Virus record (IMG/VR): IMGVR_UViG_3300046557_000243
Span: 1 to 38,988 of that record
Reading direction: 5' to 3' (one strand)
Length of the DNA: 38,988 nucleotides
DNA from: a virus
Shown in pieces: positions 1 through 38,988 of the stretch; position 1 is the stretch's first letter; every line of letters begins with the position of its first letter. The notes beneath the pieces were generated by a model, which saw only the letters and a list, made by a program, of their open reading frames with translations, did no database searches and was not told where the DNA came from. A program made the translations under genes and the position numbers.

Positions 1-42
1 TGCGAGGGGGAGGGGGTGGGAGGGTATGCCCCCTGGGGTCGG
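1..42. other. G-rich left end with quadruplex-type tract
   Basis: After the HNH stop (43) only 42 bases remain. Positions 6-24 hold four G-runs of 5, 5, 3 and 3 separated by single bases (A, T, A), a strong G-quadruplex pattern on the plus strand. Confidence 0.6.
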
Positions 43-606
43 TCATGACACTTGGGCCGCGTCGATCCGGTCGAGGTCGAACCGCTTGTGACAGGGGACG
101 CATCGCGCCGAGTAATGCTCGGGTTTGTCACTGTAGGCAACTGGTCGGAGCATCAGCCTCAAGGTCGCGTGCTTCTCGTTTGGGTCGTCATGGTTGTAAG
201 ACCAGTGATAGGCGGACTGCCCACAGTCGACACACGAGTGCAACGAGGCGGAGCCGTGCAAGCGCCGCACCCTGTCATGCGCTGCGGCATAACCGACATC
301 TTCGCCTGCCCATGCGTGGTTAGCCTCACCTGTTGGCATGTTGCGTTCGCTATACGCTATGGCCTTGAGCGGGTCGCCGTGCCTGCGCTTGCGGGTCCCG
401 TGCATGGAACATAGGCCGCCCTCTAGGTCTGGCTTGTGGCATCCGTCTATGTGACATTCGGGGCTTCGCTGCTTGCGCCTCAGTTCGGCAGCGTTACCGA
501 TTGACTGGCCTCGGTATTGGCGGTGGTAGTGCATCTTGCATAGGTCGGCTGACTTGGTCCTAGTCGGCTTGGTGCAGCCGTCGACTGTGCATGTACGATT
601 GTCCAT
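43..606 (-). CDS. HNH endonuclease with two N-terminal zinc-finger repeats
   Basis: Protein of 187 aa, ATG at 606 with a GGAGG Shine-Dalgarno. Two similar Cys/His units lie at residues 6-26 (C6, C11, C23, H26) and 51-69 (C51, C56, C66, H69). They are followed by an HNH-type core with CVDC at 125-128, an H in SYNHDD near 139 and CVPCHKRFD at 169-177. The family nicks or cuts DNA using a metal held by the HNH fold; the fingers probably add DNA binding. It is the last gene before the window end, so after circularisation it lies close to the terminase genes. HNH proteins in that position often assist cos cleavage. A free-standing homing endonuclease is the main alternative. Confidence 0.85.
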   Translation of the reverse strand: MDNRTCTVDGCTKPTRTKSADLCKMHYHRQYRGQSIGNAAELRRKQRSPECHIDGCHKPDLEGGLCSMHGTRKRRHGDPLKAIAYSERNMPTGEANHAWAGEDVGYAAAHDRVRRLHGSASLHSCVDCGQSAYHWSYNHDDPNEKHATLRLMLRPVAYSDKPEHYSARCVPCHKRFDLDRIDAAQVS

Positions 607-670
607 ATCGAATCCTCCAGAGATTCGGTCATGCTCCCGGCTGTTAGCGCAGCGCGGGAGCTTTCTTTGT

Positions 671-979
671 CTACCAAATCGGGCTGATTGGCAGCGTCTT
701 GGTTTCAACTACGGTAGGTGGTTTGCGTCTGTTGAGTTGGCCGCCAAGGCTTTGGTTGCAGTGCCGGCAGATGATCCTAACCGAGTCGATATGATCCTGC
801 CCCCCTCGTGAGTGGGGGATGATGTGGTCAACTTCGGGGCTGTTGGGTCTGCCTGAGTATTCCCAGTCAAGCCCAATGCGGCAGAGTGGGCAGCGCGTGA
901 GCCCTTGCTCTATCGCTGCTGCCCTGGCTTGTGCGACTACACGCTTCCATTGGGCCGTGCCCGTGCGTGACGTAGCCAT
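671..979 (-). CDS. HNH endonuclease
   Basis: Protein of 102 aa with ATG at 979 preceded by GGAGG. It shows a compact HNH fold: CPLC at residues 30-33, EVDHIIPHSRGG at 49-60, and IICRHCN at 69-75. This is the usual size of phage-terminal HNH proteins that work with the large terminase at cos. It lies between tRNA-Asn and a second, larger HNH gene. Which of the two assists packaging cannot be decided from sequence. Identification as an HNH nuclease is firm; the packaging role is inferred from position. Confidence 0.9.
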   Translation of the reverse strand: MATSRTGTAQWKRVVAQARAAAIEQGLTRCPLCRIGLDWEYSGRPNSPEVDHIIPHSRGGQDHIDSVRIICRHCNQSLGGQLNRRKPPTVVETKTLPISPIW

Positions 980-1055
980 GCGCCCTCCTGCTTGGTTGGT
1001 GATCTACTTTGCTAGGCCGCGTGCCTCGATGGTTGGTCGGCGTGCGTTCGATCAG

Positions 1056-1127
1056 CTGGCTACCGTGGATTCGAACCACGAACCGACGCATTAACAGTGC
1101 GTTGCTCTGCCGTTGAGCTAGTAACCA
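1056..1127 (-). tRNA. tRNA-Asn (anticodon GTT)
   Basis: Read on the minus strand, the 72-nt cloverleaf has acceptor arms TGGTTAC and GTAGCCA with one G-T wobble, a D-arm GCTC/GAGC, anticodon stem ACGCA/TGCGT with loop CTGTTAA (anticodon GTT), a 5-nt variable region, and T-arm CGTGG/CCACG with loop TTCGAAT. The discriminator is G and no CCA is encoded. All stems are intact, so it is probably functional. It lies downstream of the early-operon terminator, between the early genes and the HNH genes. Confidence 0.95.
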
Positions 1128-1359
1128 TTGGCCGCTGCATCCCCTTCTCGGATAGGGCACCCGTTCCGGCCTAAGTGTTACCGGCTTTATTAGCTTGGCG
1201 GCTGTTCGCCCAGTTCCTACATGTCGGTCGCTGGGGTAGTGGAGGCGGCCTGACTTGCACAGGCTGCATTGCTGACTTGGCGCCTCCTGGAACGCCGCCT
1301 GGTTGGGGGACCCTGGCGGGGCTCCGGCTTGTGGGCCCGTGTGGAAGGTTCCGGGCAAC

Positions 1360-1386
1360 AAAAAAGGCCGATCCGTTGGGTCGACC
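1360..1386 (-). terminator. Rho-independent terminator of the early operon
   Basis: On the minus strand a 6-bp stem GGTCGA/TCGGCC (one G-T pair) with a 9-nt loop is followed by TTTTTT. It lies 38 bases past the stop of the last early gene (1424) and upstream of tRNA-Asn. Between here and the tRNA (1128-1359) I see no gene, only the minihelix-like structure reported as a finding. Confidence 0.65.
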
Positions 1387-1423
1387 TGAAAAATTAGCCA
1401 CGTCTCCGCAGCCACGACTCACA

Positions 1424-2047
1424 CTACCCGACTTTGGTAACTTCCGCCACATGTCTATCTTCTGGCGTGTCGAGGGCGCGGAGTAGCCAGGCGACTTGAT
1501 TGCCGGACCAGTGCGCCCCACATCCGGCGCATTCGATGTCCCATGCCTCGATCTTGGCGAGGTTGCCGTCGTCGTCCCAGCATCCGAGGGAGAGGGTGAC
1601 GTTGCGCTCTTCACCATGCAGGGCGAGTCCGCACGCTGGGCAGGTTTTCCCGGTGAGTTTGCGGCGTGGTCGGACGGGCCATAGGTAGGCGGTGACACGG
1701 TCAATCCAGCCGAGCAGCACGCCCGCTAAGTAGCTCTCCCATTCGGCGCTGATGGTCGCGGATGGGTAGGCCTGCAAGAGGGCTTCAAGTTCTCCGTTCC
1801 AGGCGTTGCCGGTCGCTTCGTTGTAGTCGCGGCGTGCTTCCTTCTCGATGTCGCCGAGCATGTCCAGCGCGGTCGGGTCGATAGGGATTGGAGCACATTC
1901 AGCACCGCTCCCGCCTGAACTGTTCCGCCCTGGCGTGACGGCGAGGCGCAGTTCGGCGAGCAGTGCGGGCATTTCCCGTAGCGAACCGTCGCGGGTCTGC
2001 GTCAGGTGCGGGCGCGTGAGTCTGTGCACGCTGTCATTCAGAGTCAC
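1424..2047 (-). CDS. Hypothetical protein with C-terminal zinc ribbon
   Basis: Protein of 207 aa. The GTG start at 2047 overlaps the upstream TGA by 4 bp (GTGA), indicating translational coupling. The N-terminal two thirds are helical with no recognised domain. The C-terminal part has CPACG (about 136-140) and ECAGCGAHW (about 172-180), a two-knuckle zinc ribbon. A helix ending in WLLRAL follows, as in small HTH/zinc DNA-binding domains. It is the last gene of the early operon. A DNA-binding role is inferred; the family is not identified. Confidence 0.75.
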   Translation of the reverse strand: MTLNDSVHRLTRPHLTQTRDGSLREMPALLAELRLAVTPGRNSSGGSGAECAPIPIDPTALDMLGDIEKEARRDYNEATGNAWNGELEALLQAYPSATISAEWESYLAGVLLGWIDRVTAYLWPVRPRRKLTGKTCPACGLALHGEERNVTLSLGCWDDDGNLAKIEAWDIECAGCGAHWSGNQVAWLLRALDTPEDRHVAEVTKVG

Positions 2048-2271
2048 TGCTTGGCTCCTAGGATTTCGTTGGGTGCGGGTAGGCCGCTGAGTTCGGCGTA
2101 TACGTGCATCAGCCCGAGCGCCGAGGCTCGTAGGTTCAGGTGGTTGTCGGCGCTGAGTTTCCCGTCAAGGTCTTTGACGAGTTCGACGGCGGCGCGCATG
2201 GTCCGAAAGGCTTTGGCGACGTCGGGGTTTTGCTTTGCCGGGTGGCCGGCGGACTTGCGTTTAGCGGCCAC
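2044..2271 (-). CDS. Hypothetical early protein, 75 aa
   Basis: GTG start at 2271, overlapping the upstream gene by 11 bp; its stop overlaps the next GTG by 4 bp. The N-terminus is basic (AAKRKS) and the rest is helical (VAKAFRTMRAAVELVKDL). No domain is recognised. The tight packing and GC-rich third positions support a real gene. Confidence 0.7.
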   Translation of the reverse strand: MAAKRKSAGHPAKQNPDVAKAFRTMRAAVELVKDLDGKLSADNHLNLRASALGLMHVYAELSGLPAPNEILGAKQ

Positions 2272-2449
2272 TGCCGCCTGCTTCGAGCTTCTGGATTTGC
2301 ATGCGCCATCCGGTGGTCACTTTGACGGGTGTGCGGGGGTCGATTCCGAGGGTGAGGGCGTCTTGTGCGTAGGCCCAGAGGTCGCCGACGGTCATGCCGG
2401 TTTTCTTGTCTTGCGCGGTGCGTTCGATCCGGATCGCATTCTCGGTCAT
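2261..2449 (-). CDS. Hypothetical early protein, 62 aa
   Basis: ATG at 2449 has a good Shine-Dalgarno (AAGGAG) and overlaps the preceding TGA as ATGA. The protein contains MTVGDLWAYAQDALTLGIDP followed by PVKV, a layout common to small phage proteins of unknown function. In-frame starts upstream of 2449 lie inside the neighbouring gene and lack an RBS. Confidence 0.7.
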   Translation of the reverse strand: MTENAIRIERTAQDKKTGMTVGDLWAYAQDALTLGIDPRTPVKVTTGWRMQIQKLEAGGSGR

Positions 2450-2661
2450 GGTTGCTCCTTGGGGGTCCGGTATTCGTATTCGGCGGAAGGGTCTTCGATG
2501 GCATATTCGTCCGTGACGCCATCCGGCCACCGGAGTAGGTAGCACTCGCGCAACTTCTTACCGACGATGATCAACGTCGTCCCAGTGATGAGCGCCCATT
2601 GCCCGGTGCGGTATGCGTATGGGTGCTGGCTGCGGATCTCTTGGCCTACTCGGTTGCTCAT
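2446..2661 (-). CDS. Hypothetical early protein, 71 aa
   Basis: ATG at 2661 overlaps the RusA stop by 4 bp (ATGA). The protein is probably beta-rich: GQWALITGTTLIIVGKKL, then LLRWPDG and an acidic tail. No domain is assigned. Coupling on both sides makes it a convincing gene of the RusA-containing stretch. Confidence 0.7.
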   Translation of the reverse strand: MSNRVGQEIRSQHPYAYRTGQWALITGTTLIIVGKKLRECYLLRWPDGVTDEYAIEDPSAEYEYRTPKEQP

Positions 2662-3059
2662 GGCTGGGTCTCTCCTGCGTGGGTGATGGTGATGTAGACG
2701 CCGGGGGTGTGGTGGTACGTCTTGGTCACGTCGAAGTGGACGATGCGGGCGTCGTCGGTGATGACGCCGCGCTGGTTCTTGGTTGTGGACAGTGCGTCGA
2801 ATACGGCGCGGCAAAGTTTGTCACCGTCCGGCTTGACGGCCGGCGCCCACCATCGCGGCTTTTTCGGTGGCACGAGTTGGAAGACCAGCGACACGTTGAG
2901 CGGCCCGTCCATCGGCGGCCCATCGTGGCGGGCCATGGTGGAGGCGCGGATCCTGTTCCGCCATTCCCGCAGCGCGGGCTTCACGGCGACGATGTGGCCG
3001 CGGTAGACGTCGACGGATCCTTGCGGGACCGGCGTGCCTGGGATGAATGCGTGGATCAC
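2658..3059 (-). CDS. rusA: RusA-like Holliday junction resolvase
   Basis: The GTG at 3059 is chosen as start because an AGGAGG lies 6 bp upstream and it overlaps the previous stop as GTGA; this gives 133 aa, close to the usual RusA size. RusA signature: basic KKPRWW (66-71), KPDGDKL (76-82), VFDAL (86-90) and GVITDDARIVHF (98-109). The acidic residues D78, D80, D88, D102 and D103 fit the metal-binding set. RusA dimers cut four-way junctions symmetrically. Here it would resolve recombination or replication intermediates made with the phage exonuclease and SSB, before packaging. Confidence 0.92.
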   Translation of the reverse strand: MIHAFIPGTPVPQGSVDVYRGHIVAVKPALREWRNRIRASTMARHDGPPMDGPLNVSLVFQLVPPKKPRWWAPAVKPDGDKLCRAVFDALSTTKNQRGVITDDARIVHFDVTKTYHHTPGVYITITHAGETQP

Positions 3060-3310
3060 TTGCGCCTCCTTGCCCATTTGTCGGCCCATGCGATCGCTTG
3101 TTCCCATGTCGCGAACGTGCCGCCCATCTTGTTTGCCGGGTCGTCGGCTTGCCACGGGTCGTCGCATCGTGGGCGGCATGGGATTCCGTCGCCTTGGCCG
3201 TGCTTGATGCAGTCGTGCTTACTGACGTACCAGCCGCTGCGTGCCGTTTTCCCGGCCTCAAATTCCCCGCCCGGCACTTCCTCCCCTTGCGCCACTCTTG
3301 ACGCGCTCAT
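3056..3310 (-). CDS. Hypothetical Cys-containing early protein, 84 aa
   Basis: ATG at 3310 overlaps the upstream stop (ATGA), and its own stop overlaps the rusA GTG. Visible features are GWYVSKHDCIKHG, then CRPRCDDPW, then GGTFATWEQAIAWADKW. The last part resembles small phage proteins that bind nucleotides or nucleic acid, but no family can be named. Three cysteines and two histidines could bind a metal. Confidence 0.7.
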   Translation of the reverse strand: MSASRVAQGEEVPGGEFEAGKTARSGWYVSKHDCIKHGQGDGIPCRPRCDDPWQADDPANKMGGTFATWEQAIAWADKWARRRK

Positions 3311-3501
3311 GCCGTCACCTGTGGCGGTTCGGCGAGGGTCAGCTCGTGCGGGCCGAACCACAGCAGCGAGGGATGGACGCCTGTGACGGCGAACGGGAAA
3401 TGCTGCGTCCGGTCCACGTCGACCACAGTGCCGACCGCGTCGAAATGGCGGGAAGGTGAAGCGATGATCCTTACTGGGTCGCCGAGTTTGAACTTGCTCA
3501 C
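3307..3501 (-). CDS. Small SH3/KOW-like protein, 64 aa
   Basis: GTG start at 3501 overlaps the methyltransferase stop (GTGA). The sequence KFKLGDPVRIIASPSRHFDAVGTVVDV is typical of small SH3-like barrels with a G-D-x-V-R-I opening and a glycine turn, as in KOW and related domains. Function in the phage is unknown; RNA, DNA or protein binding are all possible. Confidence 0.7.
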   Translation of the reverse strand: MSKFKLGDPVRIIASPSRHFDAVGTVVDVDRTQHFPFAVTGVHPSLLWFGPHELTLAEPPQVTA

Positions 3502-4721
3502 TGGTCCTCCTGGTTGGTCTTTGTGGGGATGCCGATTAGCGCGGCGAGGATGTGCTCGGCGAGTAGCGGCGGGACCGCGTTACCGATCTGCAGGAATTGC
3601 TTCGTCTTCGTGCCGCACCATATGAACGGCGGCGGCGGGTAGGACTGCAGCGCCGCTGCTTCGTTTGTAGTGAGCCGGTCAGTTGATCCGGCCCACCCTG
3701 GCGAGCTCGTGTAGCGCTCGTGGTACTTGGCGATAGGTTCGGCGCCGCCTGCCTCGGTTCCGCCGCCTGTGATGGTGGGGGATGGCCGGTCGGTGAGGCC
3801 GCGGCCGCCGGGGTAGGACTGGAGGATCGCGGCCTGTTCGACGGTTACGGGCTCGAATCCGCCGTCACGTTTCGCGGCACGGAGTCCCAGGTGGTCGCCG
3901 ACGTCGACGCTTGCGAATCCGACCGATGCCGAGTCGTGCCCGAATGCGATGGTGGCGGCCGGTTCGGTCATTGGGCGGCGGGCGGAGTGCTTTTGTACGC
4001 CGTGGCAGATTGTCCGGCTTGCGTCTCCCCAGCCGAGGGCTTCGGCCATGCTTACCCATTTGCGGACGCCGGGGTCGAGCTTGTCGGGGGTGCGGGGGTA
4101 GTAGCGGGAGTGCGTCGGGGTGGGCATGTTGACGGGCCCACCGCGGCGTGCGACGAGGATGGCACGTTTCCGGGTTTGGGGGACGCCGTACTGCTCGGCA
4201 TTGAGGATCTCGACCTTGACCTCATAGCCCCATTCGCGCATGACTTCCGCGCACGCCTCCCAGACGGGCAGGACGGTCGGGACCTGCTCCATGGCCACGA
4301 GGCGCGGCCGGTCCCGCCAGACGTAGGCCAGCGGCGTGAGGACGAGTGCGGTCCTCATGTCGTGCTCTTCGCCGAACGCCAGTAGTGCGGCGGCGTCTTT
4401 GTAGGCGTGCAGTTCGATCGCTTCGAGGACTTCGTCGAGGGCTGCCCGTCCCGCGCCTTTCCCGGCCAGGCTGAATGTCTGGCAGGGTGGTGACGCGATC
4501 AGCAGGCCGTAGGAGCCGTATGCCTCGCGGTGTTGCTCGGCGGTGAGCTGCAGGCCGTCCCAGACGTCGCGGTAGATGGTTTCCATGCCGTTCGCTTCGC
4601 GGGTGGCGACGGCTTCGGGCATGATTTCGACGCCGGCCTCTTTGATGCCGAGGCGCTGGCAGGCGACTCCCCAGCCGGTGCCGGCGAATAGGTCTAGTGC
4701 TTTGATGTGTGCGGTTGTCAT
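3498..4721 (-). CDS. DNA (cytosine-5) methyltransferase
   Basis: Protein of 407 aa, ATG at 4721 with GGGGGA upstream and a 4-bp overlap with the previous stop. C5-MTase motifs in order: motif I DLFAGTGWG (10-18), motif IV PPCQTFSLAG (78-87) with catalytic C80, a motif VI variant MEQVP (144-148, glutamate retained), motif VIII YGVPQTRKRAILV (178-190), and motif X IGNAVPP near the C-terminus. It transfers methyl from AdoMet to C5 of cytosine. There is no partner restriction gene, so it is an orphan. Protection of phage DNA against host restriction is the likely role. Confidence 0.95.
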   Translation of the reverse strand: MTTAHIKALDLFAGTGWGVACQRLGIKEAGVEIMPEAVATREANGMETIYRDVWDGLQLTAEQHREAYGSYGLLIASPPCQTFSLAGKGAGRAALDEVLEAIELHAYKDAAALLAFGEEHDMRTALVLTPLAYVWRDRPRLVAMEQVPTVLPVWEACAEVMREWGYEVKVEILNAEQYGVPQTRKRAILVARRGGPVNMPTPTHSRYYPRTPDKLDPGVRKWVSMAEALGWGDASRTICHGVQKHSARRPMTEPAATIAFGHDSASVGFASVDVGDHLGLRAAKRDGGFEPVTVEQAAILQSYPGGRGLTDRPSPTITGGGTEAGGAEPIAKYHERYTSSPGWAGSTDRLTTNEAAALQSYPPPPFIWCGTKTKQFLQIGNAVPPLLAEHILAALIGIPTKTNQEDQ

Positions 4722-5095
4722 TTGTCCCCCTGCATGGATGAAGCCCCGGCGGTTGCCGGGGCTTCGTGGTTTTCGTGTTCGGGTGGTGCTGCTTTGCGGT
4801 CGGCCGCACAACACCTGCAGTTATGCGCTTGCTCTCCGATGTGCTGCGGGCATGGTTCGGGTCGGGGCAGTTTGGCTCTGGACTTCGCCGGCCAGTGTGG
4901 TCCCGGCACCCAGATCGGCGCGGGTGTCACACATGACGGCTCCAGTGCCTTGGTGGTGGCGGCGATGATGAGGGGCCCGAGGTCGACGTCCTGGTGCTTC
5001 CCGATGAGCGAGAGCAGTGATTGGACGCCCCAGTCGGGCCGGAGCTCGTGGAGCAGGTACGCGACCGCCCGGGCTTGCTGGTCCGTGATGGTCAA
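4718..5095 (-). CDS. Hypothetical protein with C-terminal Cys/His cluster, 125 aa
   Basis: ATG at 5095 is preceded by AAAGGAAT. The first half is helical (QQARAVAYLLHELRPDWGVQ). The second half contains CPQHIGEQAHNCRCC, a probable zinc site, and a low-complexity tail. Proteins with this layout (helical domain followed by a PCPxH...CRxC cluster) are common in actinophage replication regions. Exact function is unknown. Its stop overlaps the methyltransferase start. Confidence 0.75.
   Translation of the reverse strand: MTITDQQARAVAYLLHELRPDWGVQSLLSLIGKHQDVDLGPLIIAATTKALEPSCVTPAPIWVPGPHWPAKSRAKLPRPEPCPQHIGEQAHNCRCCAADRKAAPPEHENHEAPATAGASSMQGDK
4740..4765 (-). promoter_or_regulatory. 11-bp perfect hairpin just upstream of the cytosine methyltransferase
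   Basis: GAAGCCCCGGC (4740-4750) and GCCGGGGCTTC (4755-4765) form a perfect 11-bp stem with a 4-nt loop. It lies inside the end of the preceding gene and 18 bp before the methyltransferase ATG. There is no T-run on the minus strand, so a simple terminator is unlikely. It may affect mRNA stability or translation of the methyltransferase. Confidence 0.5.
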
Positions 5096-5232
5096 TGGAT
5101 ATTCCTTTCAGCCAAAAATCGCCCGGCCCTCGCGTTACTTAGGCGACGATTGGTTGGAAACTTTTTTCATCACTTCTCTAAAAAGCACCTCAAACACAAG
5201 GCGAGAGGGGCTGAGATGGTGAGTAATAACTA

Positions 5233-5299
5233 CTTGGTCTTGGTCTTGGTCTTGGACGATTTTAGGAACGGCGTTCGGAACGCTTTCGGAACGCCGTTC
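5233..5299. repeat. Tandem hexamers plus 11-bp inverted repeat
   Basis: CTTGGT occurs three times in a row from 5233 and is followed by CTTGGA (5251-5256). Then GAACGGCGTTC (5266-5276) and its exact complement GAACGCCGTTC (5289-5299) form an inverted repeat, with further GGAACGC and GCGTTCC copies around it. It follows the stop of the replication-type HTH gene and also lies within that gene's possible extended frame. It could be an origin or protein-binding cluster, or simply coding repeats. Confidence 0.55.
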
Positions 5300-5311
5300 T
5301 ACATGCGTTCC

Positions 5312-5647
5312 CTACTTGTTCTTGCCCTGTTCCCGCAGGAACTTCGCTTTGCGTTCCGCGGCCTTTTCTTTCGCGGCTAGAACCTGTTCCTTGGTGCGCT
5401 GGTATTCATCCCACGAGAGGAACTGGTAGTCCTCGCCGTCAGCCTCCCAGAAGCCTGCCTTGATGAGCTTTGCGGCCAGTTGCTTGCCGCGTGGCCAGGA
5501 CTCGACAAACCAGAGCGGCACTGCCCCGTCTGTGAGGTAGTCCGTGCAGTACGTGCCGGCGAGGGTCCAGAGGCCGATCGCCTCAAGCCCGGCCGCCCGT
5601 GATTTCGGGTGGGAGTGCATCTTGTCGTCGGCGTTGAACCATGCCAT
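5312..5647 (-). CDS. Replication-type winged-helix protein, possibly truncated by an amber codon
   Basis: Protein of 111 aa, ATG at 5647 with AAAGGAG upstream. It begins MAWFNADDKMHSHPKS, then AIGLWTLAGTYCTDYLTDGAVP and a second helix block LIKAGFWEADGEDYQFLSWDEYQ. This is the N-terminal DNA-binding domain seen in phage replication initiators. It ends with a basic, Lys-rich helix at TAG (5314-5312). The same frame then stays open for 58 more codons to TAA at 5137-5135, and the extension has a plausible tail including VPNAVPK and QDQDQDQVV. Related proteins usually have such a tail, so the stop may be a recent nonsense change or a readthrough site. Confidence 0.8.
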   Translation of the reverse strand: MAWFNADDKMHSHPKSRAAGLEAIGLWTLAGTYCTDYLTDGAVPLWFVESWPRGKQLAAKLIKAGFWEADGEDYQFLSWDEYQRTKEQVLAAKEKAAERKAKFLREQGKNK

Positions 5648-5987
5648 TGCTGTTTGTCTCCTTTCGTTGTTGGTCGCGGTTTGCTTGTTTGCAGGGTTCG
5701 CAGGCTGTTTGTTTGCGGCGGGTGTGGCGTCGGTAGCCTTTGTAGGTTCCGCAGGCGTCGGGGTTGAGGGGTGATGTGGTGATGGGGTGTGCGCGGTAGC
5801 GTTCGCGTTTGTAGGCGTTGTGTGCTTCGGCGCATGGGAGGCATACGGGTGTTTTGTAGCGTTTGTGTTGGTGGTAGCCCTTGGTGGTGCCGCATTTGTC
5901 GGGGTCGTATCCGATGGCCGGCCGTTCGGGTGCCGGTGCGGGTTTCTTCGCGTCGTGAATGGTGCCGCGGTAAACGTAGGGACTCAT
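5583..5987 (-). CDS. Duplicated Cys/His-knuckle protein, 134 aa
   Basis: ATG at 5987 overlaps the adenine methyltransferase stop (ATGA). Two repeats are visible: CGTTKGYHQHKRYKTPVC-LPC (about 32-52) and CGTYKGYRRHTRRKQTAC-EPC (about 78-98). Each has C-x4-5-GY-x2-H followed by CxxC and a basic helix (NAYKRERYR, NRDQQRKE). This is a likely zinc-binding nucleic-acid-binding repeat. The gene at 12121-12411 has the same two-unit design. The last 65 bp overlap the start of the next gene in another frame, so its C-terminus is the least certain part. Confidence 0.75.
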   Translation of the reverse strand: MSPYVYRGTIHDAKKPAPAPERPAIGYDPDKCGTTKGYHQHKRYKTPVCLPCAEAHNAYKRERYRAHPITTSPLNPDACGTYKGYRRHTRRKQTACEPCKQANRDQQRKETNSNGMVQRRRQDALPPEITGGRA

Positions 5988-6661
5988 GCAACACCGCCGA
6001 AGTCCAGGACATCCTGTGCGCAGCGTTTGGCGATGATCTCGCAGTACTTTTCTTTGAGCTCTACACCGATCACCTTGCGGCCCAATGCCTTAGCTGCCAC
6101 GAGGGTTGAACCTGAGCCGCTGAATGGATCGGCTATTACACCTTCCGACATGCCAATAAGCCGCTCCATAATGTCGAGTGGCTTAGCATTCGGATGCCCG
6201 GCCCTAGCGGCGATGCCTGAGGGGTTTCCAACGCAAGGGGCTGCGGTCTTGAACACCGAAGAGGTGCCGCCCAGCCCCGCGGCCCATGCGCCTAGGAAAT
6301 AGATCGCCTCGGCATCGCGCCTAACCCCTGCAATTGCACCCCGTATCCCGGCGTCCGGCGGTTTTTGATAGATGGCGGTTAGTTTTGTTCCGCTCGGGGG
6401 CGCGAGCATGAGGTCACCGAAAACAGTGGCTGGATCGTCACCCCACGCAAGAAGAGCAGCATCGCGCACCGCCGTCGTTTCGTCGTTGGCAATACCCGCG
6501 AATCCCGCAGATGCGCGGCGCCCCCTGATCTCCCCCTGCTTCCATGCCCGCCCATACGGCGGATCCGTGACGAGCACGTCGGCGGCGAGCCATTCGCGGT
6601 GTTCGGTGAGGCAGTCGCCGTGGTAGAGGGTCACAAAGTCGTCTTGGTAGTAGAGGCTCAT
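5984..6661 (-). CDS. DNA methyltransferase, DPPY type (N6-adenine or N4-cytosine)
   Basis: Protein of 225 aa. ATG at 6661 overlaps the previous stop. Motif IV DPPY is at 33-36, and the AdoMet-binding motif DPFSGSGST follows at 178-186, then KVIGVELKEKYCEI. The order (catalytic motif before AdoMet motif) is that of beta-class amino-methyltransferases. It would methylate the exocyclic amino group of adenine, or less likely cytosine. No restriction enzyme is adjacent, so protection of phage DNA or a regulatory role is likely. Confidence 0.93.
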   Translation of the reverse strand: MSLYYQDDFVTLYHGDCLTEHREWLAADVLVTDPPYGRAWKQGEIRGRRASAGFAGIANDETTAVRDAALLAWGDDPATVFGDLMLAPPSGTKLTAIYQKPPDAGIRGAIAGVRRDAEAIYFLGAWAAGLGGTSSVFKTAAPCVGNPSGIAARAGHPNAKPLDIMERLIGMSEGVIADPFSGSGSTLVAAKALGRKVIGVELKEKYCEIIAKRCAQDVLDFGGVA

Positions 6662-6864
6662 CGTTGTCCTTTCCGGTGTGCGCGCATGGCGTTCGCTACG
6701 GCTTCGTTGGCTGTTGGATCCCTATGCCCGAGCCTGACGGGTGGTTCGTTGGTGGTTTTGACGCCGAGCCAGTGGGCCAGCGTTTCCGTGTGGCAGTCAC
6801 ACTCGCGGGCCTTAGCGCACACCTGGAACGTCGTCCAGCAGCACCCGCGCTTGCAAGGCGTCAT
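6658..6864 (-). CDS. Cysteine-rich small protein, 68 aa
   Basis: ATG at 6864 overlaps the upstream stop by 4 bp, and its stop overlaps the methyltransferase start. Six cysteines sit in the first 25 residues (MTPCKRGCCWTTF, VCAKARECDCH), suggesting a zinc site. A basic C-terminus follows. No family can be named. Confidence 0.7.
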   Translation of the reverse strand: MTPCKRGCCWTTFQVCAKARECDCHTETLAHWLGVKTTNEPPVRLGHRDPTANEAVANAMRAHRKGQR

Positions 6865-7103
6865 CCGTGGCGTACTTTCCGGTATTCGCGCATGGCGTGG
6901 CGGGTGGCTTGGCGGTAGATGCGGAGGTCGTCGGCGGTGGTTTCGACCCACGCCCATGCGTCGTCCATCTGCATCTTGACGGCGCGGGCTTCGTTGCCGC
7001 CCGTGTTGCGGTGACGGTCGGCCCATGCGTGGAAGATCGCGAGGGCTTCCTGGTGGCGGGCGTGGAGAGTGGCCTCAGTGTGGATACCTAGGCGGCTGGT
7101 CAT
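6861..7103 (-). CDS. Hypothetical helical protein, 80 aa
   Basis: ATG at 7103 overlaps the DUF4406 stop (ATGA). The protein is almost entirely helical: HARHQEALAIFHAW, then KMQMDDAWAWVETTADDLRIYRQ and a basic tail. No motif is recognised. It is coupled on both sides within the early operon. Confidence 0.7.
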   Translation of the reverse strand: MTSRLGIHTEATLHARHQEALAIFHAWADRHRNTGGNEARAVKMQMDDAWAWVETTADDLRIYRQATRHAMREYRKVRHG

Positions 7104-7405
7104 GCGTCGTCACCCATCCATCCGGCGAGAGGGCGAACGTCCATGCCAAGCGCCGAAGCGATGGCAAGCTCAAGGCGTGCGCCCCTGCTCTGGTGGGCAC
7201 CGGGAAGGAATGCGATCGCCTCAGCTTGGATTACTTGGGCGATGGCGGCGCGCATGTACCCTTCCCATGAGTCCTGCGCGGGGTTCGTTGCCGGGTTCAG
7301 CGTTTCGTAACCCAAAGCTGTTAGGTCGGCGTCGGCTGCGTGGAATGCGGGGTAGTTGTATTCCGGGAGCCCCGACATGGGTCCGGCAATGTAAATCTTG
7401 GTCAT
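7100..7405 (-). CDS. DUF4406 nucleoside deoxyribosyltransferase-like protein
   Basis: Protein of 101 aa starting MTKIYIAGPMSGLPEYNYPAF, the hallmark opening of DUF4406, then a predicted Rossmann-like layout (LTALGYETLNPA, RAAIAQVIQAEAIAFLPG, GARLELAIASALGM). The family is related to nucleoside 2-deoxyribosyltransferases, which use an E in the GA-x-E-x-x-A helix; here it is GARLELAIA. In phages these proteins are thought to act on nucleotides or modified bases, but the substrate is unknown. It is the first of a run of coupled genes that includes a methyltransferase. Confidence 0.85.
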   Translation of the reverse strand: MTKIYIAGPMSGLPEYNYPAFHAADADLTALGYETLNPATNPAQDSWEGYMRAAIAQVIQAEAIAFLPGAHQSRGARLELAIASALGMDVRPLAGWMGDDA

Positions 7406-7426
7406 GGTGCTTCTTTCGGGTACGAC

Positions 7427-7457
7427 AGCGGCGCCCGGGATGGTGCCGGGCGCCGCT
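7427..7457 (-). terminator. Strong GC hairpin, possible terminator or attenuator
   Basis: AGCGGCGCCCGG (7427-7438) pairs perfectly with CCGGGCGCCGCT (7446-7457) around a 7-nt loop. It lies between the small membrane protein gene (ends 7480) and the DUF4406 gene (starts 7405). There is no T-run, so it may protect or partly attenuate the transcript rather than end it. Confidence 0.5.
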
Positions 7458-7479
7458 GATGGTTCGGGGTGGTGGGTGG

Positions 7480-7644
7480 TTAGCGGCGGTTGCGCGGCCG
7501 GTGGATGCCGGACTGGAAGCCGTCGTCGAGCTTCTTGGCCTGGTGCACGGCAAACGCGAACATGATGAGCGCGCCGATGATGTAAAGGATGACGAGGCCG
7601 CCGAGGCAGGCGGCAATGGTAAGGATGATCGCGATCGGATCCAT
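7480..7644 (-). CDS. Small single-span membrane protein, 54 aa
   Basis: Too short for many gene callers. ATG at 7644, stop TAA at 7482-7480. The sequence is MDPIAIILTIAACLGGL then VILYIIGALIMFAFAV, one or two closely spaced hydrophobic segments over residues 4-32. A basic cytoplasmic-type tail follows (QAKKLDDGF, HRPRNRR). It lies between SSB and DUF4406 genes, flanked by short gaps. The RBS is weak (AGAGAAG). The function of such early membrane peptides is unknown; inhibition of a host process or superinfection exclusion are possibilities. Confidence 0.7.
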   Translation of the reverse strand: MDPIAIILTIAACLGGLVILYIIGALIMFAFAVHQAKKLDDGFQSGIHRPRNRR

Positions 7645-7677
7645 GGTTTGCTTCTCTCTTGGTGCGGTTCGGGTGTG

Positions 7678-8139
7678 CTAGAAAGCGGGGCCGTCGTTGC
7701 CCCAGCCGCCGGGGTTGCCCTGTGGTGCGGCGCCCCAGTCGCCGGAGGACTGTGCCGGCGCGGCTGGAATGTCGTTGGCGTATGCCTGGTGCCAGCGGAG
7801 ATCCTTGCCGATTCCTTCGACGCGTAGCTCGTCAACGGATCGTTTTTGCCCGTCCTGCGTTTCGTACTCGCGGGTTTCGATTTCGCCGTAGACGATGACC
7901 GTGTCGCCTTTTTTCAGGACGTTGGCGATGTTGTCGGCGAGTAGCGCCTTGCCCTGATTCCATGCCTGGCAGCGCCAGAACTTTGTCGGCTTCTTCTCCC
8001 ACTCGTTCGACTGGCGGTTCAGCTTGCGGGCGTTCGTGCGGACGGTGAAGTTCGCCACGGCATTTCCGGACGGTGTGAACCTGAGTTCGGCGTCCTCGTG
8101 CAAGGTGCCGATGATGGTCACATACGTTTCGTTGCTCAT
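7678..8139 (-). CDS. ssb: Single-stranded DNA-binding protein
   Basis: Protein of 153 aa, ATG at 8139 overlapping the previous stop (ATGA). OB-fold signature: YVTIIGTLHEDAELRFTPSG, AVANFTVRTNARK, KFWRCQAWNQGKALLADNIANVLKKGDTVIVYGEIETREYE. The tail is Gly/Pro/Asn-rich and ends NDGPAF, close to the DxIPF interaction tip of bacterial SSB. It coats ssDNA during replication and recombination and probably works with the exonuclease encoded upstream. Confidence 0.95.
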   Translation of the reverse strand: MSNETYVTIIGTLHEDAELRFTPSGNAVANFTVRTNARKLNRQSNEWEKKPTKFWRCQAWNQGKALLADNIANVLKKGDTVIVYGEIETREYETQDGQKRSVDELRVEGIGKDLRWHQAYANDIPAAPAQSSGDWGAAPQGNPGGWGNDGPAF

Positions 8140-8333
8140 TTGCTGTCCTTTGCGATGGGGGTTAGGACGTCGATCCATTGGCGGGCGACGTCGGGGGTGA
8201 TGTGGAGCATGAACGCGGCGTCGGTGCCCATGACGACCTGCTGGCCGATGACGGGGTGTCGCGGCTGGTCGGTGGCGGCGATGTGGCCCGCCGTGATCGA
8301 AACGCCGACCGTGCCGTCCGTAAGTGCGCTCAT
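8136..8333 (-). CDS. Hypothetical early protein, 65 aa
   Basis: ATG at 8333 overlaps the preceding stop; its TGA overlaps the ssb ATG. The sequence MSALTDGTVGVSITAGHIAA, then PDVARQWIDVLTPIAK, suggests a small beta/alpha protein. The start lies at a 22-bp junction that is repeated at the start of the 11315-11437 gene. Confidence 0.7.
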   Translation of the reverse strand: MSALTDGTVGVSITAGHIAATDQPRHPVIGQQVVMGTDAAFMLHITPDVARQWIDVLTPIAKDSK

Positions 8334-8698
8334 GCTGTGGGCTCCGGTTCGTAGATGAGGGTGAATGGGCGGGTGCCGTAGCGCCACAAGTCCGTAGCCG
8401 ACAAATCTGCGCCGGACTGGTTTCTGAAGATCGTGCCCTTGTCCTTTAGGACAACAGTGTCGGACTCGTCCGACGTCTGGACTGCGCTGCCATAGGGCAG
8501 CTTTTCCAGCTCTTCGGCGGTGGTGATGGTGCGGGGCTTCCGGTAGCCAGCGGCCAGGATCGCGTCGGCGAGTGCGAATGCGTACTCGGCATAGGCCGGG
8601 TTGTGGCGCGTGGTCATCTCCCACTCGTGTTCCGGCTCTGGCGCGGCATGGTTGTCAGTGACAAAGAGAAGCTTCGCCAGTTCGTCTCGCTTGCTCAT
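8330..8698 (-). CDS. Hypothetical early protein, paralogue of the 11434-11754 gene
   Basis: Protein of 122 aa, ATG at 8698 coupled to the upstream stop. It shares the MSK.(D/N)EL start, the block AAGYRKPRTITTAEELEKLPYGS and the ending LIYEPEPTA with the 106-aa protein at 11434-11754 (DAGYRRARTITTIEELDALPVGS ... LIHEPEPTA). RTITT-EEL-LP-GS resembles a small beta-barrel module found in phage early proteins. The two copies imply duplication or recombination within the early region. Confidence 0.75.
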   Translation of the reverse strand: MSKRDELAKLLFVTDNHAAPEPEHEWEMTTRHNPAYAEYAFALADAILAAGYRKPRTITTAEELEKLPYGSAVQTSDESDTVVLKDKGTIFRNQSGADLSATDLWRYGTRPFTLIYEPEPTA

Positions 8699-9243
8699 TT
8701 GGTCTGCTCCGTTACGTAGTTGAGGATGTGGGCGGGTGCGTTGTTCGCGGCCAGGTATTCGAGGTAGGCGTCGACGGTGTCCTCGGCGAGGGCTTTGGCG
8801 GTGTCGGCTAGAACCTTGGCGGGGATGGTGAGGTCGGCCTGCTTGAGCGCGGGTGCGGCGGCCAGGGTCTTGACGGTGAAGAGTTTCCGCTTGCCGCGGG
8901 TCACGGTGAGGGCCATGCTCAGCGGCTTGTCCATGTGGGACATGTGGCTGATGGCGATGCCGCCGACCGCGGCGCCGCCGTACTTGATCTCGGGGTCGCG
9001 GTAGAGGGTGAGGCGGTGGCCGGCGTAGGCGTCGGACTCTTCGCCCCAGCCGGCAACCATGAGCCGAAGCATGGATTTTGACGGGCGGTAGGGTCGGCCG
9101 GGCAGCTCGACTAGGTGGACGTTTACGGGCTGTTCATCGCTCCCCTTGTTTACCGTGTGGATGGTGAATGTGCGGGGCCCGGTGAGCAGATCCTCAGCGT
9201 TGAGCTGGTCGGACTTCGGGGCAATGCTTTGGGTTAGGTCCAC
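8695..9243 (-). CDS. Conserved phage protein next to the exonuclease, possible recombination partner
   Basis: Protein of 182 aa, GTG at 9243, three bases after the exonuclease stop. A beta-rich N-terminal half is visible (RTFTIHTVNKG, PVNVHLVELPGRPYRPSKSM, LRLMVAGWG, GHRLTLYRDPEIKYGG). The C-terminal half is helical. Pairing with a RecE-like exonuclease suggests the role usually filled by a RecT/Erf annealing protein, but no annealing-family motif is recognisable. The function is therefore inferred from position only. Confidence 0.75.
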   Translation of the reverse strand: MDLTQSIAPKSDQLNAEDLLTGPRTFTIHTVNKGSDEQPVNVHLVELPGRPYRPSKSMLRLMVAGWGEESDAYAGHRLTLYRDPEIKYGGAAVGGIAISHMSHMDKPLSMALTVTRGKRKLFTVKTLAAAPALKQADLTIPAKVLADTAKALAEDTVDAYLEYLAANNAPAHILNYVTEQTK

Positions 9244-9246
9244 GGG

Positions 9247-10071
9247 TTAGAGCCTCATTTCAAGGTCGGAGATGCCGAGCAGGTCGTCGAGTTGGTACAT
9301 GCCGAACATGGGGAGGCTGACGGGTTCGGCGGCGGGGTATCCTGGCCAGCGGCCCGTTTCGGTGCATTCGCGGTAGATCCGTTTTGCCCGGTCGTTCATT
9401 TGCCGGCCATAGTCGAGTGCGACGTCGTCGAGCTGCACTACTGAGGCGAGGTAGGGCGCCGTCTTCTCCACGAGGACGAAAACGAACGGCAGCGTTTCGC
9501 CGGTCACGATCCGGACGCCGTCCTGGTAGTGCGCGGCGGACTGGTGGTAGCCGAATTTGTAGGCGGTCTTCCCGAACTCGCGGGGGTCGGCGTCGACCGT
9601 CGATTTCAAGTCCACGAGCACGTCGGGCCGCCATGCGTCCGGCCGGCATTTCAGGTGGAGCCCGTCCTCTTCCCAGAAAACGGATTCCTCGGCGCGGTGG
9701 CCGGTGAACAACGGCCCGGCGACGTCGTGGGCCATGACGGCATCGCGCATGGAGAGCACCTGCAGCCATTCCTTTTTGAGTAGCGGCTGCTTACCTGCGG
9801 CGAGCGCCTCGGCCTTGGCTTCCTTCGCGGCCTTCGTGAGCCAGTTGTCAGCGACGACAATCTCAATTCCGGACGTGTCGTTTTCCAAGATGAGCGAGTG
9901 GGCCGCGGTGCCCAGTGTGAAAGCATCCGAGGACTTCGGGTGTGCCTTCTCGTGCTGGTAGTGGGCTGGTGTGCGGGCGGCTAGCGTCTTCAATGACGAC
10001 GAGCCGATCGCTGGATCGCGGTGGTAGTCAGCGTTGGATATGTCGGCGTAGACGCCGCGTGCGTGGTACAT
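9247..10071 (-). CDS. PD-(D/E)XK exonuclease, RecE/DUF3799-like
   Basis: Protein of 274 aa. The ATG at 10071 is chosen because GGGGGA lies just upstream. Motifs: GTAAHSLILE (54-63, with H58), KCRPDAW (141-147, D145), VLVDLKST (151-158, D154 and K156) and YHQSAAHYQDG (175-185, the QxxxY element). This is the full catalytic set of the RecB-like exonuclease fold used by phage recombinases to resect dsDNA ends. A terminator hairpin lies directly in front of the gene. Its partners are probably the downstream 182-aa protein and SSB. Confidence 0.92.
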   Translation of the reverse strand: MYHARGVYADISNADYHRDPAIGSSSLKTLAARTPAHYQHEKAHPKSSDAFTLGTAAHSLILENDTSGIEIVVADNWLTKAAKEAKAEALAAGKQPLLKKEWLQVLSMRDAVMAHDVAGPLFTGHRAEESVFWEEDGLHLKCRPDAWRPDVLVDLKSTVDADPREFGKTAYKFGYHQSAAHYQDGVRIVTGETLPFVFVLVEKTAPYLASVVQLDDVALDYGRQMNDRAKRIYRECTETGRWPGYPAAEPVSLPMFGMYQLDDLLGISDLEMRL

Positions 10072-10089
10072 GTGTCCCCCTGTGGGCAT

Positions 10090-10112
10090 AAAAAAACCGC
10101 CTAGCTGGCGGT
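10090..10112 (-). terminator. Rho-independent terminator before the exonuclease gene
   Basis: Minus-strand hairpin ACCGCC/GGCGGT with a 5-nt loop is followed by TTTTTTT. It overlaps the stop codon of the upstream 66-aa gene and ends about 18 bp before the exonuclease ATG. It would attenuate transcription into the recombination/replication genes unless antitermination or readthrough occurs. Confidence 0.75.
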
Positions 10113-10301
10113 GGTTGATTGTTGGTTCTCAGTCGTTTCCGGTTCCCCGTGTGTGGGGCAGTCGGGGCTGGTTGGTTTGGGCAGTCGTGGGTTGTAGCGC
10201 CAGGGCGGGCAGGTGCACCAGGGGTACGTGTTGGTGCGGCGGTGCCAGAATGATTCGGCCCCGGTGCCGACGATGGGCGGGTTGTGCTTGCTCTCAGCCA
10301 T
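10101..10301 (-). CDS. Hypothetical Cys/Trp-containing protein, 66 aa
   Basis: ATG at 10301 overlaps the upstream stop by 8 bp. The centre has YPWCTCPPWRYNPRLP, followed by PDCPTHGEP, a possible CxC...CxxH metal site. The stop codon lies inside a terminator hairpin. No family can be named. Confidence 0.7.
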   Translation of the reverse strand: MAESKHNPPIVGTGAESFWHRRTNTYPWCTCPPWRYNPRLPKPTSPDCPTHGEPETTENQQSTTAS

Positions 10302-10545
10302 CGGCCATCCAACGCTTTCGGAGCTCGGCGGCCCGTTTGCCGTGCGCCTTGAGTGCCCGCCGTGACAGGATCTCCGACGCTTCCCGCTCAAACGCTTTCA
10401 CGGTGCCGCCGTCGCCGATCATCCACCCGTTAGCCTCGCAGCCTTCGAGGTAGTCGACCTGGCCCGGTGTCATGGCTTCCCGGTCGTAGATGTGGCGGGC
10501 GGCGAGGATCCCAAACCGGATCCGCTGGGCCTGGTAGGCGTTCAC
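10294..10545 (-). CDS. Hypothetical early protein, tandem paralogue A
   Basis: GTG at 10545 is preferred to the ATG at 10557. It overlaps the previous TGA as GTGA, and it makes the N-terminus (MNAYQAQRIRFGI) align without gaps to that of the neighbouring gene (MKARDAARIRYAI). The 83-aa product continues with M-x-PGQVDYLEGCEANGWMIGDGG and a basic helical tail. Function is unknown. The adjacent copy shows tandem duplication with divergence. Confidence 0.72.
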   Translation of the reverse strand: MNAYQAQRIRFGILAARHIYDREAMTPGQVDYLEGCEANGWMIGDGGTVKAFEREASEILSRRALKAHGKRAAELRKRWMADG

Positions 10546-10769
10546 TGCCCGTACCATGCCTTGCGCTCGGTGCTGGCGATTCTCATGAAAGCTTTTCGGG
10601 CTTCCTGTTCATAGGCGGCGTTTTCGATTCGCCCGTCCAGGAGCCATGACTTCGGTTCTCCGTATACCCAACAAAAATCCTCTTGCCACGGCATCATGCG
10701 GAGCGGTTCGTATTCTTCTCGTGCGCTGAGGATTGCGTACCGGATCCTTGCGGCGTCCCGTGCTTTCAT
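10542..10769 (-). CDS. Hypothetical early protein, tandem paralogue B
   Basis: Protein of 75 aa, ATG at 10769 with GGGGAA upstream. Shared pattern with its neighbour: ARIRYAILSAREEYE, RMMPWQEDFCWVYGEPKSWLLDG, then YEQEARKAF. The W-L-(L/I)-D-G motif and the following E-REA/QEA helix are common to both. No known domain is recognised. Confidence 0.72.
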   Translation of the reverse strand: MKARDAARIRYAILSAREEYEPLRMMPWQEDFCWVYGEPKSWLLDGRIENAAYEQEARKAFMRIASTERKAWYGQ

Positions 10770-10891
10770 TCCCGTTCCCCTCTTTCGTAGGTGTCGGCGC
10801 GTTCCTGGTCGGGGCCGATCCGGTCGGCTTCCTGCGCCCGCGCCTGCCGTTCCCTTAGTCCCTCGTAGTCGACTTGCACGCTGCGGCTCAT
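10766..10891 (-). CDS. Small charged protein, 41 aa
   Basis: ATG at 10891 overlaps the preceding stop (ATGA) and its TGA overlaps the next ATG. The product is almost wholly helical and charged (LRERQARAQEADRIGPDQER), probably a short coiled helix. The two exact overlaps are the main support for the gene. Confidence 0.6.
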   Translation of the reverse strand: MSRSVQVDYEGLRERQARAQEADRIGPDQERADTYERGERE

Positions 10892-11052
10892 GCTTCTCCC
10901 TCGGCTGCTTTGAGTGCGGCGCGTGCCTGGCTGACGACTTCGCGGGCTTGTCGTGCGTGTGCCCAGTCCCCGCCGCGTGCGGCGACTGAAACGGCGGCCG
11001 TGTACGCATCATCAGCGGCGGTTACTGCGGCGGCGAGCTGGTCGGGGCTCAT
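10888..11052 (-). CDS. Small Ala-rich helical protein, 54 aa
   Basis: ATG at 11052 overlaps the upstream TGA and the stop overlaps the next ATG. The sequence MSPDQLAAAVTAADDAYTAA, then ARQAREVVSQARAALKAAE, predicts a helical hairpin. No function is assigned. Confidence 0.62.
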   Translation of the reverse strand: MSPDQLAAAVTAADDAYTAAVSVAARGGDWAHARQAREVVSQARAALKAAEGEA

Positions 11053-11318
11053 GGTTTCCTCAGTTCGGCGAGTTTGCGGGTAAGGTCCATCGAGCTCCGG
11101 CGAAGTGCGCCGGTTTCCTTGGATCCGTAGGAGCGGTCGTGTGCGGATGCGCCGGGCGCGGGGCGTGGCCCGTCCCACCCGTTGCGGGCGCGTTCGTCGT
11201 AGTAGGCCTGGCGCTCTCCTACCTCAGCGTCGAGGCGTTCGAGGGCTAGGCGGCCGGCGGTGAGGAACTGGCGGGCCTGCTTCATACTGGCCTCGATGGT
11301 CTGGCGGTCCATGCTCAT
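11049..11318 (-). CDS. Helical early protein, 89 aa
   Basis: ATG at 11318 overlaps the previous stop (ATGA). Helical content is high: IEASMKQARQFLTAGRLALE, then DAEVGERQAYYDERA, then a linker and SSMDLTRKLAELRKP. Coiled-coil interaction is possible; no domain is recognised. Confidence 0.68.
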   Translation of the reverse strand: MSMDRQTIEASMKQARQFLTAGRLALERLDAEVGERQAYYDERARNGWDGPRPAPGASAHDRSYGSKETGALRRSSMDLTRKLAELRKP

Positions 11319-11437
11319 GCGTTTGCCTCTTTCCGGCGGCGTCCGTTGCGGTCGGGTGTCACGGTGCCGAACAAGCTCCGGTACGTCGCCTCAATGAAAC
11401 GGGTCCTAGCGGTCGGCCATGCAATGTGCTTGTTCAT
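11315..11437 (-). CDS. Small basic protein, 40 aa
   Basis: ATG at 11437 overlaps the preceding stop. It begins MNKHIAWPTARTRFIEATYR and ends in a basic RNGRRRKEAN tail. It lies directly after the 106-aa paralogue, just as the 65-aa gene follows the 122-aa copy at 8330-8698, and shares the same DNA junction at its start. Confidence 0.6.
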   Translation of the reverse strand: MNKHIAWPTARTRFIEATYRSLFGTVTPDRNGRRRKEANA

Positions 11438-11754
11438 GCTGTGGGCTCCGGTTCGTGGATGAGGGTGGCTGGGAGTGCTTCGCGTTGCAGCATGTCCGCC
11501 GTGATTTCCGTGGCGCCGTTGGATGCGCGCCATCCGGTGAACTCGTTCTTGTGCAGTGACAGGCCGATCGGGTCGAGGATGACGCTTCCGACCGGCAGAG
11601 CGTCCAGCTCTTCGATGGTCGTGATCGTCCTGGCCCTGCGGTAGCCTGCGTCGAGCACGCGCCGGGCCGCTGCGATCTTCCCGATCTGGCTAACGTTGGC
11701 GGGCTTGTCGCCGATGATGTCGGCGAGTCCGTAAAGCTCGTTTTTCTTGCTCAT
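11434..11754 (-). CDS. Hypothetical early protein, paralogue of the 8330-8698 gene
   Basis: Protein of 106 aa, ATG at 11754 coupled to the upstream stop. It shares DAGYRRARTITTIEELDALP and the terminal LIHEPEPTA with the 122-aa copy; the middles differ. Function is unknown. Related coding blocks are separated by about 2.7 kb of early genes. Confidence 0.72.
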   Translation of the reverse strand: MSKKNELYGLADIIGDKPANVSQIGKIAAARRVLDAGYRRARTITTIEELDALPVGSVILDPIGLSLHKNEFTGWRASNGATEITADMLQREALPATLIHEPEPTA

Positions 11755-11942
11755 GCGTTCCTGCTTTCGGTGGTGGCGAGTAGTCGGCGGAGGTTGTTCG
11801 TGATGCGGCGGGCGTGTTCGGCGATTAGGAGGACGTCAAACTCGGACGGCGTGCCGGCGAGGGCCACGGCGCGGGCCTCAATGACCTTGACGCGAGCCTC
11901 AGCAGACCGGAGCGCGGCAGCAGTAGCAGCAGGGTCGATCAC
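11751..11942 (-). CDS. Small helical protein, 63 aa
   Basis: GTG at 11942 is chosen: it overlaps the upstream TGA as GTGA and follows GGAGGG. The product (VIDPAATAAALRSAEARVKV, then FDVLLIAEHARRITNNLRRL) is helical and Ala/Arg-rich. In-frame ATGs farther upstream lie inside the previous gene. Confidence 0.65.
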   Translation of the reverse strand: MIDPAATAAALRSAEARVKVIEARAVALAGTPSEFDVLLIAEHARRITNNLRRLLATTESRNA

Positions 11943-12124
11943 CGTCCTGCCCTCCAGTCTTCCCATTGGCCCTCGGCGTAGGCGTCGGCCTGGTCCTGTG
12001 CGATCGCGGCGAGGCATTCGACGCACTCGTCACAGTCGCCGTCCTCGCACTGGTCGACCTCGGGATACGCTTCCTTGTTCTCCCACGCGGCCTCAGCGGC
12101 GCGGAACCCGGGCATGTGGCTCAT
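11939..12124 (-). CDS. Small acidic protein with CxxxCxxC, 61 aa
   Basis: ATG at 12124 overlaps the preceding TGA. Markedly acidic: NKEAYPEVDQCEDGDCDECVEC, then DQADAYAEGQWEDW. Four closely spaced cysteines could bind a metal. Small acidic early phage proteins sometimes mimic DNA or inhibit host enzymes, but nothing here proves that. Confidence 0.65.
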   Translation of the reverse strand: MSHMPGFRAAEAAWENKEAYPEVDQCEDGDCDECVECLAAIAQDQADAYAEGQWEDWRAGR

Positions 12125-12411
12125 TTGGTCTTCCTTGCTTTGCGTCGTTGGGCTTGGGCGTAGGTGACATTGGTGTGTGCCTGTCGGCATTTGTCGCACC
12201 GGCAGCCATGGTTTAGGTAGAAGGTAGATTTCCCGTGGCGGGGGTCATCGGGCTTGATCTTCGCGGCCCGTTCCTTGCGGCGGCGGAGGCAATACTCTGT
12301 CCAGACCTTGCGGCAGGCTAGGCACTTGCAACCGTGGTTAGTCGTGCCGCCAGTCGTTCCGTGCCACGGTTCCGGCCCGATGAATTCTTCGGCGAGGACG
12401 TTCTCGCTCAT
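12121..12411 (-). CDS. Duplicated Cys/His-knuckle protein, 96 aa
   Basis: The ATG at 12411 is chosen because GGGGGG lies 7 bp upstream and it shares one base with the upstream stop (TGATG). Two repeats: HGTTGGTTNHGCKCLACRKV and HGKSTFYLNHGCRCDKCRQA, each followed by a basic helix. Each unit has NHGC-x-C-x2-C, a likely zinc knuckle. The pattern recalls the two-repeat protein at 5583-5987. The class is common in actinophages, with an unproven nucleic-acid-binding role. Confidence 0.75.
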   Translation of the reverse strand: MSENVLAEEFIGPEPWHGTTGGTTNHGCKCLACRKVWTEYCLRRRKERAAKIKPDDPRHGKSTFYLNHGCRCDKCRQAHTNVTYAQAQRRKARKTK

Positions 12412-12560
12412 CACCATTCCCCCCGGTTCCATGCGTCGGCAGCCTTAATAGCAAGGGCTTCGTCGTCGAGGGCTTCAAGTGCGTCCATCCGGTCAAGGCG
12501 GCGGGCCCAAAAGATGCCGACGAGGGCGAACGCGGCCATTGCCACTACTACGGCGGTCAT
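12411..12560 (-). CDS. Small membrane-anchored protein, 49 aa
   Basis: ATG at 12560 overlaps the previous stop (ATGA); TGA shares one base with the next ATG. The N-terminal span is hydrophobic (MTAVVVAMAAFALVGIFWA) and is followed by RRLDRMDALEALDDEALAIK. It is probably a single-pass protein with a short acidic cytoplasmic helix. Function is unknown. Confidence 0.68.
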   Translation of the reverse strand: MTAVVVAMAAFALVGIFWARRLDRMDALEALDDEALAIKAADAWNRGEW

Positions 12561-12835
12561 TTGGTGACTCCTTTGTCTGCGGCGTGGCGCCAGGTGCGGA
12601 GGGTGCCGCGGTGGCGGGTCTTGCTGGTCGATGTGGTGTGGCCTACCGCTTCGATGTAGCCGAGGCGGCGGGCGGCGGTGAACGCGGCGCCGACGTGGCT
12701 GCCGTGCGGGGCCGGGCGGAGCTCGCGGCGGAGATCGTCGGCCGAAAATTCGGACTGGGCGTGAGCTAGCCCGATGATGGTGGCGATGGCATCCTCATGC
12801 CAGCAAAGATCCTCTAGCGCCATTGCTTGCGTCAT
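12557..12835 (-). CDS. Winged-helix-like early protein, 92 aa
   Basis: ATG at 12835 coupled to the upstream stop. The layout HEDAIATIIGLAHAQSEFSADDLR, then HGSHVGAAFTAARRLGYIEAVG, then a basic tail, matches small winged-helix proteins found early in actinophage genomes (helix, FTADDLR, VGAAF-AA-R-GYI). A DNA-binding role is likely. It may belong to the replication module. Confidence 0.72.
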   Translation of the reverse strand: MTQAMALEDLCWHEDAIATIIGLAHAQSEFSADDLRRELRPAPHGSHVGAAFTAARRLGYIEAVGHTTSTSKTRHRGTLRTWRHAADKGVTK

Positions 12836-13053
12836 GCTGCGGCCTGCCTTTCGATGTTGCGGAACGCTTCTTTAGGGGTGGGGTCGGAGTGGACGAAAAT
12901 GCGCTCTAGGTCAAGGTCAGTCATGCGGGCTTGACGCTTGCAGAGCCGGAGCGCGAGGCGTTGGACCTTGCTGCGGCCGATGTCGTGGCCGTGCGTGTCG
13001 GCGTATTCGCGGATCCGCTTCTCGTATCCGGTGGTGCTGATGTTTTCGGGCAT
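12832..13053 (-). CDS. Hypothetical early protein, 73 aa
   Basis: ATG at 13053 has GAGAGG about 11 bp upstream. The sequence has basic helices KVQRLALRLCKRQAR and LDLERIFVHSDPTPKEAFRN. It is the first gene after a 113-bp non-coding gap (13054-13166) following the excisionase-like gene; I see no clear promoter there. Confidence 0.68.
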   Translation of the reverse strand: MPENISTTGYEKRIREYADTHGHDIGRSKVQRLALRLCKRQARMTDLDLERIFVHSDPTPKEAFRNIERQAAA

Positions 13054-13166
13054 GGCAAATAGAGCCTCTCTTCGTCCGTGGCGTACCTCGGAGCGGGATA
13101 ATGCGGGGGTGTTTGCCCTGAGTCGGGCGGGTGCCGGCGCTTGGCGCTGCGGCGGGTGGTGCTGGG

Positions 13167-13406
13167 TTATGCAGAGAGCTTGCGGAGTGCTTCGGCTATG
13201 CGGTTGCTGTCGTATCCGCCGCGTTGGGTGCCGGCTACGATTTGTGCGATTTCGTCTTGCTGGTCGGGGCTGAATCGGTAGAGCCTGCCGATGCGGTCAC
13301 AAGGCCATTCGCCGGTCTGGGCTTTGCGGCGGACCGTATCGGCTCCGATGCGGTACTTTGCGGCCATGTCCTGGGTGGTGGCGTAGGACTCTGAATGCCG
13401 GGCCAC
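13167..13406 (-). CDS. Excisionase-like MerR/AlpA-type HTH protein
   Basis: Protein of 79 aa, GTG at 13406, two bases after the stop of the Cro-like gene. An HTH of the excise/AlpA type is visible: SYATTQDMAAKYRIGADTVR, then GEWPCDRIGRLYRFSPDQ, the typical winged segment with R-x-x-R-F. Such proteins bend attachment-site DNA to favour excision and often repress integration genes. Its position second in the early operon fits production on induction. Confidence 0.82.
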   Translation of the reverse strand: MARHSESYATTQDMAAKYRIGADTVRRKAQTGEWPCDRIGRLYRFSPDQQDEIAQIVAGTQRGGYDSNRIAEALRKLSA

Positions 13407-13408
13407 GG

Positions 13409-13633
13409 TTAGGCCGCTTCCCTGAAGAGATCCGCCAGTTGGATTTCAAGGGCTTGGGCGATGCTTCCCAAATCCTTGAGAGTGAACTGCTCGGGGTGGT
13501 CCAGTTTGCGGGTGAAGCTTGTCGGCGGGATTCCGGCCTTGGTGGCGAGTGCGTGCCGGTTGATGTTCTGATCGACGATTTCGAGTTTGATTTTGCGGGC
13601 TGCGGCGCTGATGGCGCCTTCGTTGGTTTCCAT
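13409..13633 (-). CDS. Cro-like XRE-family repressor
   Basis: Protein of 74 aa, ATG at 13633. HTH core INRHALATKAGIPPTSFTRKL (about 24-44), then FTLKDLGSIAQALEIQLADLF. No Shine-Dalgarno precedes the ATG. A -10-like TACGTT (13645-13640) lies 7 bp upstream, so translation is probably leaderless. A CCATATGG operator overlaps the start codon. It is the first gene of the leftward early operon and diverges from the repressor at 13802, the usual place for Cro. Confidence 0.85.
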   Translation of the reverse strand: METNEGAISAAARKIKLEIVDQNINRHALATKAGIPPTSFTRKLDHPEQFTLKDLGSIAQALEIQLADLFREAA

Positions 13634-13637
13634 ATGG
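13630..13637. promoter_or_regulatory. Operator half-site CCATATGG over the cro start
   Basis: CCATATGG (13630-13637) overlaps the ATG of the Cro-like gene. It matches the core of the sites at 13777-13787 and 13798-13805, giving a symmetric set of operators on both sides of the divergent switch. Confidence 0.5.
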
Positions 13638-13639
13638 CT

Positions 13640-13668
13640 AACGTAATCCCCATTTGGGGATAAAGCAA
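13640..13668 (-). promoter_or_regulatory. Leftward early promoter with operator in the spacer
   Basis: Minus strand: -35 TTGCTT (13668-13663), 17-bp spacer, -10 TACGTT (13645-13640), start codon 7 bp further. The spacer holds the near-perfect palindrome TCCCCATTTGGGGA (13647-13660). Repressor binding there would block polymerase. The -10 match is weak, so the exact promoter is inferred. Confidence 0.6.
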
Positions 13669-13766
13669 GTAGTGACACGCTGCCACCTGAGTAGCCGCGT
13701 CGCGGACCAAGTAGCGGATGGGTGTTGCGCTACTCACAAGACGGGTACTAAATTTGGCCAGCCCAC

Positions 13767-13805
13767 TTGTTAACTACCCATATGGGGGATATTGTCTCCA
13801 TATGG
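13767..13805 (+). promoter_or_regulatory. Repressor promoter with two operators
   Basis: Plus strand: -35-like TTGTTA (13767-13772) and -10-like GATATT (13788-13793), about 9 bp before ATG 13802. The spacer is 15 bp, slightly short. CCCATATGGG (13777-13786, followed by further G) lies between them, and CCATATGG (13798-13805) covers the start codon. This predicts autoregulation of the repressor. Confidence 0.58.
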
Positions 13806-14056
13806 CAAATTATGGAGAGAGTATTCAGTCTGCGATCGCAGTACAGATCAAGGCTGAAATGGCGGCAAAGGACTGGAAGCAGTCTGACCTGGCCGCCGCA
13901 TCGGGTATCCCGACGAGCACGCTGCACCGCTACCTCTCCGGCGCCCGCGATATCCCGCTTCCGGTGTTTGCCGGTATCGCCCAGGCGCTGGGCCTGTCCA
14001 TGATTGAACTGGCCCAGCGCGCCGAACGGCGCCTAGAGGGCAATAACGTCCTCTAG
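13802..14056 (+). CDS. XRE-family immunity repressor
   Basis: Protein of 84 aa. The start MANYGES at 13802 is chosen over the in-frame ATG at 13718, which would place promoter and operators inside the gene. HTH: KDWKQSDLAAASGIPTSTLHRYLSG, then PLPVFAGIAQALGLSMIEL. There is no Shine-Dalgarno; a leaderless mRNA is likely. It diverges from the Cro-like gene and shares operators with it, so it is the main candidate for the lysogeny repressor. It is short, with no oligomerisation or protease domain. Confidence 0.85.
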   Translation: MANYGESIQSAIAVQIKAEMAAKDWKQSDLAAASGIPTSTLHRYLSGARDIPLPVFAGIAQALGLSMIELAQRAERRLEGNNVL

Positions 14057-14218
14057 CTTCATCCCGTGCAGCTCAGCGAGCGCCCCGGCCTCTCGGATGG
14101 TCATGGGGCGCTTGCCCTTTTGCGCTGCCATCGCGTCGTCCTGGCACGTCCCCCACGCCCTGCTTAGCGTCTCGGTGGGCGTATCGCTGGCAAGTGTGGT
14201 GATGTGCTGAAACTGCAT
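14033..14218 (-). CDS. Small convergent protein with partial HTH-like tail, 61 aa
   Basis: ATG at 14218 with GGGGA 6 bp upstream; its end overlaps the repressor's last 24 bp on the opposite strand. The C-terminal half (RPMTIREAGALAELHGMKLEDVIAL) looks like the last helices of an XRE domain without the recognition helix. It could be a partial repressor that modulates the switch by dimerising with an XRE protein. The alternative is a chance frame; the RBS and position argue for a real gene. Confidence 0.5.
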   Translation of the reverse strand: MQFQHITTLASDTPTETLSRAWGTCQDDAMAAQKGKRPMTIREAGALAELHGMKLEDVIAL

Positions 14219-14403
14219 TTTTGGTCCCCAACTTTTTCGTACTGGTGTTCTAGTGCTTCCGACCCTAGACGTATGGTCAGACAAACGATAGGGCACTACG
14301 GCGCGCCCTACATGGGACATCATGCCCCATCCGTGGCAGTACTGCCCAGTTGGAAAGCCTCAAAAGGTTGCAACTAGGTTGCGAGCAGGTAGCCTTGCTT
14401 TGA

Positions 14404-14436
14404 GCCCATATGTGGCGTCAGAATCCATATGGGGCA
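14404..14436. promoter_or_regulatory. Second operator cluster
   Basis: GCCCATATGTGGC (14404-14416) and TCCATATGGGGCA (14424-14436) match the CCCATATGGGG operator core. Their 20-bp spacing is close to two helical turns. They lie upstream of the second plus-strand XRE gene. A related ATGGG...CCCAT arrangement occurs at 14312-14330. Confidence 0.55.
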
Positions 14437-14481
14437 TCATGCTTGCGCAGTGCCACATCGGAGCGTTAGGGGTTATACGCT

Positions 14482-14742
14482 ATGCCAGTGCCCACCGGAT
14501 CCCAGCCTGCCCCAGGCCCCCTTGCCCGCGCCATCAGCGCGCAGGTTCGTTCCATCATGGCCGAGCGGCGCATGACTGCCAAAGCCCTCGCGGAGAAAGC
14601 CGAACTGTCCCGTAGCTACTTGGGGAAACGGCTGCGGGATGAGGCATCGCTGACGAGCAACGACATCGAGGCTATCTGCGAGGCGCTGGACGTGGATATT
14701 CTGGTGTTCGCACATGACGCGGTCAGCCGCATAAGGCGCTGA
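14482..14742 (+). CDS. Second XRE-family regulator, 86 aa
   Basis: HTH: RMTAKALAEKAELSRSYLGKRL, then SLTSNDIEAICEALDVDILVF. The ATG at 14482 lacks a Shine-Dalgarno, and a GTG at 14488 is an alternative start near TATACG (14474-14479). It lies just before the terminator shared with the integrase gene, downstream of an operator cluster like that of the first repressor. It may be a second repressor or a co-regulator of immunity; which one sets immunity is not decided by sequence. Confidence 0.82.
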   Translation: MPVPTGSQPAPGPLARAISAQVRSIMAERRMTAKALAEKAELSRSYLGKRLRDEASLTSNDIEAICEALDVDILVFAHDAVSRIRR

Positions 14743-14751
14743 CAACGCAAA

Positions 14752-14782
14752 AGGGGCCCCTCACCTGATGGTGAGGGGCCCT
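14752..14782. terminator. Bidirectional terminator between regulator and integrase
   Basis: GGGCCCCTCACC (14754-14765) pairs with GGTGAGGGGCCC (14770-14781) around TGAT. The minus-strand side continues into TTTT and the plus-strand side into a weaker T-rich stretch. It separates the convergent integrase gene and second XRE gene. Confidence 0.85.
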
Positions 14783-14791
14783 CGTTTGTGT

Positions 14792-15916
14792 CTAGGCTTC
14801 GACTGCTCCGGCGAGCGCGGTTTCGACTGCAGCGGCAGCCCTAAAGTGCGTGTCCGGCGCGAGGTGGCCGTATGTCTTGGTGGTGGTCAAAATGCTCTCA
14901 TGTCCTAGCCGATTTGCGAGCTCGAATAGATTCATGCCGCCGGCAATGAGGACGGATGCGTGCGAGTGCCGGATATCGTGGATCCGCGGCCTCTGGTTGA
15001 GCCCAAGATCCGCGGCTTTGACGGCGTCGTACCAAAGATCCAACCATTGCCGGTGCTGTGGGTAGACGGTCGTTCCGGGCGAGATGGTGAAGACCGGCTT
15101 GCCAGGTGCGGCCGATTCCACGCGGGCCCGTATCGCGGCGACGGTGGACGGTGCGAGTGCGACTGTGCGGCGTGCCTTCTTCGTTTTCGGCGCCCCGACT
15201 GCCCAGCCGTCCGCCATTGCCTGGTACGCCTTCATGATGCGGACTGAGGGTGTGGCTGCGTCGAGTTGGAAGTCTGCCCGTGTGAGTGCTGTTGCCTCGC
15301 CTAGCCGGAGCCCTGAGCCGATGAGTAGCCGCCACATGGGTTTATGCCATTCGTCGGCGTGGTCGATGATGGCGTTCATTTGTTCCATGGTGAGGAACAT
15401 GGCCTTATCTTCGGTGGCGTCGTCCTTGGGTAGTAGCCGGCCGTTGCACGGGTTGTCCGGGCGGAGGCGTCGGCGGACAGCACTGTTCATGGCGGCGTGC
15501 ACGAATCCGTGGACGTTGGCGACTGTCTTGGGGGAGGATCCCTTCTTCGTCATGCCCTTGATCCAGCGGATGAGGTCGTCCTCGGTGATCTGGTCGACGG
15601 GCAGGTGCGCGATGCCGCCGAAGTGATTTTTGATGTACCCGCGGTATCGCTTGATGGTGTATTCGCGGACGTTGATGAGCCGGTCAATGTGGCCGAGCGC
15701 GACGTCCTCGAACGTGGGCGACTTGGACACTTGCCGGAGCAACGCGGTCTGTGCTGCCTGGGTGTCGTGGCTGACGGCTTCGAGCAGACCCTTCCATTGC
15801 GCGGCGGCCGTCTCTGTGGGCAGTGTTTGCCGGTGCCGCGTGCCCTTGTCGTACCACTCGACCCGGTAGCTCGTGACACGGCCAACCGCGTTCTTCCGCG
15901 CCTCAATCGTTGCCAT
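14792..15916 (-). CDS. int: Tyrosine site-specific integrase
   Basis: Protein of 374 aa. The ATG at 15916 (MATIEARK) has GAGGA 8 bp upstream; an in-frame ATG at 15931 is less likely. An N-terminal arm-binding domain (RVTSYRVEWYDKGTRHR) is followed by a SAM-like core-binding domain. The catalytic domain has R204 in GSGLRLGEA, K near PKTKKARRTV, H313-x-x-R316 in HDIRHSHAS, H339 in RLGHES, and Y349 in TKTYGHL. All catalytic residues are present. It recombines the phage attP with a host tRNA gene; the attP-like site lies 1 kb upstream at 16966-16991. Confidence 0.97.
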   Translation of the reverse strand: MATIEARKNAVGRVTSYRVEWYDKGTRHRQTLPTETAAAQWKGLLEAVSHDTQAAQTALLRQVSKSPTFEDVALGHIDRLINVREYTIKRYRGYIKNHFGGIAHLPVDQITEDDLIRWIKGMTKKGSSPKTVANVHGFVHAAMNSAVRRRLRPDNPCNGRLLPKDDATEDKAMFLTMEQMNAIIDHADEWHKPMWRLLIGSGLRLGEATALTRADFQLDAATPSVRIMKAYQAMADGWAVGAPKTKKARRTVALAPSTVAAIRARVESAAPGKPVFTISPGTTVYPQHRQWLDLWYDAVKAADLGLNQRPRIHDIRHSHASVLIAGGMNLFELANRLGHESILTTTKTYGHLAPDTHFRAAAAVETALAGAVEA

Positions 15917-16214
15917 CGGTCGAGTCCTCATCGATCTGGCGGGCTTCGTCCACGCTCGCGACGTTGAGTAGGGTCCGCACGTCGCGCCCGTACTGCGGAT
16001 AGTTGGACTCGCTAACCATTGCGTCCGCCCATTCCCTGAGCGCGTCGAGCTTCCAGCGCATCAGGTCAGACTCGGCAGCCAGGTGCGGGGCTGCGGCTTC
16101 GAGAACGTACCTTGCGAGGGTGGACGATTCTTTGCCCCGTAGCGCCAGGCCGCGGCGCTCTAAGAAATTGGTAATCCACGGCGCCGCCGCCTCTACCGCC
16201 TCGTCCGGGATCAT
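15903..16214 (-). CDS. Hypothetical protein of the integration operon, 103 aa
   Basis: ATG at 16214 overlaps the previous stop (ATGA) and its end overlaps the integrase start by 14 bp. The protein is helical with an acidic tail: EAVEAAAPWITNFLERRGLA, TLARYVLEAAAPHLA, then RQIDEDSTDGND. The general layout is known from phage proteins of unknown function. Coupling to int suggests co-regulation. Confidence 0.72.
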   Translation of the reverse strand: MIPDEAVEAAAPWITNFLERRGLALRGKESSTLARYVLEAAAPHLAAESDLMRWKLDALREWADAMVSESNYPQYGRDVRTLLNVASVDEARQIDEDSTDGND

Positions 16215-16357
16215 GCGGCTTCCCCGATCCGGTCGACACTGTAGGCGCCGTTGATGCGGGCTATGGCATTGAGCGTGTCAACACTTTGGCAGTCGCCCCG
16301 GTAGAACTTGTCCAGAGCTTCCCCGATGTCCTGCATGGCCTTCTCTGCTGCCGTCAT
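16211..16357 (-). CDS. Small protein of the integration operon, 48 aa
   Basis: ATG at 16357 overlaps the stop of the ribbon-helix-helix gene (ATGA); its stop overlaps the next ATG. Sequence MTAAEKAMQDIGEALDKFYR, then SVDTLNAIARINGAYS. Helical and acidic; no family is named. In this position a partner of the ribbon-helix-helix protein is conceivable but unproven. Confidence 0.65.
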   Translation of the reverse strand: MTAAEKAMQDIGEALDKFYRGDCQSVDTLNAIARINGAYSVDRIGEAA

Positions 16358-16503
16358 TTCGCCCTGCTTTCGTTGACGTAGGCGACTAGCGCCGCCCGGA
16401 TGATGTCGGATAGGTTCTCGCCGCGTTCGGCGGCTAGGGTCTTGGCTTGCTCCCACAGCCCGTCTTCGATGCGGACTGTGCGGTGTGTGGTGCCTTTGCT
16501 CAT
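16354..16503 (-). CDS. Ribbon-helix-helix (Arc/CopG-type) DNA-binding protein, 49 aa
   Basis: ATG at 16503 overlaps the previous stop; length is typical of a minimal RHH repressor. The strand HRTVRIEDGLWEQAKTLAAE supplies the beta-ribbon and first helix. ENLSDIIRAALVAYV gives the second helix with the N-cap and hydrophobic pattern of the family. RHH proteins dimerise and bind palindromes through the ribbon. The operon promoter has a perfect palindrome at 16780-16793, making autoregulation of the integration operon the simplest reading. An antitoxin role is less likely, since no toxin-like neighbour is seen. Confidence 0.85.
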   Translation of the reverse strand: MSKGTTHRTVRIEDGLWEQAKTLAAERGENLSDIIRAALVAYVNESRAK

Positions 16504-16730
16504 GCAGCGACAGTAATGGGAATGAGCCGAAGGATCTTATCGAGCGGAACCCCGAGCGGCATGCCCTGCGCAACACCGTGGAAGGAAACCGAGATGGAGA
16601 CGAGTAGCTCTCCCGAGTGAGTGCGGCGCATGTCGGTGGTGTCCGCGTCTTCCAATGCCGTCCAGTGCTTGCCACCGCGACCGTATACGAAGGTATCGCC
16701 AGCCTTGATGTCTTGTGCCAGTGCGTACAT
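16500..16730 (-). CDS. Hypothetical beta-rich protein, first gene of the integration operon
   Basis: Protein of 76 aa, ATG at 16730 with AGGGGA 6 bp upstream. It begins MYALAQDIKAGDTFVYGRGG and continues with KHWTALEDAD, then LLVSISVSFHGVAQGMPLGV, a small barrel-like pattern seen in many actinophage proteins of unknown role. The promoter starts about 40 bp upstream, so it is the operon's first gene. Confidence 0.75.
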   Translation of the reverse strand: MYALAQDIKAGDTFVYGRGGKHWTALEDADTTDMRRTHSGELLVSISVSFHGVAQGMPLGVPLDKILRLIPITVAA

Positions 16731-16770
16731 TTCGATTCCCCTAGTCCATTCGGCCTGTCCCGATAGTATG

Positions 16771-16800
16771 AATCTACAGGGTGTATATACACCATGTCAA
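16771..16800 (-). promoter_or_regulatory. Integration-operon promoter with embedded palindrome
   Basis: Minus strand: consensus -35 TTGACA (16800-16795), 18-bp spacer, -10 TAGATT (16776-16771). The spacer contains the perfect 14-bp palindrome GGTGTATATACACC (16780-16793). A repressor bound there would cover both promoter elements. The RHH protein of the same operon is the obvious candidate. Confidence 0.75.
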
Positions 16801-16925
16801 CAGGGGATGTCCGGGGGTTTTCTGGGGGTTTCGTGGGAAGCAGAAAAACCCCTAGAACTTAACGGTTTCAGAGGTTTCATGAGTTGAGTCTATAGGGTCG
16901 TGGGGGGATTTTCTCGGTTTATGGG

Positions 16926-16963
16926 GGGATCCCCGGCAACTTCCTTGAGTTACCGGGGATCCC
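16926..16963. repeat. Imperfect 16-bp inverted repeat beside the attP core
   Basis: GGGATCCCCGGCAACT (16926-16941) pairs with AGTTACCGGGGATCCC (16948-16963), one mismatch, 6-nt loop. It ends two bases from the tRNA-like core. It may be a transcription barrier or part of the attachment architecture. Confidence 0.7.
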
Positions 16964-16965
16964 GG

Positions 16966-16991
16966 GGCGGAGACGGGGGGATTTGAACCCC
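16966..16991 (-). other. attP: attP core, copy of a tRNA 3' end
   Basis: On the minus strand this reads as the T-loop TTCAAAT, the 3' T-stem CCCCC, acceptor strand CGTCTCC, discriminator G and CC. The 5' side of the T-stem is already broken (GGGG then AT), so only the tRNA 3' end is carried. The acceptor sequence suggests a tRNA-Ser target, which is an inference. Integration here would restore the host tRNA end. The site is 1 kb from int. Confidence 0.75.
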
Positions 16992-17147
16992 ATCCTAAGT
17001 ACCCCCTTTTGTACCCCGTTTCCCGCGTCAATAAAGGGAAGTAGGGCCTATTGGGCGTCGACAAATCCGCTAAATTCCCCCGCACAAACCGGCTCAAACC
17101 GCACCAGATCCCCCCATTGGGGGGATGAAAAAGTGCCGCCATCCCTG

Positions 17148-17176
17148 GGGACACGTCGCCGCCGGACGTGTATGCT
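17148..17176 (+). promoter_or_regulatory. Promoter of the plus-strand gene
   Basis: GGGACA (17148-17153), a 17-bp spacer and TATGCT (17171-17176) lie 6 bp before the ATG at 17183. That spacing puts the transcription start at or next to the ATG, implying a leaderless mRNA. The palindrome at 17108-17126 lies about 20 bp upstream of the -35. Confidence 0.55.
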
Positions 17177-17182
17177 CTGGGC

Positions 17183-17470
17183 ATGGAAACTTTAGAGCGC
17201 CCGGTCGAAGCATGGGATACGGGATGGGACGAGTTCATCGTCCGGGGCACGCACGCGCCGGATGCGGCTATCGCTGCGGTTCGCGGCTTGTTTGTCCTGG
17301 ACGTTGGCGAGTACCTGCCGCATATTGACGGGATGTTGCCCCCTCAGGCTAACTTCATTACCGCCGGGAAGGTGTGGGGGCCCCCGGATGTGCCGGCAGG
17401 GTCGTCCGAGCTGACGCTCTCAACTTATCCCGCTGACGGCTTGATCCCGTATATGGTCGTGGCCGCTTAA
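17183..17470 (+). CDS. Lone plus-strand gene at the attP edge, possible lysogenic moron
   Basis: Protein of 95 aa, start METLERP at 17183. There is no Shine-Dalgarno; a promoter lies directly before the ATG. The protein is neither basic nor hydrophobic enough for a membrane role: WDTGWDEFIVRG, AAIAAVRGLFVLDVGEY, then LTLSTYPADGLIPYMVVAA. No family is recognised. It opposes the neighbouring late operon, has its own promoter and terminator, and would sit at one prophage end after integration. These are typical features of a lysogeny-expressed accessory gene. Confidence 0.7.
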   Translation: METLERPVEAWDTGWDEFIVRGTHAPDAAIAAVRGLFVLDVGEYLPHIDGMLPPQANFITAGKVWGPPDVPAGSSELTLSTYPADGLIPYMVVAA

Positions 17471-17480
17471 ATAACGAAAA

Positions 17481-17507
17481 GGCCCCCGCTCGTGATGAGC
17501 GGGGGCC
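17481..17507. terminator. Bidirectional terminator
   Basis: GGCCCCCGCTC (17481-17491) and GAGCGGGGGCC (17497-17507) form an 11-bp stem with a 5-nt loop, flanked by AAAA on the left and TTT on the right. It ends the convergent plus-strand gene and the late operon. Confidence 0.9.
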
Positions 17508-17520
17508 TTTGCCGTGCGGG

Positions 17521-19521
17521 TTAGACGCCGAAGCGGATCCCGTCGAGCAGGACCTTCTTCGTGGATGCTACCGTGCCGTAGAGCTGGATGATTCCGCCGC
17601 TGGTGATGTTGACCTGTGACCGTCCGCCGGCCCCGTCGTCCACTGCCACGGCGAGCCGCCGCGTTGCCGTGGGCCGGAAACCTACCGGCAGTGTTCCGAT
17701 GGTCATGCCGGACGTGTACGCGCCGGACAGGACGAACGAGCCCTGGAGCGCCACGAACGTCCCGCCCTCAACGAGGGTGCATTGCGGGGTAGTCCAGCCG
17801 ACTGCGGCCGCCGGGTCGAGGGGGATCGCCGTCCATGTGTTGGAGCCTGTCGTGACGAGCTGCCACGGGCTGAACGAACCGTCCCCTTGGACGTTGGTTT
17901 CGTAGACCCGGACGTTGCTGCCGGCGCCCGTGTTCCTGCGAAGGGTCACAGTCCGAGCCCCGCCCGGTTCCGCCGGGCTGACGAACATATGCCACCCTGC
18001 TATGCCAGGCGCGGGGTGATCCGTGAACGTCGACGAATCCGCGGTCGACATGTAGTAGTACCCGGCTGTGAATGCGGGGCTGCGGAGTGTGGTTACGCCG
18101 TAGGGGAGCCGCTTCGTAGTTCCGGTGTTCTCGGTGAGCTTGTGCGCCTGGACCTTCTGCATCCGCGTCCCAAGGAACTTCGCCTCATTGCCGAGGGAGT
18201 GGAAAGCATATGCCTTGTAGTTGCGCCGCCCGGACTCGCCTGTCACAACACCAGCGAACAAGGACTTGGCGCCCGTGACCGGATCCTTGTAGAGATAGAT
18301 GGATTCGGGTTCGCGGAAACCGTCTTCGTAGACGCCGTCAGAGTTCCGGCCAAAGTCCACCGTGATGCGGGAGATGATCTCGCCCGTGGTGAAGCTGAAG
18401 CGGGTTATCTCGTGCGGGTATGTGGCGCCGTTGTTGTCGCCCGTGTTCCAGTAGAGGTCGTCCCCGTCGATGGTTGCGCCCTGGAAGTAGTCCAGTGCCG
18501 CGTCACCCGGCGGGATGAGCACGGTCCCGAGAACACTGTCGATCCCGGCTTTCACGTCGGAGATGCGGCGGAGCTGCACGGTCTGCACGTCGCCGGCTTT
18601 GATGCGGAACGCGATGAGCCCGGCCTGCTGGTCGGTGAACGCGGAAACGTATTCGGTGGTGAACCTGTTGTATTCGACGAGTTCGGGGGAGTTCTGGTTG
18701 TAGATCGCGCCGGGGACGTACTTGTAGCGGACGAGCTTGTTCCCGGTCTGCTTGCCGGTGGCGTCGGCGATGTCGTAGTTTGACCAGATGTAAACGTCTG
18801 TGCCGATGGTTTCGAGGCCGATGGTGGTTCCGTGCCCGCCGTGGTTGAGCCTCATCGAGTCGATGAGTTTGCCGCCCATTGTGAGGCGTGACAGCATGTA
18901 GGACTCGGTGGAGTCGGGGTTGCCGTTCGCTACCTGCGTCGCGTAAATCTCGTTCGTGGTCTCGTTGATGACAAAGCACTGCAGCACGGTCGTGTCAGCG
19001 AGGTTGAGATTGTCATAGAACGTCGGCGAAACGGACGTGTAGTCGAACTCGGCGGACTTCCGGTTAATCACAGCGTCAGCGTAGCGGGCGTCGAGTGCGG
19101 CCCGGGTGGCGCTGCCTTCCCCGTTCACGACGGCGGCTACTGCGGTGTCAGCCGGAGCGCCCGCTAGGGCCGCCGATGCGGCTGCAGCGCCCGCGGCCAG
19201 GGTTGCCTGCTGCGCGGAATCGGTGGCCGCGGTCTGCGCGTCTACGGCTACGTTCTTCAAGCCCTCATAGGAGGTAAAAAAGCCTGTGAACCCGCCGCCT
19301 GACCATGCGACCCGGTCGAGGGTTTCGTGAGTGAAAGCGCTGGCGAAGCCGTTGGCGTTGACAGGGATCGGGTTGGCGAGCGGGGAGCCGTCCGGCGCGG
19401 TGATCGCGAGTGGCGTCATTGTCGCGTCGCCGGGGGCGAAGATCGTTACGGTCGCATCGCCGGCAACGTTCTCCGGGTTCGATGGGTCCGCGGCGAAGAT
19501 CTGGTCAAATGTGTAGGCCAT
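17521..19521 (-). CDS. Tail fibre / receptor-binding protein with TagC-like propeller
   Basis: Protein of 666 aa, ATG at 19521. The N-terminal domain (MAYTFDQIFAADPSNPEN, then VTIFAPGDATMTPLAITAPD) resembles structural attachment modules. An Ala-rich linker follows. The long middle (LNLADTTVLQCFVINETTNE, then LNHGGHGTTIGLETIG, FREPESIYLYKD) matches the beta-propeller of TagC-like and P68-type receptor-binding proteins. The C-terminus is beta-rich, like a fibre tip. It probably recognises cell-wall polymer on the host. It is the last late gene, after the holin. Confidence 0.85.
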   Translation of the reverse strand: MAYTFDQIFAADPSNPENVAGDATVTIFAPGDATMTPLAITAPDGSPLANPIPVNANGFASAFTHETLDRVAWSGGGFTGFFTSYEGLKNVAVDAQTAATDSAQQATLAAGAAAASAALAGAPADTAVAAVVNGEGSATRAALDARYADAVINRKSAEFDYTSVSPTFYDNLNLADTTVLQCFVINETTNEIYATQVANGNPDSTESYMLSRLTMGGKLIDSMRLNHGGHGTTIGLETIGTDVYIWSNYDIADATGKQTGNKLVRYKYVPGAIYNQNSPELVEYNRFTTEYVSAFTDQQAGLIAFRIKAGDVQTVQLRRISDVKAGIDSVLGTVLIPPGDAALDYFQGATIDGDDLYWNTGDNNGATYPHEITRFSFTTGEIISRITVDFGRNSDGVYEDGFREPESIYLYKDPVTGAKSLFAGVVTGESGRRNYKAYAFHSLGNEAKFLGTRMQKVQAHKLTENTGTTKRLPYGVTTLRSPAFTAGYYYMSTADSSTFTDHPAPGIAGWHMFVSPAEPGGARTVTLRRNTGAGSNVRVYETNVQGDGSFSPWQLVTTGSNTWTAIPLDPAAAVGWTTPQCTLVEGGTFVALQGSFVLSGAYTSGMTIGTLPVGFRPTATRRLAVAVDDGAGGRSQVNITSGGIIQLYGTVASTKKVLLDGIRFGV

Positions 19522-19556
19522 AGTGGGGGCTCCTTTAAATGCGGGAGGCCCCCACT
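19522..19556 (-). promoter_or_regulatory. Hairpin that hides the tail-fibre ribosome-binding site
   Basis: Minus strand: AGTGGGGG pairs with CCCCCACT, and CTCC pairs with GGAG inside, with one bulged C. The GGAG is the only Shine-Dalgarno for the ATG at 19521, and the stem ends right at that ATG. There is no T-run, so translational control is more likely than termination. Confidence 0.55.
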
Positions 19557-19589
19557 AGGAGGGCCGGGATAGGTGGTGCGGGAGGCTGT

Positions 19590-19859
19590 CTAGGCCGAGT
19601 GCTTCGCCGGGTAAACGGGCGTCTTAGCGGAGCCGAGGACAGCGCGGGTAAGCCAGTCGGGCAGGCGCGGTTCCAGCCAGCGCCACAGCGCGTACCATGC
19701 GCCGATGATTACGGCCGTGATGATGGGTAGCAGGATGTCCGCGAGCCCGTCAAGGTCGGCCTGCAGCGGGGCGAGGATCGGCAGCACGCCGATAAGCCAC
19801 GCGATGGCCGAGCCCCACAACGCCGGGACGATGGTGCGTAGAAGGGATGTCAAGATCAT
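19590..19859 (-). CDS. Holin
   Basis: Protein of 89 aa, ATG at 19859 directly after the endolysin stop with no gap. Two hydrophobic spans: LWGSAIAWLIGVLPILAPL (about 14-32) and ILLPIITAVIIGAWYALWRW (about 42-61), then a basic tail. Size, spans and position after the endolysin match actinophage holins. It would form the membrane lesions that release the endolysin. Confidence 0.85.
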   Translation of the reverse strand: MILTSLLRTIVPALWGSAIAWLIGVLPILAPLQADLDGLADILLPIITAVIIGAWYALWRWLEPRLPDWLTRAVLGSAKTPVYPAKHSA

Positions 19860-20675
19860 CTATTTGCCTCCCTGTTCGAGGGTGATGGTGCCGGTCAGGT
19901 TGGCCAGTGCCTTCTCCGCGCCGACCTGCGCCGCGGCGGTGACGGCGGCGAGGTCCACGGGGGAGCCCGCGGCGGCCACGACAGCCTTTAGTGCGGCTTC
20001 CAGTCCGGCCAGTTTCGCGGTGGACGCCTGCGCGGCGCGGGTGCCCTTGGCGATGAAGTCGCGGATGCCTTCCTGGCCGCCGTCCACGTTGATTGGGCCG
20101 GTCTGGTCTGCGGCCTTCTGCGCGGCGCGGGTGCCGTCTGCGATGAACTGGCGGAGGTCAACGTCTCCGGTGCTGGTGTTGATAGGGGCGAGCTTGGCTT
20201 GGATGTCTGCCAGCTGCTTAGTGATGCTGTCGATGTCGGCCACGGTGAGCCCTCCTGTTTTGATGGCGCCTTGTGCGGCGAGTCCGAAGTCGGTTATTAC
20301 GGGGATGCCTTGCACGTCCTCAGTCCAGCCCCGATAGGTCAGATTCATGCCGTAGTAGGCGTAGTACCGTTCGAGGTCGGCGAGATCCGGGTGATGGTGC
20401 GGCGTGTTACTAAGGTCAGACGTTGAGTAGACAGACCCGTTCGGGGCCAGCAGGACGATGTGCCCGGCTGGTTCCTTGTCGAGCCCGTAGTGGACCGGAA
20501 CCCAAACACCGGGCGGAAAGTTCCGGTCCCGGTGCTTAGTCTTGGATGCCTCCCACGCGGCGGTCGCGGTCGGATAAACCGCCGGCTGCCCGAAAGCCTG
20601 GCGCACATATTGCAAGCACCATCCGGGCTTGCATGGGATGTTCGGGTTAGGTGTGACGGCTTGCGCGTAGCCCAT
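19860..20675 (-). CDS. Endolysin with N-terminal CHAP-like peptidase domain
   Basis: Protein of 271 aa, ATG at 20675 with AGGAG 5 bp upstream. The cysteine-peptidase domain spans about 12-110: CKPGWCLQYVRQAFG with likely catalytic C20, and AGHIVLL with H72. The second half has two related helical segments (DLRQFIADGTRAAQKA, then GIRDFIAKGTRAAQAS) and an Ala-rich tail, likely a linker or oligomer helix. It cleaves cell-wall peptides. No separate amidase or muramidase domain is seen. It is flanked by the holin and two membrane proteins. Confidence 0.8.
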   Translation of the reverse strand: MGYAQAVTPNPNIPCKPGWCLQYVRQAFGQPAVYPTATAAWEASKTKHRDRNFPPGVWVPVHYGLDKEPAGHIVLLAPNGSVYSTSDLSNTPHHHPDLADLERYYAYYGMNLTYRGWTEDVQGIPVITDFGLAAQGAIKTGGLTVADIDSITKQLADIQAKLAPINTSTGDVDLRQFIADGTRAAQKAADQTGPINVDGGQEGIRDFIAKGTRAAQASTAKLAGLEAALKAVVAAAGSPVDLAAVTAAAQVGAEKALANLTGTITLEQGGK

Positions 20676-20683
20676 GTGTACTC

Positions 20684-20974
20684 CTAGTCGTAGAGGCCTT
20701 CGGGCCATTCGGGCGGCGGCGGCGGGTTGCCGGCGTTGATATGTTCGCGGAGTTTGTTGATGTAGTTGTCGCGGATCATTTCGCGGCGTTTGGCTTTGCG
20801 CTGCTCAGTTTCGAGCCCGTCGATCCGCCCGCCCTGCCGTGTGAGCTCTTCCTGCAACTGGTCGATGAGCGCGTTCTCCGGCCTGCCTTTGTTCTGGATT
20901 TTGGAGGTCATCCATGCGCCGCCGAAGCCGATGACAGCGACGAGGGCGCCGGGGCCGATTTGTGCCCAGTCCAT
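20684..20974 (-). CDS. Single-span membrane protein of the lysis region, 96 aa
   Basis: ATG at 20974 shares one base with the previous stop (TAATG). The N-terminal span IGPGALVAVIGFGGAWMT is followed by charged helices (LIDQLQEELTRQGGRIDGLE, then KRREMIRDNYINKL) and a Pro-rich end. Layout is that of spanin-like or holin-accessory proteins in Gram-positive phages; the role is inferred from position. Confidence 0.78.
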   Translation of the reverse strand: MDWAQIGPGALVAVIGFGGAWMTSKIQNKGRPENALIDQLQEELTRQGGRIDGLETEQRKAKRREMIRDNYINKLREHINAGNPPPPPEWPEGLYD

Positions 20975-21468
20975 TAGTCCCCCTCGGCCCGGCGGAGTTG
21001 ATCCTGCAGCGCCGCGATGGTGCGTTGCTGTTCCGCGATGGTGGCCCGCTGGTCCGTGATGATGTCTTGGAGCGCGCTGACTTTCGCGACGAATCCGAAG
21101 ATGAGAACTGACGGGGCGAGCCAGCCGATAGCGGAGTTCACGAGGGTGAAGTCTTGGAACCCGGTGAATGCCCAGATGAGCAGGTAGCCGACTCCCCAGC
21201 CGAGCGCCACGCCCGCCAGTAGGGACAGTCCTTGCCTGGTGTGGCGGTTGACCATGTCCACGACGCATAGGACCGCGACGACGCCCCAGAGCCCGGACCA
21301 GACGCCGAGTAAGTGCCCGCCCCCGGCGATGATCGCTTGCGCTTGAGACAGGCCGTCCGGCCCGATGGTGGCGTAATAGATGGACTGCCGGAGCGCGTAA
21401 ACGGCCCCCATAGTCAGGATGATGTTGCGGCCGATCATGACGCGGCGCTCGGGTCTAGGTTTCCTCAT
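20974..21468 (-). CDS. Multi-span membrane protein of the lysis region, 164 aa
   Basis: ATG at 21468, seven bases after the upstream stop. Four hydrophobic segments are visible, including GVWSGLWGVVAVLCVVDMV, LSLLAGVALGWGVGYLLIW and AIGWLAPSVLIFGFVA. A C-terminal coiled segment follows (ITDQRATIAEQQRTIAALQD). The gene precedes other lysis genes, so a role in holin control or membrane lysis is likely. Its exact role is not known. Confidence 0.78.
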   Translation of the reverse strand: MRKPRPERRVMIGRNIILTMGAVYALRQSIYYATIGPDGLSQAQAIIAGGGHLLGVWSGLWGVVAVLCVVDMVNRHTRQGLSLLAGVALGWGVGYLLIWAFTGFQDFTLVNSAIGWLAPSVLIFGFVAKVSALQDIITDQRATIAEQQRTIAALQDQLRRAEGD

Positions 21469-21474
21469 GGCCGC

Positions 21475-22413
21475 CTAGATGTAGTAGGTCGCGTTTAGGG
21501 TGAACATCGCCAGGGTGGTGAGGTTGAACTTCGCCTGTCCGCGGATACTCATCACGCCCGTGTCGGTGTCCAGCGCCACGGTCGCGTGGTTGTTGTTCGT
21601 CCCGCCCGAGATTGCTACGGGCAGGTACTTGGTCACACCAGAGTTGCCCCGCGCCGCGGATGGGATGACGGCGCCGAAGTTCGCGAACGACGCAGACGGG
21701 ATCTCTCCGGTCGCTCCGGTGCGCTTGACGTTGATGTCCACAGTTACCCGGCGTTTAGCCCCGGCGGGCTCCACAGCGATCGTTCCCGTCAGCGAGTAGC
21801 CGGACACGCCGAGCGGGGCATACGTTGCGACGGCGGAAGAGTTCCATTCCGGCACGCCGTTGGCGCCCAGTGTCCGGGCCCAGTCGACGCCGTTGATGTT
21901 GACCCGCGTCCCGATGCCGGTCAGGTACGAGCGGACCATGTCGTCCTTGGCGAACAGGCCACCGTTGGACGCCCAGACGCGGAGGTCGATGATGGTGTCC
22001 GGTGCCAGCAGGCCCGCTTTCCACTTCACGAGCGCGATAGGCTGGTCATCCTCAACGCCCGGGCCTATCTTGCGGCCGGCGGGGATCTCCATTTTCGTGC
22101 CGCCCTGGACGACAGCGAGAGTGGACGGGCCTCCGAGCGCCGGCTGCCAGTTGCGGCGCACGACGATAAGGTCCCAGCGGGTGCCGGAGCTGATCGTCGC
22201 GCAGTTCACAACCTGATCCGTCGTCGCCGTGTCAGTGACGCCGAACCCGTGAGCCTTCCCTGCTTTCACGAGGACCGCGTACCCGATGGACGGGTGAGCC
22301 GTGACCTTGAAGTCGTCCACGCCGTAAACCCCGTAGTCGGGCACTCCGCCGCGGCTCTTCGCCCGGTCTGTCTCGGTCACAACACCGTCATAAAAGACGC
22401 TCGTCAAAGCCAT
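21475..22413 (-). CDS. Minor tail / baseplate protein, 312 aa
   Basis: ATG at 22413 shares one base with the previous stop (TAATG). It opens MALTSVFYDGVVTETDRAKS and contains SSGTRWDLIVVRRNW and DDQPIALVKWKAGL, as in actinophage minor tail proteins with a conserved N-terminal domain. The C-terminal 100 residues are beta-rich (GYSLTGTIAVEPAGAKRRVT). It probably sits in the baseplate and anchors or forms part of a fibre. Confidence 0.8.
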   Translation of the reverse strand: MALTSVFYDGVVTETDRAKSRGGVPDYGVYGVDDFKVTAHPSIGYAVLVKAGKAHGFGVTDTATTDQVVNCATISSGTRWDLIVVRRNWQPALGGPSTLAVVQGGTKMEIPAGRKIGPGVEDDQPIALVKWKAGLLAPDTIIDLRVWASNGGLFAKDDMVRSYLTGIGTRVNINGVDWARTLGANGVPEWNSSAVATYAPLGVSGYSLTGTIAVEPAGAKRRVTVDINVKRTGATGEIPSASFANFGAVIPSAARGNSGVTKYLPVAISGGTNNNHATVALDTDTGVMSIRGQAKFNLTTLAMFTLNATYYI

Positions 22414-23519
22414 TAGCGGGCCTTCCTGTCTGAGTTGTCGCGCTTCAAAGCGCGGAGTTGTTTGGCTAGTCGCGTATCCGGGTCGTCGGAGCGTTCGCCG
22501 ACAACGGGGGTAGCGACGTCGCCGTCCTTATCCCAGGACAGCCGGGCCTCGCGGAGCACATCCGTAAAGGACTGGCCGTTGATGACGGCGGTCACGCGGT
22601 CGCCGATGTGGAGGCCCTTGCCGCCGAGCCGGAAGTGCTCCGTTTCGGAGAGCTCCAGCGCGAGGCCGGTGAGCGGTGCGCCCTCGGCTAGTGCCTCGTT
22701 GGCGCGGTCGGTGTAGACGTCGCCGGAGGACGAGTCGCGGGCGTCCTGCAGCGTCTCGATGATGTCTGTCCATGCGGTCTCGCGGGCCGTGTCTTGGAAG
22801 CCCTTGAACGTGCGCGCCACGCCCTCACCTTGGCCGCCGACGACGACGCGGGTAGTGTTCGGCGCCGCGAGCGAGTACGTCCCGCCGATGACCGTGCCCT
22901 TTTCCGGGGACAGGGTGTGCGGGTAGGTGCGCGGCGTGTAGCAGTCCAGCAGCAAGCCGGCGCCGGACTGCTTGACCGTGACGCCAATGCCGGCCTGATC
23001 GACCGCCGGAAACAACCGATCGTAGACAGGGTGAAACCGGAACGTGTATTTCCCGATAGCCCCGCGGCCAAGGTCCGGGGCCACCGTGAGAGGGAACCCG
23101 AGCCGGGCCGCGTTCTCAGCCATAACCGTCTTCACGACAGTCTCAGCCGGGCCGTTGATCGACCGATATTCGACACTCTGCCCAGTGAGGGCGGCGCCGG
23201 GCACCGGCCAGGCCAGCCAGTTATTCAGGATCCGGAAGTCGTCCTCTACCGTGAAGACCAGTGTGGACGCCGCCGTAAATTCGCCGGTAGCGAGGCGCAC
23301 GGGGCCCGACATCTGAAACTCGCCGTGACGGTAGATCATCACCCGGGCGCCCGGTGCCATGAGGTCGGCCGCCCGGCGATGGTCTGAGTCGATCGTGAAC
23401 GTCGCCGTGGACTTGATGTTGTGCCGGATGACCGGCTTTAGATCGAGCGGCCGCCCTACCCAGCCCCGGAACTGCCAGCCGGCATAGACGACGATCTCGT
23501 ACGGAATCTCAGAGGCCAT
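22413..23519 (-). CDS. Siphovirus Gp37-like tail protein
   Basis: Protein of about 368 aa, start MASEIPYEIVVYAG at 23519 (TAATG overlap with the distal tail gene); an ATG 6 bp upstream is also possible. IKSTATFTIDSDHRRAADL and GARVMIYRHGEFQMSG match the N-terminal module of ReqiPepy6 Gp37-like tail proteins. LRLGGKGLHIGD-type sequence near the end is also typical. The protein acts in the baseplate/tail tip. It lies exactly where the tail-tip hub is normally encoded, after the distal tail gene. Confidence 0.85.
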   Translation of the reverse strand: MASEIPYEIVVYAGWQFRGWVGRPLDLKPVIRHNIKSTATFTIDSDHRRAADLMAPGARVMIYRHGEFQMSGPVRLATGEFTAASTLVFTVEDDFRILNNWLAWPVPGAALTGQSVEYRSINGPAETVVKTVMAENAARLGFPLTVAPDLGRGAIGKYTFRFHPVYDRLFPAVDQAGIGVTVKQSGAGLLLDCYTPRTYPHTLSPEKGTVIGGTYSLAAPNTTRVVVGGQGEGVARTFKGFQDTARETAWTDIIETLQDARDSSSGDVYTDRANEALAEGAPLTGLALELSETEHFRLGGKGLHIGDRVTAVINGQSFTDVLREARLSWDKDGDVATPVVGERSDDPDTRLAKQLRALKRDNSDRKAR

Positions 23520-24499
23520 TACCATGCCCGCCTGTACTTGTTCCGAACCTCGGCAATAACGACTCCAGCGCCTGTCATCGAGATAGTCAGCGGCCGGTCC
23601 TGGCCGCGGGGGATCGCGGCGAACGCGGATGCCGGGTCAAGCTCGGCAGTCCGGTCCACAGGGGACTTGATGACCTTGGCCACCGCATCCCACTGCCCAT
23701 ACCAGAGCACCTGACCGTTTACGGGGTCAGTGTCGAGTTGCACCGCATAGCCCGCCGGGATGGTGAAGGGAACGATGATGTTCTTCCCGTCGACGCCGAA
23801 CGAGACAGCAGTCGTCGCACCGATGACCGTCCAAACCGGGTACGCCGGCACGTCGCCGTCGTTCGTGAACGTCGCCGAGCCGAGAGAGCCGCCGGGCGAT
23901 AGGTAATAGATCGCCTCGGCAGGGTATCCGTAGGCGGCGCGATCCTCGGATGTGATGTAGAAGCTGCGGACGTCGTCCGCGCCCCACGACTTCGTTACAG
24001 TTTCCCCTATCCAGTACGGCTGATCCGCTAGAAGCGTGATGCCGTAATTTGCCCATCCTCTCCGGACAGGGTCGTTGCTTTGGTTGTCGTCGGCGCTGAT
24101 GAGCCGCAGCCCCAGCGTGCGGCGGGAACCGTCCGGAAGGTCCGCCGCCCATGTCCCTTCCATATCCGGATCGAGGGACTGCCAGAATGCGCGGTCCCTC
24201 TCAACGAACGCCGCCGAACCCTCATCCGAATACAGGTAGAGCGGCCAGAAGACCTCGCGGTCCTTTACCGTCGTGCCCCGGTGCCGCGAGCCGGCCACGA
24301 CCGGCGACGAGCTCGACTGCCGCTCAAATCCTGGCATGGCCAGGCCCCTGACGCCGGGCCTCAGAAAGAGGCCCGACGCCGGGTTAGTCAGCTCCCACTC
24401 CGACCCGTCCCAGCCAGTCCACGACAGGGCAACGCCCCGCCATGACGCGACCTTGGGCGGCGGCGGCGTGTACGGCAATGCAAGAGCGAAATTCGCCAC
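23519..24499 (-). CDS. Distal tail protein
   Basis: Protein of 326 aa, GTG at 24499 with GGAG upstream. Early sequence ALSWTGWDGSEWELTN and GLAMPGFERQSSSSPVVAGS, then RTLGLRLISADDNQS and YGITLLADQPYW, followed by a beta-rich C-terminal galectin-like region. This matches siphovirus distal tail (Dit) proteins, which form the hub connecting the tail tube to the tip. The gene follows tape measure. Confidence 0.9.
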   Translation of the reverse strand: MANFALALPYTPPPPKVASWRGVALSWTGWDGSEWELTNPASGLFLRPGVRGLAMPGFERQSSSSPVVAGSRHRGTTVKDREVFWPLYLYSDEGSAAFVERDRAFWQSLDPDMEGTWAADLPDGSRRTLGLRLISADDNQSNDPVRRGWANYGITLLADQPYWIGETVTKSWGADDVRSFYITSEDRAAYGYPAEAIYYLSPGGSLGSATFTNDGDVPAYPVWTVIGATTAVSFGVDGKNIIVPFTIPAGYAVQLDTDPVNGQVLWYGQWDAVAKVIKSPVDRTAELDPASAFAAIPRGQDRPLTISMTGAGVVIAEVRNKYRRAW

Positions 24500-24508
24500 A
24501 CTGATCTC

Positions 24509-27500
24509 CTAAATGCCGAACGCGGCGAAAGTGTCCCTGCGCTTGGTTTCGATACGGTCTGCGACCTCATGCGGATCCCAGCCCACGTTTCCGTAGAAGT
24601 TGGTGTCTCCACGTCCGCCGCCTTGGGTAGCGATCCGGCTGACGTCGGCCCACTGCTGCGGGTTGAGGATCGCCTCGGGCTTGCCGGTGCGGTTCACGAC
24701 CTGCGAGACGCCCGGGGGCAGGACGCCGCCGAGGTCATACAGTGCCGGGCCCGCCGCCGAACCGTGACCGCCCGTGATGAGATCCGTTACCGTGCTGAAC
24801 AGCTTCTTGCCGACGCCGATGGCCATGTCAGCGATGAAACCGCCGGCAGGGAACGCGCCCCGGAACGTCGACAGCAGCCCGTCGAGGATCCCAGCAAGAG
24901 GGTTGAAGCCGCCGCCGGACGGTACGCCCGCGCCGGAAAGGTAGCCGAGCGGGTTTACGTCGTTAGGCCAGCCACCGGCGAACGTGCCAAAGTGCAGGTG
25001 AGGCCCGGACGTGATGCCCGTGTTACCCGAGAGGCCGATCTGCTGCCCTGCCCGGACCATGTCGCCCACGCGGACAGCCATCGAGCTTAGGTGCGCGAAC
25101 CACTCCTGGATCCCGGACTGGCCGTCGATGTGGATCTCATTGCCGCCCCACACGTTGCCCGCCTTGACGCCAGGACCGGACCACGACACGCGCCCGTTCT
25201 CCGTTGCGAACACCGGAGTGCCGACGCCCGCGGCGAAGTCGACGCCCTTGTGGATCCGGTTGTAGCCCTGAGTCAGTGCCAGCGACTTGAGCGGGTTCAC
25301 GAACCCGCCGTTCGCGTACCCGTCCAGGGACTTCGCGAGCGCGTAGAGGTTCCGGACCCCGCCCTTTTTGGTCTGCCGCTTCGTGAAGACGAACTCGCCG
25401 CCGTGCACGACGCCCTTGGGCTCGTCCTTCGCCCCGTCGCCCGTGTACCCGCCGGTCATGAAGCCCTTGGGGAGCGCCACGCGGGGCAGCTTGTCAACGC
25501 CTGGCAGGAAGCCCGCGACCGTGTTGAAAGCGCCGATAAGGCCGTCATTGATGACTGTGTCGACGACGAACCGGACAGGCGCCTTAGCGATCTCCTGCAG
25601 CTTGTCCCAAGCCGTCTTGATGAACCCGACGCCACTATTGAACGCATCAGGAATCGTCTTCGTAATGAAGTTCGACAGCGTATCGAACACGGGCTTGATG
25701 ACGTTGTCCCAAACCCACTTGATCGCCCCGCCGATGTTGTCAAACGCCGGCTTGATGATGTTCTGGTAGAGCCACGTAAACCTCGGGGCCAGTTCGTTGT
25801 TGATGAAGCCCACCAACGCGTCGAACACCGGCTTGATTACGTTGTTCCACACCCAGTTGATCGCGGCGCCGATGGCATCGAAAACAGGCTTGATAACGTT
25901 GGCATACAGCCAGTTCAGCGCGTCCGGGATGACGACGGTAAACACGTTCACCCAAGCGTCGAACGTCGGCTTGATGACGTTGTCCCAGACCCACCGGACA
26001 GCAGTGCCGATAGCGTCAAAAACGGGCTTTATCACGACGTCATGCAGCCAGGTGAATACAGCGGCGAACACGTCGCGGATAAAGCCGATGGCACCATTGA
26101 AGATGCCCACGGCGGCGTTCCACCAGCCCGAAATCGTGTTCCCGATCCCGGCGAACGCCTCGACCATCCGATCCCAGAAGAACTTGAAGAGCGGGATAAC
26201 GATGTTCTGGATGACCGACACGACGAGTTGGAAAATGCCACGGAAGAACAGGTAGAAGCCGCCAATGATGACCGCAGCCGAATCGAATATAGGCTTGATC
26301 GAAGTGTTGTAGAACGCCGTGAACACATCGCCGACAAACTTGACCGCCGCGGAGATGCCATCGAAGGCCGGCTTGATGACCGAGTTGTAAACCCAGTCGA
26401 TGACCGCCGCGATCCCGTCAAAGACAGGCTTGATTACGTCCGTCCACAGCCAGTTGAAGAATCCGCCGACAGCCTTAAGAGCAGCGTCTACGCCGTCCTT
26501 GAACCAACCAACATTGTTGTAGGCCCAAACAAAGCCAGCGACGAGTGCGGCAATAATTCCGATGATCCAGCCGACCGGGCCGAGAGCGATAAACCACGCT
26601 GCGGCCATCTTGACAGCCTGAATAGTTGCTTGAGCAGCCATGGCAATCCAGCTGCCAATAATTGCAACCCTCGCCACTGCCATCGCAGCCACAGCCTTTA
26701 TCGAATCCCACTGGTACATGGCCCAGATAGCCGCAGTAATAGCACCGGAGCTAACGGCAGCCGCGGCCATGGATACCCAGCCGGCCACCATGACAACCAC
26801 GGCCCATGAATGGGTAAATGCACCCTTGACCGCGGCACCCTTCGACGTAGCCCACGCCTGCGCTTGCTTGGCGGCGGACGCGGTCGCCTCGACGCCGAGA
26901 GCTACCCAGTGCGGAATCAGGGATGCGACGATGAGCCCGGAGATGATGACGATAGGGTCGCGGAACTCCCAAAGCTTCTTCGCTACGTCCCCGAAAATGG
27001 ACACTGCGCCGTCGAACGCGCCACGAATGCCAGCGCCCGCCTTAACCCAGTCGGCCAGTTGAGCACCGAACTGTTCGCGGACGTCGGCGTTCATCGTGAG
27101 GCCCGCCCATAACTGATACAGTGCGTCTTTCGCGTCGAATAGGAAGGTTACGAAAGGTGAATCTTCCTCCCACCCGAACGCCTTGTGCAGCGCCCCGCTA
27201 AAGTCATCCTTGACGAACAGGTCATAGAGGCCCTGCGCGGCAGTGCTGGTCCACTCCATAGCTTTCCCGAGGCCATCGGAAAGCGCTGTTACTGCCGTCG
27301 TTGCGGCTGGCTTGATTGCGTCGAGCGCCGTCATAAGGCCGCCGTTGATGGTTGCCTGGAGGTTGCCGACAGCGCCCTCGAATGTCTTGGTGGACTTAGC
27401 CGCCTCGACTGCTACAGGCTTAGTGCCGAGCTTCATTAGGGCAGCGTTGAACTCGTCAGACGTGATCTGCCCGTCAGCCATCGCGTCACGGAAATTGCCC

Positions 27501-28093
27501 GTATATGCTCCGGCCTCTTGCATGGCCTTCATCAGAGGGCCCGCCGCGCCAGGGATAGCGTCCGAGAGCTGGTTCCAGTTCTCGGTGGTCAGCTTCCCGG
27601 CACCGGCCGTCTGCGTCATAACCATTGCCACGGACTTGAACGTGTCCGCGCTGCCGCCCGCCACAGCGTTGAGGTTGCCCGCAGCCTCGGTCAGGCCCTT
27701 GTAATCCTTGACGCCGTTAGACGCGAGCTGCGCCAGCATGTTCTGGATCGTGGGCAGGTCATAAACTGTCGCGTCGGCGTAAGCTTTCGCGGCCTTCGTC
27801 GCGGCGTCTACACCAGACGTGTCGATCCCGGCGAAGTTCATCGTTGCCTTGAACTTGTCCGTAGCGTCAGAGGCTCGGACGGCTTCGGCGACAAACTTGC
27901 CAATGCCGACAGCAACTATCGCGCCACCGATCATGCCGGTCGCGGCCTTTATGCCCGACGCAACGCCGCCGCCGATGTCGCGGCCCGCCTTCGCCCCCTG
28001 CGAATCCAGCCCCGAGAGCTCCCGCCCGATAGATTGCTGCATCCCCTTGAAACTCGGCTTGACCAGCACCTCAGCGAGACCGATAACGGGCAC
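24509..28093 (-). CDS. Tape measure protein with M23 peptidase domain
   Basis: Protein of 1194 aa. GTG at 28093 has AGGAGG 6 bp upstream, better than earlier in-frame starts. The N-terminus is helical. Hydrophobic segments lie in the middle (AAAWFIALGPVGWIIGIIAA). Nine IKPxFD repeats follow (about 25678-26443), then a C-terminal M23 domain with HKGVDFA (near 25250) and HLHFG (near 24995), all metal-binding residues seen. The protein sets tail length and the peptidase would cut peptidoglycan at entry. The length predicts a tail of roughly 180 nm if 1.5 angstroms per residue applies. Confidence 0.95.
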   Translation of the reverse strand: MPVIGLAEVLVKPSFKGMQQSIGRELSGLDSQGAKAGRDIGGGVASGIKAATGMIGGAIVAVGIGKFVAEAVRASDATDKFKATMNFAGIDTSGVDAATKAAKAYADATVYDLPTIQNMLAQLASNGVKDYKGLTEAAGNLNAVAGGSADTFKSVAMVMTQTAGAGKLTTENWNQLSDAIPGAAGPLMKAMQEAGAYTGNFRDAMADGQITSDEFNAALMKLGTKPVAVEAAKSTKTFEGAVGNLQATINGGLMTALDAIKPAATTAVTALSDGLGKAMEWTSTAAQGLYDLFVKDDFSGALHKAFGWEEDSPFVTFLFDAKDALYQLWAGLTMNADVREQFGAQLADWVKAGAGIRGAFDGAVSIFGDVAKKLWEFRDPIVIISGLIVASLIPHWVALGVEATASAAKQAQAWATSKGAAVKGAFTHSWAVVVMVAGWVSMAAAAVSSGAITAAIWAMYQWDSIKAVAAMAVARVAIIGSWIAMAAQATIQAVKMAAAWFIALGPVGWIIGIIAALVAGFVWAYNNVGWFKDGVDAALKAVGGFFNWLWTDVIKPVFDGIAAVIDWVYNSVIKPAFDGISAAVKFVGDVFTAFYNTSIKPIFDSAAVIIGGFYLFFRGIFQLVVSVIQNIVIPLFKFFWDRMVEAFAGIGNTISGWWNAAVGIFNGAIGFIRDVFAAVFTWLHDVVIKPVFDAIGTAVRWVWDNVIKPTFDAWVNVFTVVIPDALNWLYANVIKPVFDAIGAAINWVWNNVIKPVFDALVGFINNELAPRFTWLYQNIIKPAFDNIGGAIKWVWDNVIKPVFDTLSNFITKTIPDAFNSGVGFIKTAWDKLQEIAKAPVRFVVDTVINDGLIGAFNTVAGFLPGVDKLPRVALPKGFMTGGYTGDGAKDEPKGVVHGGEFVFTKRQTKKGGVRNLYALAKSLDGYANGGFVNPLKSLALTQGYNRIHKGVDFAAGVGTPVFATENGRVSWSGPGVKAGNVWGGNEIHIDGQSGIQEWFAHLSSMAVRVGDMVRAGQQIGLSGNTGITSGPHLHFGTFAGGWPNDVNPLGYLSGAGVPSGGGFNPLAGILDGLLSTFRGAFPAGGFIADMAIGVGKKLFSTVTDLITGGHGSAAGPALYDLGGVLPPGVSQVVNRTGKPEAILNPQQWADVSRIATQGGGRGDTNFYGNVGWDPHEVADRIETKRRDTFAAFGI

Positions 28094-28106
28094 TGTAGAC
28101 CTCCTG

Positions 28107-28885
28107 CTAAATATCGTCGGGTGTGAATCCGAACTGACCGACGAAAGCTTCGGCCCAGCTACGTTCTGCCGCGGCGATGGCGCGGTCAATCTCGGTAAAC
28201 GGCGCCGGGAACGGCTTCTCTTCGCCAGGCTTCCCGCCGGCCGCGGCAATACTGACTTGCTTTAGTGCTTTGATGGCGTGGAGGATCTCGCGGAGCATCG
28301 TGGCCGTGAGGTCGAACTCGGATACACGCGGAGACCAGGGATCCTCGGAGCGCGGCGCCGCGGCGAGTGCAGCGGCGGCCTCCGGGTCGTTGGCTATTGC
28401 CTCGTTGAGCCGGCAAGCGGTCGGTAGGTTGTCGATCAGTTCGAGCAACGCAACCCAACGCCTGCCCGCGTACCATTCCGCGAGATCCACGCCGAACTCC
28501 CGTAGAAGGTCGGCGCGGATCTGCGGACGGTAGCGCGTTAGGAGCTCGCGGAGGCGGTATCTTCCCCCGGGTTGCCGACAGTCTGCTGATAGTAGGCAAG
28601 CACGCGCTGAATAAGGACCTTGTGAGTCCTCAGCGGAACCCTCGCGGCCTTGTACGCTTCATAGTCGGCCTTCGACAGCCACTTCGCCAGGAACTCGGAG
28701 TCACTTTTGCCGGGCTGATCGAGGTCGGCGAAAAATTCCTCGGCCTCGTCAACAGGCAGGTCGAACAGGTCCGGGAACGTGATCCGCTTGGAACCGGACA
28801 GCGCCAGGACGAACGGCTCCGGCTTGACTGCCTCCGCCTCAAGCGCGGCGAGGGACAGGTTTACATTCGGCTTGTCAATGGCCAT
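28107..28885 (-). CDS. Tail assembly chaperone fusion (G-T) made by -1 frameshift
   Basis: The first frame (28885-28538, 115 aa: RITFPDLFDLPVDEAEEFF, then KVLIQRVLAYYQQ) is a typical gpG. Near its end, C CCG GGG (28571-28565) is a canonical X XXY YYZ slippery heptamer. A -1 slip continues into the frame ending at 28107, adding YRLRELLTRYRPQIRADLLR, then LAEWYAGRRWVALLELID, as in the T part. The fusion would be 259 aa. The zero frame stops 9 codons after the slip. Both products guide tape measure and tail-tube assembly. A GTG at 28490 could give a separate protein, but it lacks a good RBS. Confidence 0.85.
28538..28885 (-). CDS. Tail assembly chaperone G (unshifted product)
   Basis: 115 aa, ATG at 28885 with GGAGG 10 bp upstream. 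Product of the zero frame, ending TAA at 28540-28538. It precedes the tape measure as usual for siphoviruses and is made in excess of the frameshifted form. Confidence 0.9.
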   Translation of the reverse strand: MAIDKPNVNLSLAALEAEAVKPEPFVLALSGSKRITFPDLFDLPVDEAEEFFADLDQPGKSDSEFLAKWLSKADYEAYKAARVPLRTHKVLIQRVLAYYQQTVGNPGEDTASASS

Positions 28886-28922
28886 GTGGGTGTTACCTCC
28901 GGGTGGTGAGGGTTGGGTGGGT

Positions 28923-29087
28923 TTACTTGGTGGACTTGGAAGCGTCAGCCTTGACGGCGTCGGCTTCCTTTACTGCGGTCGTGCGGGCCTTCTGCTCGAC
29001 GTAGCCATCACGTCGCAGCTCGGCGGCCTCGGTCGGAACGGCGGTCTCGACGGTGTGCTGGCCGTCCTTGGAAGTGAAGCGGGGCAT
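28923..29087 (-). CDS. Small MPRF protein of the tail region, 54 aa
   Basis: ATG at 29087, two bases after the stop of the preceding gene. Sequence MPRFTSKDGQHTVETAVPTE then a Lys/Ala-rich tail (VKADASKSTK). It has the same MPRFT start and layout as the 46-aa gene after the major capsid protein (31715-31855). Virion decoration or assembly roles are possible, unproven. Confidence 0.7.
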   Translation of the reverse strand: MPRFTSKDGQHTVETAVPTEAAELRRDGYVEQKARTTAVKEADAVKADASKSTK

Positions 29088-29089
29088 GA

Positions 29090-29386
29090 TTACTCCTTGG
29101 TTTCTGGCTCGTAGGTCTTTGCGAAGATGTCCGGCTTGCACGGGTAGAATTCGCCTTGCACGCCCTTGATGATGAAGTCGCCGTACTTCGCCCACATGAA
29201 CCCTTCGAGGGTTTTGACTTGGAATGCGTGAGTCGTCTCGATTCCGCCCTGCCTCATGAGGTAAGGCGACATGACTTCTACATCGCCGCCGCCGTCGAGA
29301 ACCCATGCGGCCACGTCTTGGCGGCTGTCTCTGGTTACGTGCATGGCCTCGATAACGACGGGCTTCTTTCGATACAGCTCCGGCAT
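29090..29386 (-). CDS. Conserved small phage protein, YRKKPVVIEA type
   Basis: Protein of 98 aa, ATG at 29386 with AGGAG 5 bp upstream. MPELYRKKPVVIEAMHV and WAKYGDFIIKGVQGEFYPCK, then PDIFAKTYEPE, are the hallmarks of a widespread phage family with a GD-x-I-x-G core. The family is common in tailed phages of many hosts, with no settled function. Here it follows the major tail gene, separated by a terminator-like hairpin. Confidence 0.85.
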   Translation of the reverse strand: MPELYRKKPVVIEAMHVTRDSRQDVAAWVLDGGGDVEVMSPYLMRQGGIETTHAFQVKTLEGFMWAKYGDFIIKGVQGEFYPCKPDIFAKTYEPETKE

Positions 29387-29420
29387 ATCGGCTCCTAAGT
29401 TGTGCGGGTGGTGGTGGTAA

Positions 29421-29458
29421 ACGGGCGCGGCGCCCCACCCGGAAAACGCCGCGCCCGT
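29421..29458 (-). terminator. Terminator-like hairpin after the major tail gene
   Basis: ACGGGCGCGGCG (29421-29432) pairs with CGCCGCGCCCGT (29447-29458), 12 bp, 14-nt loop. On the minus strand a short TTTA follows. It would lower expression of later tail genes relative to the abundant tail-tube protein. Confidence 0.65.
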
Positions 29459-29470
29459 GCTTGTGGGAGG

Positions 29471-30136
29471 CTAGGCCCCGGCGGTGAAGCCCAAGATGTC
29501 CTTGTACTTCAGCGCGCCTGTGCCGCCGATGTAGTGGCGGACAGGGGTGCCGATCTCGGAGTCAGTGAAGACGTCGAACGTGAGCGGCTGCTGCACCGGA
29601 TCGCCCGTGCCCCACTTCTGGGAATCAGTCGACGCGAGCTTCACGGAACCGTAGCCGCGGCCGAGGACCCAGTTGTCAGCCGCCGGCCCATCGTTGCCGA
29701 TGACCAACAGCCGGTATTCCTGCCCGACAGGCAGGTCCGGTTCCTCGAAGACGATTTCACCGGTCGTGGCGTCCTGGGTTACGCCGGACAGGTCGGTCCC
29801 GTAGGTCAGCTCCAGCATGTGCTTACGGCCAGTTTCCAGCGGCGTGAACGTCACGCTGCGGGCAACTTCGGTGATGTCGGAGCGGACAGCGGAGGCGTAG
29901 CCGAGCGCGGTCACGTCTTCCTTGTTGATGTCGCGCCCGAACTCGTAACCGTCCGGGGAGACGATGCCGATCGGGAGGAACCCGGCGGCCTTGAGGTCGA
30001 CCAGAGTGCCGCCGACGCCGAACAGCGTTTCGGGCAGCTCGACGGTTGTGGGGGCGAGGAAAGCAACAGCTTTCTGAATTTTGCGGATCAGATTGCGCTC
30101 GTCGGCGTCCTGCTGAATGGTGCTGAATGTAGGCAT
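29471..30136 (-). CDS. Major tail protein
   Basis: Protein of 221 aa, ATG at 30136 (MPTFST) with AAAGGGGA upstream; a TTG seven codons earlier is less likely. Layout TLFGVGGTLVDLKAAGFLPIG, then AVRSDITEVARSVTFTPLET, then GKHMLELTYG and YGSVKLASTDSQ, as in the beta-sandwich tail-tube subunits of actinophages. It lies between the tail terminator and the chaperone genes. It forms the tail tube around the tape measure. Confidence 0.92.
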   Translation of the reverse strand: MPTFSTIQQDADERNLIRKIQKAVAFLAPTTVELPETLFGVGGTLVDLKAAGFLPIGIVSPDGYEFGRDINKEDVTALGYASAVRSDITEVARSVTFTPLETGRKHMLELTYGTDLSGVTQDATTGEIVFEEPDLPVGQEYRLLVIGNDGPAADNWVLGRGYGSVKLASTDSQKWGTGDPVQQPLTFDVFTDSEIGTPVRHYIGGTGALKYKDILGFTAGA

Positions 30137-30190
30137 GGGTAATTCGTCCCCTTTCAAGGGCTCAGAGTTGGTTACGTCCCCCGAACGGGG

Positions 30191-30595
30191 CTATAAGGGT
30201 CGTGCAGTGACGAGGAACGTCGCTGTGGCCTTGTTGAGCGTGTCGGACTGGTAAGGGACATCGGCGGCAGTGATGTCCGCCTCGATACTGTCGATGAAGC
30301 CGGATCCGGTTTCGATGTCGGTGCCGATAATGGAAGCGGCAATAGACACGAGGGTCCGTTCGGCGTCCTGGCCGGGCGCGTAAACCTCGATCGTCGCCCG
30401 GTCAACCTGATCCACAAACCCGCGGGTGCCGCCAGTGACGTAGATAAGCGCGATCGGGAACGGGCCCTGCAACGCGCCGTAATCGTCCGCCGGGAGCTGG
30501 TAAACCGCCCGGACAGGTTCGCCCAAATGGACCGCCCCGTCGATCAGGTCGAATAGCGCGTCCCGCGTGTCAGGGAAGACTAGAGCGTCAATCAT
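30191..30595 (-). CDS. Tail terminator / tail completion protein
   Basis: Protein of 134 aa, ATG at 30595 overlapping the previous stop (ATGA). Sequence LVFPDTRDALFDLIDGAVHL, FPIALIYVTGGTRGFVDQVD, then RATIEVYAPGQD, fits the alpha/beta tail-terminator fold (Gp17-like). It caps the tail tube and mates with the head-closure proteins. Function is inferred mainly from order, directly before the major tail gene. Confidence 0.8.
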   Translation of the reverse strand: MIDALVFPDTRDALFDLIDGAVHLGEPVRAVYQLPADDYGALQGPFPIALIYVTGGTRGFVDQVDRATIEVYAPGQDAERTLVSIAASIIGTDIETGSGFIDSIEADITAADVPYQSDTLNKATATFLVTARPL

Positions 30596-30891
30596 TGGCC
30601 CCTCGTTTCCATGGACTGCGCAACGCGGAGCAGGATCGCATCGCGGGTGTCTCGCCAGTCGCGGCGGGACTCGCGCACAACGGCGCCGGCCCGGCGCTCA
30701 TTCGCCCAACCAGCCAGCACCGTCGTCGACTGCGCCGTGTAATCACCCTTGCCGACCGCCTGAGCGTTACCCGCCAAACGCTGCGCCGCCGCGAGTGTTG
30801 CCGCGCCGACCGCCGCCGACGTGCCAAGCTCGCGGAGGCCAGCGTCGTCCGCCATGTACCGTTTAGAACCGCCGACTCTGTGAAGTGCCAT
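30592..30891 (-). CDS. Neck / HK97 gp10-type connector protein, 99 aa
   Basis: ATG at 30891 shares one base with the preceding stop (TGATG). Basic and helical: AAVGAATLAAAQRLAGNAQ, then AGWANERRAGAVVRESRRDW. The position between the head-closure and tail-terminator genes is that of gp10-like proteins. No further motif is visible. Confidence 0.78.
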   Translation of the reverse strand: MALHRVGGSKRYMADDAGLRELGTSAAVGAATLAAAQRLAGNAQAVGKGDYTAQSTTVLAGWANERRAGAVVRESRRDWRDTRDAILLRVAQSMETRGQ

Positions 30892-31220
30892 CAGGTCATC
30901 ACCAGCCCTATCTCCCAGCCGTGCGGCCACTCACCGGGACGCCCGTCAACCGACCACGTCCCGGCCATGCGCTGCCCGGCTGGCACGCGGATCCGGTCAG
31001 CGGGTAGGAACGTGAAACCCGGGTCGCGGTACAGGACCGCCGTGGAAGACACGACGTCGGCGCGGTCGGTCGCCTCAGCCGTTGCCCGAGGCGCGAGAAT
31101 GCAGTCCATCACTGCGATCTCCTGCCCCGGCAAAGGGTTACCCTTGGCGTCACGGCCGCCGCCCCGGAGGACAACGACGTCGACGCGCCAGGACTTCGGG
31201 AACCGCTTGACGATGCCCAT
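30891..31220 (-). CDS. Head-closure protein
   Basis: Protein of 109 aa, ATG at 31220 sharing one base with the previous stop. MGIVKRFPKSWRVDVVVLRG, then AVMDCILAPRATAEATDRAD and RIRVPAGQRMAGTWSVDG, a beta-barrel stopper pattern (gp16/HK97 gp7-like). It closes the capsid exit between connector and tail. Confidence 0.82.
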   Translation of the reverse strand: MGIVKRFPKSWRVDVVVLRGGGRDAKGNPLPGQEIAVMDCILAPRATAEATDRADVVSSTAVLYRDPGFTFLPADRIRVPAGQRMAGTWSVDGRPGEWPHGWEIGLVMT

Positions 31221-31699
31221 CAGGCGCCCTCATAGATCGGGGCGCCCGCGATGTCCACACCACACGAGCAGTACGTCGCGCCGAAGTTCAGATTGCACCA
31301 CGGCAAATGCTGCACAGCGCCCATGTCGGCGATTTGCACGCCGAACGCCTGCTGTTTGCCCTCGCCTAACGCCTTCTTCTCCTGCTTTGTCAGGTAGAAG
31401 TCAGCGTCAGGATTCCGGACCTTGCCGCCCATGTTGAATGGGCCCGCGCCGACCTGGAACGACTCCACACCGGCCATGTCCGAATCATCGGCCTGCATCG
31501 CCCGGCGCACAACGGCGCACACGATACGACGGCGGGTCTTGGGATCAGCCGAGCCCGCCGTCGTGACCGTGTCAAGGATGAACTGTGAAGCGTCTTCGAG
31601 CTGGATCGTCGCGTGAGCGTCAGCACCAGTAGGCATGTCCGGCCAGCGATCGCGGAACTCCTGCAACGTTGCGAACGGGAACGGGAGAACATCAGTCAC
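31220..31699 (-). CDS. Head-tail connector (Gp19/Gp15/Gp42 family)
   Basis: Protein of 159 aa, GTG at 31699 with AGGAGG 7 bp upstream. Early DVLPFPFATLQEFRDRWPDM followed by LEDASQFILDTV and RRIVCAVVRRAMQA is the helical adaptor pattern of the Gp19/Gp15/Gp42 family. The C-terminal third (PWCNLNFGATYCSCGVDIAG) has four cysteines, perhaps a metal site. It docks under the portal. Confidence 0.87.
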   Translation of the reverse strand: MTDVLPFPFATLQEFRDRWPDMPTGADAHATIQLEDASQFILDTVTTAGSADPKTRRRIVCAVVRRAMQADDSDMAGVESFQVGAGPFNMGGKVRNPDADFYLTKQEKKALGEGKQQAFGVQIADMGAVQHLPWCNLNFGATYCSCGVDIAGAPIYEGA

Positions 31700-31714
31700 G
31701 GCCGGACCTCCTAG

Positions 31715-31855
31715 CTAGTTGCGTGTGCGCCGTGCGGGCTTGTCGTCCGCCGCGGGCTTGTCCCTGGTCGGCACGTAGTCCGGGCCAAGGTTCTCAGCGT
31801 CAGCGTCGGACACGTTCACTACCGAGCCGGTCTGCTTGTTAGTGAACCGGGGCAT
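31715..31855 (-). CDS. Small MPRF protein after major capsid, 46 aa
   Basis: ATG at 31855 shares one base with the capsid stop (TAATG). MPRFTNKQTGSVVNVSDADA then a charged Lys/Asp/Arg tail. It is paralogous in layout to the 54-aa gene at 28923-29087. Commonly seen after the capsid gene in actinophages; function unknown. Confidence 0.72.
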   Translation of the reverse strand: MPRFTNKQTGSVVNVSDADAENLGPDYVPTRDKPAADDKPARRTRN

Positions 31856-32778
31856 TACGCGACCTTGTCCTCGACCACGGCGAAGCGGTCGGCGAAGACG
31901 TACCAGCCGTAGACGATTTCGAGGCGGAGCGCGATCTGGTTTTTGCGCTTGAGGTCGCCCTGGCCGTCCGGGTCGCCGAAGCGGATCAGCTCGACGGGCA
32001 GCTCGCGCTGGATGCCCCAGCGGATGCCGGACTGGAAGTCGCCCACGATGGCGCGGACCTTCGTGTCGGTGGCCTCCGGGGTGCCGGCTACTGTGTTGCC
32101 CTGCGCCGCGTTGATGCCGAGGATCGACGTCACGTCAGTGCCGAAGCCGAGGTTCGGGTAACGCTGAACACCGGACGGGGAGCCGTCCGCGTTCTTGGTC
32201 TGCAGGTTCGCCAGGGACCACGCGAAACGCGGATCGATGGCCACGCCGTTGACGCCCCACGAGGTGTCAGCGTTGAGCAGCAGACCGACAGCGGCGCGGA
32301 GGTCGGCGTCAGCGTCAGCAGTGCCGATCTCAACGCGCTTCGTGGTTGCAGTCACGTAGTTGTCCCACGTGCTGATAACCGAGCCCGTGAGCGGGTTGAT
32401 CCGGTGGTAGAGGCCGAGGTCAAGGGCGCGGGAAAGAGCGACCTGGCCGGCAGTACCGAGCTGGCCCAGGATGTTGAGCTGGTAATCCTCGTCAGCCCAC
32501 TGGACTTCCTCGTTGAACCGCATCGTGACCTGCGCCTTTTTCGGCTTGGCCGTGACGCTGCCGAAACCGCCCGTGGTGGAGCCCTTGTCGGCGCCTTCCT
32601 CGACGAACTCGGCCTTCGGGAAGTCGTTGAACGTGATGTAGTCCGTTTCGCCGAACCGCTGCGGTTCGGAGCCGGACAGCTTCGCGACGGTGGACAGGGT
32701 GCGTGCCTGCTGGATCATGCCGTCCGCAATGTTGCGGGGCAGCAGAACCTTGGCATCTGCGGAGCTGAAAACAGCCAT
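31855..32778 (-). CDS. Major capsid protein
   Basis: Protein of 307 aa, ATG at 32778 with GAGAGG 7 bp upstream. HK97-fold layout: LPRNIADGMIQQARTLSTVA, KLSGSEPQRFGETDYITFND, VTMRFNEEVQWADEDYQLN, then FAWSLANLQTKNADGSPSGV, RAIVGDFQSGIRWGIQRELP and a final EIVYGWYVFADRFAVVE. This matches actinophage capsids of the HK97 class without a fused protease. It follows a separate scaffold gene. Confidence 0.95.
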   Translation of the reverse strand: MAVFSSADAKVLLPRNIADGMIQQARTLSTVAKLSGSEPQRFGETDYITFNDFPKAEFVEEGADKGSTTGGFGSVTAKPKKAQVTMRFNEEVQWADEDYQLNILGQLGTAGQVALSRALDLGLYHRINPLTGSVISTWDNYVTATTKRVEIGTADADADLRAAVGLLLNADTSWGVNGVAIDPRFAWSLANLQTKNADGSPSGVQRYPNLGFGTDVTSILGINAAQGNTVAGTPEATDTKVRAIVGDFQSGIRWGIQRELPVELIRFGDPDGQGDLKRKNQIALRLEIVYGWYVFADRFAVVEDKVA

Positions 32779-32792
32779 TGTGGTGCCTCTCG

Positions 32793-33266
32793 TTAGGTAT
32801 TACCGAACAACGACTTCACGGCTTGCCGCTCTGCGCTGTCCGGGATGGTGTCGGGGGTCCGCTCCTGGCCGTGGATGACCGGCGCGGATGGTTTCAAAAG
32901 CTCGGCGAGGTCGGCGGCGTGGGCTTCGAGTTCTTCGCGGGTGTTGCCCCGCAACGCGGACGCCGGAACGCCCTTAGCCTTGGCGACATCAGACACAATC
33001 TGCGCCCGTTCCGCTTTGGTCTCGAACTCCTTGACCTTGCCGTCAAGCTCGCTATTAGCGGTCTCCAGCTCCCCGATACGCGACTGGAACGTCTCGACCT
33101 GCGCGGCCTTCGCCTTGAGGTCGTCGTAGTCGGCATAGGACGCCTTCACACGCGCTACCCGATCCTGGATGATGCGGTTCAATTCCTCCTGCGAGGCAGG
33201 TGCCTTGAACTCGCTGGCCTGATCGGTACTGTCTCCCGCTGCTGCGGTGTTTTCGGTGTCGCCCAT
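32793..33266 (-). CDS. Scaffolding protein
   Basis: Protein of 157 aa, ATG at 33266 with AAAGGTGG 9 bp upstream. Acidic N-terminus, then SQEELNRIIQDRVARVKASY and a long coiled region (ETFQSRIGELETANSELDG), then VSDVAKAKGVPASALRGN, the DUF4355-type scaffold pattern. It guides assembly of the procapsid and leaves it. A terminator lies about 100 bp upstream, so its expression may rely on readthrough or a local promoter. Confidence 0.92.
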   Translation of the reverse strand: MGDTENTAAAGDSTDQASEFKAPASQEELNRIIQDRVARVKASYADYDDLKAKAAQVETFQSRIGELETANSELDGKVKEFETKAERAQIVSDVAKAKGVPASALRGNTREELEAHAADLAELLKPSAPVIHGQERTPDTIPDSAERQAVKSLFGNT

Positions 33267-33364
33267 GGCGAAACACCACCTTTCCGTTTGGCCCCGTCGG
33301 GCATTCGTGAACCGCGCTACGGGCGCGTACCGCTTAGCGGGAGAACCGCCGAAGATTTGGGCAC

Positions 33365-33393
33365 AAAAAAACCGCCCGGTGAGAGGCGGTTAA
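33365..33393 (-). terminator. Strong terminator inside the late operon
   Basis: Minus strand: AACCGCC (33391-33385) pairs with GGCGGTT (33376-33370) with an 8-nt loop, then a run of T to 33365. It lies between the RMF-like gene and the scaffold gene, within a continuous set of head genes. It probably adjusts levels or needs antitermination. Confidence 0.85.
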
Positions 33394-33412
33394 TTCAGTG
33401 CAGGGGATGAGG

Positions 33413-33604
33413 CTATTGGGCGAGCTCGATCTCGCGGGCCCGCCATGTGCGGGCCATGTTGAAACCACGGATCCAAGCAGTGCAAAGCTCCGGGTCGGTC
33501 GACATCCGGTAAGGATTATCGCGGCCCGAAACCTCCGCCTGATACGACTTCGCCCCGAGCTGCTGAGCGGCCAGGATCACGTCATCAGAAAGTTGACCTG
33601 TCAC
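33413..33604 (-). CDS. Ribosome modulation factor-like small protein
   Basis: GTG at 33604 gives 63 aa; an in-frame ATG at 33625 gives 70 aa and overlaps the upstream gene by 41 bp. The pattern LGAKSYQAEVSGRDNPY, then AWIRGFNMARTW, closely follows the RMF-type module (A-x-x-x-G, NPY, AWxxGF/W-xxA). RMF binds the 30S ribosome and stops translation. In a late phage gene the role could differ. It lies between the head-protein gene and a strong terminator. Call as RMF-like is a motif-level judgement. Confidence 0.6.
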   Translation of the reverse strand: MTGQLSDDVILAAQQLGAKSYQAEVSGRDNPYRMSTDPELCTAWIRGFNMARTWRAREIELAQ

Positions 33605-35060
33605 GGAATGCCTGCCCCCTCTCATAACCCATATTGCGGACGGTCTGCGCTGCCTTACGGTCAGTGTCCCAACCGTACATCTTGTAGCGGAATGAGCCTA
33701 GCGTCTCGCGCCCCTGCTCTTCCCACCAGCGTAGCAGTTCCTCCGAAGCGTACTTCCGAGCCGTCACAGCGGATCCGGTGAAGATGTCGAGCTCAAGATC
33801 CTGGCCCAATTCCCGAGCCCGCTTCTTGCCGGCCGCGTTCAGCAGCACGCCGTTTAGGTCATCCAGCGCCCGGCTGTATTGGGCCATCGCGTAATTCTGG
33901 TATTCCTCAGACGCCCGCTCGACTTGCGTTAGGTTGCGGGTCTTCCGGACGGCCGGGTTAGTGACCGGCGACGGATCCAGCTTGACCGGCTCCGGCGGAT
34001 CCTCAGCCAACGACGCCACCTGAGCGCCAGTCGAGCGCGTGTCTACGCTCATGTACTTGGCATCGCGCTCGTCCATCACGTCCATGATTTTGTCGAAGAC
34101 GGCCGGGTCGTCGGCGTGCTTCGACATCAGCTCCGCGAGGTCGCCGTCGCTCATGTGCAGCGTTGAGTGGTAGGTGATGGTGTCCGCGAGAGCCTGGCCC
34201 GCGAGTGCCGCCGGAGCCGCTGCCACGGTCGCGGATTCCCGGGCCGCCACGCTGGTCGCCGCGCCCTGGACGGCACGGCGGCCGATGCCGTCCCTCACGA
34301 CGTCGGGAAAGTTCCGCCGCAACGAAAACGCTGCGGCTTTCAGTTCCCGGTTCTTGTCGTCGGCAGGCAGTGAGGCCAGGAACGCCCGAACCTCCGGACT
34401 GTCATCCTTGATCGCGTGCTTGTACATCGCGTAGTAATCATCAGGCAGATAATGCTTCGGATAGTCGGACGGCTTCGCGATCCGGACAACCTCACAGTCG
34501 CAATGCCCGTGGAACTCGTTGCCGGAGCCGAATTTCTTACTTCCTGCCGACTTCTCAGACACGTAAACGGCATCCCGCGAGGCCATCATCAGGCAAAACG
34601 CGCAAGTGGTCTTGCCGGTCGGCACGCGGGCGAACCGGACGCCCTCACGCTTCGCATTAGCCGCCATCGTGTCCCGGCCAGGCTGCTTCACGTACTTATC
34701 CGTAGCCATCAGCAGCGGCCCGAGCATCGCGGCCGGGTTCGGGGTCCACAAATTGCCCGCCATATAGCGCACGTTCGCCGCCACGGCCTCAGCAGGCACG
34801 CTAGGCGCCGTCAGTGCCCGGAACCGTCCAGAGGCCCCAGACGCGGCGCGTAGCTCGTCATACCAATCCGCGGCGATAGTCGCCACGTCGTCGCCGTACT
34901 GCTGCGACAGGACCGGAACGAACTCCAACAGGGCATCCCGGGCCACCTCCGGCCGAGACAGATCCAGCGAACCGAAAAACGCCTCCATGTCAGCCTGAGC
35001 CTTCGCCGATAGCGTCTCGCTAGCCGACCGGAACCGCTCCACTTCCGAGGTTGCCACCAT
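33585..35060 (-). CDS. MuF-type head morphogenesis / capsid maturation protein
   Basis: Protein of 491 aa, ATG at 35060 with AGGAGG 9 bp upstream; it overlaps the portal gene by 41 bp. The N-terminal half is helical (EVARDALLEFVPVLSQQYGD). The core has TTCAFCLMMASRDAVYVSEK and NEFHGHCDCEVVRIA, the C-x-x-C...H-x-H-C-x-C layout of Mu-F-like minor heads. The C-terminal part resembles an ART/toxin-like or connector-binding extension (GVLLNAAGKKRARELGQDLE). It sits with the portal in the procapsid and may be injected. Confidence 0.88.
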   Translation of the reverse strand: MVATSEVERFRSASETLSAKAQADMEAFFGSLDLSRPEVARDALLEFVPVLSQQYGDDVATIAADWYDELRAASGASGRFRALTAPSVPAEAVAANVRYMAGNLWTPNPAAMLGPLLMATDKYVKQPGRDTMAANAKREGVRFARVPTGKTTCAFCLMMASRDAVYVSEKSAGSKKFGSGNEFHGHCDCEVVRIAKPSDYPKHYLPDDYYAMYKHAIKDDSPEVRAFLASLPADDKNRELKAAAFSLRRNFPDVVRDGIGRRAVQGAATSVAARESATVAAAPAALAGQALADTITYHSTLHMSDGDLAELMSKHADDPAVFDKIMDVMDERDAKYMSVDTRSTGAQVASLAEDPPEPVKLDPSPVTNPAVRKTRNLTQVERASEEYQNYAMAQYSRALDDLNGVLLNAAGKKRARELGQDLELDIFTGSAVTARKYASEELLRWWEEQGRETLGSFRYKMYGWDTDRKAAQTVRNMGYERGQAFRDRSTF

Positions 35061-36492
35061 TCGGGACTACCTCCTGCGGCTGCTGCGGTTGTGCGGGTAC
35101 TGCCGGCGGCTGCGCGGCGGCCACGAGCGCGTCGATCCGTGCCCCGGCCTGCGCCTTCTTACGATCCTCGACGAGCCGCTCGACCCGGTCCTCATCAAAA
35201 ACGGTTTCCAGCAGCACCGGAGAGCTCGCAATATCCGGGTTAGCGCCGGCAATCTTGACGTAAGCGTCAGCGTTCGCCGACGTCGACCGGAATTCCGGAT
35301 CGGAGAACCGCGCCGACAGCTTCCACGCCTCTTTAGGTGCCTCGGTCAGCCCATCGCGGACCATGATGGCCAGCGTCGCGATTTCCTTTACTGCCGTGGC
35401 CAGGACGAACTTGTTCTGATACGTGACGTCGATCAACAGATCATGCTCCGCGGCCCGCATAGCCTCCGCCGACGACGGATTATCGTGGATGATGCCCAAC
35501 GACGACAACGGAATCCCGGTCTCACCCGAAAACGCCGACGCCACAGTCCGGAGCATGTCCGAGTGCGGCGTCATCGTCGCCTGCTGCAACTGCTTGATAT
35601 TCGGCACGTTGCCGTCAGCGTCACGAGTCAGCGCGATCAGCCGATCCATGGCCAGCTTGAACTTCTTCTGCTCCGAAACCTCGCCGAAAGAGTCCGGATC
35701 GATACCCTCAATAGCAAGCTGCGGGGAACTGTAGAACTCCGCATTGCCTTCCATGCGGACATAAGCGCGGACAGCCATGTCCGTAAGCGCCATTACCGGG
35801 TTAGTGATCCTCGACCGGCCGAACGGCTTACCCAACTGCGGGTCATACGTCAGCGGCGCCACGAGGGTCCGGCCGATCTTGTTCTCGATCCGCTCCGTCG
35901 ACCAGCGGCCCGTCAGGTTACGCGAGCACCGGAGCACAACAGTCGGCAGGTAGATCAGGAACTCCGACGGCTTGTCCTCACTAATCGCCGAAATGGTCAG
36001 CGCCGCCGAGATCCGACGCTTACGCCGGTCATAGATCGCTGCGCACGACTCCGCCGAATGCGCCTGAATCTGCACCGGAGCCTCGCCCGCGTCACCCTTC
36101 GCCACCGTCATAAGCGAAACGCCATGCTTGTACGCCGAAACAATGCCCTGCGACAGCTCCAAACCGAAGTTATTAGCATCCAGCACGGTCCCAAGCTCGA
36201 ACGGATCCTCGGAGCCCGGGAGCCGGAGCCCCTCGAACTGGGAACGGATCGCCGCCTTCCGAACCGCCATCGTCGCCCAGCCGAGGAAAAACTTAGCGTT
36301 CTTGAGCTGCGGTGGCAGGGTCAAGCCCAGATCCTTGAACGACTGCTCTGCGTCGTAATACAACGACCGCTTGAGGTTCTTCGTCCGGCGGCCGGTCCAC
36401 GTCGAGATGAGCTGCTTAATGGTGCCCAGCTCGTCATCGGTCACGTTGTCGATCCGCAGACCTGCTATGTCGGCAGTAGTCCATTCAGCCAC
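35020..36492 (-). CDS. Portal protein, SPP1 Gp6-like
   Basis: Protein of 490 aa, GTG at 36492. Sequence LISTWTGRRTKNLKRSLYYD, AVRKAAIRSQFEGLRLPGSE, then LVAPLTYDPQLGKPFGRSRI, VMALTDMAVRAYVRMEGNAE and GIPLSSLGIIHDNPSSAEAM, the typical portal path of SPP1 Gp6-like proteins including the stem region. The 12-mer forms the DNA entry gate. It follows the terminase. Confidence 0.95.
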   Translation of the reverse strand: MAEWTTADIAGLRIDNVTDDELGTIKQLISTWTGRRTKNLKRSLYYDAEQSFKDLGLTLPPQLKNAKFFLGWATMAVRKAAIRSQFEGLRLPGSEDPFELGTVLDANNFGLELSQGIVSAYKHGVSLMTVAKGDAGEAPVQIQAHSAESCAAIYDRRKRRISAALTISAISEDKPSEFLIYLPTVVLRCSRNLTGRWSTERIENKIGRTLVAPLTYDPQLGKPFGRSRITNPVMALTDMAVRAYVRMEGNAEFYSSPQLAIEGIDPDSFGEVSEQKKFKLAMDRLIALTRDADGNVPNIKQLQQATMTPHSDMLRTVASAFSGETGIPLSSLGIIHDNPSSAEAMRAAEHDLLIDVTYQNKFVLATAVKEIATLAIMVRDGLTEAPKEAWKLSARFSDPEFRSTSANADAYVKIAGANPDIASSPVLLETVFDEDRVERLVEDRKKAQAGARIDALVAAAQPPAVPAQPQQPQEVVPNGGNLGSGAVPVG

Positions 36493-36521
36493 AGGGCATC
36501 CTGCCTCTCAGTTGCAATTCT

Positions 36522-37970
36522 CTACAGGAAGCCTGCTCGGCGTCCTGGTCTACGTTTCGTTGTCTTCGCGCCCCAATAGGCAAGAGTCACAGCATCAAGC
36601 AAGGCCACATTGCCGCCCTCCGGCGCCGCCCAGCCAAACCCGCCATTCGTGCCGATCTTCCGCTTCTCAGCAGCCTTGACCTGCTCGTCAAGCTCGGCCT
36701 GCCCACGGTGCGTCAAGTCCTTAGACCCGATCGCCGCCTCAACCATGGACGTGCCCGTCGTGATAGTGTCCGTGCCTGCCGTGATGATCGCCGACGCCGG
36801 CACCTTCGCCTCGCGGAGCGCGTTCACGAGGTAGCCCACGCCCGCCTTACCGTCCACGACGATCTGAGCCGCGTTCTCGTGGTGATCGACGAGCCAGTCG
36901 ATCAGCCAGGCAGTGCCGTCACCCATCGCGGCGAGCTTGATGCCCTCCACATGGACCGGGCCGCCATCTTCCGGGCGGATCGCCGCTGCCAGCGCCACGC
37001 TCGAACCGTCCACAGCGAAGCGGACAGCGTAGACGCGGCGGCCCTCGGTCGGAACCTTAGCCGGCGGGATCTTGAGCGCATCCCATGACGTCGGCGCAAT
37101 GGCCTTCTTCGTGAGCGCCGCATCGTCCCACTCGCCATAAGCCTCGCGGCGGAAACTCTCATCCGAACCCAGCAGCTTCCGCATACGCTGAATCGCGGCA
37201 TCGCTGGTCCGGTGCGGATAGGACGGGTTAGCCTTCGCCAACTGCTTCCGGTCGTCCAGGCTCGCGCCCTTGTCAGCGGAAAACTCAATGTAGAGCGTGT
37301 CCGGATCTCCGCCTAGCGCCGCGGCGCGGACGTTCGTGAAGACTTCGCCCGGATCCTTCGGCCGCGGCGGCGTGCCCATCATGAACACCAGACCGTTTTT
37401 CGCCGCGTTCGTCGCCGGGACCATGTCCGACATCGCGTCCGCCGTCAAGATCTGCGCCTCGTCGAGCACGAGGATGTCGACCTCATCGAAACCGCGCCCG
37501 AAACCGGACTCGCGGGCGCCGAAGAGGATTCGGGAGCCCTTAGTGAAGGTGATCTCCTGCTCACCGTTCGCCGCCCGGACATTCGCGATATACGGGGCGA
37601 TCTTCGGCTTCGACGCCATTCCCTGCATCTTCTTGAACGTCTCGTTATGCGTCCTGGTCCGGTGCGCCGTCCAGATCACCGTCAAATTCGGGTGAATGGT
37701 GCACAGTGCGAAGACGATGGCGGCAATCAGGTACGTCTTGCCGACCTGACGGGGGATAGACAGCACAACGCCGCCAATGCCAGCCGCGTAGAGGCCATTC
37801 TCGCGCTTCCCCAGCGCCAACCGTGCAATGCCCTGCTGCCACAAGTCAAAAGGCATCCCCATGGCCAGCGCACGGTCGCGCACTCCGGGAAATCCTGTCG
37901 AGACAATGCCCTCCGGCCGGCAGATATGCCGGGCAACCTCAGATAGCTTCTTCTGACCAATCTTCGTCAC
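36522..37970 (-). CDS. terL: Large terminase subunit
   Basis: Protein of 482 aa, GTG at 37970 with GGAG 9 bp upstream; it overlaps the small subunit by 32 bp. Walker A IPRQVGKT (72-79), Walker B VDILVLDE (164-171), coupling motif GTPPRP (199-204). The C-terminal RNase H-like nuclease carries FAVDGSS and VVDGKAGVG acidic residues. The protein powers DNA packaging and cuts concatemers. HNH genes at the other window end may assist cutting at cos. Confidence 0.97.
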   Translation of the reverse strand: MTKIGQKKLSEVARHICRPEGIVSTGFPGVRDRALAMGMPFDLWQQGIARLALGKRENGLYAAGIGGVVLSIPRQVGKTYLIAAIVFALCTIHPNLTVIWTAHRTRTHNETFKKMQGMASKPKIAPYIANVRAANGEQEITFTKGSRILFGARESGFGRGFDEVDILVLDEAQILTADAMSDMVPATNAAKNGLVFMMGTPPRPKDPGEVFTNVRAAALGGDPDTLYIEFSADKGASLDDRKQLAKANPSYPHRTSDAAIQRMRKLLGSDESFRREAYGEWDDAALTKKAIAPTSWDALKIPPAKVPTEGRRVYAVRFAVDGSSVALAAAIRPEDGGPVHVEGIKLAAMGDGTAWLIDWLVDHHENAAQIVVDGKAGVGYLVNALREAKVPASAIITAGTDTITTGTSMVEAAIGSKDLTHRGQAELDEQVKAAEKRKIGTNGGFGWAAPEGGNVALLDAVTLAYWGAKTTKRRPGRRAGFL

Positions 37971-38241
37971 TGGAGATAGCTCCCTGCTCGGCCTCTTCGG
38001 CCCGCTGCCGCGTCAAAGCATCAATCTCCCGACTCAACTCAATTTGACGCTTAGACAACGACGCCAGGTCACGGGCCGCCGTGTTCTCGTTATCCAGCGC
38101 CCGAGCAATCACCCGCCGAATCTGCGTAAGCTCCGCGAGCCGGTCCCCCGCCTCCGCAGCCTCCAGCACCGTCTTAGGCTCATCCTTCGGCGGCGGTTTC
38201 TCATCCGGGCGCACGGCGCGCAGTGGAGGACTCTTAGCCAT
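37939..38241 (-). CDS. terS: Small terminase subunit
   Basis: Protein of 100 aa, ATG at 38241 with AGGAGG 8 bp upstream. A charged, Pro-rich N-terminus precedes KTVLEAAEAGDRLAELTQIR and SKRQIELSREIDALTRQR, a helical pair, then an acidic tail. This matches the short actinophage small terminases encoded before terL. It recognises packaging DNA; the packaging end is about 750 bp upstream. Confidence 0.82.
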   Translation of the reverse strand: MAKSPPLRAVRPDEKPPPKDEPKTVLEAAEAGDRLAELTQIRRVIARALDNENTAARDLASLSKRQIELSREIDALTRQRAEEAEQGAISSDEDWSEEAI

Positions 38242-38253
38242 GGCCCGTACCTC

Positions 38254-38781
38254 CTAGATGGTCAGCTTGTTTCCCGTCACTGCGATATAGCGGCCGGTTG
38301 AATAGAACTCGATGCAACGCTCGCCGTCACGGATCACGCGGCCCGGGCCCTCCCGCGCCTGAACAAAGACGTGGACGCCCTCGCCGGACTGCGAAACCTC
38401 GGCGAAGATGACCGGCTCGGCAATGGCGGCGATAGCCTCCAGCGCCCACCCGGCCAGCTTGCCGTCAGTGATGCAGTGGTCGAAGTCCCAACAGCCGATG
38501 CCGTCGCCGAGGACAAAGCCCAGCCCAACACCGGCAGTCGACTGTGAAACCTGCTCGAACGATGCCCAGGTGCTCGGCTTCGTGGATGAGGCATAGCGGC
38601 CGGCGCCGGTCAGTGGGATCTTGTTAGCGGCGCGGCGGACCCAGCGGCGGCGGCTCGTCATCTCAACAGGCAGCTTCGGCTTGCGGGAAGAATAGACGCG
38701 GCACTTGGCCGAGCAGAATTTCGCGTCAGCCCGGAGCAGTCGAAGGCTCGCCCCGCAGTATCCACACGCCCTTGATTCCAT
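38254..38781 (-). CDS. Primase/polymerase-like protein with N-terminal zinc finger
   Basis: Protein of 175 aa, ATG at 38781. Zinc finger CGYC (7-10) and FCSAKC at about 22-27, then a short AEP-type domain: KPSTWASFEQVSQS, GVGLGFVLGDGIGCWDFDHC, EVSQSGEGVHVFVQA, then CIEFYSTGRYIAVTG. DFDHC and the S-GEGVH element are the primase-polymerase motifs. It lacks the C-terminal helicase region, so it is a stand-alone short form as seen before terminase in several actinophages. There is no Shine-Dalgarno; TAGACT (38793-38788) is 6 bp before the ATG, suggesting a leaderless message. Confidence 0.85.
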   Translation of the reverse strand: MESRACGYCGASLRLLRADAKFCSAKCRVYSSRKPKLPVEMTSRRRWVRRAANKIPLTGAGRYASSTKPSTWASFEQVSQSTAGVGLGFVLGDGIGCWDFDHCITDGKLAGWALEAIAAIAEPVIFAEVSQSGEGVHVFVQAREGPGRVIRDGERCIEFYSTGRYIAVTGNKLTI

Positions 38782-38988
38782 GGCTACAGTCTACCAGTTG
38801 TTACGGATAAATGGCGGAATCTAGCGGATATGCGGGGAGTGCGGATAGCCAAATCTGCACGGGCCGATCTCCCGAGCCGGGGGTCAAAGATGACCAGCGA
38901 GCCCCCACCATGACGCCCTGCCGGCCACCAGGCGCCGGAGGTCGTGGAATGCGCCGGCCGTGTGGAAAAAAGGTGGGGAGAGATCGCT
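38782..38988. other. Non-coding right end, probable packaging end
   Basis: No gene is visible in these 207 bases. The first late gene starts at 38781, so the end nearest terminase is non-coding, as expected for a cos-flanking region. The stretch ends with AAAAAAGGTGGGGAGAG. The exact cut site and overhang are not deducible from sequence alone. Confidence 0.5.

Follow-up and report, generated by a model that had tools for sequence, protein, structure and literature searches.

The RHH (ribbon-helix-helix) fold and family are already known, as are autoregulating RHH repressors as a kind. CopG and ORF56, the plasmid copy-control repressors, are minimal RHH proteins of ~45–55 aa that autorepress from a symmetric operator, and the Arc and Mnt repressors of phage P22 control the immI/ant region. 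Arc contacts its bases through Gln9, Asn11 and Arg13 (PMC12645479), and E. coli RelB, an RHH autorepressor acting at the relBE operator, recognises hexads of the form [A/T]TGT[A/C]A (PMC2812701). Among integrases, intS of KplE1 is served by its own promoter beside the att site, which is repressed by Int and the RDF (PMC2951348).

The locus described here belongs to an IMG/VR virus record of 38,988 bases (the window), and its closest annotated relatives, by DNA around the operon, are Arthrobacter phages. It contains an integrase operon whose second gene encodes a 49-aa RHH protein. Comparison across some fifteen related phages makes it likely that this protein is an autorepressor, dimers of which would sit on the palindrome GGTGTATATACACC, block RNA polymerase and lower transcription of the whole operon, including the integrase.

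The integrase operon and its promoter

The operon consists of five minus-strand genes, encoding p76, the RHH protein, proteins of 48 and 103 aa, and a tyrosine integrase (Table 1). The original prediction of a minimal RHH protein as the second gene and of int at the end of the operon is therefore confirmed; its count of four small genes preceding int is also right, one of the four being the RHH gene itself. The overlap between adjacent starts and stops points to translational coupling. It had further been suggested that the small genes may be part of the control. Of this we see no sign, since the genes other than the RHH gene are not conserved as a set in relatives. An IPDEAVEAAA-like motif is found in small proteins that recur around RHH and int genes, often several per operon; examples are the fourth gene of the window, gp31 and gp33 of Arthrobacter phage MrSmee, and proteins in L126, L131, L136 and G008.

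Table 1. Features of the integrase operon and its surroundings in the window
Feature	Position	Strand	Basis or remark
Terminator-like hairpin upstream of operon	17510-17478	-	Shields operon from read-through of minus-strand gene 17521-19521
Candidate attP	16901..17126		Core like tRNA 3' end at ~16970-16993, TGGGGGGAT repeats on both sides; separate from operator
Sigma-70-type promoter of integrase operon, TTGACA-N18-TAGATT	16771..16800	-	Consensus scan; -35 TTGACA 16800-16795, -10 TAGATT 16776-16771, spacer 18; layout kept around operator in relatives
Proposed operator GGTGTATATACACC, within promoter spacer	16780..16793		Inverted hexads GTGTAT/ATACAC; recurs upstream of RHH relatives
p76, first gene, 76 aa	16730-16500	-	Homologs in phage BillyTP and L131, both without RHH
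RHH putative repressor, second gene, 49 aa	16503-16354	-	Profile, fold, comparative pairing with operator
48-aa ORF, third gene	16357-16211	-	No match in family search
103-aa protein with IPDEAVEAAA-like motif, fourth gene	16214-15903	-	
Tyrosine integrase, fifth and last gene	start 15931 or 15916, stop 14792	-	PF00589 E 1.4e-17; phrog_1 E 1e-59
Terminator-like hairpin directly after int	14781-14754	-	

The promoter had been described as TTGACA-N18-TAGATT with a perfect palindrome in its spacer, and this is what the minus strand contains. The window has no perfect 14-bp palindrome other than GGTGTATATACACC, and ~4.6 would be expected by chance under a first-order Markov model of its sequence. 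As a lone sequence feature GGTGTATATACACC is thus not significant, and its significance comes from the comparative data given below. No further copy is found in the window with up to three mismatches allowed, and so there is no wider regulon here. Since terminator-like hairpins bound the operon and the operator is unique in the window, these sequence features fit the proposal that integration would be controlled separately from the main repressor.

Assignment of the 49-aa protein to the ribbon-helix-helix (MetJ/Arc/CopG) superfamily holds on both profile and model. In a profile search it matches phrog_6506, 'Arc-like repressor', with an E-value of 1.5e-8, and it scores 18.2 bits against Pfam RHH_1, just under the cut-off of 20.5. 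The AlphaFold2 monomer model (pLDDT 87.5) has helices at residues 14–27 and 31–48 and an extended N-terminus in which a strand is not assigned. The best PDB matches of the model are RHH proteins, namely PutA, CopASO (TM 0.8), AmrZ, Arc and CopG, with Foldseek E-values above 0.03 for so short a chain.

Pairing of RHH protein and operator

When the window RHH was used as the sole query against viral contigs (IMG/VR), six loci were returned (L125–L130), and all six have GGTGT-N4-ACACC upstream, inside the spacer of a promoter, with a single mismatch in one. The exact GGTGTATATACACC occurs in L125, L127 and L130, and a version with one mismatch in L126; these four sites lie in TTGAC-type promoters 280–430 bp upstream of the RHH gene. 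At the equivalent position L128 and L129 have TTGACAC-GGTGTCATGACACC-CGC-TAAAGT, a version with a CATG centre. Additionally, gp27 of MrSmee, an isolated phage of A. globiformis B-2979, is 71% identical to the window RHH and is the last gene of an operon preceded by TTGACT-AC-AGTGTATATACACC-C-TAGAGT. A profile search adds the RHH loci L134 to L142, and the site was found in L134, L135, L136, L138, L139 and L142, two of which are not independent (L139 and L142 are the L107 and L088 phages, first found via the palindrome and included in the profile); no recognisable site lies near the RHH genes of L137, L140 and L141. A scan of genome contigs gave two loci only. The best promoter around the site scores at least 10 for 15 of 16 operators, as against only 0.06% of random positions in the same loci; across the MSKGT-type group the operator is thus flanked by the -35 and -10 boxes.

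The pairing also holds from site to protein. Viral contigs were scanned for exact matches to GGTGTATATACACC (ATAT centre), to GGTGTCATGACACC (CATG centre) and to a scrambled control, GTGGTATATACCAC. An RHH gene lies within 2 kb of 12 of the 119 ATAT sites among the matches listed, 38 of the 101 CATG sites and none of the 118 scrambled sites, and with the window RHH as the only query the sites near an RHH number 9 (ATAT, among the matches listed), 20 (CATG) and 0 (scrambled); the site counts include near-identical contigs and tandem copies, so that the effective numbers are smaller. The exact motif GGTGT-N4-ACACC occurs at 13 sites in 18 phage records, and each of the 13 is upstream of an RHH gene of the window type. 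The palindrome is thus found repeatedly before the RHH genes of related phages, in both operator types. As a separate observation, paired copies of GGTGTCATGACACC, ~26 bp apart and 50–120 bp ahead of the start codon, precede further RHH genes, mostly MPNVEKTPRQTIRV- or TSKGTDRRTIRV-like (L172, L176, L178, L195, L200, L213, L216, L227, L230, L231 and L241).

Protein and site are likewise absent together. L131 encodes p76 at 88% identity behind the same TATCGGAACAAG leader and a TTGCAT-N17-TAGAGT promoter, and neither the palindrome in this promoter nor an RHH in the L131 record is present. Neither RHH nor operator is present in the Arthrobacter phages Bauer and BillyTP. The int operon of BillyTP, which has p76 and no RHH, has in front of its first gene an inverted repeat of another sequence, TTGCGCACGCGCAA (L003:5279-5292; BillyTP 30529-30542), and given this difference another regulator may serve there.

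The contact residues of Arc align, by eye, with His7, Thr9 and Arg11 of the window RHH. In L128, an Arg7 protein accompanies a CATG-centre operator. After L128, the question of whether Arg7 and CATG go together was set down beforehand for the second RHH of L127, which also has Arg7, and the outcome agreed: its TTGACA promoter carries GGTGTCATGACACC as the operator, 284 bp upstream. Arg7 occurs with C and G at operator positions 6 and 9 in L128, this second L127 protein, L133, L134 (GGTGTCAAGACACC), L136 (GGTGTCCTGACACC) and later L194, and His7 or Val7 with A and T at these positions in ten proteins. Fisher's exact test of residue 7 against operator centre gives 3e-4 (5 vs 10, with kinship uncorrected). 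Within the MSKGT-type group the operator therefore covaries with residue 7, a predicted DNA-contact residue. MPNQPKTP-type RHHs whose position 7 holds another residue are seen with both operator types, and this mixed subfamily led us to reject a universal residue-7 code. The RelB hexads resemble GTGTAT and GTGTCA, and the A/C letter in the RelB motif is the letter that varies among the present operators.

Two phages carry the module twice. L127 has two RHHs and two operators (His7 with ATAT, Arg7 with CATG) on opposite strands, at G003:4213-4226 and G003:6233-6246; these are apparently orthogonal circuits, the Arg7 one directly before int. L355 (G008:11500-22500) has two RHH copies, both with Arg7 and Ser9, each behind an identical GGTGTCAAGACACC operator (G008:13046 and G008:18410), with int within the second operon. 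Taken together, recurrence, coupled absence, two pairs in one phage and residue covariation lend strong comparative support to the proposed RHH–palindrome pairing and to autoregulation.

Integrase placement and alternative readings

The placement of int was taken from PF00589 positions and local gene maps. It is downstream in the RHH operon in the window, in the L107/L139 phage, behind the second RHH of L127 (which overlaps int) and the second RHH of G008, and in L194; in L125 it probably belongs to the RHH operon as well, the genes being mostly co-directional over 2.8 kb. Four phages (MrSmee, L126, L135 and L138) have int immediately upstream of the RHH promoter, L136 has it in convergent orientation, and a distance of many kb separates it from the module in L128, L130 and L142. 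No serine recombinases were found in the relatives. Because placement varies in this way, control of integration is a recurrent, not a universal, use of the module. Bauer shares the integrase (78% identical DNA) yet has neither RHH nor operator, which indicates that RHH control is dispensable for integration. Bauer (L002: gp32, gp39) and BillyTP (L003: gp37, gp42) each have two genes annotated as tyrosine integrase.

RHH and operator could instead form a mobile, self-regulating accessory cassette that targets mainly small genes, with int included by location and integration not meaningfully timed. This reading draws on the phages in which int is upstream of the promoter or many kb away, on the cassette of L128, which appears amid structural genes, and on Bauer and BillyTP, which have int and no cassette. 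It is harder to reconcile with the order operator–RHH–int in at least five phages (the window, L107, the second RHH of L127, G008 and L194), seen with both operator types, and with int adjoining the cassette in four more. We consider it a genuine possibility, albeit one we lean against.

Binding of the palindrome by Int, excisionase or the main HTH repressor instead of by the RHH protein is much less probable. Integrase promoters are often under Int and RDF, as for KplE1 intS (PMC2951348), and the core of the candidate attP lies ~170 bp upstream of the promoter. However, the att region is common to Bauer, and despite this and the shared integrase the palindrome is absent from that phage; in L128, L130 and L142, moreover, the site is far from int. 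The site thus follows the RHH gene and not int. As arm sites for Int the TGGGGGGAT repeats are more plausible than the palindrome, which was rejected in that role on the Bauer comparison. Elsewhere in the window, ARAGORN places a tRNA-Asn (anticodon gtt) at 1055-1127 on the minus strand.

It is similarly improbable that the RHH protein is the antitoxin of a toxin–antitoxin pair and the palindrome its usual operator. RHH antitoxins such as RelB do autorepress from very similar hexads (PMC2812701), there are weak RelB/ParD matches, and the RHHs of L130 and MrSmee have longer C-termini, so that for these two the reading may still apply. The 49-aa protein, however, is without the toxin-binding tail of a type II antitoxin and has no adjacent toxin gene; in the family search its operon neighbours matched no toxin or defence family, and they are not conserved. 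Finally, chance, which would readily supply a palindrome at the expected frequency, is refuted by recurrence at the equivalent place before RHH relatives and by the zero in the control scan.

Proposed mechanism and known counterparts

Three results rest on comparison: RHH and operator occur as a pair, the operator lies in the promoter, and residue 7 is linked to the operator's centre. What we infer is that the protein binds and represses, that one transcript extends as far as int, and that infection sets off a pulse. Two RHH dimers, one per inverted hexad, would cover the DNA separating the -35 box from the -10 box and thereby block RNA polymerase, so that transcription of the genes for p76, RHH, the 48- and 103-aa proteins and integrase would fall. 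Upon infection of a cell that contains no RHH, the promoter would be active until RHH accumulated and closed it. The integrase dose would then be self-limited, and in the lysogen int would be kept low by a route that does not depend on the main HTH repressor.

Autorepression by the RHH protein is well supported by these sequence comparisons, and int is very probably co-regulated with RHH in the window phage. That the operator–RHH circuit is dedicated to timing integration, as originally suggested, is only partly supported, as int is in the RHH operon in several phages and outside it in others. We tentatively extend the idea, at somewhat less than even confidence, to exchangeable RHH–operator cassettes in temperate phages of Arthrobacter and other actinobacteria. 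These might be dedicated, self-limiting controllers of integrase dose, kept apart both from one another and from the immunity repressor by a one-residue code in which His7 reads GTGTAT and Arg7 reads GTGTCA, with L127 running two orthogonal circuits.

In the open-access literature, outside which most subscription papers lie, we found no description of RHH–int operons, of the present operator family or of the residue-7 relation; a search on GTGTATATACAC returned no literature, and the papers returned for GTGTCATGACAC look unrelated. For an RHH subfamily that seems not to have been characterised, the analysis thus offers a well-supported pairing of protein and operator together with a residue predicted to set specificity, and in several phages it ties this pair to integrase expression that lies outside the immunity circuit. 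Confirmation would make orthogonal repressors of very small size available for use in actinobacteria, and would supply a testable explanation for the way phages of this kind limit their integrase dose.

Arc and Mnt of P22 are, like the window RHH, small phage-borne RHH repressors, and the contact positions align (PMC12645479); in the present case the operon includes an integrase gene, and its promoter spacer contains a perfect palindrome of 14 bp. CopG and ORF56 are both in the fold-search list for the 49-aa protein, but they control plasmid replication genes, not integration, and their sequence identity to the window RHH is low. The hexads of RelB, in 12-bp inverted pairs (PMC2812701), resemble GTGTAT/ATACAC and GTGTCA/TGACAC, while its toxin-binding tail and toxin partner have no counterpart seen in the window operon. 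KplE1 intS has its own negatively controlled promoter beside an att site (PMC2951348), as the window integrase probably does, and differs in that Int and RDF are the repressors there and a separate RHH protein is implicated here. Finally, MrSmee gp27 and the IMG/VR relatives belong to the same RHH subfamily and have the same operator-in-promoter design; MrSmee differs in having the RHH gene at the end of an operon of seven genes, with int located upstream of that operon's promoter.
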